A stretch of 45,836 bases of DNA from positions 1 to 45,836 of the IMG/VR virus record IMGVR_UViG_3300020057_000055; one strand, 5' to 3'. The notes beneath the pieces are model-generated. The model saw only the letters and a program-made list of their open reading frames with translations, searched no databases and was not told where the DNA came from. Of this stretch, positions 1-45,836 are shown piece by piece. The position numbers and the translations under genes are program-made. The first letter of the stretch is position 1; each line of letters begins with the position of its first letter. Source of the DNA: a virus.

Positions 1-50
1 CGCGTGTACTTTGTGACGCTATCGCTGCACTTCGCGAGGAGGGGAAATGA
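1..50 (+). CDS. C-terminal end of the junction-spanning hypothetical protein
   Basis: Codons start at base 3 and read RVLCDAIAALREEGK before TGA at 48-50. This is the end of the gene that starts at 45158. Joined across the circle the protein is about 196 aa. The TGA overlaps the ATG of the next gene (ATGA), which is typical translational coupling, and the GAGGAGGGG just upstream is that gene's ribosome binding site. Function unknown. Confidence 0.7.
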   Translation, partial: RVLCDAIAALREEGK

Positions 51-140
51 GCATCGAAACTTGGAAGCAAGAATTTTATGCGGTAGAGGCCGGCATTCTC
101 AGCAACGACACAGACGTGGTGGCGCTGCGCCATTCTATAA
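1..140. repeat. Terminal overlap, left copy (circular closure)
   Basis: Bases 1-140 recur at 45699-45836. From base 18 to 140 the copies agree. Near base 12 this copy has TGTGACGC where the right copy has AGACGC, a 2-base length difference plus a substitution. The repeat lies inside coding sequence, spanning the end of one gene and the start of the next. It is therefore more likely an assembly overlap of a circular or circularly permuted molecule than a natural packaging end. In this left copy the junction gene ends properly. Confidence 0.9.
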
Positions 141-478
141 AGAAGTGGGAAGGGCTGCGACCTGGAAACCTAGAGCGACACGGGCTGAAAGTGAGCTTCA
201 AGCATGGCCGATCCAGGATCAAAGATGTGGAGGGAGAAATTCTCCAGATAGACTCAGTATCCTGTGCGCTTTGCCACAAGTATTTGTTTTCCGGCAGCAT
301 GCACCGGTGCGGCAATTGTCCGCTGAGTAAAATCAGAGGAAACGTGGCGTGCGACGTGGACGTAGACGGCGACGACATCTCTCCTTTCGAGGCGTGGAGG
401 AAAGGGGCTGACCCGGAACCGATGCTTCATTGGCTGGGAGAGGCGCTGAAGGTCGCAACCTGCGAGGAGGGGAAATAA
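47..478 (+). CDS. Hypothetical protein with a Cys-rich zinc-ribbon-like motif
   Basis: 143 aa. Cysteines at the centre (CALCHKYLFSG, then HRCGNCPLS, then VACD) look like a metal-binding knuckle. The C-terminal DPEPMLHWLGEAL segment resembles small early proteins I know from other phage genomes, but I cannot name a function. The start at 47 has a strong GAGGAGGGG site and overlaps the upstream stop by 4 bases. The composition is GC-rich compared with the genes after 730, so it belongs to the GC-rich block that crosses the circle junction. It is the first complete gene after the junction in the late part of the rightward arm. Confidence 0.65.
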   Translation: MSIETWKQEFYAVEAGILSNDTDVVALRHSIKKWEGLRPGNLERHGLKVSFKHGRSRIKDVEGEILQIDSVSCALCHKYLFSGSMHRCGNCPLSKIRGNVACDVDVDGDDISPFEAWRKGADPEPMLHWLGEALKVATCEEGK

Positions 479-479
479 A

Positions 480-731
480 ATGTTTATAGTTCGCGTAAGA
501 ATGGAGAGCGGTGCAGCAGGTTCTATAGAGTCTACGCTAAAACTGCGTGGCGGAGAAACCATGCTGTTTAAAACGGCGCGAGAGGCGGAGCAGCAGGCAT
601 CGGAATACATGAGCAGACTAAAGAACCCCTGCGGCGTCACTAAATATACTGTGTGGATTGAAGAGGAAGTGAAGCGATATATCTATTGCGCTTTTCAAAG
701 TAACAACATATGTGAGAGGGAAGTGATATGA
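480..731 (+). CDS. Hypothetical protein, 83 aa
   Basis: It starts one base after the previous stop, and the next gene overlaps its stop (ATGA at 728). The N-terminus (MFIVRVRMESGAAGS) suggests a short beta-rich fold. No motif recognised. Base composition falls from GC-rich to AT-rich along this gene, so it sits at one edge of the GC-rich junction block. Its reality rests on tight packing in the co-directional cluster and an intact frame. Confidence 0.55.
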   Translation: MFIVRVRMESGAAGSIESTLKLRGGETMLFKTAREAEQQASEYMSRLKNPCGVTKYTVWIEEEVKRYIYCAFQSNNICEREVI

Positions 732-1012
732 GCAAGCAGACGGTACTAACATTGACGGAACAGATTAATTACATGAAGCAAACGCTAGAACGCAATCCGC
801 CGAATCCAGTTGTATGTTCGGCAGAGCAAAGTATTCTTGCGTCCTTAAAGAAATATGCAGCAATGAGCGCGTATATGGCAACTACTGTAGACCCATCAAT
901 AACCCCACTAGCTTGGATAATAAGTAACACGCAAAGTAATGGCCAGCCGAGAATACTACACGCTTCAGACGGCTGGATTGTTGAAGTAATTAAAGAGGTG
1001 ACAAATGGCTAA
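728..1012 (+). CDS. Hypothetical protein, 94 aa
   Basis: The start overlaps the preceding stop by 4 bases and follows a GAGAGGGAAGTG ribosome binding region. Its end overlaps the next gene by 8 bases. The middle SAYMATTVDPSITPLAWI segment looks like a short helical, moderately hydrophobic region. No family recognised. The AT-rich composition matches the bulk of the phage. It is the penultimate gene of the rightward arm. Confidence 0.55.
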   Translation: MSKQTVLTLTEQINYMKQTLERNPPNPVVCSAEQSILASLKKYAAMSAYMATTVDPSITPLAWIISNTQSNGQPRILHASDGWIVEVIKEVTNG

Positions 1013-1277
1013 GATAACCCCGCAAGCGATAATAGACTTACGAACAGAAATACAGAATCACGTAGAATTAGCAGAGAAGATAAAAACGTATGGCCCGAGA
1101 GCCGACTTTGAATCTATCCTTGCATACATAGCTCTGTGGTGTGGTGTAGTTCTTGATGGAGTATACTCAGGTCAAGATGTTATTGAGATTTGTAATAAGC
1201 TAACTAAAGAATTAGTAAAGAAAAGAGAAGGTAGACTTATAGATGTAAGCGCGGTTAAGCTACCGATAGTTCACTAA
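1005..1277 (+). CDS. Hypothetical protein, 90 aa, last gene of the rightward arm
   Basis: Small, probably helical protein with several Lys-rich stretches and no recognised motif. It overlaps the previous gene by 8 bases, and GAGGTGACAA upstream of ATG is a plausible ribosome binding site. It ends at the foot of the terminator hairpin that separates the two converging arms, so it closes the early operon that began near 27.8 kb. Confidence 0.55.
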   Translation: MAKITPQAIIDLRTEIQNHVELAEKIKTYGPRADFESILAYIALWCGVVLDGVYSGQDVIEICNKLTKELVKKREGRLIDVSAVKLPIVH

Positions 1278-1317
1278 AGAAAAATCCCAGTTCCGTAAGG
1301 TTCTGGGATTTTTCTTT
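1276..1317. terminator. Bidirectional intrinsic terminator between converging arms
   Basis: A perfect 15-bp inverted repeat pairs 1276-1290 with 1303-1317. The A-rich left foot and T-rich right foot provide U-tracts in both directions. Inside the loop, CC-GTAA-GG can form a small GNRA-capped top stem. It lies between the last rightward gene (ends 1277) and the last leftward gene (stop at 1319-1321), exactly where the two arms would collide. Confidence 0.9.
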
Positions 1318-1318
1318 A

Positions 1319-4132
1319 TTACTTAAGAGCTACAAACTGAGGTAATGTTAGAGGCACTTTCTGTGCTGCGATGGCTGATAATATTGTAGCTTCATCCCCA
1401 GTGATAATGTTCACACCGCCAACTGTTACCACATTTGAAATCATATGGTCTGGTGCGTAGTGGATTGGCCCACCAGTGTAATCTGTAAGTGATGCAGAAA
1501 CTCCAGTCGCATCATCTACAACGTACGCATTGTGGATTATCACCGGATACGCTGGGCCGCTAGTTGTATTCTTTAATTTGAAATCCACGAAACGCAAATT
1601 CACGCCATCGGTAGCAATGATAAATCTGGATTCGTCCACGAGACCGGCATCCGTGGACAGCCAATACGTTTCGTACGCGTAGGCTTTGCGGCCGTCGATG
1701 ACTAGCGTATCAACGCCGCCGTATGCGACGATGGTGCCAGACGCTATTTCCAACCGCATGTTGCTGTCATCAATCGTAAAACCCGTGATCGTTGAGCCAT
1801 CGAACGCGTTGCCGTTGTAGGCTGTGTCTAATACAGCATCGTGCAGGTAACTGACCGCTTTCGCCGCTTCCGTGGTTCCACAAGTGCCAATCAGTTTATC
1901 CACAATAATGTCCGCGCTGGTGCCAACACAGCGCATGATACGTAGACGAATTGAGCGGCTGCCCGACGCTGCTGCTGAGTCTGTCCATGTGTGAGATGCA
2001 GTTCCAGGAACGCCGAGATAGAGCTGCGTCGATGACGTTGCATCGTAAATCTGGATGCGCGCAGTGACTGCCAGTCCGGCGACCGTGACACTCTGAAACA
2101 CCGGCGAGGAGACAAACGTAACGGTAGCACCAGCAGTCTGATGCGTCGGCGTTGCCTGTCCTACTGCAAGATTAACTGTCACCGTTCCAACGGCTGCGGT
2201 TACATCAATGTCTTTCGTGAATCCCGAGAACGTCGTGCTTGCGAGGTCAAACGTTCCCGCCGCCGCGATGCGAATGCCATATAAGCAGGTCGCGCTGGCA
2301 GTCAGGGCTGAACCGGTCGCGCTAAATCCATTGCTAGCACTCAGCGCAGCAGTTCCGGTGCCGTCGCTGATGGTTGCGTTAACAATGTCGGCACCGGCAA
2401 AGGCAATGATGCCACACGTTTTAAACGTAGCGCCCGAACACGGCACTCCGGTTTTCCATGTCGGGTTCCACCCAACAACGGATAATCCTGCGGTGCTAAG
2501 TGCCGCTGATGTTGACGCCGCAGCATCAATAGTCAACGTCTGTTTTGTTGTCGTTACCAGCGCACCCGCAGTTAAATTTATAGTGTCGCTTGCCGAAGGC
2601 TTGATATTCAGCGTGACCGCACCTAACGCGCCAACATTCCACAGTGTCTGTTCAATCAGAGAGTCTGATGGCGTTACTGCATACGTCGGAGGAAACTCCA
2701 ACGAGGACGCACTCATGTCGAAATAAGTTGCGTTTGTTCCGTCTCCAATCTGTATTTTTGTTTTTACGAGGTTCTGTTTTGACCCCTGCAAATTAACCAA
2801 GCCAGTAGCGCCCCACTGATTAAATGCGCGCGGCAAAATCTGGAACGTCGCAGGACGGTTTGCACCGCCGCCAATGATAGATGAACTAAGCCAAAGATAT
2901 GCGTTTCTGATCGAAATAGCGTTCTGACCGGTGGAACTCCCGATCCGGTGTTGCAAGTAAGCCACCGCAGAAACAGTAGTCCAGTCCATCGTGCCGCTGC
3001 TTTGAAGCACGGTAGCCGTCGATATGTCTATGTGCGCTGTGTAATTTACGTTCGCCGCCTCATAGCCAACCCTACGGGCCAAAGTGTAGGCCGCCCAATT
3101 ACCCGTCCCATCCTTAAACACAATAATGTTTCCGCCGTCTCCAAAACGGGCAGCAGAAATAACACCAGCGGAATGCTCGATTGAAAATATCTTGCCAGTG
3201 AAATCAGTCGCAGAGCAGGTGTGCATGGCCCCGCACCACGATCCGGCGGTGTTTTGCGTAAGGTTTATGCTGGATGTAAAACCCCACGCATAACTTAAAC
3301 TGTTGGTTACGACAGATCCAACCGCGGTATTTACCGCAATCCCGTCTATCGTAGCGCCGCCAGTTATTCCATTGGCGGGAGTACCTGAATCGTTTGGCGT
3401 AATCCAGGTAGTCGTGGCGTCGTGCGTAACCCCCCACTCGCCATACCAACGAAATCTGGTTTCACCGGTCAGACAGTCCGGCGCTCTGCTCCCCGACGTG
3501 GCGTTTCTGACCGCGACTACAAAACCATTCCCGCCCTCTGCGGCAGTGGTGCTGTACATCGTAACCGCAGGAATTGTGCTTGCCGCGCCCTGCTGTCTGT
3601 ATCCGGCAATCACAGATACGCCATTGGCTGTCTGCTTGCCTAATTCGATCATGCCCGCTTGATTCGTCCGCATGAACGGACCGCCATCAGAACACCACAT
3701 GAACAGCAGCAGGCAATCGTCCTGCGATGTGGTTATGGCAGACCCCCCATTGCTGGATGCGTCCACGTCAGCGGTCGTGATGCTGCTTAGCAAGTTCCAA
3801 TCAGAGCGCGTCCAGCCATCGACAAACGTTGTCGCGTCGGCGTCTTTTATCACAGTGGCGACATAAACCCACGGGGCGTTGGTCGAACTTGAAATGGTAA
3901 CTGTCTCGGAACCGCTCGCGGCCTTTAGATAAAATACCGCACCTCTGGTCGCGCCGCTTTGCGCCTGCGTTCCTACGCCAGTCCAACTACCCGATGCGGT
4001 TATCGCAGTAGCGCCGTTGTCCTGCGCCACAAAAACGACGATGTAATCCCCGGATACATGCGTAGGAAGTTCAGGGACAAAACTTGTCGCGGCAGTTGCC
4101 GATCCTTCCTTGCTAAATTTTGGGTACGCCAT
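1319..4132 (-). CDS. Tail fibre or tailspike-like receptor-binding protein (fibre 2)
   Basis: 937 aa, rich in Gly, Ala, Ser, Thr and Val with long runs of short beta segments, as in phage fibres and spikes. I see no enzymatic motif. It is last in the structural operon, after the small tail proteins and large internal proteins, a usual place for a fibre. From about 1.6 kb to the start codon the DNA is strongly GC-rich, while the last 80-100 codons match the AT-rich backbone. The receptor-facing body may thus have been replaced while a native C-terminus was kept. The start at 4132 (MAYPKFSKEG) has only a weak G-rich site. A fibre function is inferred from composition and position. Confidence 0.7.
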   Translation of the reverse strand: MAYPKFSKEGSATAATSFVPELPTHVSGDYIVVFVAQDNGATAITASGSWTGVGTQAQSGATRGAVFYLKAASGSETVTISSSTNAPWVYVATVIKDADATTFVDGWTRSDWNLLSSITTADVDASSNGGSAITTSQDDCLLLFMWCSDGGPFMRTNQAGMIELGKQTANGVSVIAGYRQQGAASTIPAVTMYSTTAAEGGNGFVVAVRNATSGSRAPDCLTGETRFRWYGEWGVTHDATTTWITPNDSGTPANGITGGATIDGIAVNTAVGSVVTNSLSYAWGFTSSINLTQNTAGSWCGAMHTCSATDFTGKIFSIEHSAGVISAARFGDGGNIIVFKDGTGNWAAYTLARRVGYEAANVNYTAHIDISTATVLQSSGTMDWTTVSAVAYLQHRIGSSTGQNAISIRNAYLWLSSSIIGGGANRPATFQILPRAFNQWGATGLVNLQGSKQNLVKTKIQIGDGTNATYFDMSASSLEFPPTYAVTPSDSLIEQTLWNVGALGAVTLNIKPSASDTINLTAGALVTTTKQTLTIDAAASTSAALSTAGLSVVGWNPTWKTGVPCSGATFKTCGIIAFAGADIVNATISDGTGTAALSASNGFSATGSALTASATCLYGIRIAAAGTFDLASTTFSGFTKDIDVTAAVGTVTVNLAVGQATPTHQTAGATVTFVSSPVFQSVTVAGLAVTARIQIYDATSSTQLYLGVPGTASHTWTDSAAASGSRSIRLRIMRCVGTSADIIVDKLIGTCGTTEAAKAVSYLHDAVLDTAYNGNAFDGSTITGFTIDDSNMRLEIASGTIVAYGGVDTLVIDGRKAYAYETYWLSTDAGLVDESRFIIATDGVNLRFVDFKLKNTTSGPAYPVIIHNAYVVDDATGVSASLTDYTGGPIHYAPDHMISNVVTVGGVNIITGDEATILSAIAAQKVPLTLPQFVALK

Positions 4133-4177
4133 TACCCAGCCCTAGCAGGTGCGTGTTGAGTATTCATTATTAAATCC

Positions 4178-4513
4178 TTAATAAGTATAACTAGCACGAC
4201 TATCCCATACTTTACTATATGCTGCTGTTCCATCTGCAAACTTAGTATCTAAGTCAGCGCCAGTTTCAGTCAGCCTTATGATCTTCCAAACAGCAGCATT
4301 GTCTAATGCGCCCGGAGCCGCCTTACCTATATAACTAACGCCAGCACCTGCATCATCTAATCGTGTTTCTTCATTAGCTGCCATAATATCATCCACTGTG
4401 ATGGTATAATTACTTCTCCCAGAAGGACTGCTACCATCTACTCTAGACAAAAGAAGTAGATCAGCAGTCTCTGAAGCAGTAACAACAGGAAATAAACTAA
4501 ATTTCAAGCTCAT
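4178..4513 (-). CDS. Small tail-associated protein, 111 aa
   Basis: The C-terminal part (IGKAAPGALDNAAVWKI ... FADGTAAYSKVWDSRASYTY) matches a short motif I associate with phage tail and fibre proteins, of the form 'A-P-G ... A-W-I ... WADG ... VWDDRASLTYS'. It overlaps the upstream gene by 4 bases (4510-4513) and lies just before the fibre gene. It may be a fibre anchor or adaptor. Composition is AT-rich, unlike the fibre, so it belongs to the stable backbone. Function is inferred from motif resemblance and position. Confidence 0.6.
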   Translation of the reverse strand: MSLKFSLFPVVTASETADLLLLSRVDGSSPSGRSNYTITVDDIMAANEETRLDDAGAGVSYIGKAAPGALDNAAVWKIIRLTETGADLDTKFADGTAAYSKVWDSRASYTY

Positions 4514-4806
4514 GATTGCAGAGGATTGTCCATGAGAATTGCTTCAAGCTGAGGGCTTGGCCCCATTGATATGCTTGAATCGTTTGAGAATCTTTCAGCG
4601 CCAGTCTCATGCTTCATCTTATCTTCCAGCCGCGTTACAGTTTTAAGAATGTCAATTAATATCTGGCCTTGCAAGCTCATCTTAGCTTCTTCTTCCTCTT
4701 CTTTGCTTGGTTCGATATAGCCAAGCGGAGGAAATGAATCCTCTAAATCATTCATAAGATGAGAAAGGTCTACGTCAGGATGAATCTGAGGATAACTCTT
4801 ATCCAT
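4510..4806 (-). CDS. Hypothetical protein, 98 aa, acidic
   Basis: The N-terminal half is acidic (a run of Glu near residue 40) and is followed by a probable coiled-coil helix (ILIDILKTVTRLEDKMKHE). It is coupled to both neighbours: its start overlaps the stop of the large internal protein, and its end overlaps the next start. It may be a small virion or assembly protein. No family recognised. Confidence 0.55.
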   Translation of the reverse strand: MDKSYPQIHPDVDLSHLMNDLEDSFPPLGYIEPSKEEEEEAKMSLQGQILIDILKTVTRLEDKMKHETGAERFSNDSSISMGPSPQLEAILMDNPLQS

Positions 4807-7800
4807 TATTCTTCTCCGCCATTCATAAGTATTTGAAGAGATTTACTGTAAGGTGAGGAGAGACTACTTCTTAACTTCTCAGCTTTACTAACAGAAACCG
4901 CTGTATATTGATGCGCCATGAAAGCAGCAAACTGAGGCTGTTTACCGCCAGTCCTTGCATATTGGTAAGCAAACTCACCTACCTGTTCTGGGCTAGGAGC
5001 ATCGCCATTTTTAATTGAAGTTCTTACGCCTTCAGCAAGAGTCTTTCTTTTAGCTGAATCACTCTTACGGTAAGTATCAATACGAAACATCTGGTCATTT
5101 ACCATTGCTTCGTCCAAAGGCTTACCTCCGGCAATTCTCATTAAAGATGTTAAGGAGTAAAGATCATGAGCCATTAACATCTGTCCAGATTGATTAGTGC
5201 TGATTACTTTACCGTCATCGCGCCCTACGGCTGAGAGAAGCTGAGCCATTCCTGTGAGCGGCCTGCTGATACCATTTTGTTCTACACCGCGTAGGAATGT
5301 TCCCCATACATCAGCACCCATCGCAACCTGAGACAGTGAATCTTTAATGTTAGTAAACATTCTAGCAGATGCTTGGAATATCGGAGTATGCCTTGGGTCT
5401 ACAGGAATAAGAGTAATATGCCGAGGATTAATATCACCTCTTGAATATATATTAGTCTTTAAGTCAGGATGAAACAGGGAGAGTCCGTTACTAAGCCCGC
5501 CATACAATAGCCATTCCCCGGCCTCTTTACCAGCACCAGAGAATATTGCATCATACAGATTCTTATGCTCAGTGTTTCCACCAGCCTGTCCAATCACGTA
5601 AGTATTAATAGCATTGAAAGCTGGCATACCATTCATGCCATAAATGCCGCCTTGCAGCCCTGCTATTGTCAGCAGCTCTTTCTTGCTGCCATCGCCGATA
5701 TGACGAAATACTTGCTGTAGTAAGTTAAACTGGTAGGTTTGAAATAAACCCATAGCTTGACCGAGCGGCCCTTGGAAAATAACAGGCCGTTGAGAAGCTA
5801 AGTAATTACCTTGAGTCCGATTAACGAATGTATTAATCATGCTCAGTTGAAGCTGAGGGTCTATCAAGCCATGCTTAATTGCAATGTCAGTGACATCTTT
5901 TGCTGCTCCTGAGGCTGCATACCGAAGCATTTCCTCAGCTAGCTTATTCCCCGACCACTTCTCCGCAGTATCTCCAAGTGACTTAGCACTTATGAAGGCT
6001 TTCTGCATAAAAGTATTATCGCCGCTCATAATGCCAGACCCAATATTATCTAAGGTAGACATATACTGATCTGTTATAGAAGTACTAAAACCGTTTTCCT
6101 TAGCCCAGGCTCTCCCCGCCAAATCAGTATGAAACATACCAATACGGCGAGCAAATAGCTTAGCAGGAGAAAGCATTAAGTCTCCAGTTCCAGGAGTTTT
6201 AATCTTAGCTAGCGCATTAAATTCTTCTGTGGCAGCCGGGTTAGAATTAATATATCGCATGATAGACCTAAACTCAGGCCCAAGCGTTACAGCAGAACCA
6301 AATGAATTATTAATTGCGTTAAGCGGGTCAGAGCGCAGCGCAAAAGCAGCGATGATTGCATTGCCGTTATTGACTACCGTGGTTAACTTACCACGAGGTA
6401 TTGTAGCATTTGCCGCTGCAAGCAAGTCTGCATTTATTACATCAGTATATCCAGCCCGCTTAAGGGACTCACTAATTTGTCCGATATGATCTACATGGGT
6501 AGCCTTACCAAACGTGGTTGATATTGTATCTACCAACTTGCTGAATCCAGTATCTAAGAATTTATTCAATGGAGTCCAAAGAGGATATTCATCAACCTTG
6601 GAAATATCCATAGCCATTTTTATAAGATCAGCAGAAGGGTTACTAGCTGTGCTTTCGGCATAAGCTAATGGGCTGATATACTGAAACTTAGATTTAGCAG
6701 CTTCTGTAGCACTAGAAGCAGATTGGCGAAAAGTTGCAAAGTCTTTTGCATACTTATGCTCTATGTTTGTTCGTACAAAAGCAGCATCCCGGCTAAGATG
6801 CCATTCGAGAAAATTATTTGCAATGCTCTGAGGGTCAGTAACAGGGATGAATGAGGCGGTCTTACCTTTTCGCGCTAAGGCTGTATTAATGTAGTTCTCA
6901 CTGATACTACGCTCAAACTCGTATTGGCCAATAGACTTATAGTACTCCTCAGTCTCGCCTTTGAGAGTTACTCGAATTCCCCTGCCCCGCAGTTCTGGGT
7001 CACTCATTATATCATTACGCATCGCTTCTAATGTATCAGCATCTTTGGCGTAAATCATTTTAGAATGCCCAGTTGCGCCAACAGACTCATCAATTACAAA
7101 AGCAAAGTGAGGCGTATCTTTAGGATTGCGAGGAATTGGATAATAGATGTCCGGGTCTACAGTATCAGGATAGTTATTGTTAGAATGAATTCTTTGCAGC
7201 CCTTGCCGGCGCGTACCATTTAAACGAATGTGATCATCAATAATCTGCAGAACCAGAGGAGACTTAATAGGAATCTCCATAGGTATATTAAGAGCTTCAT
7301 TCTCCATAGCTTTTCTTGCGTATCTATCAAGAGCATCTGTAAATTCTTTTGCTCCTTCCGCAAATTCTTCTTCCTTCGGTATTTTTCCGTAGACGAACCT
7401 AGAATTTTCTTTATCTAGGTAATACTTACCAGGAAGCCCTCTCATCTGTTCATTGAGTACGCTATACTCTAAAGCATCGTGAGGACTGTTTGCGAGTCTC
7501 TGAAGCTGAGGAGTAAATACTTCTTTAGTTCTGTCTTTAAGCCTGTTGATAATGTTATGAGTTCTCTGTCCGATATGAGCAAAGAAAGATGACCACGAGC
7601 CGTAGTTACCACCTTCAGCCGAGAATAAAGTAGCTCCAGTAACTGAGCCTACGCCTTTATGTTTCATGCCTGAGGTACTAGGAAGAAGTTCGCCTAGGTT
7701 ACGAGCTGAGATTCTATCGGCTGCCTCTTGGTATATCTTTTCTTTTTGCGCAATTATTGCCATGCCTTCAATGATATTACCGTCTGTGCCAGTTATCACC

Positions 7801-9560
7801 GGGCCAGTCTTAGTAAGTATTTTCATTTGGCTAGGCAACATAAAGGGGTCACCGCCGAGTCTATTGCCTACTTGGTTACGGGTAAATTGTCTGCCATTCC
7901 ACATAGCAGGACTATTAGCCATACCAAATAAAACATCTACGTCTGCATTTACAATTTTAGCGACCACTTCATTACTAAGTTTCTTTTCCGCTAGCTCAGC
8001 TGCAATCGTACCTTGGCGCACCATAGTATATTCGCTTATCTCATCCAGCGATGAAAATACACGATCACCTATTTTCACGTTGGTGAACCCATCTCGGAAC
8101 GCTTTCTGCATCATAGGGATATCATTAATGCCTATATCTACTGGTCTCCCATCTTTATGTCCAGTCATCTTACCGCTAAGTTCAGACCAGTGATAGCGTG
8201 CCTCAGCTTGGAAATGGTTCATTTCCTTAATATCTGCTATAGGATTCTGCACGTAGATATCATCACCTACGCGCACAGTGTTACGGACTACTGAAGGCGT
8301 AGCAGTATCAGCTAAGTACAGCAGCGTGGGCCGCTCAATAGAAACAGCCATTCTTGGAGTTCTGACAGATACATAGCTAATTTTATATTTCTGCCACTCG
8401 GCTACCGCAGCCGCATTAGGATTCAGCGGGTCTGTACCTATTGCTTTCTTAAAAGCGGCCTCAGCTTCTCTCTCTAACTTAGAAGATACAGTAACTCTAG
8501 TCACTGCTTGAGACTCTAAAAGGTTAGCTAAATTCTTTTGGAAATCATTTACAGAGATATTCCGAGTTAATAAGTGAGCAATGTCTTGGTCACCGACAGC
8601 TAGCTTACCAGCTAACTTACGAATATCTGTATTAAGTGCGTCGGTAGTTTGCTGAGCAACTCTACCAATACGTTGGGATAAAGCATTCTGCGGGTCTTGT
8701 GCAGGCAACGCATCAAGCTGCTGAAGCTTAGAGAGAATTTTATCTGAAGCAGTAAGAGATTCAGCAGGCTCACCGCCAAGTCCTTTAACTGTCCAAGGAC
8801 TGACTTCTAGCTCTGATTTATTAAATGCTTTCTTAACTGAGTATACAGAGGAGATACCTTTAAACAATCCTCCCACAGCACCGCCAATAGCAGCACCAGT
8901 AAGTATATCCCAAGTAAGGTCTGAAACATCTCGGCTATCAAGAACCGGAGATTGGTTCATAGTAACATTAACCATTGCTGTCCACGCAGCACCTTCCAGT
9001 GCTTGTTCTCCGACGCCTTGAGCAAGTGCTTTTAGTAAGTTAGCCTCACCTAGCCTGAAGGCATTACCTGAGGTACTTATCTGAGAAATCGCAGCTTCTA
9101 AGTATTTAGATTGCTTAGGTACTACCAGCCCAAGCGCATCAGATGTGAGTGCCCCCATCTTACCTGAGCCGAATGCGCCCTTCATAACTAACGGGCCTGC
9201 GCGAAGAATCTTAACTCCTGCCATGCCGGGAACGAATGAGCCTACCAGAAAGCCAGCAGTATCAATACCGAGTTTATGATCTTCGTAATAGTCAGCAAGG
9301 TTAGAGTCAAAATCTGCCAGTCTAGAAGCAGTAGACGTAATGTCATAGGTATCTTTACCTGCAAACATATTACCGATTGTGGCAGGAATATTAGCTATCT
9401 CATTACCAGCCGCAATAAGCGTCGCAGGAATCCCTTTAGCTACCAAATCAAAAGTAGCGTCAAGAATTCCTTTATCTTGGCTCCCGCCATTTAGCTTAGT
9501 ATGAATAGAAGAAGCTAAAAGATAAGCTGGGGTGCTGCCAAGTTCTTCTGCGTCAGCCAT
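4806..9560 (-). CDS. Very large internal virion or DNA-ejection protein (1584 aa)
   Basis: The longest gene of the window. The N-terminal 250 residues contain Gly/Ala-rich hydrophobic stretches (around residues 35-60, 95-120 and 215-235) that could be membrane-active during ejection. The rest is largely helical and charged. I do not see a lytic transglycosylase or peptidase active site. Size and position, after two other large virion proteins and before the fibre, match the internal core or ejection proteins of podoviruses such as T7 gp16, but I cannot show homology. It overlaps the upstream stop by one base, which suggests coordinated synthesis of the set. Confidence 0.65.
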   Translation of the reverse strand: MADAEELGSTPAYLLASSIHTKLNGGSQDKGILDATFDLVAKGIPATLIAAGNEIANIPATIGNMFAGKDTYDITSTASRLADFDSNLADYYEDHKLGIDTAGFLVGSFVPGMAGVKILRAGPLVMKGAFGSGKMGALTSDALGLVVPKQSKYLEAAISQISTSGNAFRLGEANLLKALAQGVGEQALEGAAWTAMVNVTMNQSPVLDSRDVSDLTWDILTGAAIGGAVGGLFKGISSVYSVKKAFNKSELEVSPWTVKGLGGEPAESLTASDKILSKLQQLDALPAQDPQNALSQRIGRVAQQTTDALNTDIRKLAGKLAVGDQDIAHLLTRNISVNDFQKNLANLLESQAVTRVTVSSKLEREAEAAFKKAIGTDPLNPNAAAVAEWQKYKISYVSVRTPRMAVSIERPTLLYLADTATPSVVRNTVRVGDDIYVQNPIADIKEMNHFQAEARYHWSELSGKMTGHKDGRPVDIGINDIPMMQKAFRDGFTNVKIGDRVFSSLDEISEYTMVRQGTIAAELAEKKLSNEVVAKIVNADVDVLFGMANSPAMWNGRQFTRNQVGNRLGGDPFMLPSQMKILTKTGPVITGTDGNIIEGMAIIAQKEKIYQEAADRISARNLGELLPSTSGMKHKGVGSVTGATLFSAEGGNYGSWSSFFAHIGQRTHNIINRLKDRTKEVFTPQLQRLANSPHDALEYSVLNEQMRGLPGKYYLDKENSRFVYGKIPKEEEFAEGAKEFTDALDRYARKAMENEALNIPMEIPIKSPLVLQIIDDHIRLNGTRRQGLQRIHSNNNYPDTVDPDIYYPIPRNPKDTPHFAFVIDESVGATGHSKMIYAKDADTLEAMRNDIMSDPELRGRGIRVTLKGETEEYYKSIGQYEFERSISENYINTALARKGKTASFIPVTDPQSIANNFLEWHLSRDAAFVRTNIEHKYAKDFATFRQSASSATEAAKSKFQYISPLAYAESTASNPSADLIKMAMDISKVDEYPLWTPLNKFLDTGFSKLVDTISTTFGKATHVDHIGQISESLKRAGYTDVINADLLAAANATIPRGKLTTVVNNGNAIIAAFALRSDPLNAINNSFGSAVTLGPEFRSIMRYINSNPAATEEFNALAKIKTPGTGDLMLSPAKLFARRIGMFHTDLAGRAWAKENGFSTSITDQYMSTLDNIGSGIMSGDNTFMQKAFISAKSLGDTAEKWSGNKLAEEMLRYAASGAAKDVTDIAIKHGLIDPQLQLSMINTFVNRTQGNYLASQRPVIFQGPLGQAMGLFQTYQFNLLQQVFRHIGDGSKKELLTIAGLQGGIYGMNGMPAFNAINTYVIGQAGGNTEHKNLYDAIFSGAGKEAGEWLLYGGLSNGLSLFHPDLKTNIYSRGDINPRHITLIPVDPRHTPIFQASARMFTNIKDSLSQVAMGADVWGTFLRGVEQNGISRPLTGMAQLLSAVGRDDGKVISTNQSGQMLMAHDLYSLTSLMRIAGGKPLDEAMVNDQMFRIDTYRKSDSAKRKTLAEGVRTSIKNGDAPSPEQVGEFAYQYARTGGKQPQFAAFMAHQYTAVSVSKAEKLRSSLSSPYSKSLQILMNGGEE

Positions 9561-11254
9561 TATTTATCGCCTTTTTGCGATTGAAACAGAGGAAGCGATC
9601 TGTAGCCATTAAACTCATTACCAAAGTCATTGCGATTTTTAAATATCTGACGTTTAGCTTCTTCAGCTAAGGCAGCAGTTATGCTTGTTTTATCTGTAAG
9701 CTCATACATATCACTGCTCATTCCTGCGTTCAGCCTTACGCCATACTTAGTTTGTTTCCTGCCTGCAAGTCTCTCAAAGTCATAGAGTGTATTATTGATA
9801 GCTATTGACTTATTAAAAATACCGGCAACAAACTCAGCAGCCTCAGCTGATGTAACTTCTTTATTAAGTACCGCACTAGCAGCTGCCACCATAATCTTTT
9901 CTTCGCTGATTGATGCTCTCTTAGAAACATCATCAACTAAGGTAGGCGCAATGTACTTAGCCCAAATAGGATTACGGGCTATATCTGGGCTATGGTCAGT
10001 AAATACCTGATAAGCAGGAGCTTTAAATGGGCTACCCTCACGAATGTTACTTTGCTTTTTTATCCAGTCTGCTTTAAATATTACGTCAGCATTCGCAGAT
10101 ATTATCTTCTTATCTTTACCTGCGCCCGAAGCGCCAACAGCTGCTTGATTAAGAGCTGCAAGCTGCATATCAAGTACTGACTCTTGTTGAGGAAGCGCAG
10201 GAATATAGTTAATTGTATCTCGCCACACTTGGCGTTCTACGATTGTCTCTCCGTGAGAATACTGATCACGACCGCTAACCATTATCTGCAGCCCACGGTT
10301 CACTAGCTGATCTAAGTAAACAGCATTTTGACCTTTAAATGTTTTATAGCTAGTAACGTTTAAAGGATTCTTACCTTCAGCAAGCAAGGCATCATTAGCT
10401 AATTTAAACTTAGTTGCGTCGGCTTCTCTCTCATCAGCGATTTTACTAAGCTGATAGTCAGCTGCTTTCATTCTTGATTTATGCTCAACCTCTTGCCTAG
10501 ATTCGACTCTCTCTTGTCTAGCGTCGTTTTTAGCGTCGTTTCTAATTTGTCTAGCCTCATCCCTAGCTTGTCTATCTAAGCTGATACGCTTCACATAAGC
10601 ATCAGCTTGCAGGCTTGACATTTTAAGTACATCATCAATGGCGGTACTTCTCAGTTTAGCTGACTCAACCTGAGCTTCAGCAGACTTACGAATAAACATG
10701 TTCTTAATCGCTTCAGAAGTCTCAGCAATACCTTTAGCTGTTACTGTTTTCTCTACGCTATCAACAGTTTTCGAGGATTGCTGAATGTGACTATTGATAG
10801 TTCCCATCACTTTCTCAGTAATTTCAACCTTCTGCAAAATACCTTGGCGTGCCTGTATATCCCAAGGCAGCGTGAACGCATTCGCAAGGGCTAACAAAGG
10901 GTCATCGAACAGGCTAACTGCGCTATCTTCTTGAATCTTAGTTGTTAACTCTCGATGCTGAGCTGCCAGCTTTGCTAAGTCTTGACCGAGTAATATACTC
11001 AGCTCATCAAACTTAGCACCTTCCTTGATCTTCTGCTTCTGTTCCTGACTGTCCAATCTCGCGTGCTGCTTAGCAAGCAAGGTAGCAGGCGTCTCAGAAG
11101 TTCCCGGAATGAAGTTACTTTCAGACGCAGCGGCCTCAGCAGCTTTAGTGCTAGATTCAAAAGCAGTAACCCAGATAGCTCTTTTTTCAAGTTGAGCTGT
11201 CTGAGCTTCCCGAGCTAGCTGTTCTGGGCTTATAAGTGCGTTAGATTGTGCCAT
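9560..11254 (-). CDS. Internal virion protein with a long coiled coil (564 aa)
   Basis: Predominantly helical. Residues about 225-275 are extremely rich in Arg, Asp, Gln and Glu (RQARDEARQIRNDAKND and similar), which predicts a long charged coiled coil. There is no signal peptide, membrane segment or catalytic motif. It lies between two other large proteins with one-base or very short spacing, in the position of podoviral internal core proteins. Assignment is by context and architecture only. Confidence 0.55.
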   Translation of the reverse strand: MAQSNALISPEQLAREAQTAQLEKRAIWVTAFESSTKAAEAAASESNFIPGTSETPATLLAKQHARLDSQEQKQKIKEGAKFDELSILLGQDLAKLAAQHRELTTKIQEDSAVSLFDDPLLALANAFTLPWDIQARQGILQKVEITEKVMGTINSHIQQSSKTVDSVEKTVTAKGIAETSEAIKNMFIRKSAEAQVESAKLRSTAIDDVLKMSSLQADAYVKRISLDRQARDEARQIRNDAKNDARQERVESRQEVEHKSRMKAADYQLSKIADEREADATKFKLANDALLAEGKNPLNVTSYKTFKGQNAVYLDQLVNRGLQIMVSGRDQYSHGETIVERQVWRDTINYIPALPQQESVLDMQLAALNQAAVGASGAGKDKKIISANADVIFKADWIKKQSNIREGSPFKAPAYQVFTDHSPDIARNPIWAKYIAPTLVDDVSKRASISEEKIMVAAASAVLNKEVTSAEAAEFVAGIFNKSIAINNTLYDFERLAGRKQTKYGVRLNAGMSSDMYELTDKTSITAALAEEAKRQIFKNRNDFGNEFNGYRSLPLFQSQKGDK

Positions 11255-11257
11255 GTA

Positions 11258-12586
11258 TTAGGCTCCTGCAGCGTACAGTGATTTGTAATCCTGACGAGGA
11301 ACACACAGTCCTACCAAGAAGCAAACAGGCTCAAGAAGGTAGCGAACAAACTTACCACGCAGCCCGTTACTATTACCAAGCACACTAGCTGAATAGTCGA
11401 CAACCCACGGAAGAAGAAAATTACTGAGAGCTTCAGACTTACGCATTCTTTGTACAACCGGGATAGCAATTGCATGATAACCTCGTAATGTAGTGGCACT
11501 AAGGCGGGCCAAATTAGTTTTAGCTTCAGCAAAATACAGATGCTTGGAGAGCTTACCTTGACGCATCAGCTCGGTGCAGATTACCTTGCCATCAGTAATT
11601 CCAAGAATATCATCGAATACTTTATCTCCTACTTTGCCGGTGATATCAGTTCCTAAAAGTGAATCAGCCGCCACAAAAGTAGCGCCAATTGGACCGCCAA
11701 AGTAAGCAACTGCTGCGCTAGTAGCTGCGTCTGCGTAATCACCTCGCAGCAGATCACCAAAACCGGCCAGACCAATTCCGTCAGTAGCACCAAATAACTC
11801 AAGTCCCTGTGCCGCATCAGCTGCATCGTAAATAGAGCTGATATCCGAGGCACTTCCGAAAGCATCAAAAGCACTGCTAATCCCATCAATGCTGTTGGTA
11901 AAATCAGCAAAAGAAGAAGCAGAACTAACAGCATCTGCACCGGCTGAGAAGTTGCTTAGCGCATCTCCACCAGAAAATATACTATTAAGCTGGTCAAAGC
12001 CACCAGTAATTAGTGCAGAGGCATTATCGCTTACTGGGCCAAACACATCGGAGCCACTAAGAACTTGGCTTAAATCACCAATACCTGGGGCGCCGGTAAC
12101 GGCACTACCGCCACCGAACATTTCATCAATGATATTAGAAGCACCTTTACGAACCTTTTTATTTCCGGCAAGCAGTGCAGCTGCGCCTAAGCCTAGACCT
12201 ACACCGGACTTACCGGAAACAGCTCCAGGAGTCTTAACCGTAGTAGTAGTCGGCTGCTTAGTTGTTACTTTAGGCGCCCCAAGCTCTGCAACTCTACTAG
12301 CTGCACGAGTAGTAAAATCATTTACCAGCAGATTCTTAGATGTAGAATTGTACAAGCCAGGAATTTTTTGGCCTGCTGCAACACTAGCAAGTCCAGCCTT
12401 ACCATCAGTTCCTTCAAGAATGCTCTTAAGCAATCCTGCCATAGCTTCATCACTAAACATTGTCTGTTCAGTTATGCCACCGCCAGATACAGTTGTACTC
12501 TGCTTAGAGCCAAATAAAGTCTTTGGGAGTCCAGCCAACAAGCTAAGTAACTGAGCAGTTTGGGATGCTGCCGATGCTTCAGCCAT
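11258..12586 (-). CDS. Virion protein with Gly/Ala-rich body and conserved C-terminal domain (442 aa)
   Basis: The N-terminal two thirds are low-complexity and Gly/Ser/Ala-rich. A hydrophobic Gly-rich patch (GVGLGLGAAALLAGN) near residue 135 could insert in a membrane. The C-terminal domain begins near residue 330 (VICTELMRQGKLSKHLY) and continues with GYHAIAIPVVQRMRKS. I recognise this as a domain recurrent in tail and ejection proteins of many phages of Gram-negative bacteria, of unknown biochemical role. GGAGAATTACT precedes the ATG. Putative DNA-ejection component. Confidence 0.55.
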   Translation of the reverse strand: MAEASAASQTAQLLSLLAGLPKTLFGSKQSTTVSGGGITEQTMFSDEAMAGLLKSILEGTDGKAGLASVAAGQKIPGLYNSTSKNLLVNDFTTRAASRVAELGAPKVTTKQPTTTTVKTPGAVSGKSGVGLGLGAAALLAGNKKVRKGASNIIDEMFGGGSAVTGAPGIGDLSQVLSGSDVFGPVSDNASALITGGFDQLNSIFSGGDALSNFSAGADAVSSASSFADFTNSIDGISSAFDAFGSASDISSIYDAADAAQGLELFGATDGIGLAGFGDLLRGDYADAATSAAVAYFGGPIGATFVAADSLLGTDITGKVGDKVFDDILGITDGKVICTELMRQGKLSKHLYFAEAKTNLARLSATTLRGYHAIAIPVVQRMRKSEALSNFLLPWVVDYSASVLGNSNGLRGKFVRYLLEPVCFLVGLCVPRQDYKSLYAAGA

Positions 12587-12661
12587 AGTAATTCTCCAAT
12601 GATCTAATAAAGATAGGATATACAGTGATATGCAAATACTACAGCGGAGTCATTTATAACT

Positions 12662-13198
12662 CTAGAACTGAAGCTGCGGATTGAAGTATAGAATTCGGTC
12701 TGTTATAGCATATCCAACTATTTGAGTGCCTGTTCCTGTCGCTCCGATAGCGCCAGCACTAGTTGATTGAACATAGCGATTTCCAGGAGTAAGAGTACCA
12801 GGAGCAAATGCAGGATAGATACCAAGCTGCTGAACTTGAACGTATCCATTAATAGCTACAGTCACAATAGATGTGCTAAAACCAATACATATAGCAACGG
12901 CATCATCAGCTAATACCGCTTTTCCTGCTGCATTAATTCCAACAGTTTGGCCATATGCAATTGCTTCAGCCGTCTGTAAATAGATTACCGAGTTCTTACC
13001 GATTGTACATCTAGCTACTCCAACCTGTGACCACACATCACTAGGCTCTCCTAATGCTCCAGTTTGAATATCTAAGTTAGCTGCAAGAGAATTACAGGCA
13101 TTGTATAGGCGAAGTAACTCACTAAACAATTCAGCGTTGTTAGTGGTCGGCGCCCTAGGCAAGCCTAAGTTAGTGCTATAGCCTTTTTGAAGTGGCAT
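12662..13198 (-). CDS. Putative virion structural protein (178 aa)
   Basis: Beta-rich composition with many Gly, Val, Thr and Ala residues. The segment TAEAIAYGQTVGINAAGKAV and the following repeated small beta units resemble phage capsid or tail decoration domains. It sits two bases after the propeller-like tail gene and before the ejection proteins. Likely a minor tail or head-tail protein; no family assigned. Confidence 0.5.
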   Translation of the reverse strand: MPLQKGYSTNLGLPRAPTTNNAELFSELLRLYNACNSLAANLDIQTGALGEPSDVWSQVGVARCTIGKNSVIYLQTAEAIAYGQTVGINAAGKAVLADDAVAICIGFSTSIVTVAINGYVQVQQLGIYPAFAPGTLTPGNRYVQSTSAGAIGATGTGTQIVGYAITDRILYFNPQLQF

Positions 13199-13200
13199 GT

Positions 13201-14748
13201 CTATCTTTTACCATTAGTTGACATGGTGAGCACATGACTTATAGCATTAAATGCCCCAATTAATCCGAGGGTGAAATTAACTCCAGTAACTCTGCCTCTA
13301 TACTGCCTTACTTTTCCTGTCAAAGGAAGCACTGGAGATAAAGCAACAGCAGGCTCAAATGTTTTTCCGTCGTAAGTAGGAAAGCAGTAAACATCACAAG
13401 TATCGGTAGGCTCGATATTCTCAAATACGGCGCCTTGGAAAGTTACTAATCTTTGCCTCATAAGCTGATACTTACCTAGCAGCATAACACCAACACCAGA
13501 CCCTACTATATCTGGGTTTAGTATGTTAATTCCGCCGCCTGCAGTAAGGAATGCTATGCTTCTCTTAGGAACTTCTACGGTTCCAGGCGCATGAGCAACA
13601 AATTCAAAGCAATCTACATGCGTCGTCTTTAGCTTACCAAATTGCTTATAAGCTATATCAAAGTAAAAAGCATAGGTAAGCTCAGCTAATCCATATGATA
13701 TAATAAGATACCGGTCTGCTATCAAAGCAATTCTTTTAAGCATCTCCTGCCCACTAGCATCAATAAGCTCAAGCTCTTTAGTTAGCTCATTAAAGTCCTC
13801 AAGCAATGAGCCGCTAAGAAAATCTGTAACTTCTGCAAAAGCGGGAGTAGCATTTTTAAGGTTAAGTATCTGTAAGCCAGAAGTAGTATAGGCGTATAGC
13901 GAGCCTGCGCCTGTATCTTGTGAGGTATTATGAGAAGATGTAAGACCACCAGAGCCAGTAATAGCTATGAAGTTATACGGATATCTTACATTACCGCTTG
14001 CAATTCCAGCTACTGCATTCTCAGCAGCAAAGATAATCATTCCGCCATACACTTCTTCGATTGTAACAATCTCACCGCGGATACCTTCTACATTACCGCC
14101 ACCAGCGCCAGTAGCAAGATCAGGTACAAAGTCTGTAGGAAGTATAGTGGATGACCAAGCAATCGCCGTAGTGCTGTAAGCAAGCAGATAGCCAGAGTTA
14201 CCTACTACTCCGATAATGTCAGTAGCTACTAAGCCAGCGAGGGCTTGAATAGTAAGACTATTAGCTCCCCAGTTATATATGTAGCAGGCTACATTAGCAA
14301 AGTAAATGTATGTTATACCAGATACAAAAGCTATTGAGACTCGCTTACCTGCTATCGCAGCAGCGGCGGGGCCACCAGTAGGATTAGACCAAGTAGATGT
14401 GCCTTTCTGCATCACGTATATATTACCTACAGCATCAGTAGATAACTGAGCTGAATTCCCTAAGTCATCCCGCAAAGTAAGAGAGTCAGTAAACCTTGCA
14501 GTAGACGGATACGCAGCTACAGTATAAGGTACATAGCCTACGCTTTTATACCCGCTATCAGTAGGTATTACATTATGGCAATAATAGATTTGAGGAACGC
14601 CAATAGATGAATCTAATGATTCTTTAGTGGCAAGTCCTCCGATGTAGTTCTGATCTGGCCCTTTAACGATAACACTCCTACCAAATAGCTCAGATAGGAA
14701 TGGGAACGTTGCAGCCTTCAAATTTGCGCGATAGGTAATGTCGGCCAT
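13201..14748 (-). CDS. Putative tail hub or nozzle protein, beta-propeller-like (515 aa)
   Basis: Almost entirely beta-rich, with repeating short units (for example SGITYIYFANVACYIYNW, VGNSGYLLAYSTTAIAW, AGSLYAYTTSGLQIL) as in the propeller-like nozzle or stabilisation proteins of podoviral tails (the P22 gp10 or T7 gp12 role). Length is in the range of such proteins. It lies in the tail block between a fibre-like gene and minor structural genes. The role is inferred from fold impression and gene order, not from a recognised signature. Confidence 0.55.
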   Translation of the reverse strand: MADITYRANLKAATFPFLSELFGRSVIVKGPDQNYIGGLATKESLDSSIGVPQIYYCHNVIPTDSGYKSVGYVPYTVAAYPSTARFTDSLTLRDDLGNSAQLSTDAVGNIYVMQKGTSTWSNPTGGPAAAAIAGKRVSIAFVSGITYIYFANVACYIYNWGANSLTIQALAGLVATDIIGVVGNSGYLLAYSTTAIAWSSTILPTDFVPDLATGAGGGNVEGIRGEIVTIEEVYGGMIIFAAENAVAGIASGNVRYPYNFIAITGSGGLTSSHNTSQDTGAGSLYAYTTSGLQILNLKNATPAFAEVTDFLSGSLLEDFNELTKELELIDASGQEMLKRIALIADRYLIISYGLAELTYAFYFDIAYKQFGKLKTTHVDCFEFVAHAPGTVEVPKRSIAFLTAGGGINILNPDIVGSGVGVMLLGKYQLMRQRLVTFQGAVFENIEPTDTCDVYCFPTYDGKTFEPAVALSPVLPLTGKVRQYRGRVTGVNFTLGLIGAFNAISHVLTMSTNGKR

Positions 14749-14757
14749 ATTAATCTT

Positions 14758-15360
14758 TTACGGCTCGGTTGCAATAACTTGAACAGCCCCAGTAGGAAAT
14801 CGCACTACAAGCTGCGTCTTTCCTGCTCCGTTATCGCGTACATAAACCCTACCATTATTTGCGCTAGGTGCTGTTGGGTCAGTAATCTCTAGCATCTCTA
14901 CAAACTTAGGGTTAATAGCTGCATTGGCCCCGGTAGTGAAATTAAGAAACTGAAGAATCGGCTCAGCAGCTACCGCATAGTCCAATGCTCTTACCATTAC
15001 ACCGGTATTATTCTGGCTCTTAAACACTACACCTCCTTTAGTAACTGGAAGTGCAGTACCTTGATCTTTGGTTAGATGAATAATTACGCCGTTAGTAGTT
15101 TGAATAAGAACAACCACACCATCAGGAATTACTAAAGAAGCTTCAGTATAAATAACTCCGGGGTTAACTACTACAAACCCGTTACCGTTAGTTAACGCGG
15201 CGGCTACTATAGCTGCATTAATAGCAACTGAGTTAGCAGCAGCCCCATTAGCTACTGCAGCCCCGTAGCTAGAAGCATTGATATACTCTGCATTCGTAGC
15301 CGATTGGGTCTTAGTCCCGGCTGTGTTAGTAACTAACAAGTCCTGCAGCTTAGTAGTCAT
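14758..15360 (-). CDS. Fibre-like tail protein (200 aa)
   Basis: The N-terminal half reads like the start of a phage right-handed beta-helix fibre or spike: Ala/Asn-rich repeats, then GNGFVVVNPGVIYTEASLVIPDGV. The C-terminal segment (ANNGRVYVRDNGAGKTQLVVRF, residues about 165-187) is a motif I know from many phage fibre and tail proteins, there usually as 'NGARLFARDNGAGKTQLVVRF'. It may be a short appendage or an anchor for a longer fibre. It lies between the lysis genes and the tail propeller gene. Confidence 0.6.
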   Translation of the reverse strand: MTTKLQDLLVTNTAGTKTQSATNAEYINASSYGAAVANGAAANSVAINAAIVAAALTNGNGFVVVNPGVIYTEASLVIPDGVVVLIQTTNGVIIHLTKDQGTALPVTKGGVVFKSQNNTGVMVRALDYAVAAEPILQFLNFTTGANAAINPKFVEMLEITDPTAPSANNGRVYVRDNGAGKTQLVVRFPTGAVQVIATEP

Positions 15361-15368
15361 CTCTGTTC

Positions 15369-15695
15369 CTATACGGTTCTTTGAAAATGTGGTTTATCCT
15401 TAAATGAGCGCCAGTTACCGCCCCACTCATTTAAAGCATTTAAATCTTCCCAATACTCACCAAGCTCGTCAGGGTATTGTAATACCTTATCTTTAAAGAA
15501 GTGTAAATCAGCAGCGCATTTCTTGATGTGGATACTATTCATGGTTTTAGAGCGACCAGTCTGCACATAAATCTTTTGCATTTCAATTGGTCTTTCTACT
15601 TCACCTATACGAACAGCGTATCCAAGCTCCCAAGCCTTAAGAAGCAAAGCTACTAAGTCATGTGCAAATGCTTCTTGATGCTCACCAAGTGTCAT
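15369..15695 (-). CDS. Endolysin, M15 (VanY-like) peptidase
   Basis: 108 aa, the usual size of single-domain phage M15 peptidases such as L-alanyl-D-glutamate or D-Ala-D-Ala peptidases. The zinc triad is visible: His56 and Asp63 in SIHIKKCAADLHF, and His103 in DKPHFQ, with WGGNW at 91-95 preceding. It would cleave peptidoglycan stem peptides at lysis. It has no signal peptide, so it needs the adjacent holin. The Gly usual between the His and Asp is replaced by Cys (Cys60), a mild deviation. Confidence 0.85.
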   Translation of the reverse strand: MTLGEHQEAFAHDLVALLLKAWELGYAVRIGEVERPIEMQKIYVQTGRSKTMNSIHIKKCAADLHFFKDKVLQYPDELGEYWEDLNALNEWGGNWRSFKDKPHFQRTV

Positions 15696-15704
15696 AATAT
15701 TCTC

Positions 15705-16211
15705 CTATTCCTGACTAAGGGCTTTAATAGTATCGTCTTTGTTCCGGCTACTTGAGGAGGTTCCACGGTGAAAATTAAGAATAGTCCCACACATAGTGAG
15801 CAATGCACCAAAAGCAGTATAAGCCAATTCTTGATTAACCAGCTTATCTTCTGAGAGGAATATAATGTAAGCAATTCCCAGGGTAGCTGCGATGATTAAA
15901 AAATCTAAGTAATAAGCTGCTTCTTTAGCAATTGAAGAGGAGTATTGAGATTTTTGAATCTCGGTATTCATGTCCCGAGCATTTGCTGTATTTAGATTAT
16001 CCTGCTCAGCTTTCTTTGCAGCTGCTTCAATTAGAAATTCTTCGTGCTTAAACTCAAGTTGCTTAAGCTCTAGTTTACCTTCTTCAGTTCCTAAGGCGGA
16101 TTCGATATCCACACCTAATTTATCCTGAATAACATCTTTACCTTTAGCAATCACAGCATTTGCTAATACTCCAAGCCCGCCTTTAATAAGAGCTGCAATT
16201 AGAGGTGCCAT
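15705..16211 (-). CDS. Holin, three-helix family
   Basis: 168 aa. A first hydrophobic helix spans about residues 3-22. After a charged helical linker and NTANARDMNTEI come two membrane helices at about 100-119 and 128-147, then a polar C-terminus. This matches the '3TM holin' family (holin of 3TMs, GTA-type), whose members carry an 'ARDMQ' linker before the last two helices. It would form the lethal membrane lesion that lets the endolysin out. It overlaps the preceding membrane-protein gene by one base and lies 9 bases before the endolysin gene, so the three make a lysis cassette. Confidence 0.75.
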   Translation of the reverse strand: MAPLIAALIKGGLGVLANAVIAKGKDVIQDKLGVDIESALGTEEGKLELKQLEFKHEEFLIEAAAKKAEQDNLNTANARDMNTEIQKSQYSSSIAKEAAYYLDFLIIAATLGIAYIIFLSEDKLVNQELAYTAFGALLTMCGTILNFHRGTSSSSRNKDDTIKALSQE

Positions 16212-16513
16212 TAGTTACGCTCCATTTCTCTGATTCGTTTAGGTTTGGAAAGATTTAGTTTCTCTCTATCCGTCTGAGATAGAGTAAGGATGTAATTAGT
16301 TGCATCCGTAGATTCTATCTGCGCTCTCATAAATGTCTTAAGCTGTAAAGAATCTTCAGAATCCCGCTTATCGTGCAAGTACAAACCAGCAACTACCGGG
16401 GCAGCCATTAATAGTGCGAGGACTACCAACGTAACTTCTTTGCCGCCAAATTTAATATCCGCTCCCATAAACTTAACGGTTAAATAAGAATGTCGGCTTT
16501 CTTCGGGTTCCAT
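16211..16513 (-). CDS. Single-pass membrane protein in the lysis cassette (100 aa)
   Basis: One strong membrane helix (EVTLVVLALLMAAPVVAGLYL, about residues 26-46) with a short cytoplasmic N-terminus and a charged C-terminal tail of some 50 residues. The tail end (ILTLSQTDREKLNLSKP) recurs, as far as I recall, in small membrane proteins beside phage holins. The topology fits an inner-membrane spanin or a holin modulator, but no outer-membrane partner is recognised. AAGGAGATTGTAA precedes the ATG. Confidence 0.6.
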   Translation of the reverse strand: MEPEESRHSYLTVKFMGADIKFGGKEVTLVVLALLMAAPVVAGLYLHDKRDSEDSLQLKTFMRAQIESTDATNYILTLSQTDREKLNLSKPKRIREMERN

Positions 16514-16524
16514 TTACAATCTCC

Positions 16525-16605
16525 TTAAGTTGCGTTCATTTGGCTAACGCCGCCTTTAAGTCGGCGAGGTCTTTCGGCGATGTTGAAAGCGGTCTGCATA
16601 TCCAT
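16525..16605 (-). CDS. Possible tiny or frameshifted remnant ORF (26 aa)
   Basis: An ATG at 16605 opens MDMQTAFNIAERPRRLKGG and so on to TAA. Skipping one A in the GAAAGA at about 16573-16577 would give MDMQTAFNIAEDLADLKAALAK and a stop, a much more protein-like helix. The DNA is GC-rich, like the adjacent imported genes. It may be a decayed or mis-sequenced small gene brought in with the fibre module. Confidence 0.25.
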   Translation of the reverse strand: MDMQTAFNIAERPRRLKGGVSQMNAT

Positions 16606-16628
16606 TTTAAAGCCCTTTTTATTTTAAG

Positions 16629-16982
16629 TTACGAAATGCTGCCAACACCACCACGGAACGAAAGCTGCACGAATAGCTCGCCAGCCATTATTGCGTCTTG
16701 CACTGCCGTCAGCTTGTCCCAGGGAAACGCGGGGTCTCTGCCGACAGGGATAGGTTTCCATCCGCCGTAGCCGTGGATGCCGTAGCCTTTATACTTGATG
16801 TTGTATGAGTAGAACGGATACCAGCCGCGCCGAATGATCAGCCGCGTGATGTCCAGCACATCGAAGTGCTTGTTGTTCGCGCCATACCACGGAGTCGCAG
16901 TAACAGCTATCCCGCGACGAAAGCGGAAGTCGAACCAGCCTTTGAGAGGCCACGGGTGGGCTACTTTATCCGCGATGTTCAC
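16629..16982 (-). CDS. Hypothetical protein beside tail fibre 1 (117 aa)
   Basis: Rich in aromatic residues (HPWPLKGWFDFRFRRG, RRGWYPFYSYNIKYKGYG). No membrane segment and no catalytic signature recognised. It overlaps its upstream neighbour by 4 bases and is in the same GC-rich block as the distal fibre, so it probably travelled with it. It could be a fibre chaperone, a fibre tip or a lysis-related accessory; the sequence does not decide between these. Confidence 0.55.
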   Translation of the reverse strand: MNIADKVAHPWPLKGWFDFRFRRGIAVTATPWYGANNKHFDVLDITRLIIRRGWYPFYSYNIKYKGYGIHGYGGWKPIPVGRDPAFPWDKLTAVQDAIMAGELFVQLSFRGGVGSIS

Positions 16983-17218
16983 GGCCTCGCCAATTCCGTT
17001 TTAAGTTCCGCCACAGTGATACCGATGCTGGCTAGTTTCTCGTGTGCGGTCAGCACAACTTTCGGCGGATTCAGGATGGCCTGAATCTCTGCCCTCGTAG
17101 GTTCACCGCCAATCGCATCGACTACCCACGTGCCAACCGTGTAGCGCACCGCGTCCGGGTGCTGGTCGGTTGCCGGGAAGTCGGGTTCTTTCTCGTAGAT
17201 TGTTCTGATCGTGCTCAT
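16979..17218 (-). CDS. Small putative tail-fibre assembly protein (79 aa)
   Basis: The segment DAVRYTVGTWVVDAIGGEP followed by TRAEIQAIL resembles short proteins found directly downstream of fibre genes in phages and prophages (XkdW-like or fibre-assembly small proteins). It overlaps the fibre stop by 4 bases and the next gene by 4 bases. GC-rich like its neighbours. Role inferred from motif resemblance and position. Confidence 0.5.
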   Translation of the reverse strand: MSTIRTIYEKEPDFPATDQHPDAVRYTVGTWVVDAIGGEPTRAEIQAILNPPKVVLTAHEKLASIGITVAELKTELARP

Positions 17219-18696
17219 CCCATTATCTCCTCAATATTTAAGGAAGATGACATTACGCCGCCGTATAGCCGAACGCCGCCTGTGCCGTTGAAAGTGACTG
17301 TCGAAGCTGTGTGTGGCCCAATTCTTACTTTAAATGTAGTCGCCGCAACACCATCCGCCAACATCCTATGTGTAAAGGAAACTCCGCCCTGAGCGCCCGC
17401 ACCGGCCTGAGCTTGCGTGAACGCAGCCAACGCGTTGGCGACAGCATCTTTAAACAGCGCCGTCCCGATAACAGCGGATGCGGAACTACTTGCAGCATTA
17501 GAAATAACTGTTATGAATAATGCGTTTGGGGCCGCGACTGGTGTAATCGTCTGAGACATATACTGATCGCCCTCACCGCTCTGCGGGATGGTGTCGTCGA
17601 ATGGCACAATCGTAGTACCGGTTGCCACTGCGCCAGTATCATTGCTCACCGTCTGCACCACCTGCCCCGGCAGCGAGATCCCCTGCCCGAACAGTTGCAG
17701 CTTAGTCGGCACCGTGGCGTAAACGCCTGCCGTTGCAAGTCCAACGTTGTATTCCAGATAGCCAAGCACCCGCATGGCTTTCGCGGAGACTGCCGTGCCG
17801 GTGTAGATGACCTGTGCTGAGTCCGCTGCACCCGCGCCGCCCTCTGCCGTCGAGGATGCAAGAACGTCGTCGCGCAGCGGGTAGATCGCCGTCACATCAC
17901 GCCCTGAGCCTGCCCCTGCTACAGTCGTCAGGCAGTTAACCAAGCCAAGCCGGAAAGTCCCGGCATCGTTGAAGCCTACGATCCAGGATCGGTTTGCTAT
18001 GTCGGCAACACTACCCAATGTTGAGCCGTTGGAAATAACGAGCGACGAGGCCGAGGTAACGTCAACAGTTGCAAAATCTCCATTCGCGGCAGTAGCACTT
18101 CGGAACGGAATAGAAATCTTGTCCGTTGCTGTTGCATCCGTGCCCGCCTTAGTCTTAAGCGCGATAGTCAACGCATTGGCGGCTACCGAAGCAACGAGTG
18201 ACAGGTTGCGAATATCGCCGAAAGATTGAGAGGTTACTGCGGCGAGCGAAGTAATGTCATTGTTCGCACCAGCGGCGGCAGCAGCAAGGGCTGCCCTAGC
18301 AGCAGCAGCAGTTATTCCTCCCGTCCCGCCTTGAACAATACTTAAAGCGGTAGTTAAACCAGCGAGGGAAGTAATATCGTTATTATTTCCTTTTCTAGCT
18401 GCGTTCGGGTCATAGTTAGTCGTGCCGGTAATATTCACCATACCAATAGCGTAAACTTTTGCGCCTACTGGCAGCCCACTCGAAAATGTAAATGAGCCTG
18501 TAGAAGTCTCTACGAAATCAGTTCCGAGAATTTGTATTAATCCATTAACATATACTGTAAGTGAATTAGTACCTACTACGTAAGTAAAATCAGTTAAAGT
18601 AAATAATGTTTGCAAATCAGTGGCTATAAAGTCTTCAAACCTTATTCCACTGTTAGCATCTATAGAGGTACCAGGCGCCCATACTGAGGCAGTCAT
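17215..18696 (-). CDS. Tail fibre 1, chimeric
   Basis: 493 aa. Residues 18-90 form the phage-proximal domain seen in many podoviral fibres (ATDLQTLFTLTDFTYVVGT, then SLTVYVNGLIQILGTDF, then FSSGLPVGAKVYAI). Linkers follow with NNDITSLA at 105-112 and again at 145-152, QGGTGG, and an Ala-rich stretch. From about residue 150 the protein is beta-rich and ends with IGPHTASTVTFNGTGGVRLY. The first 130 codons are AT-rich and the rest GC-rich, so the receptor-binding part was probably exchanged at the repeated linker. It lies directly after the head-tail adaptor gene (one base between). Confidence 0.8.
   Translation of the reverse strand: MTASVWAPGTSIDANSGIRFEDFIATDLQTLFTLTDFTYVVGTNSLTVYVNGLIQILGTDFVETSTGSFTFSSGLPVGAKVYAIGMVNITGTTNYDPNAARKGNNNDITSLAGLTTALSIVQGGTGGITAAAARAALAAAAAGANNDITSLAAVTSQSFGDIRNLSLVASVAANALTIALKTKAGTDATATDKISIPFRSATAANGDFATVDVTSASSLVISNGSTLGSVADIANRSWIVGFNDAGTFRLGLVNCLTTVAGAGSGRDVTAIYPLRDDVLASSTAEGGAGAADSAQVIYTGTAVSAKAMRVLGYLEYNVGLATAGVYATVPTKLQLFGQGISLPGQVVQTVSNDTGAVATGTTIVPFDDTIPQSGEGDQYMSQTITPVAAPNALFITVISNAASSSASAVIGTALFKDAVANALAAFTQAQAGAGAQGGVSFTHRMLADGVAATTFKVRIGPHTASTVTFNGTGGVRLYGGVMSSSLNIEEIMG
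18241..18384 (-). repeat. Duplicated fibre-linker codons (NNDITSLA), likely exchange point
   Basis: The 24 bases at 18361-18384 and at 18241-18264 encode the same eight residues and differ at five positions. The first copy in the gene lies in AT-rich DNA and the second in GC-rich DNA. Such a repeat offers homology for swapping distal fibre modules. Confidence 0.6.
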
Positions 18697-18697
18697 G

Positions 18698-19294
18698 TTA
18701 GTATCCTTCTGCTTGAATGTTTGATAATCTAATCAAAGCCAGCTGTTGCATCATAGTTTGATTAGCTTGAGCAGACTGTTCGTCCCAGCCTATCGACTTA
18801 AAAATTAGCGCAGCAGCACCAAAGATAATTGCATATGGATGATCTAATGCAACCCAACTAGTAAATGTAGTGTCACTTAAATCAGGGTGAAGATAACAGC
18901 CAAGGAGCATGTAAGTATCTTTAGTATCACTACGGATATTGATTACTTCTCCTGCCAGATAGCAGATATTTTCTTGTTCTATTCCGTATGAATCAAGACT
19001 TTGGCTCGGTGTAATCATCTTAAAAAGCTTACCCGGCGTTGTAGAAGTAGCTGTATACTCTACTTTCCTGAGATACTTAAATGATCTCCAACGAGCGATG
19101 ATTGTTCTATACTCAAGACTCTGTTGATATGCAATCGGATTCCACTGAATGCCGACTTCAAAAAGGTCTTTAGGATAGAAGTCTGAATGATGAGCCGTAA
19201 GAGTGGCTGACTTAACAGCAAGCAGAGTTTCAGCTACCATATCGCTGCGGTTAGTAACTGTATAAACACCTGCGATTAGTTCAGCGAGATTCAC
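18698..19294 (-). CDS. Head-tail adaptor, tail tubular protein A-like
   Basis: 198 aa. Mixed helical protein with the pattern of podoviral adaptor proteins (T7 gp11 role): N-terminal helix NLAELIAGVYTVTNR, central RTIIARWRSFKYLRKVEY, and C-terminal helices WVALDHPYAIIFGAAALIFKSIGWDE ending in a Gln-rich helix. Position between capsid genes and fibre 1 supports it. It would bind below the portal and receive the nozzle. Assignment is by pattern and order. Confidence 0.6.
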   Translation of the reverse strand: MNLAELIAGVYTVTNRSDMVAETLLAVKSATLTAHHSDFYPKDLFEVGIQWNPIAYQQSLEYRTIIARWRSFKYLRKVEYTATSTTPGKLFKMITPSQSLDSYGIEQENICYLAGEVINIRSDTKDTYMLLGCYLHPDLSDTTFTSWVALDHPYAIIFGAAALIFKSIGWDEQSAQANQTMMQQLALIRLSNIQAEGY

Positions 19295-19325
19295 TCTTAC
19301 GTCTCCTTAATTCAAACAGATTAGC

Positions 19326-19853
19326 TTAGCTTTCAGTACTAGCAATTATCGGCAAAGTGGTAATACTGGGCTTAATAATACCAGCATCAGCATCGGCCGG
19401 CCCAACAATGGCAGCTACACCGCTACGTACTACCACAGGCGGCGCCGTAACCTTAGTCGGTGCGACCATAACTTTAGCAGCTCCGACTTTACCAGAAGTA
19501 ATAGCTGCCATAGATACAGTGTTACCAGCAGATGCAATTAGCCCGGTTCGGTCAGACTTACCAAAATCCCGGCTTCCGTTCTGAGCTGCCTCTTGTTCAG
19601 CTAAAAACTCAGCATAGAAACGCTTCTTCAATCCTTTCAGCGGGTCAAGGTCAGACTTAGCAAATACGCCAACTTTAGTAATGTTAGGATGTTTCTTAGT
19701 AACTTCATTAGTCAACTCAACAATCTCCTCAGGGTCAGAAGTATTGTAAGTGCCGCCTACAAAATGAGCAACTGTGCCAGCTTTAAAAATATATTTACTG
19801 GACAGGATACTACATTTAAATTGGGTTAACATTTCTTCTGTTTGTTCGTTCAT
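19326..19853 (-). CDS. Hypothetical protein in the capsid-tail region (175 aa)
   Basis: The N-terminal 95 residues look folded (KCSILSSKYIFKAGTVAHFVGG and following). The C-terminal half is low-complexity Ala/Val/Thr/Pro-rich and probably disordered. It follows the major capsid gene after an 86-bp gap that contains a hairpin. Perhaps a minor head or completion protein; no family recognised. Confidence 0.5.
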   Translation of the reverse strand: MNEQTEEMLTQFKCSILSSKYIFKAGTVAHFVGGTYNTSDPEEIVELTNEVTKKHPNITKVGVFAKSDLDPLKGLKKRFYAEFLAEQEAAQNGSRDFGKSDRTGLIASAGNTVSMAAITSGKVGAAKVMVAPTKVTAPPVVVRSGVAAIVGPADADAGIIKPSITTLPIIASTES

Positions 19854-19889
19854 GATTGAATACTCCAGTAGGGAAGTTTAAAAAGGAAG

Positions 19890-19920
19890 TGGCAGTTTTT
19901 TACTTCTAATAGAACTGCCA
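19890..19920 (-). terminator. Hairpin just downstream of the major capsid gene
   Basis: TGGCAGTT at 19890-19897 pairs with AACTGCCA at 19913-19920 (8 bp, 15-nt loop). On the transcribed minus strand no U-tract follows. It is therefore more likely an mRNA 3'-end stabiliser, processing site or leaky terminator, which would favour capsid mRNA over the downstream genes. Confidence 0.4.
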
Positions 19921-19939
19921 AACTATTGCCCGTTCTTAG

Positions 19940-21160
19940 TTAACCAGCAGCTCCGGCCGTAAGGTTAGTGATAATGGCGTTTGCCGGAGGATTCTTAACG
20001 ACACAAGTCATCTCCGTGGTGAGAGTACCACCAACCGCATCCAGCCCGTCCGTATCACCATCTTGACCAAAGTCATCCGAACGAGTCTTACGATCGCCCA
20101 GATACGCAGTTTTAAAGCTGGAAAGATCTACCGTTACCATCATCTTAGCCCAGGAACTATTCGTGTTGAACAGGGGATGCTCAATGACACGGAAAGTACC
20201 GCGCGCAGTTTTGAAGGTAGTAAACTGCAAGCCCCAAGACGTCTGCCCATCAACCATGTAGTAAGTACCATTAAGCCGGCCGATGTTATTCAGAACTTTC
20301 TTGGCAAGACCACCAACAAAGCTAACACGCTCATTAGCTACTTTCGGGTCAGTTGCCTGATCGAAAACAGGGTCAAGAGCAGCTTCGAGTTGGGTATAAG
20401 TCGTGGTGGCGCCAGCAACAGTTACGTTGACAGCTGCATACGACGGCGGGTAGTAAGTCAAGTTACTGATAATGCTGATCAAACCATCCATAGTACGGAA
20501 CGGTTGACCGTTGCGAGTTCCACTGGATTTTTGGCCAAAGAACAAAGCCTTTTCAATTGCAGCAGCATGGAAGCCTGCGCAATCTGTCCGGTTTTCTGCA
20601 ACAGTAGATTCACCAGCAATTACCATAGTAGCCCGAACAGTATCAGTAATCGCCCAAGTATTGCGGAAAATCTGGGTAAGATTCGTGATACGAACCGGAG
20701 TAACGTTTAGCGCCGAAGGCCGATTAGAACCTTCTTCGTAAGCATTACCAACTTCGTACAGATCGACGTTATCTGCGATAGCTGCAGCAGCCACAGTACC
20801 AACACCACGGCTAACTGAAACAGACGTGGGGCTGATAATGGTATTGATGATAACGTTTTCACCGGTTGAATTTACACGCATAATCATGCCCGGAAGCACA
20901 TTAGCGGTAGAAGCAACAGTAAACACGGTAACGGTACCATCAGCAACAGCTGCATCCAGATTCAGAGACGGAAACAACATAGTCTTCGTAAAGAAGCCAT
21001 GCTCAACTTGAACAGCAACCTCAGAATCCAGCATCGACGTGAGTCCAAACAACGGTGCTGTGCCGTTAGGCATCAGCCGAGTAATCATACCACTAAATGA
21101 CTTAGCTGCAAGGTCAGTGGTAAAGTCACTCGTATTCATCATTCCAGTAAAACTAGGCAT
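19940..21160 (-). CDS. Major capsid protein
   Basis: 406 aa, a typical size. The pattern resembles the SU10-type (DUF5309) major capsid family: N-terminal helix region, ALFGLTSMLDSEVAVQVEHGF, then NEGSNRPSALNVTP-like strand (EEGSNRPSALNVTPVRI), NLTQIFRNTWAITDTVRA, and C-terminal ERVSFVGGLAKKVLNNIGRL. Codon usage is richer in G and C than in neighbouring genes, as for an abundant protein. It follows the putative scaffold and decoration genes, the normal order for a head module. Confidence 0.8.
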   Translation of the reverse strand: MPSFTGMMNTSDFTTDLAAKSFSGMITRLMPNGTAPLFGLTSMLDSEVAVQVEHGFFTKTMLFPSLNLDAAVADGTVTVFTVASTANVLPGMIMRVNSTGENVIINTIISPTSVSVSRGVGTVAAAAIADNVDLYEVGNAYEEGSNRPSALNVTPVRITNLTQIFRNTWAITDTVRATMVIAGESTVAENRTDCAGFHAAAIEKALFFGQKSSGTRNGQPFRTMDGLISIISNLTYYPPSYAAVNVTVAGATTTYTQLEAALDPVFDQATDPKVANERVSFVGGLAKKVLNNIGRLNGTYYMVDGQTSWGLQFTTFKTARGTFRVIEHPLFNTNSSWAKMMVTVDLSSFKTAYLGDRKTRSDDFGQDGDTDGLDAVGGTLTTEMTCVVKNPPANAIITNLTAGAAG

Positions 21161-21221
21161 GTGTTTCTCCTAAATATCTTTATAAAAAATTAAACAAGTA
21201 CTGCTGTAATTACTGTAGAAA

Positions 21222-21623
21222 TTAAACCAGAGTAGATGCAAAAGTAGCAGCAGCGGTCTTAGTAGTCACCACCAGACAGCTAGTAGCATTGATGGTAGTG
21301 ATGCCAGCAGTTACGGTATGACCAGCAGAAGCCGTAAGCGTAGCAACTTGAGCCGCAGTATTGGTAAGCCACCACGTAAACGATTCTCCGATTTCCATAT
21401 CAGGAAGTGCAGCACTAACCACAGCCCCAGTAGGAAGCGTATACGCAACTGCGCCCGCCGCTCCAGTAAAGCGAGCAATACCTGACAGCATCGCATCAAG
21501 ACCAATAGTAAGTGCGCCAGCCGTAGCGACAGTTACGATGCCGGGAGAACCAAGGCAACCATCATTACCACTAACTCGCCGTTGCAGACCTTCCTCTGAA
21601 ACCAGTACACGTTTGTAAGCCAT
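21222..21623 (-). CDS. Putative head decoration protein (133 aa)
   Basis: Beta-rich small protein (LTIGLDAMLSGIARFTGAAG, VAYTLPTGAVVSA, FTWWLTNTAAQVATLTASAG) resembling phage capsid-decoration or spike-tip jelly-roll modules. Located immediately upstream of the major capsid gene in transcription order. The ATG at 21623 is preceded by GGAGATTTAAC. Composition is again like that of highly expressed genes. Role inferred from position and composition. Confidence 0.55.
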   Translation of the reverse strand: MAYKRVLVSEEGLQRRVSGNDGCLGSPGIVTVATAGALTIGLDAMLSGIARFTGAAGAVAYTLPTGAVVSAALPDMEIGESFTWWLTNTAAQVATLTASAGHTVTAGITTINATSCLVVTTKTAAATFASTLV

Positions 21624-21639
21624 GTTAAATCTCCAAAAG

Positions 21640-22395
21640 TTAATTTAAGAATTTAGACCAATCAGTTTCTTTTTCTGCTGCTTTAGTTCCTTTAGCTGGT
21701 GCAGCTTTGGGAGCCAATGCAGAAGCAAAATGCTCAATGTATTGATTGGTTTGCTCAGTAATTTCCGTCGGAGTAGCATTAGGAAACTTAGTACGCATCT
21801 GAGCTTCAACCATTGATATCATCGGCTGTATTGCAGGATTTGTAAATAAGGGGTTTTTTTCACGGAGATTGTTTTTTACAGACATGGCTGTAATTCGTGA
21901 ATCTACATCAGCAAGGAAAGAATCTTTAGCCTTAGCTAATGCAGCATCAATCAATTTAGTGGAAGCAAAAGCTGATTGTGCGTAGATGGATTGTGCTGTT
22001 CTATTTTGGACTGCTATCATCGCCTTGGTAGCAGCTTCACCGCCGGCAGTAATCGCAGTTAATTCTTCAGGAGTGGCAACCTTAGTAAAATCAATCTTAC
22101 TAGCTGCTTCCATAAACTTCTTAGGATCGGTATTTCCAAATACACTATCTGATTTGATTGGTGCAGCTGGGTCTATAATAGGAGGTTCCCATAATGTAGC
22201 ATGTTCCGCGAGCGGAGCCGGCGGCTCTTTTGGAGCAGCGACGGTCGTAGGAGGAATAACACCATTAGGAGCTATTGCAGGCCCAGTAAGTCCGGTAGTT
22301 GCAATAACTGGCGGGATGTTTCCAGGCACCGCAAGATTAGGTTGGGGGGCAGGCTGCGCAGTATTTGCAGTTCTAAACATGTCCATTACACTCAT
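21640..22395 (-). CDS. Putative scaffolding protein (251 aa)
   Basis: The N-terminal 85 residues are Pro/Ala-rich and probably disordered. The middle and C-terminal parts are helical and charged, and the protein ends with a Lys-rich tail (APAKGTKAAEKETDWSKFLN). Such a mostly helical, low-complexity protein between portal and capsid genes is characteristic of podoviral scaffolds. No protease motif is seen. Confidence rests on architecture and order. Confidence 0.6.
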   Translation of the reverse strand: MSVMDMFRTANTAQPAPQPNLAVPGNIPPVIATTGLTGPAIAPNGVIPPTTVAAPKEPPAPLAEHATLWEPPIIDPAAPIKSDSVFGNTDPKKFMEAASKIDFTKVATPEELTAITAGGEAATKAMIAVQNRTAQSIYAQSAFASTKLIDAALAKAKDSFLADVDSRITAMSVKNNLREKNPLFTNPAIQPMISMVEAQMRTKFPNATPTEITEQTNQYIEHFASALAPKAAPAKGTKAAEKETDWSKFLN

Positions 22396-22411
22396 GATAA
22401 GCTCCTAGTAG

Positions 22412-22705
22412 TTAGTCTTGCTGGGTTTGTATAACGTGGGATTTTACTGCTTCATTTGCACAATCAATTAAGTAAGTTAATAGATTTAACTTGCCGTGCA
22501 GTTCTGCTTCTTCTTGCATAAACGCTTCAACGTTCTTTGGGTCAAGTTTCATATTAAGCTTTTGTTGCGCGTAAAGAGCGCGCTCATTCTGAAGCCAACA
22601 AAGATTAAGATGAGTAAGTGACTGAGATAATATCGCATCGCTCGCAGATAAGGAAATTCTAGTGAAAGCGGTTAGAAGCTCTGGATTAAAGTTATTTGGA
22701 GTCAT
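22412..22705 (-). CDS. Small helical protein between portal and scaffold (97 aa)
   Basis: All-helical in appearance, ending in HVIQTQQD. Only two bases separate it from the portal stop. It may be a minor head or assembly factor. No family recognised. Confidence 0.5.
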   Translation of the reverse strand: MTPNNFNPELLTAFTRISLSASDAILSQSLTHLNLCWLQNERALYAQQKLNMKLDPKNVEAFMQEEAELHGKLNLLTYLIDCANEAVKSHVIQTQQD

Positions 22706-22707
22706 GG

Positions 22708-24765
22708 TTATTCAGCCACTGAGTTAGTAATGTTATTTGTGATGTTTGAAACTTTTGGTTGGGGAGGAGTAGTGCCAGGAGCTGCTCCCATCTTACCCGG
22801 AACATAGCCAAACTGCTCAGGAGTAGGTTGGGGAGGAAGTTGCTGCATTAACTTCTCGATCATTTCCGGTTCAAGCTTACTAAAGTTCTGTGTCATAGCT
22901 TGCATAGTCATCTGCCATTGACGAACAGCAGTTTCATATGCTATTTGCTCTTGTGATTTTTCAAAGCTAGAAATCCTACCACCTTGAGTTTTAATGAAGT
23001 ACGAGAACATCGGCCCAATATTGTATTGGCTATTAAGTTCTGGCGACTGAGCAATTAACTGCATAGCAGCCTGTATTACTTGAGAGTTAATTAGCTTATC
23101 TGAAGGAACTAGGCCATCAGATACTTTAAAGTTCATGATAGTTTTACGCAGCACAAGCGGGTCAATAGTAACTACTTGCTCCCGCTCAGCGGAATAGAGA
23201 GATATCCCACCTTGAAACTGTAAGATATTAGTCTTAAGCATGGTCTTAATTGGGGTCATAAGAACGGCCTCAATTACCATTGCAACAAGCTGATCTCTAC
23301 CATTAGCATTCTGCATTACTGTATCAAACTCATGCAGGGTTTTATTGCCTTTTACAAACTGACCTTGGCGAGCTTGGTTCTGGCCAGCGATCATATTTCC
23401 CATCTGCATAATCTGGCCAGTTTCCTGCATGATTAAGCCGGACTGTTCATCCCTAAAAGGGAAGGCATAAACAGCTTCACCTACTGGCTTACCATAAGCA
23501 GTCGGACGCACGGGAATCTTTGCGCTTGGATTCTCATTGTTTATATGCTCAGCAGCTACTCGGCTAGGGTCATATAACGTACGGTCACTGATAGCACGAC
23601 GACGAGCTGCGATGTTAGAGTTCCACAAAGCCGAAGTAAGTGATTGAACCGCCATTACATTAGTAGCGAGTGACTTAGTTTGGAAGCCCAGCCCATCATC
23701 TAAAGGCTGCATAAATAGAATCGGCAAGTAACCATGAGCATTGGTTTGACGCTCAGCATAGATTATTACGCTGCAGTTAACAATTATAAACTTCCAAATC
23801 TGCGGAGTATTCGGTGACGGAACTCGCATATTAAAATCAGAAGGAAGAATACGCGCGTATAAAATGGTGACCTGATAAGAATCTCTGTATTGAATCTTAT
23901 TGTTAGCACCAGTCAAGCCAGCCCAGCTCATCCAATTCATTGACGAGCGTTTCGTGTCGGAAGGAAACAACGCACCAGGATTAAGCTGAGGAAGGTAATA
24001 TGATTCAGTAGCTCCAGTACTTGCAGCAGCTGCTGAGCCAAACCCTGACTGAAATGCAGCAATTACATTCTCAACCATCTTAATAGGTAATTTATTAATA
24101 AAATCTTTAAGCTCAATCCTAGACATAAGTTTATTATATCCAGCAAACTCACCCTTCTTGTGTACCTCATTAGGCGGCACACGAATATCAAAGAATGTAT
24201 TGTATAGATCAAGATGCTTAATTGAATTACCTTCCCAGATAAGCTCTTTAGGCTTAGCTTCTTTAGTTGAGAAAAGTATATCAGTTTCTAGTGTCGCAGT
24301 TACTTCACGCGACCAATCCACTTCTACTCCTGCTAGGTTATACTTAAACCCATCACGGAATACTTTAATAAATTCATTAACCCAACCACCACGAACCTGC
24401 TGATCTTCTATTACTGTTTCCATCTGCATAGCTGCGTCCATATTGTTCGGGTCTGATACTACCCCAAAAATAGGATTGCCCTGCAAGAACACAGCAGATT
24501 GATATACAACTGCCGATTCTACTATTGGCATAACTACAGGCACAACTACGTTCTGGAACTTAGTAGGGTCTCCATACGTGTTAGATATGCGAGCGCGAGA
24601 ATTCTCTTTAGTGTTATCGTTTTCACGAATATAAGCTAAGTCTATGTTACGTAATACTTCTCTGATATTCCAATTCGTAGCTTGCAGTAAATAACACTGC
24701 CGAGAGTATTGTATGATTCCCTCTTGTGCTTTAGGAGTTAAAATCATAGGTGTATTAGGTTGCAT
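22708..24765 (-). CDS. Portal protein
   Basis: 685 aa, the size of podoviral portals. It has a helical N-terminus, a stem region rich in aromatic residues, and the characteristic C-terminal third with GQIMQMGNMIAGQNQARQG and FVKGNKTLHEFDTVMQNAN, which I recognise from portals of this type. The Gln/Met-rich C-terminal helices (AMTQNFSKLEPEMIEKLMQQ) match the barrel. It forms the dodecameric DNA channel and binds the large terminase, whose gene lies two genes upstream. Confidence 0.75.
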   Translation of the reverse strand: MQPNTPMILTPKAQEGIIQYSRQCYLLQATNWNIREVLRNIDLAYIRENDNTKENSRARISNTYGDPTKFQNVVVPVVMPIVESAVVYQSAVFLQGNPIFGVVSDPNNMDAAMQMETVIEDQQVRGGWVNEFIKVFRDGFKYNLAGVEVDWSREVTATLETDILFSTKEAKPKELIWEGNSIKHLDLYNTFFDIRVPPNEVHKKGEFAGYNKLMSRIELKDFINKLPIKMVENVIAAFQSGFGSAAAASTGATESYYLPQLNPGALFPSDTKRSSMNWMSWAGLTGANNKIQYRDSYQVTILYARILPSDFNMRVPSPNTPQIWKFIIVNCSVIIYAERQTNAHGYLPILFMQPLDDGLGFQTKSLATNVMAVQSLTSALWNSNIAARRRAISDRTLYDPSRVAAEHINNENPSAKIPVRPTAYGKPVGEAVYAFPFRDEQSGLIMQETGQIMQMGNMIAGQNQARQGQFVKGNKTLHEFDTVMQNANGRDQLVAMVIEAVLMTPIKTMLKTNILQFQGGISLYSAEREQVVTIDPLVLRKTIMNFKVSDGLVPSDKLINSQVIQAAMQLIAQSPELNSQYNIGPMFSYFIKTQGGRISSFEKSQEQIAYETAVRQWQMTMQAMTQNFSKLEPEMIEKLMQQLPPQPTPEQFGYVPGKMGAAPGTTPPQPKVSNITNNITNSVAE

Positions 24766-24784
24766 TGTGTTTTACCTTATTTAC

Positions 24785-25099
24785 TTATCTATTAAAGATA
24801 CTAATGAGTGTATCTAAAAGCGAGGCTGGCTGCACCGTATTTTCTGCTACTTTTGGAGCAGCTACTTTATTCGCCGCTAATCTTGTTTCTTTCTCGGCAA
24901 TAGACGCCATGATGCTAGTATGCTCGTCCATCAGTATCTTCTTAATCGCAGGAGTCTTGGCTCTACTAATCTCCTCAATTAACATATTGATATTATACTC
25001 TGTTTGGCTAGACTCAATATCCTTAGCCAGTTCTTCAGGCGTAAGCATGAGGTCTTTACGTAATTTCTTATCCCTAGTACTGAGTCTTCGTTCAGCCAT
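24785..25099 (-). CDS. Small helical protein between terminase and portal (104 aa)
   Basis: Charged, helical protein (STRDKKLRKDLMLTPEELAK and further helices). Short spacing on both sides in the packaging operon. It could be a packaging accessory or an early assembly factor; I recognise no family. Confidence 0.5.
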   Translation of the reverse strand: MAERRLSTRDKKLRKDLMLTPEELAKDIESSQTEYNINMLIEEISRAKTPAIKKILMDEHTSIMASIAEKETRLAANKVAAPKVAENTVQPASLLDTLISIFNR

Positions 25100-25108
25100 A
25101 CATTACCC

Positions 25109-26656
25109 CTAGAATGGTGAATTACTTCCAGCAGCAAGCAACTTAATGTTTGCGTTATCTTGCTGGACTAATACATTCATCATAACTACAAATTCGGCGT
25201 ACATCTCTAATACCTTTGGAGCGTACGCAAGCAGATCAAGAATATCATCTGTGTTATCTCTACGCAATGGATTGAACTGCATAATCTGAAGAAATACCTC
25301 ACTACGCACTTCCTCAGAAACGAATATCTCACCAGATTGTAAAGACTTAAACATAGTTAGAATACGAGAGTTCTTGCTGAAGCCTCCAGGATATACTTCA
25401 ACACACTCTATACCAACTATCTGCATCTGTTCACAGACGAATCTAAACCAGTAATTAAGGGTAGATTGGTAAGCAACTGATTCTACACAAATAAGTCTAC
25501 AGTTATGAGTAAGAGCTAACTTAAGAGCCTCACGAATAGTTTCTCCAGGACTCAATCGGCGATTGATTAACTTCTTAAGAACTGGGAATGAGTCGTATAC
25601 TTCAAAGTAACCAATAGCTACATTATCGCTATTTATCTTACCAGAGGAAGGGTCAATGATTATGAAGTTACCTTGTGGTATATCTTCTTCTCTGAAAGGA
25701 AGTGCAGGCAACTTAGAGAGGTCTACTAGATGATTAACTGATGCTGTCTCATCATTAAGCACTTCTGAATAGAATATCTCAGGCTTACCCGCTGCTAAGT
25801 CATTCTCGTACTCTCTCATTAGCTGAGTTATTGGCTGCAATTCTTCCCATAGCGATGTACCATCTTGTAAAATTCCGCCAGCAATAAACTTAATCCAATT
25901 AGGATTAGACTTAAGTTTACGGAGAATTGACCACTTAGTTGGGTACATATTAGCAATGAATACGAACAGACAACCATGAGGCGATTTAGCCTTCATAGCA
26001 GTACCAGTCATTTCTCGCTCAAGCGCATTACTTTGTACATCTGACTCGGCACATTCACGAGATTGTATATCATCGAAAATCATTACATCTGGGCGCTCAT
26101 TCTTTAGAGTCACGCCACGAATTACTGCTACAGTGCCTGCCATAAGAATTATATTACGGCCCCGGAAGCCAAACTTTTTAAGGTCAAGCCTATCAGTCTC
26201 TAATCCTATCTTCCAATCACCAAACGTTTTCTTAATGTTTTCTTCAGATAACATATCAGAAACGTCTGCAAGTATATTATTAGCTTTAGATTGATTCTCA
26301 CATAAAACTAAGATGAATTTTTTAGTGGTAAATAATATACAGTATAGTATGAATAGCTTAATTACCATTGTTTTACCAAAGCCACGCGGTAATCCAAGAG
26401 CAAGCTGGGAGAAATCTCGTGCCTTAGCTGAGTACTCTATCAGCCACGCCCAAATAGCTAGATAAACTAGCGGAAATGCGTACTGATATACTGTTGGCAT
26501 TGCTAAACCAGCCAAGAAATCTGGTGATGTTTTACATAAATCTACTACTTGTTGCGCATCGAACGAAGCTTCTTGTACTGTCTCAGGAACAAGAATTACT
26601 TCAGGCTCAAAAGTAGAAAACTCCAGCTTTTCAAGTAATGTTGGAGTATCTAACAC
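25109..26656 (-). CDS. terL: Terminase large subunit
   Basis: 515 aa packaging motor. The ATPase domain has Walker A LPRGFGKT at 89-96 and Walker B VMIFDD at 191-196. The RNase H-like nuclease domain starts with Asp335 (IIIDPS), with further acidic residues at Glu392 (CVESVAYQ) and Asp470-471. It translocates DNA through the portal and cuts concatemers. The start is GTG at 26656, overlapping the stop of the small upstream gene by one base and preceded by AGGA; the first residues read MLDTPTLL. Confidence 0.9.
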   Translation of the reverse strand: MLDTPTLLEKLEFSTFEPEVILVPETVQEASFDAQQVVDLCKTSPDFLAGLAMPTVYQYAFPLVYLAIWAWLIEYSAKARDFSQLALGLPRGFGKTMVIKLFILYCILFTTKKFILVLCENQSKANNILADVSDMLSEENIKKTFGDWKIGLETDRLDLKKFGFRGRNIILMAGTVAVIRGVTLKNERPDVMIFDDIQSRECAESDVQSNALEREMTGTAMKAKSPHGCLFVFIANMYPTKWSILRKLKSNPNWIKFIAGGILQDGTSLWEELQPITQLMREYENDLAAGKPEIFYSEVLNDETASVNHLVDLSKLPALPFREEDIPQGNFIIIDPSSGKINSDNVAIGYFEVYDSFPVLKKLINRRLSPGETIREALKLALTHNCRLICVESVAYQSTLNYWFRFVCEQMQIVGIECVEVYPGGFSKNSRILTMFKSLQSGEIFVSEEVRSEVFLQIMQFNPLRRDNTDDILDLLAYAPKVLEMYAEFVVMMNVLVQQDNANIKLLAAGSNSPF

Positions 26657-26820
26657 TATCCATTCCTAGAAGATTTAGTTGTAATTGAAGAAGAAATAGA
26701 AAGCAGCAGAAGGCGAGCTGCCAACTTATTGGCGGCCACTAATTGCTTCTGTTTTTCGCATACGGTAGCTTTAACCCGTTGCATTTGCTGCGTTTCCAAT
26801 AGCGAGGGCGGGGCTGCCAT
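26656..26820 (-). CDS. Tiny gene nested between the terminase genes (54 aa)
   Basis: The ATG at 26820 has an excellent AAGGAG site 7 bases upstream, better than the in-frame ATG at 26844. It overlaps the end of the small terminase gene by 50 bases in another frame, and its TAG shares a base with the GTG of the large subunit. The product (MAAPPSLLETQQMQRVK and so on) is short, basic and Ser/Thr-rich. It may serve mainly to couple translation to the large subunit. Confidence 0.5.
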   Translation of the reverse strand: MAAPPSLLETQQMQRVKATVCEKQKQLVAANKLAARLLLLSISSSITTKSSRNG

Positions 26821-27316
26821 CTCGTTTCTCCTTAATAAGTCCATCTAATCTACCTGATTGTATAGTAATTAGTTCTTGTTCGCCTACTTTAGTTACTTGG
26901 CCTTGTGCGTTTGATTGGAATTTATTAATTAGCTGAATAGGAATTACTAAATTTATGATGCTTTGCTTTTCTATGAGTTGGTCAGGAGCTGATTGGCCGC
27001 GCCGTTTAGCTTGATTTAAAACTTGCAATGCTTTAATCATTTCCATCGGCCGCATAATAAGCCCAAGACTATCTTTAAGCTTTTCAAGCAAATCATCTTC
27101 TAGGGTGTCATATGCACAATCCCTAATATTGTGTTTTGCGAGATGTTCGTATCTCATCGTCGCGAGCGCGCCCGCAAAGGCTTCATCACTTACTAAGCTG
27201 CTAATATAAGATGGCGTAACTCCAAGAGATGCAGCCACTGTTTCCGGCTTCAATCCTGTAGCCAGCAAATTCAACGCTCTAGATTGTGTAGATGTAGCAT
27301 TAAGTAATTCATTCAT
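26771..27316 (-). CDS. terS: Terminase small subunit
   Basis: 181 aa. An N-terminal helix-turn-helix is visible (SRALNLLATGLKPETVAASL, then GVTPSYISSLVSDEAFA, residues about 12-48), as in DNA-recognising small terminases. A helical oligomerisation region follows (DLLEKLKDSLGLIMRPMEMI). It would recognise the packaging site and hand the DNA to the large subunit. First gene of the leftward arm; SD-like GGAGGC lies just before the ATG. Confidence 0.75.
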   Translation of the reverse strand: MNELLNATSTQSRALNLLATGLKPETVAASLGVTPSYISSLVSDEAFAGALATMRYEHLAKHNIRDCAYDTLEDDLLEKLKDSLGLIMRPMEMIKALQVLNQAKRRGQSAPDQLIEKQSIINLVIPIQLINKFQSNAQGQVTKVGEQELITIQSGRLDGLIKEKRDGSPALAIGNAANATG

Positions 27317-27504
27317 AAAGCCTCCAAGCCTCGATATAAATTATTATATAATTTTTTTTAGTAGTGAGAGGGTGGAGTTGGTAATTACCCCTGGAATGGT
27401 ACTTACTATATTCGTATAGCTAACGGTACTCCTCGGAAAGTTTTTTTAAAAAAGTTCAGTGAAATGGGTACGTCTCCTTAGGATACAAGGCTACACGGAA
27501 ACGA

Positions 27505-27525
27505 AAAAAGGCCTGCACCGGCCCT
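27505..27525 (-). terminator. Possible leftward attenuator
   Basis: On the minus strand GGCC, a 6-base loop and GGCC are followed by six T. The stem has only 4 GC pairs, so termination may be partial. It lies about 190 bp before the small terminase gene and could limit early entry into the late structural arm. Confidence 0.35.
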
Positions 27526-27547
27526 GAATGAGAATCATTCGTATTCA
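27525..27547. promoter_or_regulatory. Fur-box-like site 1
   Basis: The 23 bases from TGAATGAGAATCATTC to the closing ATTCA form an imperfect palindrome (18 of 23 symmetric positions agree). They match the GAGAATCATTC core of proteobacterial iron-regulator (Fur) sites. The 17-base core 27530-27546 recurs at 27754-27770 with one change. Confidence 0.45.
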
Positions 27548-27560
27548 CCATTAGGCCAGG

Positions 27561-27672
27561 TTAGCAAGTGCTTACTTACTATCCGGCCGGATAGTTAGTG
27601 AGTGCTTACTACCGCTGCCGTATACCCATGCTGGTAGTAAGGTTATATGCGATAGTTAGTGAGCGCTTACTT
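27561..27672. repeat. Three copies of a near-palindromic 17-mer
   Basis: TTAGCAAGTGCTTACTT at 27561-27577, TTAGTGAGTGCTTACTA at 27595-27611 and TTAGTGAGCGCTTACTT at 27656-27672. Each is close to a dyad around AGYGCT. Start-to-start distances are 34 and 61 bp. They look like operator sites for a dimeric regulator. Confidence 0.6.
27578..27595. promoter_or_regulatory. Perfect 18-bp palindrome
   Basis: ACTATCCGGCCGGATAGT is self-complementary over all 18 bases and lies exactly between repeat copies 1 and 2. It is probably a protein-binding site. Confidence 0.6.
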
Positions 27673-27714
27673 CGATTAGGCGTTTGTTGTATAAATGAGA
27701 CATGACAATTCATG

Positions 27715-27740
27715 TGTCACTTTGTGACAAAGTTTGTCAC
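27715..27740. promoter_or_regulatory. GTGACA dyad cluster, operator-like
   Basis: TGTCAC-TTT-GTGACA (27715-27729) overlaps the perfect dyad GTGACAAA-G-TTTGTCAC (27724-27740). Three half-sites of one motif sit within 26 bp, upstream of the first rightward gene. Confidence 0.6.
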
Positions 27741-27753
27741 TATAGGCGATATT

Positions 27754-27770
27754 GAGAATCATTCGCATTC
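27754..27770. promoter_or_regulatory. Fur-box-like site 2
   Basis: GAGAATCATTCGCATTC, differing from site 1 in one base. It lies 105 bp before the first rightward start codon. It is a good match to natural Fur boxes of beta- and gammaproteobacteria. Confidence 0.45.
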
Positions 27771-27835
27771 GCTACGCCCTTGGAAATAGCTAGCTAGCTT
27801 GGCATGAATCGTGCTACTATAGTAGTACTGCCGCC

Positions 27836-27854
27836 TAGCACGGTTTGCTAGATT
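27836..27854 (+). promoter_or_regulatory. Extended -10 promoter-like element for the first early gene
   Basis: TAGCACGGTTTGCTAGATT contains TGC followed by the -10-like TAGATT. The first 15 bases recur with one change at 29656-29670, ahead of another early gene. No good -35 is seen. The short distance to the ATG at 27875 implies a short leader. Confidence 0.4.
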
Positions 27855-27874
27855 GACTTAAAGGAATCTATATC

Positions 27875-28489
27875 ATGTCAACCATGTATCCAGTAGTTAA
27901 GACTGCCGAAGCAATAGTCAATGAAGGATTGACTACGCTCAATGTAGCGCGCACGGACGGTAAAAAAGGCAAGTCCGGTTCTGTTATCGTAGTGCCGGTC
28001 TTGTCTGATTCTGTCCTGTTCCTGATTCAAGGTGCGGACGTCGGCAAAGCCTTTATCGTTGATGCAATTGACGCCTTGCGTAGTCGTATCGCCAGCAGCA
28101 TCAATAGCAAGGGGAACACCATTACAAGCGATAAGCTTGGCATTGATGCTATCCTTGCAGCAATGAAGCTTGAAACCGAGTCACAGCGGATGACAAAGGA
28201 TTCCATCGGCATTTGGTTTGACGACGACCTGCTGGCGCTGATGAAAGCTAGGTTTGCTGTAAAGCTTCCGGGTATCAGTGACGGTAAGATGGCCGGAATA
28301 ACCTATCAATACCGCTGCAAGTTTCAATCCCTTGCCGGTAGAGATGGATTCATTCCGGACGCTGTTAAGAGTCAATTAGTAACAGCGATGGAGTTACTGC
28401 CAGCCGAGTATGAAAGTGTTATCGGCACTAAACTGCTGGAAAAGCTCACCGCGGTTACCGACGATAGCATGTTGGAATTGCTGGACTAG
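27875..28489 (+). CDS. First early gene, unknown, probably abundant (204 aa)
   Basis: Soluble mixed protein without membrane segments. Notable stretches are the N-terminal Gly/Lys-rich TDGKKGKSGSVIVVPV, the middle SIGIWFDDDLLALMKARFAV and the C-terminal LPGISDGKMAGITYQYRCKF. Codons are richer in G and C than in most neighbours, and the gene is a monocistron with its own promoter-like element and strong downstream hairpins, all signs of high early expression. It shows a weak but extended resemblance to the protein at 35256. AAAGGAATCTATATC precedes the ATG. Function unknown; takeover or DNA-binding roles are possible. Confidence 0.65.
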   Translation: MSTMYPVVKTAEAIVNEGLTTLNVARTDGKKGKSGSVIVVPVLSDSVLFLIQGADVGKAFIVDAIDALRSRIASSINSKGNTITSDKLGIDAILAAMKLETESQRMTKDSIGIWFDDDLLALMKARFAVKLPGISDGKMAGITYQYRCKFQSLAGRDGFIPDAVKSQLVTAMELLPAEYESVIGTKLLEKLTAVTDDSMLELLD

Positions 28490-28497
28490 CAGGAAAT

Positions 28498-28541
28498 TGC
28501 AACGACCTGGGATACTAGAAAATCAATCCCAGGTCGTTGCA
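28498..28541 (+). terminator. Long hairpin after the first early gene
   Basis: A 16-bp perfect stem pairs 28498-28513 with 28526-28541 around a 12-nt loop, 9 bases after the stop codon. No U-tract follows, so it may stabilise or process the mRNA rather than terminate by itself. Confidence 0.65.
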
Positions 28542-28545
28542 TTCT

Positions 28546-28579
28546 AATGGCCAGCCTGAAGAAATTCGGGCTGGCCATT
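28546..28579 (+). terminator. Second hairpin, capped by a GAAA tetraloop
   Basis: A 15-bp stem (one G-U pair) joins 28546-28560 to 28565-28579 with GAAA as loop. It lies 5 bases after the first hairpin and also lacks a U-tract. GNRA loops make very stable RNA ends. Confidence 0.6.
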
Positions 28580-28603
28580 CGCGTTACCGCGACATTCGCA
28601 ATT

Positions 28604-28882
28604 AGTTATTAACTTGTTAACATGGATATTATTAGTTAGGTATTATGGGTTTACTCATTGGTTGCGTGACCAATTGCCAATCAGCCAATTGACCCCTTGT
28701 TGCTATTTTCCCATACAAGGAATTTAATATAGATAGTAAGAGGCTTATATATGAATTGATAGTTATATAGTGAGTATTTGAAATTAGTTTATTTTTAAAG
28801 ACCCCTATACTGAACTAAGACCTTTACCCCTCTCAAGTATGGTTCTCTGTAAGTTATTAACTTGCTAACATGGAAATATTAG
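28604..28882. repeat. Direct repeat pair, 31-32 bp
   Basis: 28604-28635 and 28852-28882 both read AGTTATTAACTTGYTAACAT and continue GGAWATTATTAG or GGAAATATTAG. The second copy ends 4 bases before a -35 hexamer. Inside each, TTAACTTGTTAA is nearly palindromic. Confidence 0.65.
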
Positions 28883-28886
28883 GGGA

Positions 28887-28915
28887 TTGACACGGTTCGG
28901 GCAATGGGTTACATT
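28887..28915 (+). promoter_or_regulatory. Sigma70-like promoter for the early gene cluster
   Basis: TTGACA at 28887-28892, a 17-bp spacer, then TACATT at 28910-28915. It would drive the gene at 29022 with a leader of about 100 bases that contains the ATTGG repeats. Confidence 0.55.
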
Positions 28916-28930
28916 GGATGACCATAGGGC

Positions 28931-28976
28931 GCATTGGTTGATTGGCTATTGGCTGGTTGGCTATGTGACCAATTGG
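28931..28976. repeat. ATTGG/TTGGC iteration
   Basis: CATTGGTTGATTGGCTATTG and the following bases repeat TTGG about every 7-8 bp four times and end in GTGACCAATTGG. The complementary words (CCAATTG, CCAATCAGCCAATTG) occur at 28670-28691. They resemble origin iterons or multiple binding sites. Confidence 0.45.
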
Positions 28977-29021
28977 TTTACATTAGAAACTTAAAAGTAA
29001 GATTTAATCGGAGAATCTATC

Positions 29022-29609
29022 ATGAACAAAATGACACTAACGACGACAAGACGCTTGCTGGTATCGAACCAAGCTTGTGTTGCTGGATACAAGACTTTGA
29101 TTGACTCACTCGGTAATGACTGGCCGCGTGAACAGCCAATCAATTTACTGCACATCCTTGAATCTAATGGAGTGCAAGATATGATGTGGTGTTTACGCGC
29201 CACAGAACAGGATTGCACTCGTGAACGCTATTTGATTAGCGCCGACATGGCGGAATCTGTATTGCATATATTTACAGCTCAACGTCCTGATGATGACAGG
29301 CCAGCACTAGCAATCCATGCTGCGCGCTCTACTGCTGATGGCAAACTGGAATCAGGAAATGCTGGATTTATAGCGGCAGATGCAGCAAAAGATGCATTGA
29401 ATGCAGCAAAAGATGCAGTTTATGTAGCAGACTATCCAGCATATACAGCGGCATATGCTGCGGCCTATGCAGCAAAAGCAAGTAAACCAATGTATGCAGC
29501 ATATACTGCTAAGTTTGCTGTAGATGCTGCGGCCTATGCAGTAGATTCTGCGGCCAGTAATACAGAGAGAGAAAAACAAGCTATCATCATTCGCAAATAC
29601 CTTGCATAG
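29022..29609 (+). CDS. Imm5-like, Ala-rich early protein (195 aa)
   Basis: The middle region ADMAESVLHIFTAQRPDDDR followed by PALAIHAARS matches the core I know from the Imm5 putative immunity-protein family ('AERVL..YE...PDDDRPR.AIEAAR'). After it comes a long repetitive Ala/Tyr/Asp helix (residues about 113-180; AYTAAYAAAYAAKA and similar), also typical of that family. The N-terminal half has NGVQDMMWCLRAT. Imm5 proteins were predicted as toxin antidotes; a phage copy expressed early could neutralise a host toxin, but this is untested. CGGAGAATCTATC precedes the ATG. Confidence 0.6.
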   Translation: MNKMTLTTTRRLLVSNQACVAGYKTLIDSLGNDWPREQPINLLHILESNGVQDMMWCLRATEQDCTRERYLISADMAESVLHIFTAQRPDDDRPALAIHAARSTADGKLESGNAGFIAADAAKDALNAAKDAVYVADYPAYTAAYAAAYAAKASKPMYAAYTAKFAVDAAAYAVDSAASNTEREKQAIIIRKYLA

Positions 29610-29619
29610 TGTTTAGTTT

Positions 29620-29637
29620 CAAGCCCGTAAGGGCTTG
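29620..29637 (+). terminator. Small hairpin with GTAA tetraloop
   Basis: CAAGCCC-GTAA-GGGCTTG (7 bp, GNRA loop) starts 11 bases after the stop of the Imm5-like gene and precedes the extended -10 element at 29656. No U-tract. It is probably an mRNA end or insulator between two early units. Confidence 0.55.
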
Positions 29638-29655
29638 CGAGTATGCACTACTGAA

Positions 29656-29674
29656 TAGCACAGTTTGCTATAAT
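29656..29674 (+). promoter_or_regulatory. Extended -10 promoter
   Basis: TAGCACAGTTTGCTATAAT includes TGC-TATAAT, a perfect -10 with extension. The element is almost identical to the one before 27875. TAGCA and TGCTA form a 5-bp dyad. Confidence 0.55.
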
Positions 29675-29684
29675 AGTATGAAGT

Positions 29685-29704
29685 ATTTAATCGGAGAATC
29701 TATA
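29685..29704 (+). promoter_or_regulatory. Shared early leader and ribosome binding site
   Basis: ATTTAATCGGAGAATCTATA before the ATG at 29705 is repeated with one change at 29002-29021. Shorter versions (GGAATCTAT, GGAGAACCTATA) precede the genes at 27875, 30355 and 30928. The leader seems to be a duplicated translation start module. Confidence 0.6.
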
Positions 29705-29983
29705 ATGGACAATACATACGAGATTTACCTTGCAGCACAAAAAGCCTATATTGCAGCCGATAAACTGCACAAGGAAAAGAGAAGCGAATACTACGCTACT
29801 TCGGTTAAGTATGAAAAAGCAAAAGTTTTTCGTGCGGTTTATACTAAATCGTATGACAGGTTGAGGAATGATTATACTAAAGCTTTGGTTGAATATGAGA
29901 AGAGTATTGAAGTATACATGAAGGAAATAGACGAGTATAAAAAAGCGCACATTGCTTTTGTAACTGGTAAAAAGGATAGCTAA
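29705..29983 (+). CDS. Small coiled-coil early protein (92 aa)
   Basis: Lys/Glu/Tyr-rich, almost wholly helical (AAQKAYIAADKLHKEKRSEY, YEKSIEVYMKEIDEYKKAH), so probably a coiled coil. The start at 29705 is chosen because of the shared CGGAGAATCTATA leader; an upstream in-frame start would lie before the promoter. It may be related to the next protein, which has the same size, composition and spacing of Tyr and Lys. Function unknown. Confidence 0.6.
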   Translation: MDNTYEIYLAAQKAYIAADKLHKEKRSEYYATSVKYEKAKVFRAVYTKSYDRLRNDYTKALVEYEKSIEVYMKEIDEYKKAHIAFVTGKKDS

Positions 29984-29984
29984 T

Positions 29985-30251
29985 ATGAACACGAATTCCT
30001 TAGCACACAAATACAATAAAATACAAGAATTGGTGGCAGTAAGAGACAAGGCAAAGGAAGTATTCGATAATGAACGTGTAGTGTTCTATAAGTTTTTTTC
30101 AGTGTATGACAAAAAAAATGAGCCTGCAAAACAAGAAAAAAGCCAATTGGATTTAGCTATAGAAACATACTACAGGGCGAAAGGTGAATACCATAAAGCA
30201 CAAAGCGTATACTTTTTTTCGCGAGCAAACCTGTATAAAACGTTAAGCTAA
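29985..30251 (+). CDS. Small coiled-coil early protein (88 aa), possible duplicate
   Basis: Helical, Lys/Tyr/Glu-rich, with KYNKIQELVAVRDKAKEVFD and YYRAKGEYHKAQSVYFFSRA. It begins one base after the preceding stop. The repeated pattern of 'K-Y/F-x-x-A/V ... Y' suggests descent from the same ancestor as its neighbour. No known family. Confidence 0.55.
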   Translation: MNTNSLAHKYNKIQELVAVRDKAKEVFDNERVVFYKFFSVYDKKNEPAKQEKSQLDLAIETYYRAKGEYHKAQSVYFFSRANLYKTLS

Positions 30252-30267
30252 TATGATAGTATGAAGT

Positions 30268-30289
30268 CTGAAGGCTGCAAAGCCTTTGG
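30268..30289 (+). terminator. Hairpin with GCAA tetraloop
   Basis: AAGGCT-GCAA-AGCCTT (30271-30286), extended by two wobble pairs and one or two Watson-Crick pairs. No U-tract. It follows the second coiled-coil gene, again a GNRA-capped intergenic hairpin. Confidence 0.45.
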
Positions 30290-30300
30290 AGTTTATATTA

Positions 30301-30334
30301 GATAGTAGCAGATAGTAGCAGATAGTAGCAGATA
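30301..30334. repeat. Tandem 10-bp repeat, 3.4 copies
   Basis: GATAGTAGCA is repeated exactly three times and followed by GATA, just before the ribosome binding site of the next gene. The 10-bp period equals about one helical turn. Confidence 0.85.
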
Positions 30335-30354
30335 TTTAACCAAAGGAATCTATC

Positions 30355-30822
30355 ATGTCTAATGTTAAGATATTGCACAGCGTAGAAATTGAGTTAAGAA
30401 TTGAAGATATCACAGCCAAAGTATGGAGCCACTACTGTGGCGCCAAGGATTTAGGATTGCTTACCTTAGGGAATACAGCCTCTGCATGGACTGTTCCCAC
30501 ATGTAGGACTGTATTCAATGCATCAGGTGTAGCAGGATTCGCTTACAGGCATACAAACAGAATAGAAATAAATGCGGCTTTCTTTCTGGAAGATACAATA
30601 GTAACATATAGTAACTTGGAAGAAACAATCGCGCATGAGATTGCGCATGTAATACAATTTAAGCATTGGCCTAGTGCTAAGCAAGCGCATGGCCCAGAAT
30701 TCAGGTCTATAATGGCCAGCATAGGATACACTGGAAATACGTATCATAGAATGAATGTAAGTGTGGCTAAGCAAGCCGCACGTAGAGTTAGAAAAGGTGA
30801 TGAACCTTTAATGGACTTATAA
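30355..30822 (+). CDS. SprT-like zinc metalloprotease
   Basis: 155 aa. HEIAH at 94-98 and the third ligand His112 in AHGPEFRSIMASIG are the signature of the SprT-like family (the SPRTN or Wss1 protease relatives). The N-terminal half supplies the usual helix and strands (NRIEINAAFFLED). There is no C-terminal zinc ribbon, so it is a minimal form. Cellular relatives digest proteins crosslinked to DNA; in phages the role is unproven but may be clearing host proteins from replicating DNA. AAAGGAATCTATC precedes the ATG. Confidence 0.8.
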   Translation: MSNVKILHSVEIELRIEDITAKVWSHYCGAKDLGLLTLGNTASAWTVPTCRTVFNASGVAGFAYRHTNRIEINAAFFLEDTIVTYSNLEETIAHEIAHVIQFKHWPSAKQAHGPEFRSIMASIGYTGNTYHRMNVSVAKQAARRVRKGDEPLMDL

Positions 30823-30823
30823 T

Positions 30824-30913
30824 ATGGTTAATGATAATAGTAACTTGAATTGGTGGATTACCGGCATTGCTTGTGGCTTATTGCTACTTGCAGTGCTTTT
30901 CTGCATTGTATAA
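30824..30913 (+). CDS. Tiny membrane protein (29 aa)
   Basis: MVNDNSNLNWW followed by the hydrophobic helix ITGIACGLLLLAVLFCIV. It begins two bases after the protease gene and ends 14 bases before the next start. A one-helix membrane peptide; possibly a host-membrane or superinfection factor, but nothing in the sequence decides. Confidence 0.5.
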   Translation: MVNDNSNLNWWITGIACGLLLLAVLFCIV

Positions 30914-30927
30914 CCGGAGAACCTATA

Positions 30928-31269
30928 ATGAACACAGTAACAAACTCAGGATTGTATTATAAAGATTTTCCAATTGAAATGAGACTGAACGCAGTAAAAA
31001 TTCCATACTGGACTGAGAAGTGTGGATATATAGAATCATGTGTAAATAAGCATTCACACCTTATCAGATTCCACATGAAGGATGTAGCAGTAGCACTTAA
31101 GCCGCTTTCAAAACGGCAAGGATGGTTACATGATGGAAGGATAGGATGGTATGAAGATGTTGAGCTAGATAATCCTCGTTTAATCTCTTTCACAAGCTCA
31201 TATGGAAAAGATTTTGTGTGTATTGTTCATAACCATCTTGGTAAACTACTTGGTATGGTGATTATATGA
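30928..31269 (+). CDS. Hypothetical early protein (113 aa)
   Basis: The start at 30928 is supported by ACCGGAGAACCTATA; the frame is open further upstream but that would overlap the tiny gene. The protein is mixed alpha/beta (FPIEMRLNAVKIPYW, GYIESCVNKHSHLIRFHMKD). Its stop overlaps the next ATG by 4 bases. No family recognised. Confidence 0.6.
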   Translation: MNTVTNSGLYYKDFPIEMRLNAVKIPYWTEKCGYIESCVNKHSHLIRFHMKDVAVALKPLSKRQGWLHDGRIGWYEDVELDNPRLISFTSSYGKDFVCIVHNHLGKLLGMVII

Positions 31270-31439
31270 AAGCAATTTCTGCTCTCGAAGAGTTTAAAAC
31301 CGATTGTCTGTTTGTTCTGTTATTTATTCTGCTATTTATTCCTACTGTAATCGGAATAGTAACAGGACTTATCATCAGAGGATACATTGCAGGTAGATCA
31401 CTCGAAGAAAAAGCAATTAACAAGCTATTCTTTAAATAA
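31266..31439 (+). CDS. Small membrane protein (57 aa)
   Basis: A long hydrophobic helix at about residues 14-37 (CLFVLLFILLFIPTVIGIV and following) is flanked by a short acidic N-terminus and a basic C-terminus (SLEEKAINKLFFK). Coupled to the upstream gene by an ATGA overlap. Function unknown. Confidence 0.55.
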   Translation: MKAISALEEFKTDCLFVLLFILLFIPTVIGIVTGLIIRGYIAGRSLEEKAINKLFFK

Positions 31440-31451
31440 GAAAGAAATACT

Positions 31452-32447
31452 ATGAAGATTCTATGTAGAAAAAGCGGTATTGAATTTAATGTAACACATT
31501 TCCCCGGATACTTCACTAATGCTGAAGCCGAGCATCCGGTGTTTAACCTTACATTAAAGCAATTGTGGCGTTACTATCCTAAATGGCAAGAAAGGCAATT
31601 GACAGAGACTGATTCTTTCTTGCTGTTCCTAGCTTATCTTAATTCTACAGAGTTAGTAGATTTTAGGTGCCATGTCTGGCAACGACCAGATACAGCAAGG
31701 ATTATATCCTCCAGTATGTCTGCATTGCATGACATAATTGGTAAAATAGTAACAATCAGGCATCCTAAGTTTGCTGTTCCCAGGTTTGTAATCTCAAAGG
31801 AAACCAGAGACTTAGCCAATGTAAAGCATTGGATTGAAGCATGGCAAAACTCATTCTCTGATTTTTGTAATGGTCTGAAGGATGAAACCTTAAGAGAAAG
31901 ATTACTGAGGAAAGAACAGAATCTTGAACGGTATATCAAGAATCACAGTCTTAATCCTAATCGCTATGCTAGGTTACTTGCCCAATGGACTTCAGAATCA
32001 GCGGAGTTTCCTAACTTTGAAATAACCGTAGCAGGTGAAACCTGGACTTGCTCAGAATACTGGCAAGAAATCATTATTAAATGTCACACAGATACAGATA
32101 TAATCACAGTGCCGGAAAAAGACTTAAGAGAGTTAATTGAGCATTGTGAAGAAAATCTAGATGGTGGTAGTATCCAAGCACACCATCTATTTCAAACAGT
32201 AAGGGCTGGACTATCTGTAATTACTGGATTCTTTAGCTTAGGTTCTGCTACCTTCAGTATACTAGGAACAAATGGTAATGAAGATGAAGCCGTGGGAAAG
32301 ACTAATTTACAGATGTTAATTGATACAGCACCAACAAAGCTTCCTAGGCGTGTAGATTATCCTACTGATTTCTCATACTTAAAAGCTAAGATGAAGTATC
32401 AGTTAGCCCAAAACTATGCAGCAGATAGCACCTTGGAGAAACTATAA
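31452..32447 (+). CDS. Hypothetical early protein with possible N-terminal metal site (331 aa)
   Basis: It starts MKILCRKSGIEFNVTHFPGYF and continues with a His-Pro (EAEHPVFNLTLKQLWRYYP), a start I have seen in conserved phage proteins of unknown function. The rest is helical, with Trp-rich segments and a hydrophobic AGLSVITGFFSLGSATFSIL near residue 262. It lies directly upstream of a co-translated small protein and the helicase, so it may take part in replication. Confidence 0.6.
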   Translation: MKILCRKSGIEFNVTHFPGYFTNAEAEHPVFNLTLKQLWRYYPKWQERQLTETDSFLLFLAYLNSTELVDFRCHVWQRPDTARIISSSMSALHDIIGKIVTIRHPKFAVPRFVISKETRDLANVKHWIEAWQNSFSDFCNGLKDETLRERLLRKEQNLERYIKNHSLNPNRYARLLAQWTSESAEFPNFEITVAGETWTCSEYWQEIIIKCHTDTDIITVPEKDLRELIEHCEENLDGGSIQAHHLFQTVRAGLSVITGFFSLGSATFSILGTNGNEDEAVGKTNLQMLIDTAPTKLPRRVDYPTDFSYLKAKMKYQLAQNYAADSTLEKL

Positions 32448-32800
32448 TGGTAAAAGATCAAGCAGTACTTGTAAGTCCTTTGATGCTGAAGAAAGCTATG
32501 GAAACTGTATGGTTAATTCCACCTAAATCAGTTATTAGGACATGTCTTGATGGATACTTTATTTTATATTACTCTGGTGAGTATCTGGTTAGAAAATGGA
32601 ATCGCGGAACCATTGTAAGACCCTATACAGCAGATACAGATATTCACTATCATGCTATATTGAAAGATATTACCTTTGCTGAGATTAAGTATGGTGACCC
32701 AGGAAAGCAATATGCACTTAGCTTCAGGCTGCCAAATAAGCATTACTTATCTTCCTGGAGTTACATACTTCCAACCGTAATCATTTCAAAGGCAAGATAA
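32447..32800 (+). CDS. Hypothetical early protein (117 aa)
   Basis: Its ATG overlaps the preceding TAA by one base and it ends one base before the helicase gene. Beta-rich (YFILYYSGEYLVRKWNRGT), basic C-terminus. No family recognised. Confidence 0.55.
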   Translation: MVKDQAVLVSPLMLKKAMETVWLIPPKSVIRTCLDGYFILYYSGEYLVRKWNRGTIVRPYTADTDIHYHAILKDITFAEIKYGDPGKQYALSFRLPNKHYLSSWSYILPTVIISKAR

Positions 32801-32801
32801 C

Positions 32802-34580
32802 ATGGCTTCCGCAATCCAAGAACTGTTAGCTTTAGCTAAAGCCCAGAAACTAGCTTTAGCTAAGAAAAACCTTCCAGTGGCAGGAATAGCTATTCCTGTT
32901 CCTGCCACTGTTCCTGTAGCTAATACTATAGCTATTCCTGCCACTGTTCCTGCCACTGTTCCTGCCACTGTTCCTATTCCTGAAGCAAATCCAGATATCC
33001 ATACAGGTATAGATAGGTATGGAAAGCTAATTGAATGGAACGCCGAACAATGGCAATTCATTCAAACAGTGCTATCCGGCAAGTCTTGCATCTTAATCGG
33101 TGCTGCTGGCACTGGTAAGACTACCACGATGCAGGGAGCTATTAGCCAGTTATTGCTAACTAAGTATTTTCCTCCAATGCAAGACCATGAGCATAAACAC
33201 TTGCCTACTGGGACTCCCGGTATCATAGGCGTATCATTCACTAAAACGGCTGTTAAGAATCTTCGCAGGGCAATGCCGAATGAGTTAAAAGATAACTGTA
33301 TAAATATTCATCAGTTACTAGAGTATCAACCAGTCTTTTACGAAGTAATAGATGCTGATGGCACACCTAGAAAGACGATGAAGTTTGAACCATCAAGAAA
33401 CCAGTTCAATAAGCTAAGTAGCGCAATCAAGATCATCATAATTGATGAATCTTCAATGGTAGCTGTAGATTTAGTGTATAAAATCTATTGTGCGCTTCCA
33501 GACCCATCTAAGGTAGCATTTATATACTTAGGTGATATTCAGCAATTGCCGCCTATATTTGGCTCTGCTATTCTAGGCTTTAAAATGCTATCTTTAACTA
33601 CAGTAGAACTTACTCAGGTTTACAGACAAGCATTAGAGTCTCCTATCATTAGATTACTTCACCGTATTCTATCTGGTGTTCCTATTCCAGCCTCAGAATA
33701 TCCTGCATGGGAGTATCCAGAAAAGCTTAAAATCCATGCTTGGAAGAAATCAATAAGCGCAGATAACGCACTAAGAACCATAGCGTTATTCTTCAAGAAT
33801 GCTTACGATGCTGGAAAGTATACACCAGAAGATGACATGATTCTTATTCCATTCAATAAAGCATGTGGCACCAATGAATTGAATAGGCATATTGCTAACC
33901 ACATTGCAAGAAAGCGTGGTTATGTAACTTATGAAATCGTGGCTGGTTATGAGCGGTTATACTTTTCTGTAGGTGAAAAGGTTTGGTATTCAAAGGAAGA
34001 TGCTGAGATAGTAAACATTAGAATTAATCAAGGTTACTCTGGTGCATGGCCCCAACCAGAGCATAAGTACCTAGATTATTGGGGAACTGTGCAACTTCCT
34101 GAAGGTGAAGTAACAGAGCATCATATCTTAAATGAATCAGAAAAAGATATTGACGAGCTTTTAGCTGGTATAAACTTGGACGATGAAGAACGAGTAAGAG
34201 AAGCTAGCCATATAGTAACAATTAAAATCTTAGCTACTGGCCAAGAACTGGAAGTTAAAACAGCCGCAGGATTAAATGAGATGATCTTATCTTATGCTTT
34301 AACTGTTCATAAAAGCCAAGGCTCTGAATGGAAGAAAGTATTTCTTATCTTACATAGCAGTCACAATACAATGCTACAAAGGGAGCTACTGTATACAGGA
34401 TGCAGCAGAGCCAGAGAAGAATTATATGTAATTTGTGAACCAGATAGTTTCACTAAGGGAGTAATAGGACAACGCATTAAAGGACATGATTTGAAAGCAA
34501 AAGCTGAATTCTTTAAAGGTAAGTTAGAAAGAGGTGAAGATGAATTGGTTGCTAAACTGCTAGAAGCTGATGAAAGGTAA
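32802..34580 (+). CDS. SF1 DNA helicase, RecD/Dda/Pif1-like
   Basis: 592 aa. Residues 27-60 form an unusual Pro/Ala/Val/Thr linker (PATVP repeats). The helicase core follows: Walker A GAAGTGKT at 100-107, motif II IIDES at 213-217, motif III GDIQQLPP at 244-251, the QVYRQ motif IV-like region at 272-276, and near residue 500 the TVHKSQGSEW motif V and YTGCSRAREELYV motif VI. This set identifies a 5'-3' SF1B helicase that opens DNA during replication or recombination. It lies in a chain of one-base overlaps with upstream genes. Confidence 0.9.
   Translation: MASAIQELLALAKAQKLALAKKNLPVAGIAIPVPATVPVANTIAIPATVPATVPATVPIPEANPDIHTGIDRYGKLIEWNAEQWQFIQTVLSGKSCILIGAAGTGKTTTMQGAISQLLLTKYFPPMQDHEHKHLPTGTPGIIGVSFTKTAVKNLRRAMPNELKDNCINIHQLLEYQPVFYEVIDADGTPRKTMKFEPSRNQFNKLSSAIKIIIIDESSMVAVDLVYKIYCALPDPSKVAFIYLGDIQQLPPIFGSAILGFKMLSLTTVELTQVYRQALESPIIRLLHRILSGVPIPASEYPAWEYPEKLKIHAWKKSISADNALRTIALFFKNAYDAGKYTPEDDMILIPFNKACGTNELNRHIANHIARKRGYVTYEIVAGYERLYFSVGEKVWYSKEDAEIVNIRINQGYSGAWPQPEHKYLDYWGTVQLPEGEVTEHHILNESEKDIDELLAGINLDDEERVREASHIVTIKILATGQELEVKTAAGLNEMILSYALTVHKSQGSEWKKVFLILHSSHNTMLQRELLYTGCSRAREELYVICEPDSFTKGVIGQRIKGHDLKAKAEFFKGKLERGEDELVAKLLEADER
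32934..32976 (+). repeat. 12-bp tandem repeat in the helicase linker
   Basis: ATTCCTGCCACTGTTCCTGC continues as CCACTGTTCCTG units of 12 bases, each encoding P-A-T-V. Copy number may vary by slippage, changing linker length. Confidence 0.7.
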
Positions 34581-34586
34581 TAGAAC

Positions 34587-34859
34587 ATGGCACGCTTAAA
34601 TGCTGATAAGATAAATAAAGAACTAACTAAGAAGAATATCCAGGATTACCAAGAGTATGCAATGAGCTTTATAAACGCATATACAGAAAGAGCTATTCCT
34701 GGACTTCATGTTCATCAACACACAATTGATGATTTAATAATGAAGGTAAAGCTTTGTGATCTGGCCTTGCTTGGTTTGGAAACACAGAAATGGACAGAGC
34801 ATTGGGCATTAGTAGAAAAAGAGAAAGAATTAGTTACTACACAAACAAAGGAAACATAA
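34587..34859 (+). CDS. Hypothetical early protein (90 aa)
   Basis: Helical and basic (NADKINKELTKKNIQDYQEY). It starts 6 bases after the helicase stop and its TAA overlaps the next ATG by one base. May be a helicase accessory by position; no motif. Confidence 0.55.
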   Translation: MARLNADKINKELTKKNIQDYQEYAMSFINAYTERAIPGLHVHQHTIDDLIMKVKLCDLALLGLETQKWTEHWALVEKEKELVTTQTKET

Positions 34860-35149
34860 TGGAACAAATTAAACAGTATATCAGTACACCTGTCCAAAAG
34901 CCTAAGACTGAGCCTAGAAGCAGGTTACAGTCTGCATGGTCAAAAACTAACTGGACTAATATGAGACTACTGGGAGCTAGCAAGCAGTTATGTAACCAAG
35001 CTGCTGAGTTAGGATTATACGCAATAGCAGGTCAAATACGCAGTGGAACACTGGCAATTGTAGTACTTAATTTAAAACAATATAAAGAGTATAAACAAAA
35101 AATACTAACTGACAGAAAAAAAGCTGTTGACACGACACCGTGCGCGTGA
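34859..35149 (+). CDS. Hypothetical early protein (96 aa)
   Basis: The start at 34859 overlaps the previous stop (TAATG) and follows AAAGGAAA; the longer in-frame reading from 34790 would sit inside the previous gene. Basic protein (KPKTEPRSRLQSAWSKTNW), no family recognised. Its last codons contain the promoter of the next unit. Confidence 0.55.
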   Translation: MEQIKQYISTPVQKPKTEPRSRLQSAWSKTNWTNMRLLGASKQLCNQAAELGLYAIAGQIRSGTLAIVVLNLKQYKEYKQKILTDRKKAVDTTPCA

Positions 35150-35155
35150 GATTAT
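35127..35155 (+). promoter_or_regulatory. Sigma70-like promoter
   Basis: TTGACA at 35127-35132, a 17-bp spacer and GATTAT at 35150-35155 (with TGA just before). It is embedded in the end of the upstream gene and would drive the 242-aa protein at 35256 with a leader of about 95 bases. Confidence 0.65.
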
Positions 35156-35171
35156 ATTGGTTCTGGCGCAG

Positions 35172-35204
35172 GATTCAGGCCAGCTAATAACTGAATCTGG
35201 TTTT
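35172..35204 (+). promoter_or_regulatory. Leader hairpin, attenuator-like
   Basis: GATTCAG (35172-35178) pairs with CTGAATC (35191-35197) and is followed by TGGTTTT. It stands between the promoter and the ATG at 35256. It could attenuate transcription or protect the 5' end of the mRNA. Confidence 0.4.
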
Positions 35205-35255
35205 AATCTTGTACCATAAACTTAAGACTGTAGTTTAACCACTGGAGAATCAAAA

Positions 35256-35984
35256 ATGTTTAAGAAACTTGCTTTCGTATGTAATGATGCAGTTGGAGAA
35301 GAACAGGCAGCACCTGGCCTTGCAGTAGTACCTGTGCAATCTGCTACTGCAATTGCGCAAATCAAAGCACAATTTAATAACAAGATTGATATGGTGGATT
35401 ATAAGTTTCACTTCAAGAAAGATGACCTTGGCAACAAGCGTCAAACTGTTGAATTGAAACTGCCGGTTCCTTCCATTGAAGGTATTGTTGCAATCCTTGA
35501 AAGCACGGATGAAGTATCCGGCCCCAAAGGACGTGAATTGCTGTTGGCTGCTGTTGCTGATATTATCAGTTCACAAGCACGTAACATCCTGAATGACGAA
35601 GCTAACCAAGCGATGAATGCAGCAAGTTTCCCGCTTGACCAAGTAACGTTTGAAGCAATTGCCTTGCTGCCGGATGCCGAGAAGCGTTGCCGTGGTATTG
35701 CCAAGGAAGTGTGGGATGAGTTTGTTAAGGATTACATTTCTATCATGCCTGCAATTACTGGTAAGACTATTGAAGCTGTTAGCTTTGCTGCTAAGCTGTT
35801 GCTTGGTAAGTATAACAGCATCAAAACCAACAAGCCGGTAATCGCCAAGCTGAAGGAACAACTGGCAATCTACACCAACAACTCGCCGCAAGCTGAAACG
35901 TTTTCAGAATGTGTTAAGTTCTTGGATGAGAAAGCTGATTCTCTCATGAAGCTTGACGAATCGGCAATGCTGGCAAACCTGTAA
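35256..35984 (+). CDS. Abundant unknown protein in its own transcription unit (242 aa)
   Basis: Soluble, mostly helical. Landmarks are RQTVELKLPVPSIEGIVAIL, EVWDEFVKDYISIMPAITGK and KYNSIKTNKPVIAKLKEQLA. Codons are enriched for G and C endings relative to neighbours, and the gene is bracketed by a consensus promoter and a strong terminator, so it is probably made in quantity. The last 150 residues can be aligned loosely with the 27875 protein ('F-x-x-D ... P-x-I-S/T-x-G-K ... K-Y/F-x-S ... K-x-Q-L'). Function unknown; a DNA-coating or takeover role would fit. Confidence 0.65.
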   Translation: MFKKLAFVCNDAVGEEQAAPGLAVVPVQSATAIAQIKAQFNNKIDMVDYKFHFKKDDLGNKRQTVELKLPVPSIEGIVAILESTDEVSGPKGRELLLAAVADIISSQARNILNDEANQAMNAASFPLDQVTFEAIALLPDAEKRCRGIAKEVWDEFVKDYISIMPAITGKTIEAVSFAAKLLLGKYNSIKTNKPVIAKLKEQLAIYTNNSPQAETFSECVKFLDEKADSLMKLDESAMLANL

Positions 35985-36005
35985 TATAATTTAATAGTCA
36001 AACCT

Positions 36006-36039
36006 AAAGGGATTACTAGGAAACTAGTAGTCCTTTTTT
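36006..36039 (+). terminator. Strong intrinsic terminator with GAAA tetraloop
   Basis: A 14-bp stem (two G-U pairs) joins 36006-36019 to 36024-36037 around GAAA. T34-T39 of this block give a six-base U-tract. It ends the 35256 transcription unit and overlaps the leader of the next gene. Confidence 0.85.
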
Positions 36040-36041
36040 AT

Positions 36042-36269
36042 ATGCCTACTAAATACTCAACGCAGCACAAAAAGCAATTTGTAGAATACCTGGAAACTGA
36101 AGGTAGATTATACACTGAGCTAGAATGTGCAGCCTATCTTAATACATCCCCTCAGTACATTAACTATCTAATAAAAGAGCATAGCATAGAGCGGCCTATA
36201 AAAACTAAGGCCGATGCTTTTAAATACATTAGAAAGTTACTGGATGAAAAGAATTCCTGCTGTTGTTAA
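36042..36269 (+). CDS. Small putative helix-turn-helix protein with Cys-Cys-Cys end (75 aa)
   Basis: LYTELECAAYLNTSPQYINY with the following LIKEHSIERP looks like a helix-turn-helix (residues about 21-46), and the protein is basic. It starts immediately after the U-tract of the terminator, so its only possible ribosome binding site lies in the terminator stem. It may therefore be read only by transcripts that pass the terminator. The last codons, Asn-Ser-Cys-Cys-Cys, form the 5' arm of a long RNA stem described separately. Possibly a regulator. Confidence 0.5.
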   Translation: MPTKYSTQHKKQFVEYLETEGRLYTELECAAYLNTSPQYINYLIKEHSIERPIKTKADAFKYIRKLLDEKNSCCC

Positions 36270-36349
36270 TGCACTAAACAGCTCTGTATTCAGAGCAACA
36301 AAGGCTTCTAGCCGACGGTAAGATGTAGCTAGCATTGCAGCAGCAGGAA
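36254..36349 (+). promoter_or_regulatory. Long RNA stem covering a ribosome binding site
   Basis: TTCCTGCTGTTGTTAATGC (36254-36272) pairs with GCATTGCAGCAGCAGGAA (36332-36349): 18 pairs with two G-U and one bulge. The enclosed 59 bases fold further into GCTCTG-TATT-CAGAGC (36281-36296) and GGCT-TCT-AGCC (36303-36313). The 3' arm holds the AGGAA that should serve the ATG at 36358, and the 5' arm is the end of the upstream coding sequence. Ribosomes finishing that gene would open the stem. Confidence 0.55.
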
Positions 36350-36357
36350 CCATACTT

Positions 36358-36618
36358 ATGAGCAATCCAACACCACCTAAAATCAGCAGATATTTACCGC
36401 TATGGAATAGATTAAAGACTCATAAAGTCTGTGCAATTACTGCTCACCCTAAATTTCACAAGACAATTATCAAGATGGTAAAGAACCGCAGAGATAAGGA
36501 TTTTGGTTATAGATTTATGCAAGGCGAATTAGGTATAAGAGAACAGATTAAAGCCACAGTAGACGGAAGCATAGTAACCTTTAAACTTAAAAGAATGTAC
36601 GGACTAGGAGATATATAA
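36358..36618 (+). CDS. Hypothetical early protein (86 aa)
   Basis: Basic protein (RYLPLWNRLKTHKVCAITAH, IIKMVKNRRDKDFGYRFMQG) with a C-terminal beta hairpin-like end. Its ribosome binding site is paired in the stem just upstream. Its TAA overlaps the next ATG by one base. No family recognised. Confidence 0.55.
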   Translation: MSNPTPPKISRYLPLWNRLKTHKVCAITAHPKFHKTIIKMVKNRRDKDFGYRFMQGELGIREQIKATVDGSIVTFKLKRMYGLGDI

Positions 36619-36704
36619 TGCACTTTGATTACTGGTTTTGGCCTCTCGTAAGTACCATCATCATACTCATTGGAATGTTCGCACAAGGAGGAAATGATAA
36701 ATGA
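36618..36704 (+). CDS. Tiny membrane protein (28 aa)
   Basis: MHFDYWFWPLVSTIIILIGM followed by FAQGGNDK: one membrane helix. It overlaps the previous stop by one base and the next start by 4 bases (ATGA). Its end carries the AAGGAGG site of the next gene. It is the third such peptide in the early arm. Confidence 0.5.
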   Translation: MHFDYWFWPLVSTIIILIGMFAQGGNDK

Positions 36705-36958
36705 CTTGCACGCCAGAAGAAGTTAAGATGAAAATGGCTGCGCTTCAAGAGTCTATTCATTTAGCTCATCCTTCAATGACAGCTATGCTTAGAGATATCC
36801 ATACTCTCTTACGTTCTGACCCTGAGAATGTAACTCTTATGGATGACTCTGACATAGCTATCTTAGTCGCTGGATTAAAGATTCAAACCAAGACTGATAT
36901 CACAGCCACAGTTTTAAAAACTAAGATTAAAAAGAATGTAACTGTGGATGATATTTAA
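36701..36958 (+). CDS. Hypothetical early protein (85 aa)
   Basis: Helical protein (EEVKMKMAALQESIHLAHPS, DDSDIAILVAGLKIQTKTD) with a Lys-rich C-terminus. CAAGGAGG lies 11 bases upstream of the ATG. The pattern ending 'DIAILVAGLK ... TDI' recalls small phage proteins near recombination genes, but I cannot name it. Confidence 0.55.
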   Translation: MTCTPEEVKMKMAALQESIHLAHPSMTAMLRDIHTLLRSDPENVTLMDDSDIAILVAGLKIQTKTDITATVLKTKIKKNVTVDDI

Positions 36959-36960
36959 TA

Positions 36961-37314
36961 ATGTGTATCGCAATCACTTATACACATCTGATATTAAAAC
37001 ACCACACGCATTTCCAGGATTACAAACTCATAGCTGAATGGCTAGGTGATTATGAATACATCATACCAGCAGATAGAATAGAAAATACTGATCTTGGTTT
37101 GCTACTTTTAATTTGGTGTAAGGGTAGTTTAAGAAAAGCCTGGGAATTAAGCCTGATAACTACTCTTTTTTCTGTCACCACACAAAGGAAAATAGCAATA
37201 TGGATACACAAGCAGCTACTTCTAAGACAACCGACATACGACTTAGACAGCTCTCTTACTCCAGCAGACTCACTTTACATGCCTGCCCCAGAAAGTTCCA
37301 ACTCTATAAACTAA
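36961..37314 (+). CDS. Hypothetical protein overlapping the nuclease gene (117 aa)
   Basis: It starts two bases after the preceding TAA (AATAATG), so coupling is likely. Hydrophobic in its middle (GLLLLIWCKGSLRKAWELSL). The last 38 codons overlap the start of the Cas4-like gene in another frame. The long overlap is unusual; either it is real, or the protein is a shadow and the region before 37200 is leader. Confidence 0.4.
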   Translation: MCIAITYTHLILKHHTHFQDYKLIAEWLGDYEYIIPADRIENTDLGLLLLIWCKGSLRKAWELSLITTLFSVTTQRKIAIWIHKQLLLRQPTYDLDSSLTPADSLYMPAPESSNSIN

Positions 37315-38153
37315 ATGCAGTGCAGGAAGATGATGATGGAATCAGTGGAGACAACACCACATTCGCATTTGGACATGCTGTGGGGCAAGGAATACAAAGT
37401 GTTCTGGAAGAAAAATCAGATGATACTATATATTTTGATATCTTCAGGGCATGGGACAGTGATTTACTTAGTGAACTACCCAAAAAAGGAAAGTCTTTCT
37501 GGCTTGCAGTCCACGCAGTTGATAAGTTTAAAGCCTTAAAAAAGAATGGCTTTCTTAAAGGCTGGAAACTAGCGCAGTATAAAGGCAGGCCAGCCGCAGA
37601 GCTTAGTTTCATTATCAAATTTCCAGATGGCTATACCTATAAAGGTTTCGTAGATGCAGTATTAGTGCATGAAAAAACTGGTGAAGTCATGGTGCTGGAA
37701 GTAAAAACTACAGGCATGAGATATGTATCAGCAGCAAGCTACAAAAACTCAGCCCAAGCAGTTGGTTACTCAATTGTATTAGATGCTCTGTTCCCGGGAT
37801 TGTCTAGTTATACTGTGAAGTATATGATCTATATGACTTTGCAAAGAGAATTTGAAGTAATGGACTTTAAGAAAGATTATCTTGTCCGTGCTTTGTGGAT
37901 TAGAGAACTGATGCTTGACATAGAAATAATAAAAATATACGAGAAAACTAATATCTATCCTATGCACGGTGAATCATGTCTTAACTGGGGCAGAGAATGT
38001 GAATACTTTAATATCTGTACATTAAGTACCGCCACATTGACTAAGCCACTAGAGCCTAAGCATGAAGCTAGAATACTGCATGGCATAGAAAACGAATTTG
38101 AAATCAAGCTAGAGTTAAAAGACTTAATTGCAGCTCAACTCGCTAAAGAATAA
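37200..38153 (+). CDS. PD-(D/E)XK nuclease, Cas4/RecB-like with four Cys
   Basis: 317 aa. Active-site residues: His59 (FAFGHAVG), Asp152 (GFVDAVL), Glu167 and Lys169 (LEVKTTG), Gln186 and Tyr190 (SAQAVGYS). Cys29 (ACPRKF) with Cys260, Cys267 and Cys273 near the C-terminus (CLNWGRECEYFNIC) has the spacing of the Fe-S cluster cysteines of Cas4 and AddB. It probably resects DNA ends for the Sak4-like ATPase encoded next. The start at 37200 follows AAAGGAAA. The conserved part begins near residue 18 (LSYSSRLTLHACP). Confidence 0.85.
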   Translation: MDTQAATSKTTDIRLRQLSYSSRLTLHACPRKFQLYKLNAVQEDDDGISGDNTTFAFGHAVGQGIQSVLEEKSDDTIYFDIFRAWDSDLLSELPKKGKSFWLAVHAVDKFKALKKNGFLKGWKLAQYKGRPAAELSFIIKFPDGYTYKGFVDAVLVHEKTGEVMVLEVKTTGMRYVSAASYKNSAQAVGYSIVLDALFPGLSSYTVKYMIYMTLQREFEVMDFKKDYLVRALWIRELMLDIEIIKIYEKTNIYPMHGESCLNWGRECEYFNICTLSTATLTKPLEPKHEARILHGIENEFEIKLELKDLIAAQLAKE

Positions 38154-38166
38154 AAGGAATACTTAC

Positions 38167-38313
38167 ATGATTATCCAGAAGCCAGTAAGAAAACTAAACA
38201 AAATGTTCGACGGCGGGCTATCAAAAAAGTACCTGAAATATCTTGGAACATTGCCGAAGTGTGTGTTGGAACTGGAAGTAAAGATTCAACGACGCGCAAG
38301 GGGAATGCTGTGA
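38167..38313 (+). CDS. Short basic protein (48 aa)
   Basis: Very basic (KPVRKLNKMFDGGLSKKYLK). It ends in TGA that overlaps the GTG start of the next gene (GTGA). Preceded by AAAGGAATACTTAC. Possibly a DNA-binding peptide or a translational coupler. Confidence 0.45.
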   Translation: MIIQKPVRKLNKMFDGGLSKKYLKYLGTLPKCVLELEVKIQRRARGML

Positions 38314-39164
38314 AGCTAACTAATAAGAAGTTATCAACTGTGCAGAGAGCCTTGGTATTCGGGCCGCCAAAGGTAGGAAAGACTCAGCTTGTATCTGAGT
38401 TAGCTAAATCATTCTATCTTGATTGGTTCGACTTAGAGAATGGCTACGCTACTTTACTTAAGCTACCAGAAGAAGCTAGAGAACGCATTGAGATATTCTC
38501 AATCCCGGATACTAAAGTATTCCCAATCGCCATTGAGACTATGCTTAAGGTAATCACAGGTAATAAGACTGAGATATGCCATGTGCATGGTAAAGTATCT
38601 TGCCCGCTATGTAAAGCAGCGCATACTAAAGGCGAGATAGAAGCCGAGTATTTCAGCGCCATAGAGCTTAACACATTGCCAGCAAATCATATCTTCGTAG
38701 TTGATTCGCTTACTCAGCTAGCAGTTAGTACAATGAATCATCTCACTAAAACTCAAGGTGATTTATACAAACCAGAGTGGCCTGATTACAGAAATCAAGG
38801 GCAGCTTATGGATAAGTTTCTTTCTCAGGTTGCTCAAGCAAGTTATAACGTAGTGTGCATAAGCCATGAGTTAGAAATAGAGCAAGAATCTGGAGTTAAG
38901 AAACTGGTTCCAGTTAGCGGTACTACAAACTTTTCCCGTAACACATCTAAATACTTCGATCACGTAGTGTATTGTGATATCAAGAACGGTAAGCACATTG
39001 CTGCTTCCAAAACTACTTATAGTAATGCAGTCCAGACTGGTAGCAGAACCGATGTAGATATGCAACGAGAAGGAGCAAGCGGATTGCTAGAAGTGTTTAA
39101 GACGCCGAGAGCAGCACCACTAACTCCCGGCATGATAGCCGCAGCGCAGTTAAAAGGAGTTTAA
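38310..39164 (+). CDS. Sak4-like RecA-fold ATPase
   Basis: The start is the GTG at 38310, because AAGGGGA lies 6 bases before it and the frame begins to look conserved there. 284 aa. Walker A GPPKVGKT at 18-25, Walker B IFVVDSLTQL, then a sensor-like NVVCISHELE. This matches the phage Sak4 (AAA_24) single-strand annealing and recombination ATPases. An insertion with His and four Cys/His (CHVHGKVSCPLCKAAH) is a likely zinc knuckle, which I do not recall from the core family. The flanking genes (nuclease, SSB-like) complete a recombination module. Confidence 0.85.
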   Translation: MKLTNKKLSTVQRALVFGPPKVGKTQLVSELAKSFYLDWFDLENGYATLLKLPEEARERIEIFSIPDTKVFPIAIETMLKVITGNKTEICHVHGKVSCPLCKAAHTKGEIEAEYFSAIELNTLPANHIFVVDSLTQLAVSTMNHLTKTQGDLYKPEWPDYRNQGQLMDKFLSQVAQASYNVVCISHELEIEQESGVKKLVPVSGTTNFSRNTSKYFDHVVYCDIKNGKHIAASKTTYSNAVQTGSRTDVDMQREGASGLLEVFKTPRAAPLTPGMIAAAQLKGV

Positions 39165-39165
39165 A

Positions 39166-39423
39166 ATGCCCAAAGTCATACGTGTTACAACTACAAATAC
39201 AATAACTTTCCCATTTGATCGGGATAATTATCCTCCAGAACTGCACATAACCACCATTGAAGAAGCAGCAGAAGAAGAACAAGCGTGCATAGAAAAAGAA
39301 CAATCATACCTGTATAGTGATTATCCGGATGGTACTGTAGTAAGTGCAGAAGTAGTAGTAGATGTAGTAGATGTAGAAGAACCTAACCAAAATCAAGGAG
39401 AACTGAATCTAAAAGACATCTAA
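39166..39423 (+). CDS. Acidic small protein (85 aa)
   Basis: Highly acidic, with a Glu-rich core (EEAAEEEQACIEKEQSYLYS) and a Val/Asp stretch (SAEVVVDVVDVEEPNQ). It starts one base after the ATPase stop. May be a disordered DNA-mimic or binding partner in the recombination module; speculative. Confidence 0.5.
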   Translation: MPKVIRVTTTNTITFPFDRDNYPPELHITTIEEAAEEEQACIEKEQSYLYSDYPDGTVVSAEVVVDVVDVEEPNQNQGELNLKDI

Positions 39424-39429
39424 TCATAA

Positions 39430-39460
39430 GCTAATATAAGCTAAGCTAATCGTAGGCTAA
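39430..39460. repeat. Four GCTAA words before the SSB-like gene
   Basis: GCTAA at 39430, 39440, 39445 and 39456 (start-to-start spacing 10, 5 and 11). Spacing near one or half a helical turn suggests a binding site or simple slippage. Confidence 0.4.
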
Positions 39461-39482
39461 TTTAATTAACTAAGGAAACAAA

Positions 39483-39905
39483 ATGAATAACGACATGAAT
39501 AGTCTTTTGGACAGCAGCATTGATGATCTGGCTGATATGCCGGAGTTTGCAGTATACACTCCTGGCGCTCATAAAGTGCGTATTTCTTTTGAAGAAAAAG
39601 AAGTCAATGCTACGCCTGCTGTTGAGATGAAGATGGCCCTTATCGAAACGCTTGAGCTGGCCAATGCTGGTGATGTAGCTCAAGAACCTGGCACTGAGTC
39701 TGGTGTTTTGTTCATGCTGAATAATGAGTATGGTCAAGGTTCGCTTAAAGATGTACTTCGTCCGCTGGCTGCTGCTACTGGTGTGAGCAATACTCGCGCT
39801 CTGCTGGAAGCTGCAAAAGGCATGGAAGTTACAGTAGTTACTAAGATCAGGTTCAGCAAAGATAAGACCAAGAAGTTCACTGATGTAGTTAGCCTGTCAG
39901 TTTAA
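39483..39905 (+). CDS. SSB-like single-strand DNA-binding protein
   Basis: 140 aa. The acidic N-terminal segment MNSLLDSSIDDLADMPEFAV, the central GAHKVRISFEEKEVNATPAV and EMKMALIETLELA, FMLNNEYGQGSLKDVLRPLA and a C-terminal TVVTKIRFSKDKTKKF are the pattern of phage OB-fold proteins found beside family A polymerase and Sak4. Codon use differs from neighbours in being richer in G and C, as for an abundant protein. It would coat the single strand made by helicase and nuclease. Confidence 0.65.
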   Translation: MNNDMNSLLDSSIDDLADMPEFAVYTPGAHKVRISFEEKEVNATPAVEMKMALIETLELANAGDVAQEPGTESGVLFMLNNEYGQGSLKDVLRPLAAATGVSNTRALLEAAKGMEVTVVTKIRFSKDKTKKFTDVVSLSV

Positions 39906-39939
39906 TCGGCCAGCAATAATGGTTTACTTCTGGCTGATT
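39904..39939 (+). terminator. Hairpin after the SSB-like gene
   Basis: A 10-bp stem (one G-U) joins 39904-39913 to 39930-39939. It overlaps the stop codon. No clear U-tract; partial terminator or mRNA stabiliser. Confidence 0.45.
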
Positions 39940-39966
39940 TAAAGACCAGCCGAGAAGCTTTTACCA

Positions 39967-40005
39967 GAGAGTCTTAGTAATAGTATTCGCTAGCCTAGGA
40001 CTCTC
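39967..40005 (+). terminator. Second hairpin after the SSB-like gene
   Basis: GAGAGTCTTAG pairs with CTAGGACTCTC (one G-U) around a 17-nt loop. It precedes the AAGAAGGAGG ribosome binding site of the next gene. It may lower expression of downstream genes relative to the abundant SSB-like protein. Confidence 0.45.
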
Positions 40006-40027
40006 GAATAAAAGAAGGAGGTAACAA

Positions 40028-40393
40028 ATGGTAGAAAGACAAAGTAAGTATCGCCCCGCACTAAGCGCAGCACAGATTCTTTATTTAGTCAAGCTGCTAG
40101 AATCCCAGCCCGGAGAATATGCAGTGAGTCTTTGTAAGCAGCTTAAGCTATTCCAAGCAAAGATGCAGTTAGGTATAGTTAGTCCGGCCTTTGTTGGGGC
40201 GCCCAAGCTAAGTATAGAAGATAAGCTAGGCTTAACCGAAGTAGTAAGTGACAGAAGAAAATTAGCCTATACATTGTACTACGAAACACCTGAGCTATGC
40301 ACACCAGAAGAAGTACAGTTAGCTCTTACATTCAAATATGAAAATAACTTAATGGATAAAGAAGAGGAAGAAGAATATGAAAAAACAAGCTAA
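40028..40393 (+). CDS. Hypothetical protein (121 aa)
   Basis: Strong AAGGAGG site before the ATG. Helical protein (ALSAAQILYLVKLLESQPGE, SIEDKLGLTEVVSDRRKLAY) with an acidic C-terminus. It overlaps the next gene by 17 bases. No family recognised. Confidence 0.55.
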   Translation: MVERQSKYRPALSAAQILYLVKLLESQPGEYAVSLCKQLKLFQAKMQLGIVSPAFVGAPKLSIEDKLGLTEVVSDRRKLAYTLYYETPELCTPEEVQLALTFKYENNLMDKEEEEEYEKTS

Positions 40394-40721
40394 GCCAGCT
40401 AAGCCTAAAACTCAAGCCTTATTGTTCTCGGAAGAACTTGAGTCCCCTATCTGTACTATCTGTACTGCCACAGAAATTAAAGCAATACTAAAGGATGTGC
40501 CTTTTGGTGCGCACTTCGTAAAGCCTGGGGATGACTCACAAGTTTATATGAGAGTTAAGCCTGTTAATTGGCTGCTCAATTCTACATTAGTTAATGACTG
40601 CATCAATAAAAATAAATGCTTTGTAGTCAATATAGAAAAAGGAACCTTGTTTATCATGCCCGGTGAAAAGGAAGTGCAGAGATTAATCAATGTAGAACTG
40701 CACTATAAAAAGATTAAATAG
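40377..40721 (+). CDS. Hypothetical protein upstream of DNA polymerase (114 aa)
   Basis: Basic N-terminus (KKQAKPAKPKTQALLF), then a compact domain (LKDVPFGAHFVKPGDDSQVY, VVNIEKGTLFIMPGEKEV) resembling a small beta-rich phage domain. Starts inside the previous gene. Two bases separate it from the polymerase gene. Confidence 0.55.
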   Translation: MKKQAKPAKPKTQALLFSEELESPICTICTATEIKAILKDVPFGAHFVKPGDDSQVYMRVKPVNWLLNSTLVNDCINKNKCFVVNIEKGTLFIMPGEKEVQRLINVELHYKKIK

Positions 40722-40723
40722 AA

Positions 40724-43090
40724 ATGACAACTAAACCACATGACCGCCTTCTATTCATTGGAGGCCCAGACGATCTTAAGTATGTACCCTTTCTTAAATC
40801 GTGCTTAGGTGGCGTATCATGTGCAGCTATCTTTAAAACGCCTAGCACTTTCTTTGAGATCAAGCAAGTATGTGCAGCTAAGAATGCTACGGCTGTCATA
40901 TCTAATAGCTCTGCACTTCTGGCTAAGCTGGTAGAAAACCAGAGTGCAGGGTCTCTTAGTAAAAAGCCTAGCATTAATAACTACGCTGGAAGTTTGTTTA
41001 AGGTTCCGGGAACTGGGATAGAAGTAGTATTCATTGACCCTTTAGAGCAGCTATTCACTATACCGTACATGAAATTCATGACTACTCGGTATATTACCAA
41101 GCTAACTAGACCACAGAATTGGTATCCAGTAACCCAATTCAATTGGAGAATGTTTGATGAAGCCTCATTTCAAGGGGTACACGCCAGATTTGCAGAAGCA
41201 GTTGCAATTGCAATTGATATTGAAACCTTCTCACATCCTCCGAGTATTCGTTGTGTTGGTTACACTGCTCTTTTTTATTCTAAAGCTGCTGGTTGGTCTA
41301 CTGAATCTTGTGTTATTCCTTGTGATAGCTTATATGCTTTGGCTTGCATACGACAGCTTAATAACTTACCCGTACCTAAAGCATTCCAAAATGGAAAGTA
41401 CGACATTAGCTACCTGCAAGCTTATAATGCAGCACCAGTTAACTACCTCTGGGATACTGCTGAATGTTTCCACTCATGGTATTCAGAACTGCCCAAAGAC
41501 TTAGCTTACTTAAATACCTTTTTTGTGCGAGAGTCAATGTATTGGAAAGACTTAGCCGACACAAGAGACTTAAAACAATATTACATGTACTGTGCTTTGG
41601 ATACGTGGGCTACAATTAATGTATTGATAGCTTGGTTTGCTGAGGCGCCGGACTGGGCAATGAATAACTATGCCAATACATTCCCACTTCAGTTTCCTTG
41701 TCACCTTTCTGAGATGACTGGAATCAAAAAAGACTTTGAAGAACAGGATATTGTAAGAGCGGAGATAGTTCCTAGGATTGCAGAAAAGAGAGCAAGGCTT
41801 GAGATACTTACTGATACTCCTAACTTCAATCCTAACAGTCCAGTTCAAGTTATGCAACTGCTTCGTGTGCTTGGATGCGCTGACATTAAAAGCACCAACG
41901 AAAAAGATATTAGCAAAGCAATACTTAGACACCCTGTAAATGAAAAGATACTTAATTTAATTCTTGAGGTTCGTGGAGATAGGAAGTTAATATCTACGTA
42001 TCTCAGGACTGACGCTGACGTTACTAAAACATCCAAGAAAGGTGCAAAAGAATTTTATGGACACATCGCAGCCACAGACCCCCTCAGAAGAAACCGTACA
42101 AACGGACGAATCCTTTATACTCTCAATCCGCATGGAACAGATTCAGGACGCCTTGCTAGTAAAGAGCACCATTTTTGGTGTGGACTCCAAATACAAAATA
42201 TTCCAAGAGGTACTGACGTTAAGCGAACGCTCATTGCAGATAATGGATACTTTATTGCAGAAGCAGATCTCGAACAAGCTGAATCCAGAGATACTGCTTA
42301 TATTGCGGGGGATGAGTGTCTTATTAGGGCCACGACAGGCGATAGAGATTTTCACTCAGTCAACGCCAGCGCGTTTTTTGGCGTACCTTACGATAGCATC
42401 TACGATGATTCCACAAAACGAACAAAAAACAAAGCTCTCAGAGACTTAGCTAAGAGAGTAAACCACGGCGCTGTATATAATATGGGGCCTGGAGTTCTCA
42501 TTGATACAATGGGTATTGATAAGATAAGAGAGGCTCAGAGGCTTCTTAAGCTTCCTAGCTTTTGGACACTAATTCAAGTAGCTGAGCATCTCTTAAGTAC
42601 ATTCCATTCTACTTACATATCCATAGAGCAAGTTTATTACAAGAATGTAACCGCAGAAGTAATGACTACCAGTATGATTAGCAGTAAGGCTGTGCATGAC
42701 GTAGCTTATCAAGCAAATAAACAAGGGCTAGTGCGCTATTGCTTTGGGAATCCGACAAAGAATAAGAGAGACTTGAATTCCTACGTAGCTCATCCGCCAC
42801 AATCTTTAAATGCGATGACGCTTAATCGCGCTTACATGAAAGTATTTTATGAAATTGCAATGCACCCGAATCACCGTGGAGATTTTAAGCTCCTCGCTCA
42901 AATTCACGATTCTATACTATTCCAGTACAGAATTAACAGACCAGACCTCCCCTTACTGGTTAAAGCATGCATGGAAATCCCCGTTACTATACAAGGTTAC
43001 GACGGAAAGGATAGAACCTTTACAGTTCCCGCAGCAGTTAAAGCAGGGAAGAACAGTAGCGGTGTTCGACGATGGAGTCTCACAGAATAG
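40724..43090 (+). CDS. Family A DNA polymerase with 3'-5' exonuclease
   Basis: 788 aa. The exonuclease has Exo I IDIETF (Asp165, Glu167), Exo II FQNGKYDISYL and Exo III YCALDTWATI. In the polymerase domain motif A is AEADLEQAESRD (Asp515). Motif B is LAKRVNHGAVYNMG, with Lys577 and His581 where most family members have Phe, Tyr or Leu (E. coli 762). Motif C is IHDSILFQY (His728, Asp729, Ser730), where the usual Glu is Ser. All carboxylates except that Glu are present, so it should be active. No 5' nuclease domain. Replicative polymerase of the phage, with helicase and DUF3987-like ATPase nearby. Confidence 0.95.
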   Translation: MTTKPHDRLLFIGGPDDLKYVPFLKSCLGGVSCAAIFKTPSTFFEIKQVCAAKNATAVISNSSALLAKLVENQSAGSLSKKPSINNYAGSLFKVPGTGIEVVFIDPLEQLFTIPYMKFMTTRYITKLTRPQNWYPVTQFNWRMFDEASFQGVHARFAEAVAIAIDIETFSHPPSIRCVGYTALFYSKAAGWSTESCVIPCDSLYALACIRQLNNLPVPKAFQNGKYDISYLQAYNAAPVNYLWDTAECFHSWYSELPKDLAYLNTFFVRESMYWKDLADTRDLKQYYMYCALDTWATINVLIAWFAEAPDWAMNNYANTFPLQFPCHLSEMTGIKKDFEEQDIVRAEIVPRIAEKRARLEILTDTPNFNPNSPVQVMQLLRVLGCADIKSTNEKDISKAILRHPVNEKILNLILEVRGDRKLISTYLRTDADVTKTSKKGAKEFYGHIAATDPLRRNRTNGRILYTLNPHGTDSGRLASKEHHFWCGLQIQNIPRGTDVKRTLIADNGYFIAEADLEQAESRDTAYIAGDECLIRATTGDRDFHSVNASAFFGVPYDSIYDDSTKRTKNKALRDLAKRVNHGAVYNMGPGVLIDTMGIDKIREAQRLLKLPSFWTLIQVAEHLLSTFHSTYISIEQVYYKNVTAEVMTTSMISSKAVHDVAYQANKQGLVRYCFGNPTKNKRDLNSYVAHPPQSLNAMTLNRAYMKVFYEIAMHPNHRGDFKLLAQIHDSILFQYRINRPDLPLLVKACMEIPVTIQGYDGKDRTFTVPAAVKAGKNSSGVRRWSLTE

Positions 43091-43167
43091 TTCAGCTATC
43101 ATAGAAGAAGTATACTTAGCGTATCGTAACTCTTGCTTCGCAGAAAAAGAATAGCAAGTAGTTTATA

Positions 43168-44439
43168 ATGCCAAGCAGCCAGAACTTTATTTCTTCTTAT
43201 CTCCAGTACATAGGGGATACTGAATCGCCGATGGTATATCACCGTTGGTCATGTATCACTATACTTGGGGCTATGGTAGGGCGCGATTTAAGTTTCACTC
43301 ACGGGCATTTTAATATCAAAGCTAACATCTACTGTATGCTTTTAGGAACCGCAGGTGCCAGGAAGTCTACACCAATTAAGATTGCAATTAGGCTATTAAC
43401 TAAAGCTGGATATAGTTCAGTATCAGCAGACAAGACAAGCAAAGAGAAGTTTCTGTTAGACTTAAGCGGAGCCGGAGATTTAATAGCTGATGAGCAAGGT
43501 AAGATAAGCGCAGAAGAAATGATGGAGATGAATATATTTGGCGCTGAAACAAAAGCTCATATCCCGGAAATTCTAATTGCTGCTGATGAGTTTAATATAT
43601 TTACAGGTAATGGAAACTTAGAATTCTTAGCGTTACTTGGACAGCTGTGGGACTACGAAGGAATATTTAAGAACAAGGTTAAGAATTCACGGAGTGTAGA
43701 GATTGATAATCCGTATGTTAGTATCCTTGCAGGTAATACTCCTACATCATTCAGCCTTGCATTTCCAGCAGAGGCTATTGGACAGGGGATTTTTAGTAGG
43801 TTAATTCTAATTCATGGTGAGCCTACAGGAAAAAGAATAACATTCCCTAGGCCCCCTGCTGAATCTGATACACTAGAGTTAGCAAAACAGTTGCAAGAGA
43901 TTAAAGCTAAGTGTGTAGGTAAGATAGAATTAAGTAAGGGCGCCGAGAAGTTGATAGATGCTATCTACCAATCTATGGGCAATCTACCAGATGTAAGATT
44001 CGATTCATACGTAAGTAGAAAGTTTGCTCACTTAGTAAAGCTTTGTATTATTTGTGCAGTTAGCAGACTAAGTAAAAGGATAGAAGAAGCAGATGTAATA
44101 TACGCTAATACAATGCTGACCCATGCAGAGTCAATGATGCCGAAAGCATTAGGTGAATTTGGTAAGAGCAAGAACAGTGATATAAGCCATAAAGTAATTC
44201 AGGTTCTAGAAAGTTCTTTTACTCCGTTAAGCATTAAAGATATCTGGAAAAATGTAACAAATGATTTAGAGAATCTAGATAGGCTTAAAGATATATTAAG
44301 TAATCTAGTTCTAGCAGATAAAATTATAGCTGACAAAGGTAAGTTTTTAGCAAGACGAAGTATGCTAGAAGAAGCCCACGTAAATAAATTTGTTGACTTT
44401 TCATTACTAACATCTGAAGAAAGGAAACATATATCATGA
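43168..44439 (+). CDS. DUF3987/D5-like helicase ATPase
   Basis: 423 aa. Walker A is GTAGARKST at 60-68, and Walker B is ILIAADEF (Asp140, Glu141). ILAGNTPTSF acts as sensor and GIFSRLILIHG as arginine-finger region. The fold order matches the primase-helicase ATPases (DUF3987 type) of phages; no separate primase domain is present. The C-terminus has a winged-helix-like region (ESSFTPLSIKDIWKNVTNDL). Probably the replicative helicase or loader. It lies 77 bases after the polymerase and overlaps the next gene by 4 bases. Confidence 0.7.
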   Translation: MPSSQNFISSYLQYIGDTESPMVYHRWSCITILGAMVGRDLSFTHGHFNIKANIYCMLLGTAGARKSTPIKIAIRLLTKAGYSSVSADKTSKEKFLLDLSGAGDLIADEQGKISAEEMMEMNIFGAETKAHIPEILIAADEFNIFTGNGNLEFLALLGQLWDYEGIFKNKVKNSRSVEIDNPYVSILAGNTPTSFSLAFPAEAIGQGIFSRLILIHGEPTGKRITFPRPPAESDTLELAKQLQEIKAKCVGKIELSKGAEKLIDAIYQSMGNLPDVRFDSYVSRKFAHLVKLCIICAVSRLSKRIEEADVIYANTMLTHAESMMPKALGEFGKSKNSDISHKVIQVLESSFTPLSIKDIWKNVTNDLENLDRLKDILSNLVLADKIIADKGKFLARRSMLEEAHVNKFVDFSLLTSEERKHIS

Positions 44440-45161
44440 CTGAAAAATCCACATTAGGCTCAGGCTTAGGCGCATTACCAGCTGACGCAGCACAAAGAAA
44501 AGCTACACCAATAGCTACCGGGTTTATAGATTACTTTCCTTACGCTGTGGTAGCTGTGGCCTTGCTGAGTAAGAGGGGCGCTGAGCAACATAAGCTAAGC
44601 GGGCCGTTACACTGGGATAGAAGTAAAAGCACGGATGAAGCAGACGCATTGATGAGACATTTTGTACAAAGAGGCGGGTTTGATACTGATGGTATGCGCC
44701 ATAGTGCTAAAGTAGCTTGGAGAGCTATGGCATTATTACAGAAAGAAATAGAAAACAGCGGCCCTGAGCAGGAGCCTGAGGTTGATATGGAGAGAGCGGC
44801 GAAGATTTGCGAGGATGAAAGTATTATGCAGCCGCTTAACGAGACTGAAAAAAATACGGCGCGGGCCTGCGCCAGGGCTATTCGTGATGCTGCCATTTAC
44901 GGCGAACAGGAGCCTGACACGAAGCCAGATAAATATTACTTGCAGGATACACGTAGCACAGTCGGCAATGCAGTATTTTGGTGGAAGAAAGACGGGTATG
45001 GCTGTACAACTGATATAACACAAGCAGAGAAGTTTAATGTGCGTGGGAGCAGCAGGCCATCAGATATTTCGTGGCCAGTTAGTTACATTGACTCGATTGC
45101 CAAGCCAACTGTTGATTTTCAGAAACTAAAGCACAACTATCACGGCGAGGTGAAGAAATGA
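44436..45161 (+). CDS. dATP/dGTP diphosphohydrolase-like N-terminal domain fused to a C-terminal phage domain (241 aa)
   Basis: The first 108 residues (YFPYAVVAVALLSKRGAEQH, LHWDRSKSTDEADALMRHFV, GMRHSAKVAWRAMALLQKEI) match the N-terminal domain I know from phage dATP/dGTP diphosphohydrolases (DUF5664). From about residue 110 a second domain follows, KYYLQDTRSTVGNAVFWWKK and CTTDITQAEKF, that occurs alone or fused in many phages. DNA composition turns from AT-rich to GC-rich at this boundary (near 44.76 kb), so the gene is probably a recombination product. It would adjust purine dNTP pools. No PurZ is present in the window. Confidence 0.65.
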   Translation: MTEKSTLGSGLGALPADAAQRKATPIATGFIDYFPYAVVAVALLSKRGAEQHKLSGPLHWDRSKSTDEADALMRHFVQRGGFDTDGMRHSAKVAWRAMALLQKEIENSGPEQEPEVDMERAAKICEDESIMQPLNETEKNTARACARAIRDAAIYGEQEPDTKPDKYYLQDTRSTVGNAVFWWKKDGYGCTTDITQAEKFNVRGSSRPSDISWPVSYIDSIAKPTVDFQKLKHNYHGEVKK

Positions 45162-45836
45162 CCATTAAATCCAAACACGCATTCATCCTTAACCGACTGC
45201 GCCAGATGCAGTACACGATGTACTACGACGCACCTGCGCAAAAGGAACTCGAACTTGCTGAGTCCACGATTGTCGGGCTTGAAGCTGAGATTGCAGAACT
45301 GCAACACAACCTAAAAAATTGGGGAACGATTGAAATAGCAATTCGGAATCCAGCAGTAGCGGAATCAATGCGGCACTGGGAATGCCGAGCAGAGAAAGCC
45401 GAAGCCAAGGAAAAGGATAGGCAGTACCATATGGACGCAATCAATAGGCTAGCAAACTTCCTCGGTCTGGCCGGTACGTCGTACGAAGTTGTTCAAGCTG
45501 CGATGGATAATATGACCCGCTTTGTGAAAGAACGCACCATGAAAGAACGCCCCACGCAGGACGCGCTGGAAATGGAAAACAAAGAGCTGCGCCAACGCAT
45601 CAGGCAGTTTGAATTCTGCATTGGTCGCGTCGCCATCGCGCTGGGAGGCGTTTGTTGCGGCGGAGTCGATGTCACGCAGGCCGATCCGCATTCAACGACG
45701 CGTGTACTTAGACGCTATCGCTGCACTTCGCGAGGAGGGGAAATGAGCATCGAAACTTGGAAGCAAGAATTTTATGCGGTAGAGGCCGGCATTCTCAGCA
45801 ACGACACAGACGTGGTGGCGCTGCGCCATTCTATAA
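45158..45836 (+). CDS. Hypothetical coiled-coil protein crossing the circle junction (about 196 aa)
   Basis: It starts at ATG 45158, overlapping the previous stop by 4 bases. Helical, rich in Glu, Arg and Lys (PAQKELELAESTIVGLEAEI, ECRAEKAEAKEKDRQYHMDA). Then comes a short Gly/Cys-rich end IGRVAIALGGVCCGGVDVTQ. The true end is supplied by bases 1-50: 184 codons here plus 12 there. In the right terminal copy the 2-base difference after 45709 shifts the frame, so it runs without a stop into the reading frame of the gene that starts at 45743 (copy of 47). That run-on is likely an assembly artefact. Confidence 0.6.
   Translation, partial: MTIKSKHAFILNRLRQMQYTMYYDAPAQKELELAESTIVGLEAEIAELQHNLKNWGTIEIAIRNPAVAESMRHWECRAEKAEAKEKDRQYHMDAINRLANFLGLAGTSYEVVQAAMDNMTRFVKERTMKERPTQDALEMENKELRQRIRQFEFCIGRVAIALGGVCCGGVDVTQADPHSTTRVLRRYRCTSRGGEMSIETWKQEFYAVEAGILSNDTDVVALRHSI
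45699..45836. repeat. Terminal overlap, right copy
   Basis: 138 bases matching 1-140, with the difference after 45709 described for the left copy. It contains the end of the junction gene and the start of the gene annotated at 47-478 (ATG 45743-45745 here). Confidence 0.9.

Follow-up and report, generated by a model that had tools for sequence, protein, structure and literature searches.

We found that the intergenic slot upstream of gene 36358 in an uncultivated phage carries a structured RNA element (36254-36349), which on the basis of modelled folds probably acts in cis as a leader that prevents translation of gene 36358 for as long as the closing stem of the leader stays intact. The window, that is, the whole stretch of DNA that was analysed, is a 45.8-kb record of this phage and encodes a family-A DNA polymerase, a Dda-like helicase, a PD-(D/E)XK nuclease and a Sak4-like ATPase. 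From gene 35256 to gene 36358 the slot contains, in order and all on the plus strand, an intrinsic terminator (36010-36039; 10-bp stem, GAAA loop, T6) directly before the ATG of a 75-aa ORF, this ORF itself (36042-36269), and the structured element. A weak possible -10 box (TATAAT, 35985-35990, plus strand, with TCGGCA at 35961) was observed after the stop of gene 35256, and the count of TATAAT-type promoter sites around 35985 was not above that in shuffled sequence. Gene 36358 (36358-36618, plus strand) encodes a small, Lys- and Arg-rich alpha-beta protein of 86 aa that is conserved in the phage group (33 homologues aligned). A comparison of its fold with the PDB gave no significant match, and no RNA-binding fold was recognised.

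The closing stem of the element, P1, pairs a 5' arm (UUCCUGCUGUUGUUAAUGC, 36254-36272) with a 3' arm (GCAUUGCAGCAGCAGGAA, 36332-36349) through 13 bp, a bulged U (36267) and a further 5 bp, for a total of 18 bp, of which two are G·U on the plus strand. Inside the stem lie a hairpin, P2 (GCUCUG-UAUU-CAGAGC, 36281-36296), and an interrupted hairpin, P3 (GGCUUCUAGCCGACGGUAAGAUGUAGCU, 36303-36330), all on the plus strand. The 18-bp stem enclosing two small hairpins, as given in a preliminary description of this DNA, was thus exact by both sequence and folding. The region 36252-36352 folded at -42.3 kcal/mol compared to a shuffled mean of -24.6 (z -5.72), with none of 200 shuffles as good. The end of the 3' arm holds AGGAA (36345-36349, plus strand), the Shine-Dalgarno (SD) of gene 36358, located 8 nt upstream of its AUG at 36358 and buried in P1 with a predicted unpaired probability of 0.055 in the free RNA. 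The folding prediction therefore agrees with the ribosome-binding-site lock that had been proposed earlier, and such a lock on gene 36358 is likely under this model.

A 100-nt structure scan of the whole window, with GC allowed for, placed 36254-36349 among the six strongest structured places. The places that scored higher include a repeat within coding sequence and a double hairpin at 28498-28579, the most structured place in the window, where two near-perfect hairpins (16 bp with a 12-nt loop, and 15 bp with a 4-nt loop) lie just after gene 27875-28489. Another feature observed in the window was an intergenic perfect 10-bp tandem repeat at 30300-30334 (AGATAGTAGC, 3.5 copies). The P1 arms alone were unremarkable, with a score of 29, while Markov-shuffled sequence gave 43 stems of at least 25 and 5 of at least 30 per 737 kb, so that chance would give roughly one stem with arms of this quality in every one or two windows. 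It is the combination of the arms, the inner hairpins and the exact placement on the start site that carries the weight of the evidence. A chance fold, or a feature of the DNA with no regulatory role, would be in keeping with the frequency of such arms and with an exact stem known from a single genome. We regard it as very unlikely given the z value of -5.7 obtained with the inner hairpins, the placement on the SD, and the analogous leaders in the same slot of relatives, which as a family have a plus-strand G-U bias (see below).

Readings of the element as an integron attC site (judged by eye), a transcription terminator or a tRNA were considered, and we found no features in support of any of them. 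A covariance model built from the window element as a single sequence found no further copies. Hairpins that hide a start site have been described for T4 I-TevI and Aeh1 mobE, where a late promoter yields the translated transcripts, and sequestration of the ribosome-binding site by a hairpin was also described for T4 soc, e, 25 and 26 (PMC2988022). The window element is similar to these hairpins in that a stable stem of a phage transcript initiated upstream is predicted to bury the ribosome-binding site of a small downstream gene, with the AGGAA of the read-through transcript at the low unpaired probability given above. By analogy with this documented precedent, read-through transcripts could hide the start while later transcripts, begun at an internal promoter, would be without the 5' arm and would be translated, and the terminator upstream of the element fits with separate transcription units. 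Such a temporal switch is unlikely in our estimation, as no sigma-70-like promoter was observed inside 36254-36349 in a promoter scan that would miss phage-specific promoters. The endonuclease genes of T4 and Aeh1 combine an SD with a late promoter giving hairpin-less late transcripts, whereas in the window no such promoter was seen and the structure is a three-way junction. Also unlike these cases, relatives of the window have SD-less starts and a conserved core.

The 5' arm of P1 carries the final codons of ORF 36042 (UCC UGC UGU UGU UAA, encoding Ser-Cys-Cys-Cys-stop), and the bulged U of P1 is the first base of its UAA stop, which at 36267-36269 lies within the sequestering arm. From this layout the preliminary description had read a translational-coupling switch in which translation of the upstream gene opens the stem. 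Opening of stems by translation is known to couple genes in other phages, e.g. the MS2 lysis and replicase genes, and the window resembles this type in that its upstream ORF has its stop within the arm by which the next start is hidden. With a ribosome on the stop of ORF 36042, the computed unpaired probability of AGGAA rose from 0.055 to 0.47 and the cost of opening the docking region fell from 18.9 to 6.3 kcal/mol, which makes it energetically plausible, within the model, that a ribosome terminating there would open P1. The ORF was also coding-like in its codon usage, with a codon score of 0.144 that falls within the range of in-frame segments (minimum 0.10, mean 0.24) and compares to a maximum of 0.078 for off-frame segments. 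The predicted product is helical and an orphan, with no homologue found by tblastn in any locus fetched, a weak match to phrog_14131 'DNA binding' (E 0.004), and a structure model from the single sequence of low confidence (pLDDT 56). Because the ORF has no SD and lies behind the terminator, with its ATG 2 nt after the T-run, its own translation appears doubtful.

It is possible, although we hold it to be doubtful, that coupling specific to this phage is the reason for the stem, such that gene 36358 would be made only when ORF 36042 is translated. The position of the stop in the 5' arm, the computed exposure of the SD and the coding-like ORF all speak for this reading, while the missing SD and homologues of ORF 36042 speak against it, as do the nearest relative, which keeps a junction without the ORF, and the observation of an SD-led ORF running into the stem in only 1 of 31 analogous leaders of relatives. 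Since this arrangement was found in 1 of 31, coupling is not the general mode of the leader family described below. The window departs from the MS2 type in that its upstream ORF lacks both conservation and an SD, and relatives with a comparable leader do not have it. The coupling proposal therefore stood for the stop inside the arm and the energetics and did not stand as a conserved function, for which the alternative also raised earlier, a structured RNA with an additional function, was the better fit. The suggestion that Cys supply could matter was unsupported. The sequence of the three Cys codons is complementary to the CAGCAGCAGGAA arm, and the folds computed for the free RNA of the window element showed neither an alternative fold that would depend on Cys nor one forming another terminator or an anti-SD pairing.

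Pattern scans with the single sequences of ORFs 36042, 36358 and 35256 gave zero direct homologues, and relatives were gathered using conserved neighbours as bait, namely the polymerase (55 loci) and an alignment of the Sak4-like ATPase (80 loci). All of the comparison sequences are metagenomic contigs and are partly redundant. Several relatives also carry terminators in the slot equivalent to 36010-36039, and in one (L276) the terminator runs directly into the ATG of the 36358 homologue, which has no SD. In L251, the nearest relative, the 36358 homologue is 65% identical and the slot of ~155 bp contains no ORF like 36042. The optimum fold of the L251 leader was a three-way junction reaching up to the AUG, closed by a P1 of GAUGCAAU/AUUGCAUC, with an ordinary fold energy (z -0.4). 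The distance from P1 to the AUG was 8 nt in both the window and L251, and a stretch, ATGTAGCTxGCATTGCA, was common to both at the same place before the gene. Pieces of the window element present in L251 were the 3' part of P3 (AUGUAGCU) and a segment within the 3' arm of P1 (GCAUUGCA). The sequence match between the two is modest, with 24 of 2000 shuffles as good, and is positionally consistent. The P1 of L251 is without the outer 10 bp, the part that hides the SD in the window, and the start in L251 has no SD. Based on the junction, the common stretch and the 8-nt spacing, the window and L251 appear to form a separate class of two members. Since L251 has a comparable junction without a 36042-like ORF, the three-way junction appears older than the overlap with ORF 36042, and the SD-hiding extension of P1 may be specific to the window. 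We make no claim of covariation for the exact window stem, because L251 alone shares the fold and the outer 10 bp are absent there.

In many relatives the slot holds a structured RNA family, for which we identified 31 members (e.g. L026 4147-4228, L020 302-383, L293 169-268). A script found 30 of these and none in shuffled sequence, and the 31st (L007) came from a separate scan. The plan of the family, from 5' to 3', is P1, a 3-bp helix, GUAAY, hairpin P3, RUC(A/U)A(A/U)G, the second strand of the 3-bp helix, AAA, an optional hairpin P4 and P1'. P1 is 18-22 bp long and free, or hypervariable, in sequence, and the 3-bp helix occurs as CUG/CAG, AUG/CAU, AAC/GUU and AUC/GAU, while the core GUAA...UCAAWG...AAA is nearly invariant as the helices drift. 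The analogous leaders of relatives showed overwhelming evidence of compensatory change. A first alignment of 16 sequences, made without structure and anchored on the conserved core, had two-sided changes in 18 of 19 P1 pairs and a covariation of 0.66, compared to 0.19 when shuffled and at most 0.13 when slid. A larger trimmed alignment of 29 sequences, whose rows were cut where the helix-seeking script chose and which thus leans towards structure, had two-sided changes in all 27 modelled pairs, with 95.5% of cells paired and a covariation of 0.92, against 0.21 for the shuffled and no more than 0.19 for the slid alignment. The first, structure-free alignment is the cleaner test of covariation. 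G·U oppositions in P1 outnumbered A·C oppositions 42 to 12, which suggests that the family is a plus-strand RNA.

In seven members the distance from the start of P1' to the AUG is exactly 15 nt, and in two more it is 16 and 17 nt, which places nine start codons within P1, and several others were at 31-32 nt, just outside P1. Two members (L093 5669-5761 and L102 5236-5331, the latter on the minus strand) were observed outside the usual slot, upstream of another gene, whose AAAGG SD pairs with the base of P1. Because the AUGs are in or beside P1, and the SD is paired in these two members, the family appears to be a leader in which the start signal is either covered by the closing stem or lies directly next to it. 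Rfam 15 gave no match, at gathering or permissive thresholds, in the window or in the 15 relatives tested. The family resembles phage and metagenome motifs of Rfam 15 in being a covarying cis-regulatory RNA upstream of a gene, but unlike those families, none of which reached its gathering score in these sequences, it is newly recognised and absent from Rfam. It was not found in the regions read of the nearest isolates, chosen by polymerase and ATPase (Polaromonas phage Tiera, Aeromonas phage P5 and Pseudomonas phage PaMx41). A DNA search in isolated phages, and a literature search on the conserved core letters or on this phage RNA, returned nothing relevant.

Two other readings bear on these features. 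Opening of phage leaders by RNase III is established for T7 and lambda (lambda N), and the leaders described here are similar in that a long, irregular helix precedes the start site of a phage gene. The host enzyme could cut the 18-22 bp helix and free the SD or AUG, and may leave a near-leaderless message. Processing of this kind would serve all members and would suit a helix whose length is kept by compensatory change while its sequence is free, as well as the many downstream genes that have no SD and whose AUG lies within the helix at the constant position +15. We rate it as rather unlikely, as it leaves the invariant GUAA / UCAAWG / AAA core of the relatives' family unexplained; in contrast to the T7 and lambda N leaders, those of the relatives contain a conserved core for which RNase III would have no use. 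The near invariance of this core as the helices drift could instead point to a regulator that binds a ligand or protein at the core, either riboswitch-like or through autoregulation by the small, Lys/Arg-rich 36358 protein. This we hold to be quite improbable, for ordinary ligand switching could not overcome the stability of a closing stem of at least 18 bp, that core is missing from the window element, and the 36358 protein has no recognised RNA-binding fold.

The window element has the long closing stem of the family before the 36358 start, with its 18-bp P1 ending 8 nt before the AUG. The GUAA/UCAAWG/AAA core with its 3-bp helix was absent from the window element in a script scan, and membership in the family was rejected when two covariance models, run with filters off, gave no match at 36254-36349. 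A circularly permuted or flipped core gave no convincing match by eye. The L251 slot element was also missed by the family covariance model, whose sole match there, at 1495-1538, was the preceding hairpin. In its position and architecture the window element thus appears to parallel the family, while lying outside the family's model. A more speculative and unlikely proposal is a single superfamily, with the window element as one branch and the 31-member family as another, in which a constant spacing of 15 nt between core and AUG sets how an SD-less gene is initiated, e.g. because the RNA cleaves itself, because RNase III trims it to a leaderless message, or because it recruits the ribosome directly.

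Several other motifs were observed in relatives. A second small hairpin motif, CC-U-[5 bp]-UGAUGUAAAAC loop, was observed at 32 places on the sense strand (e.g. L008 3365, L292 1323, L304 1199), compared to two in a reversed-sequence control. Its stem covaries (GGACA/UGUCC, GAGCA/UGCUC, GGGCA/UGCCC, GAACA/UGUUC, GAUCA/UGAUC), and it often precedes the leader-family core by 48-67 nt. A possible further structured RNA in the same slot, with the common pieces GTAGTTAG(ATA) and GTATCTAGCCG, was observed in L048 (~2745-2895), L054 (~690-850) and L313 (~1660-1990), and the slot RNA of L054 and L313 had no Rfam match. In L308, L309 and L286, the slot before the 36358 homologue holds a large RNA-like stretch closed by a long stem and not in Rfam, which in L308 and L309 starts with GTGTGCATTGG and ends near CAGTGTGCA or CAGTGTACA. 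The upstream part of the slot in L304, L308, L289 and L286 contains a recurring ATCACRTRAAAACTGGT ... GTAAGA.ACTCCCT, perhaps another RNA motif. Genes that by eye are HNH homing endonuclease-like were inserted in the slots of L027 (~3166-3597) and L053 (~2789-3226), in the latter directly downstream of the leader-locked start codon.

The start regions of 36358 homologues were compared with those of six neighbour genes (69 distinct start contexts). An SD of four or more bases was found in 14% of 36358 homologues versus 34-79% for the neighbour genes, and in 41% versus 4-24% most of the region from -20 to +3 was paired with upstream RNA. The Mann-Whitney p-values were 5e-4 for start-region pairing and 2e-7 for unpairedness, and are optimistic since related contigs are not independent. 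The contrast between gene 36358 and its neighbours is large despite this. The conserved feature therefore appears to be the 36358 gene with an SD-poor, upstream-paired start, rather than ORF 36042 or coupling.

From the fold, the burial of the SD, the conserved slot, the family covariation in relatives and the family-wide loss of the SD, all found by computation, we infer repression by the window leader, its opener and its purpose. Our preferred model is a three-way junction closed by a long stem with the SD within its 3' arm, such that in the full-length transcript gene 36358 would be translationally off until P1 is opened. This arrangement would be recurrent, with the 36358 gene of the phage group often following a long-stemmed leader RNA whose closing stem has the start signals in or next to it. 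The likeliest opener in the window phage, and the simplest for this phage, would be a ribosome finishing ORF 36042 inside the 5' arm. Some relatives are without a 36042-like ORF, and therefore something else must open their stem; candidates would be cleavage of the 18-22 bp helix by RNase III, transcription from a start within it, or a bound factor.

Leaders that hide a ribosome-binding site were previously known singly in model phages, while here the 36358 gene family appears to keep such a leader across a diverse group of uncultivated phages. If the superfamily proposed above were true, a superfamily of phage leader RNAs would govern how an SD-less gene is initiated. These leaders offer a testable system for how phage genes without a Shine-Dalgarno, and with the start codon in a stable helix, may be started.
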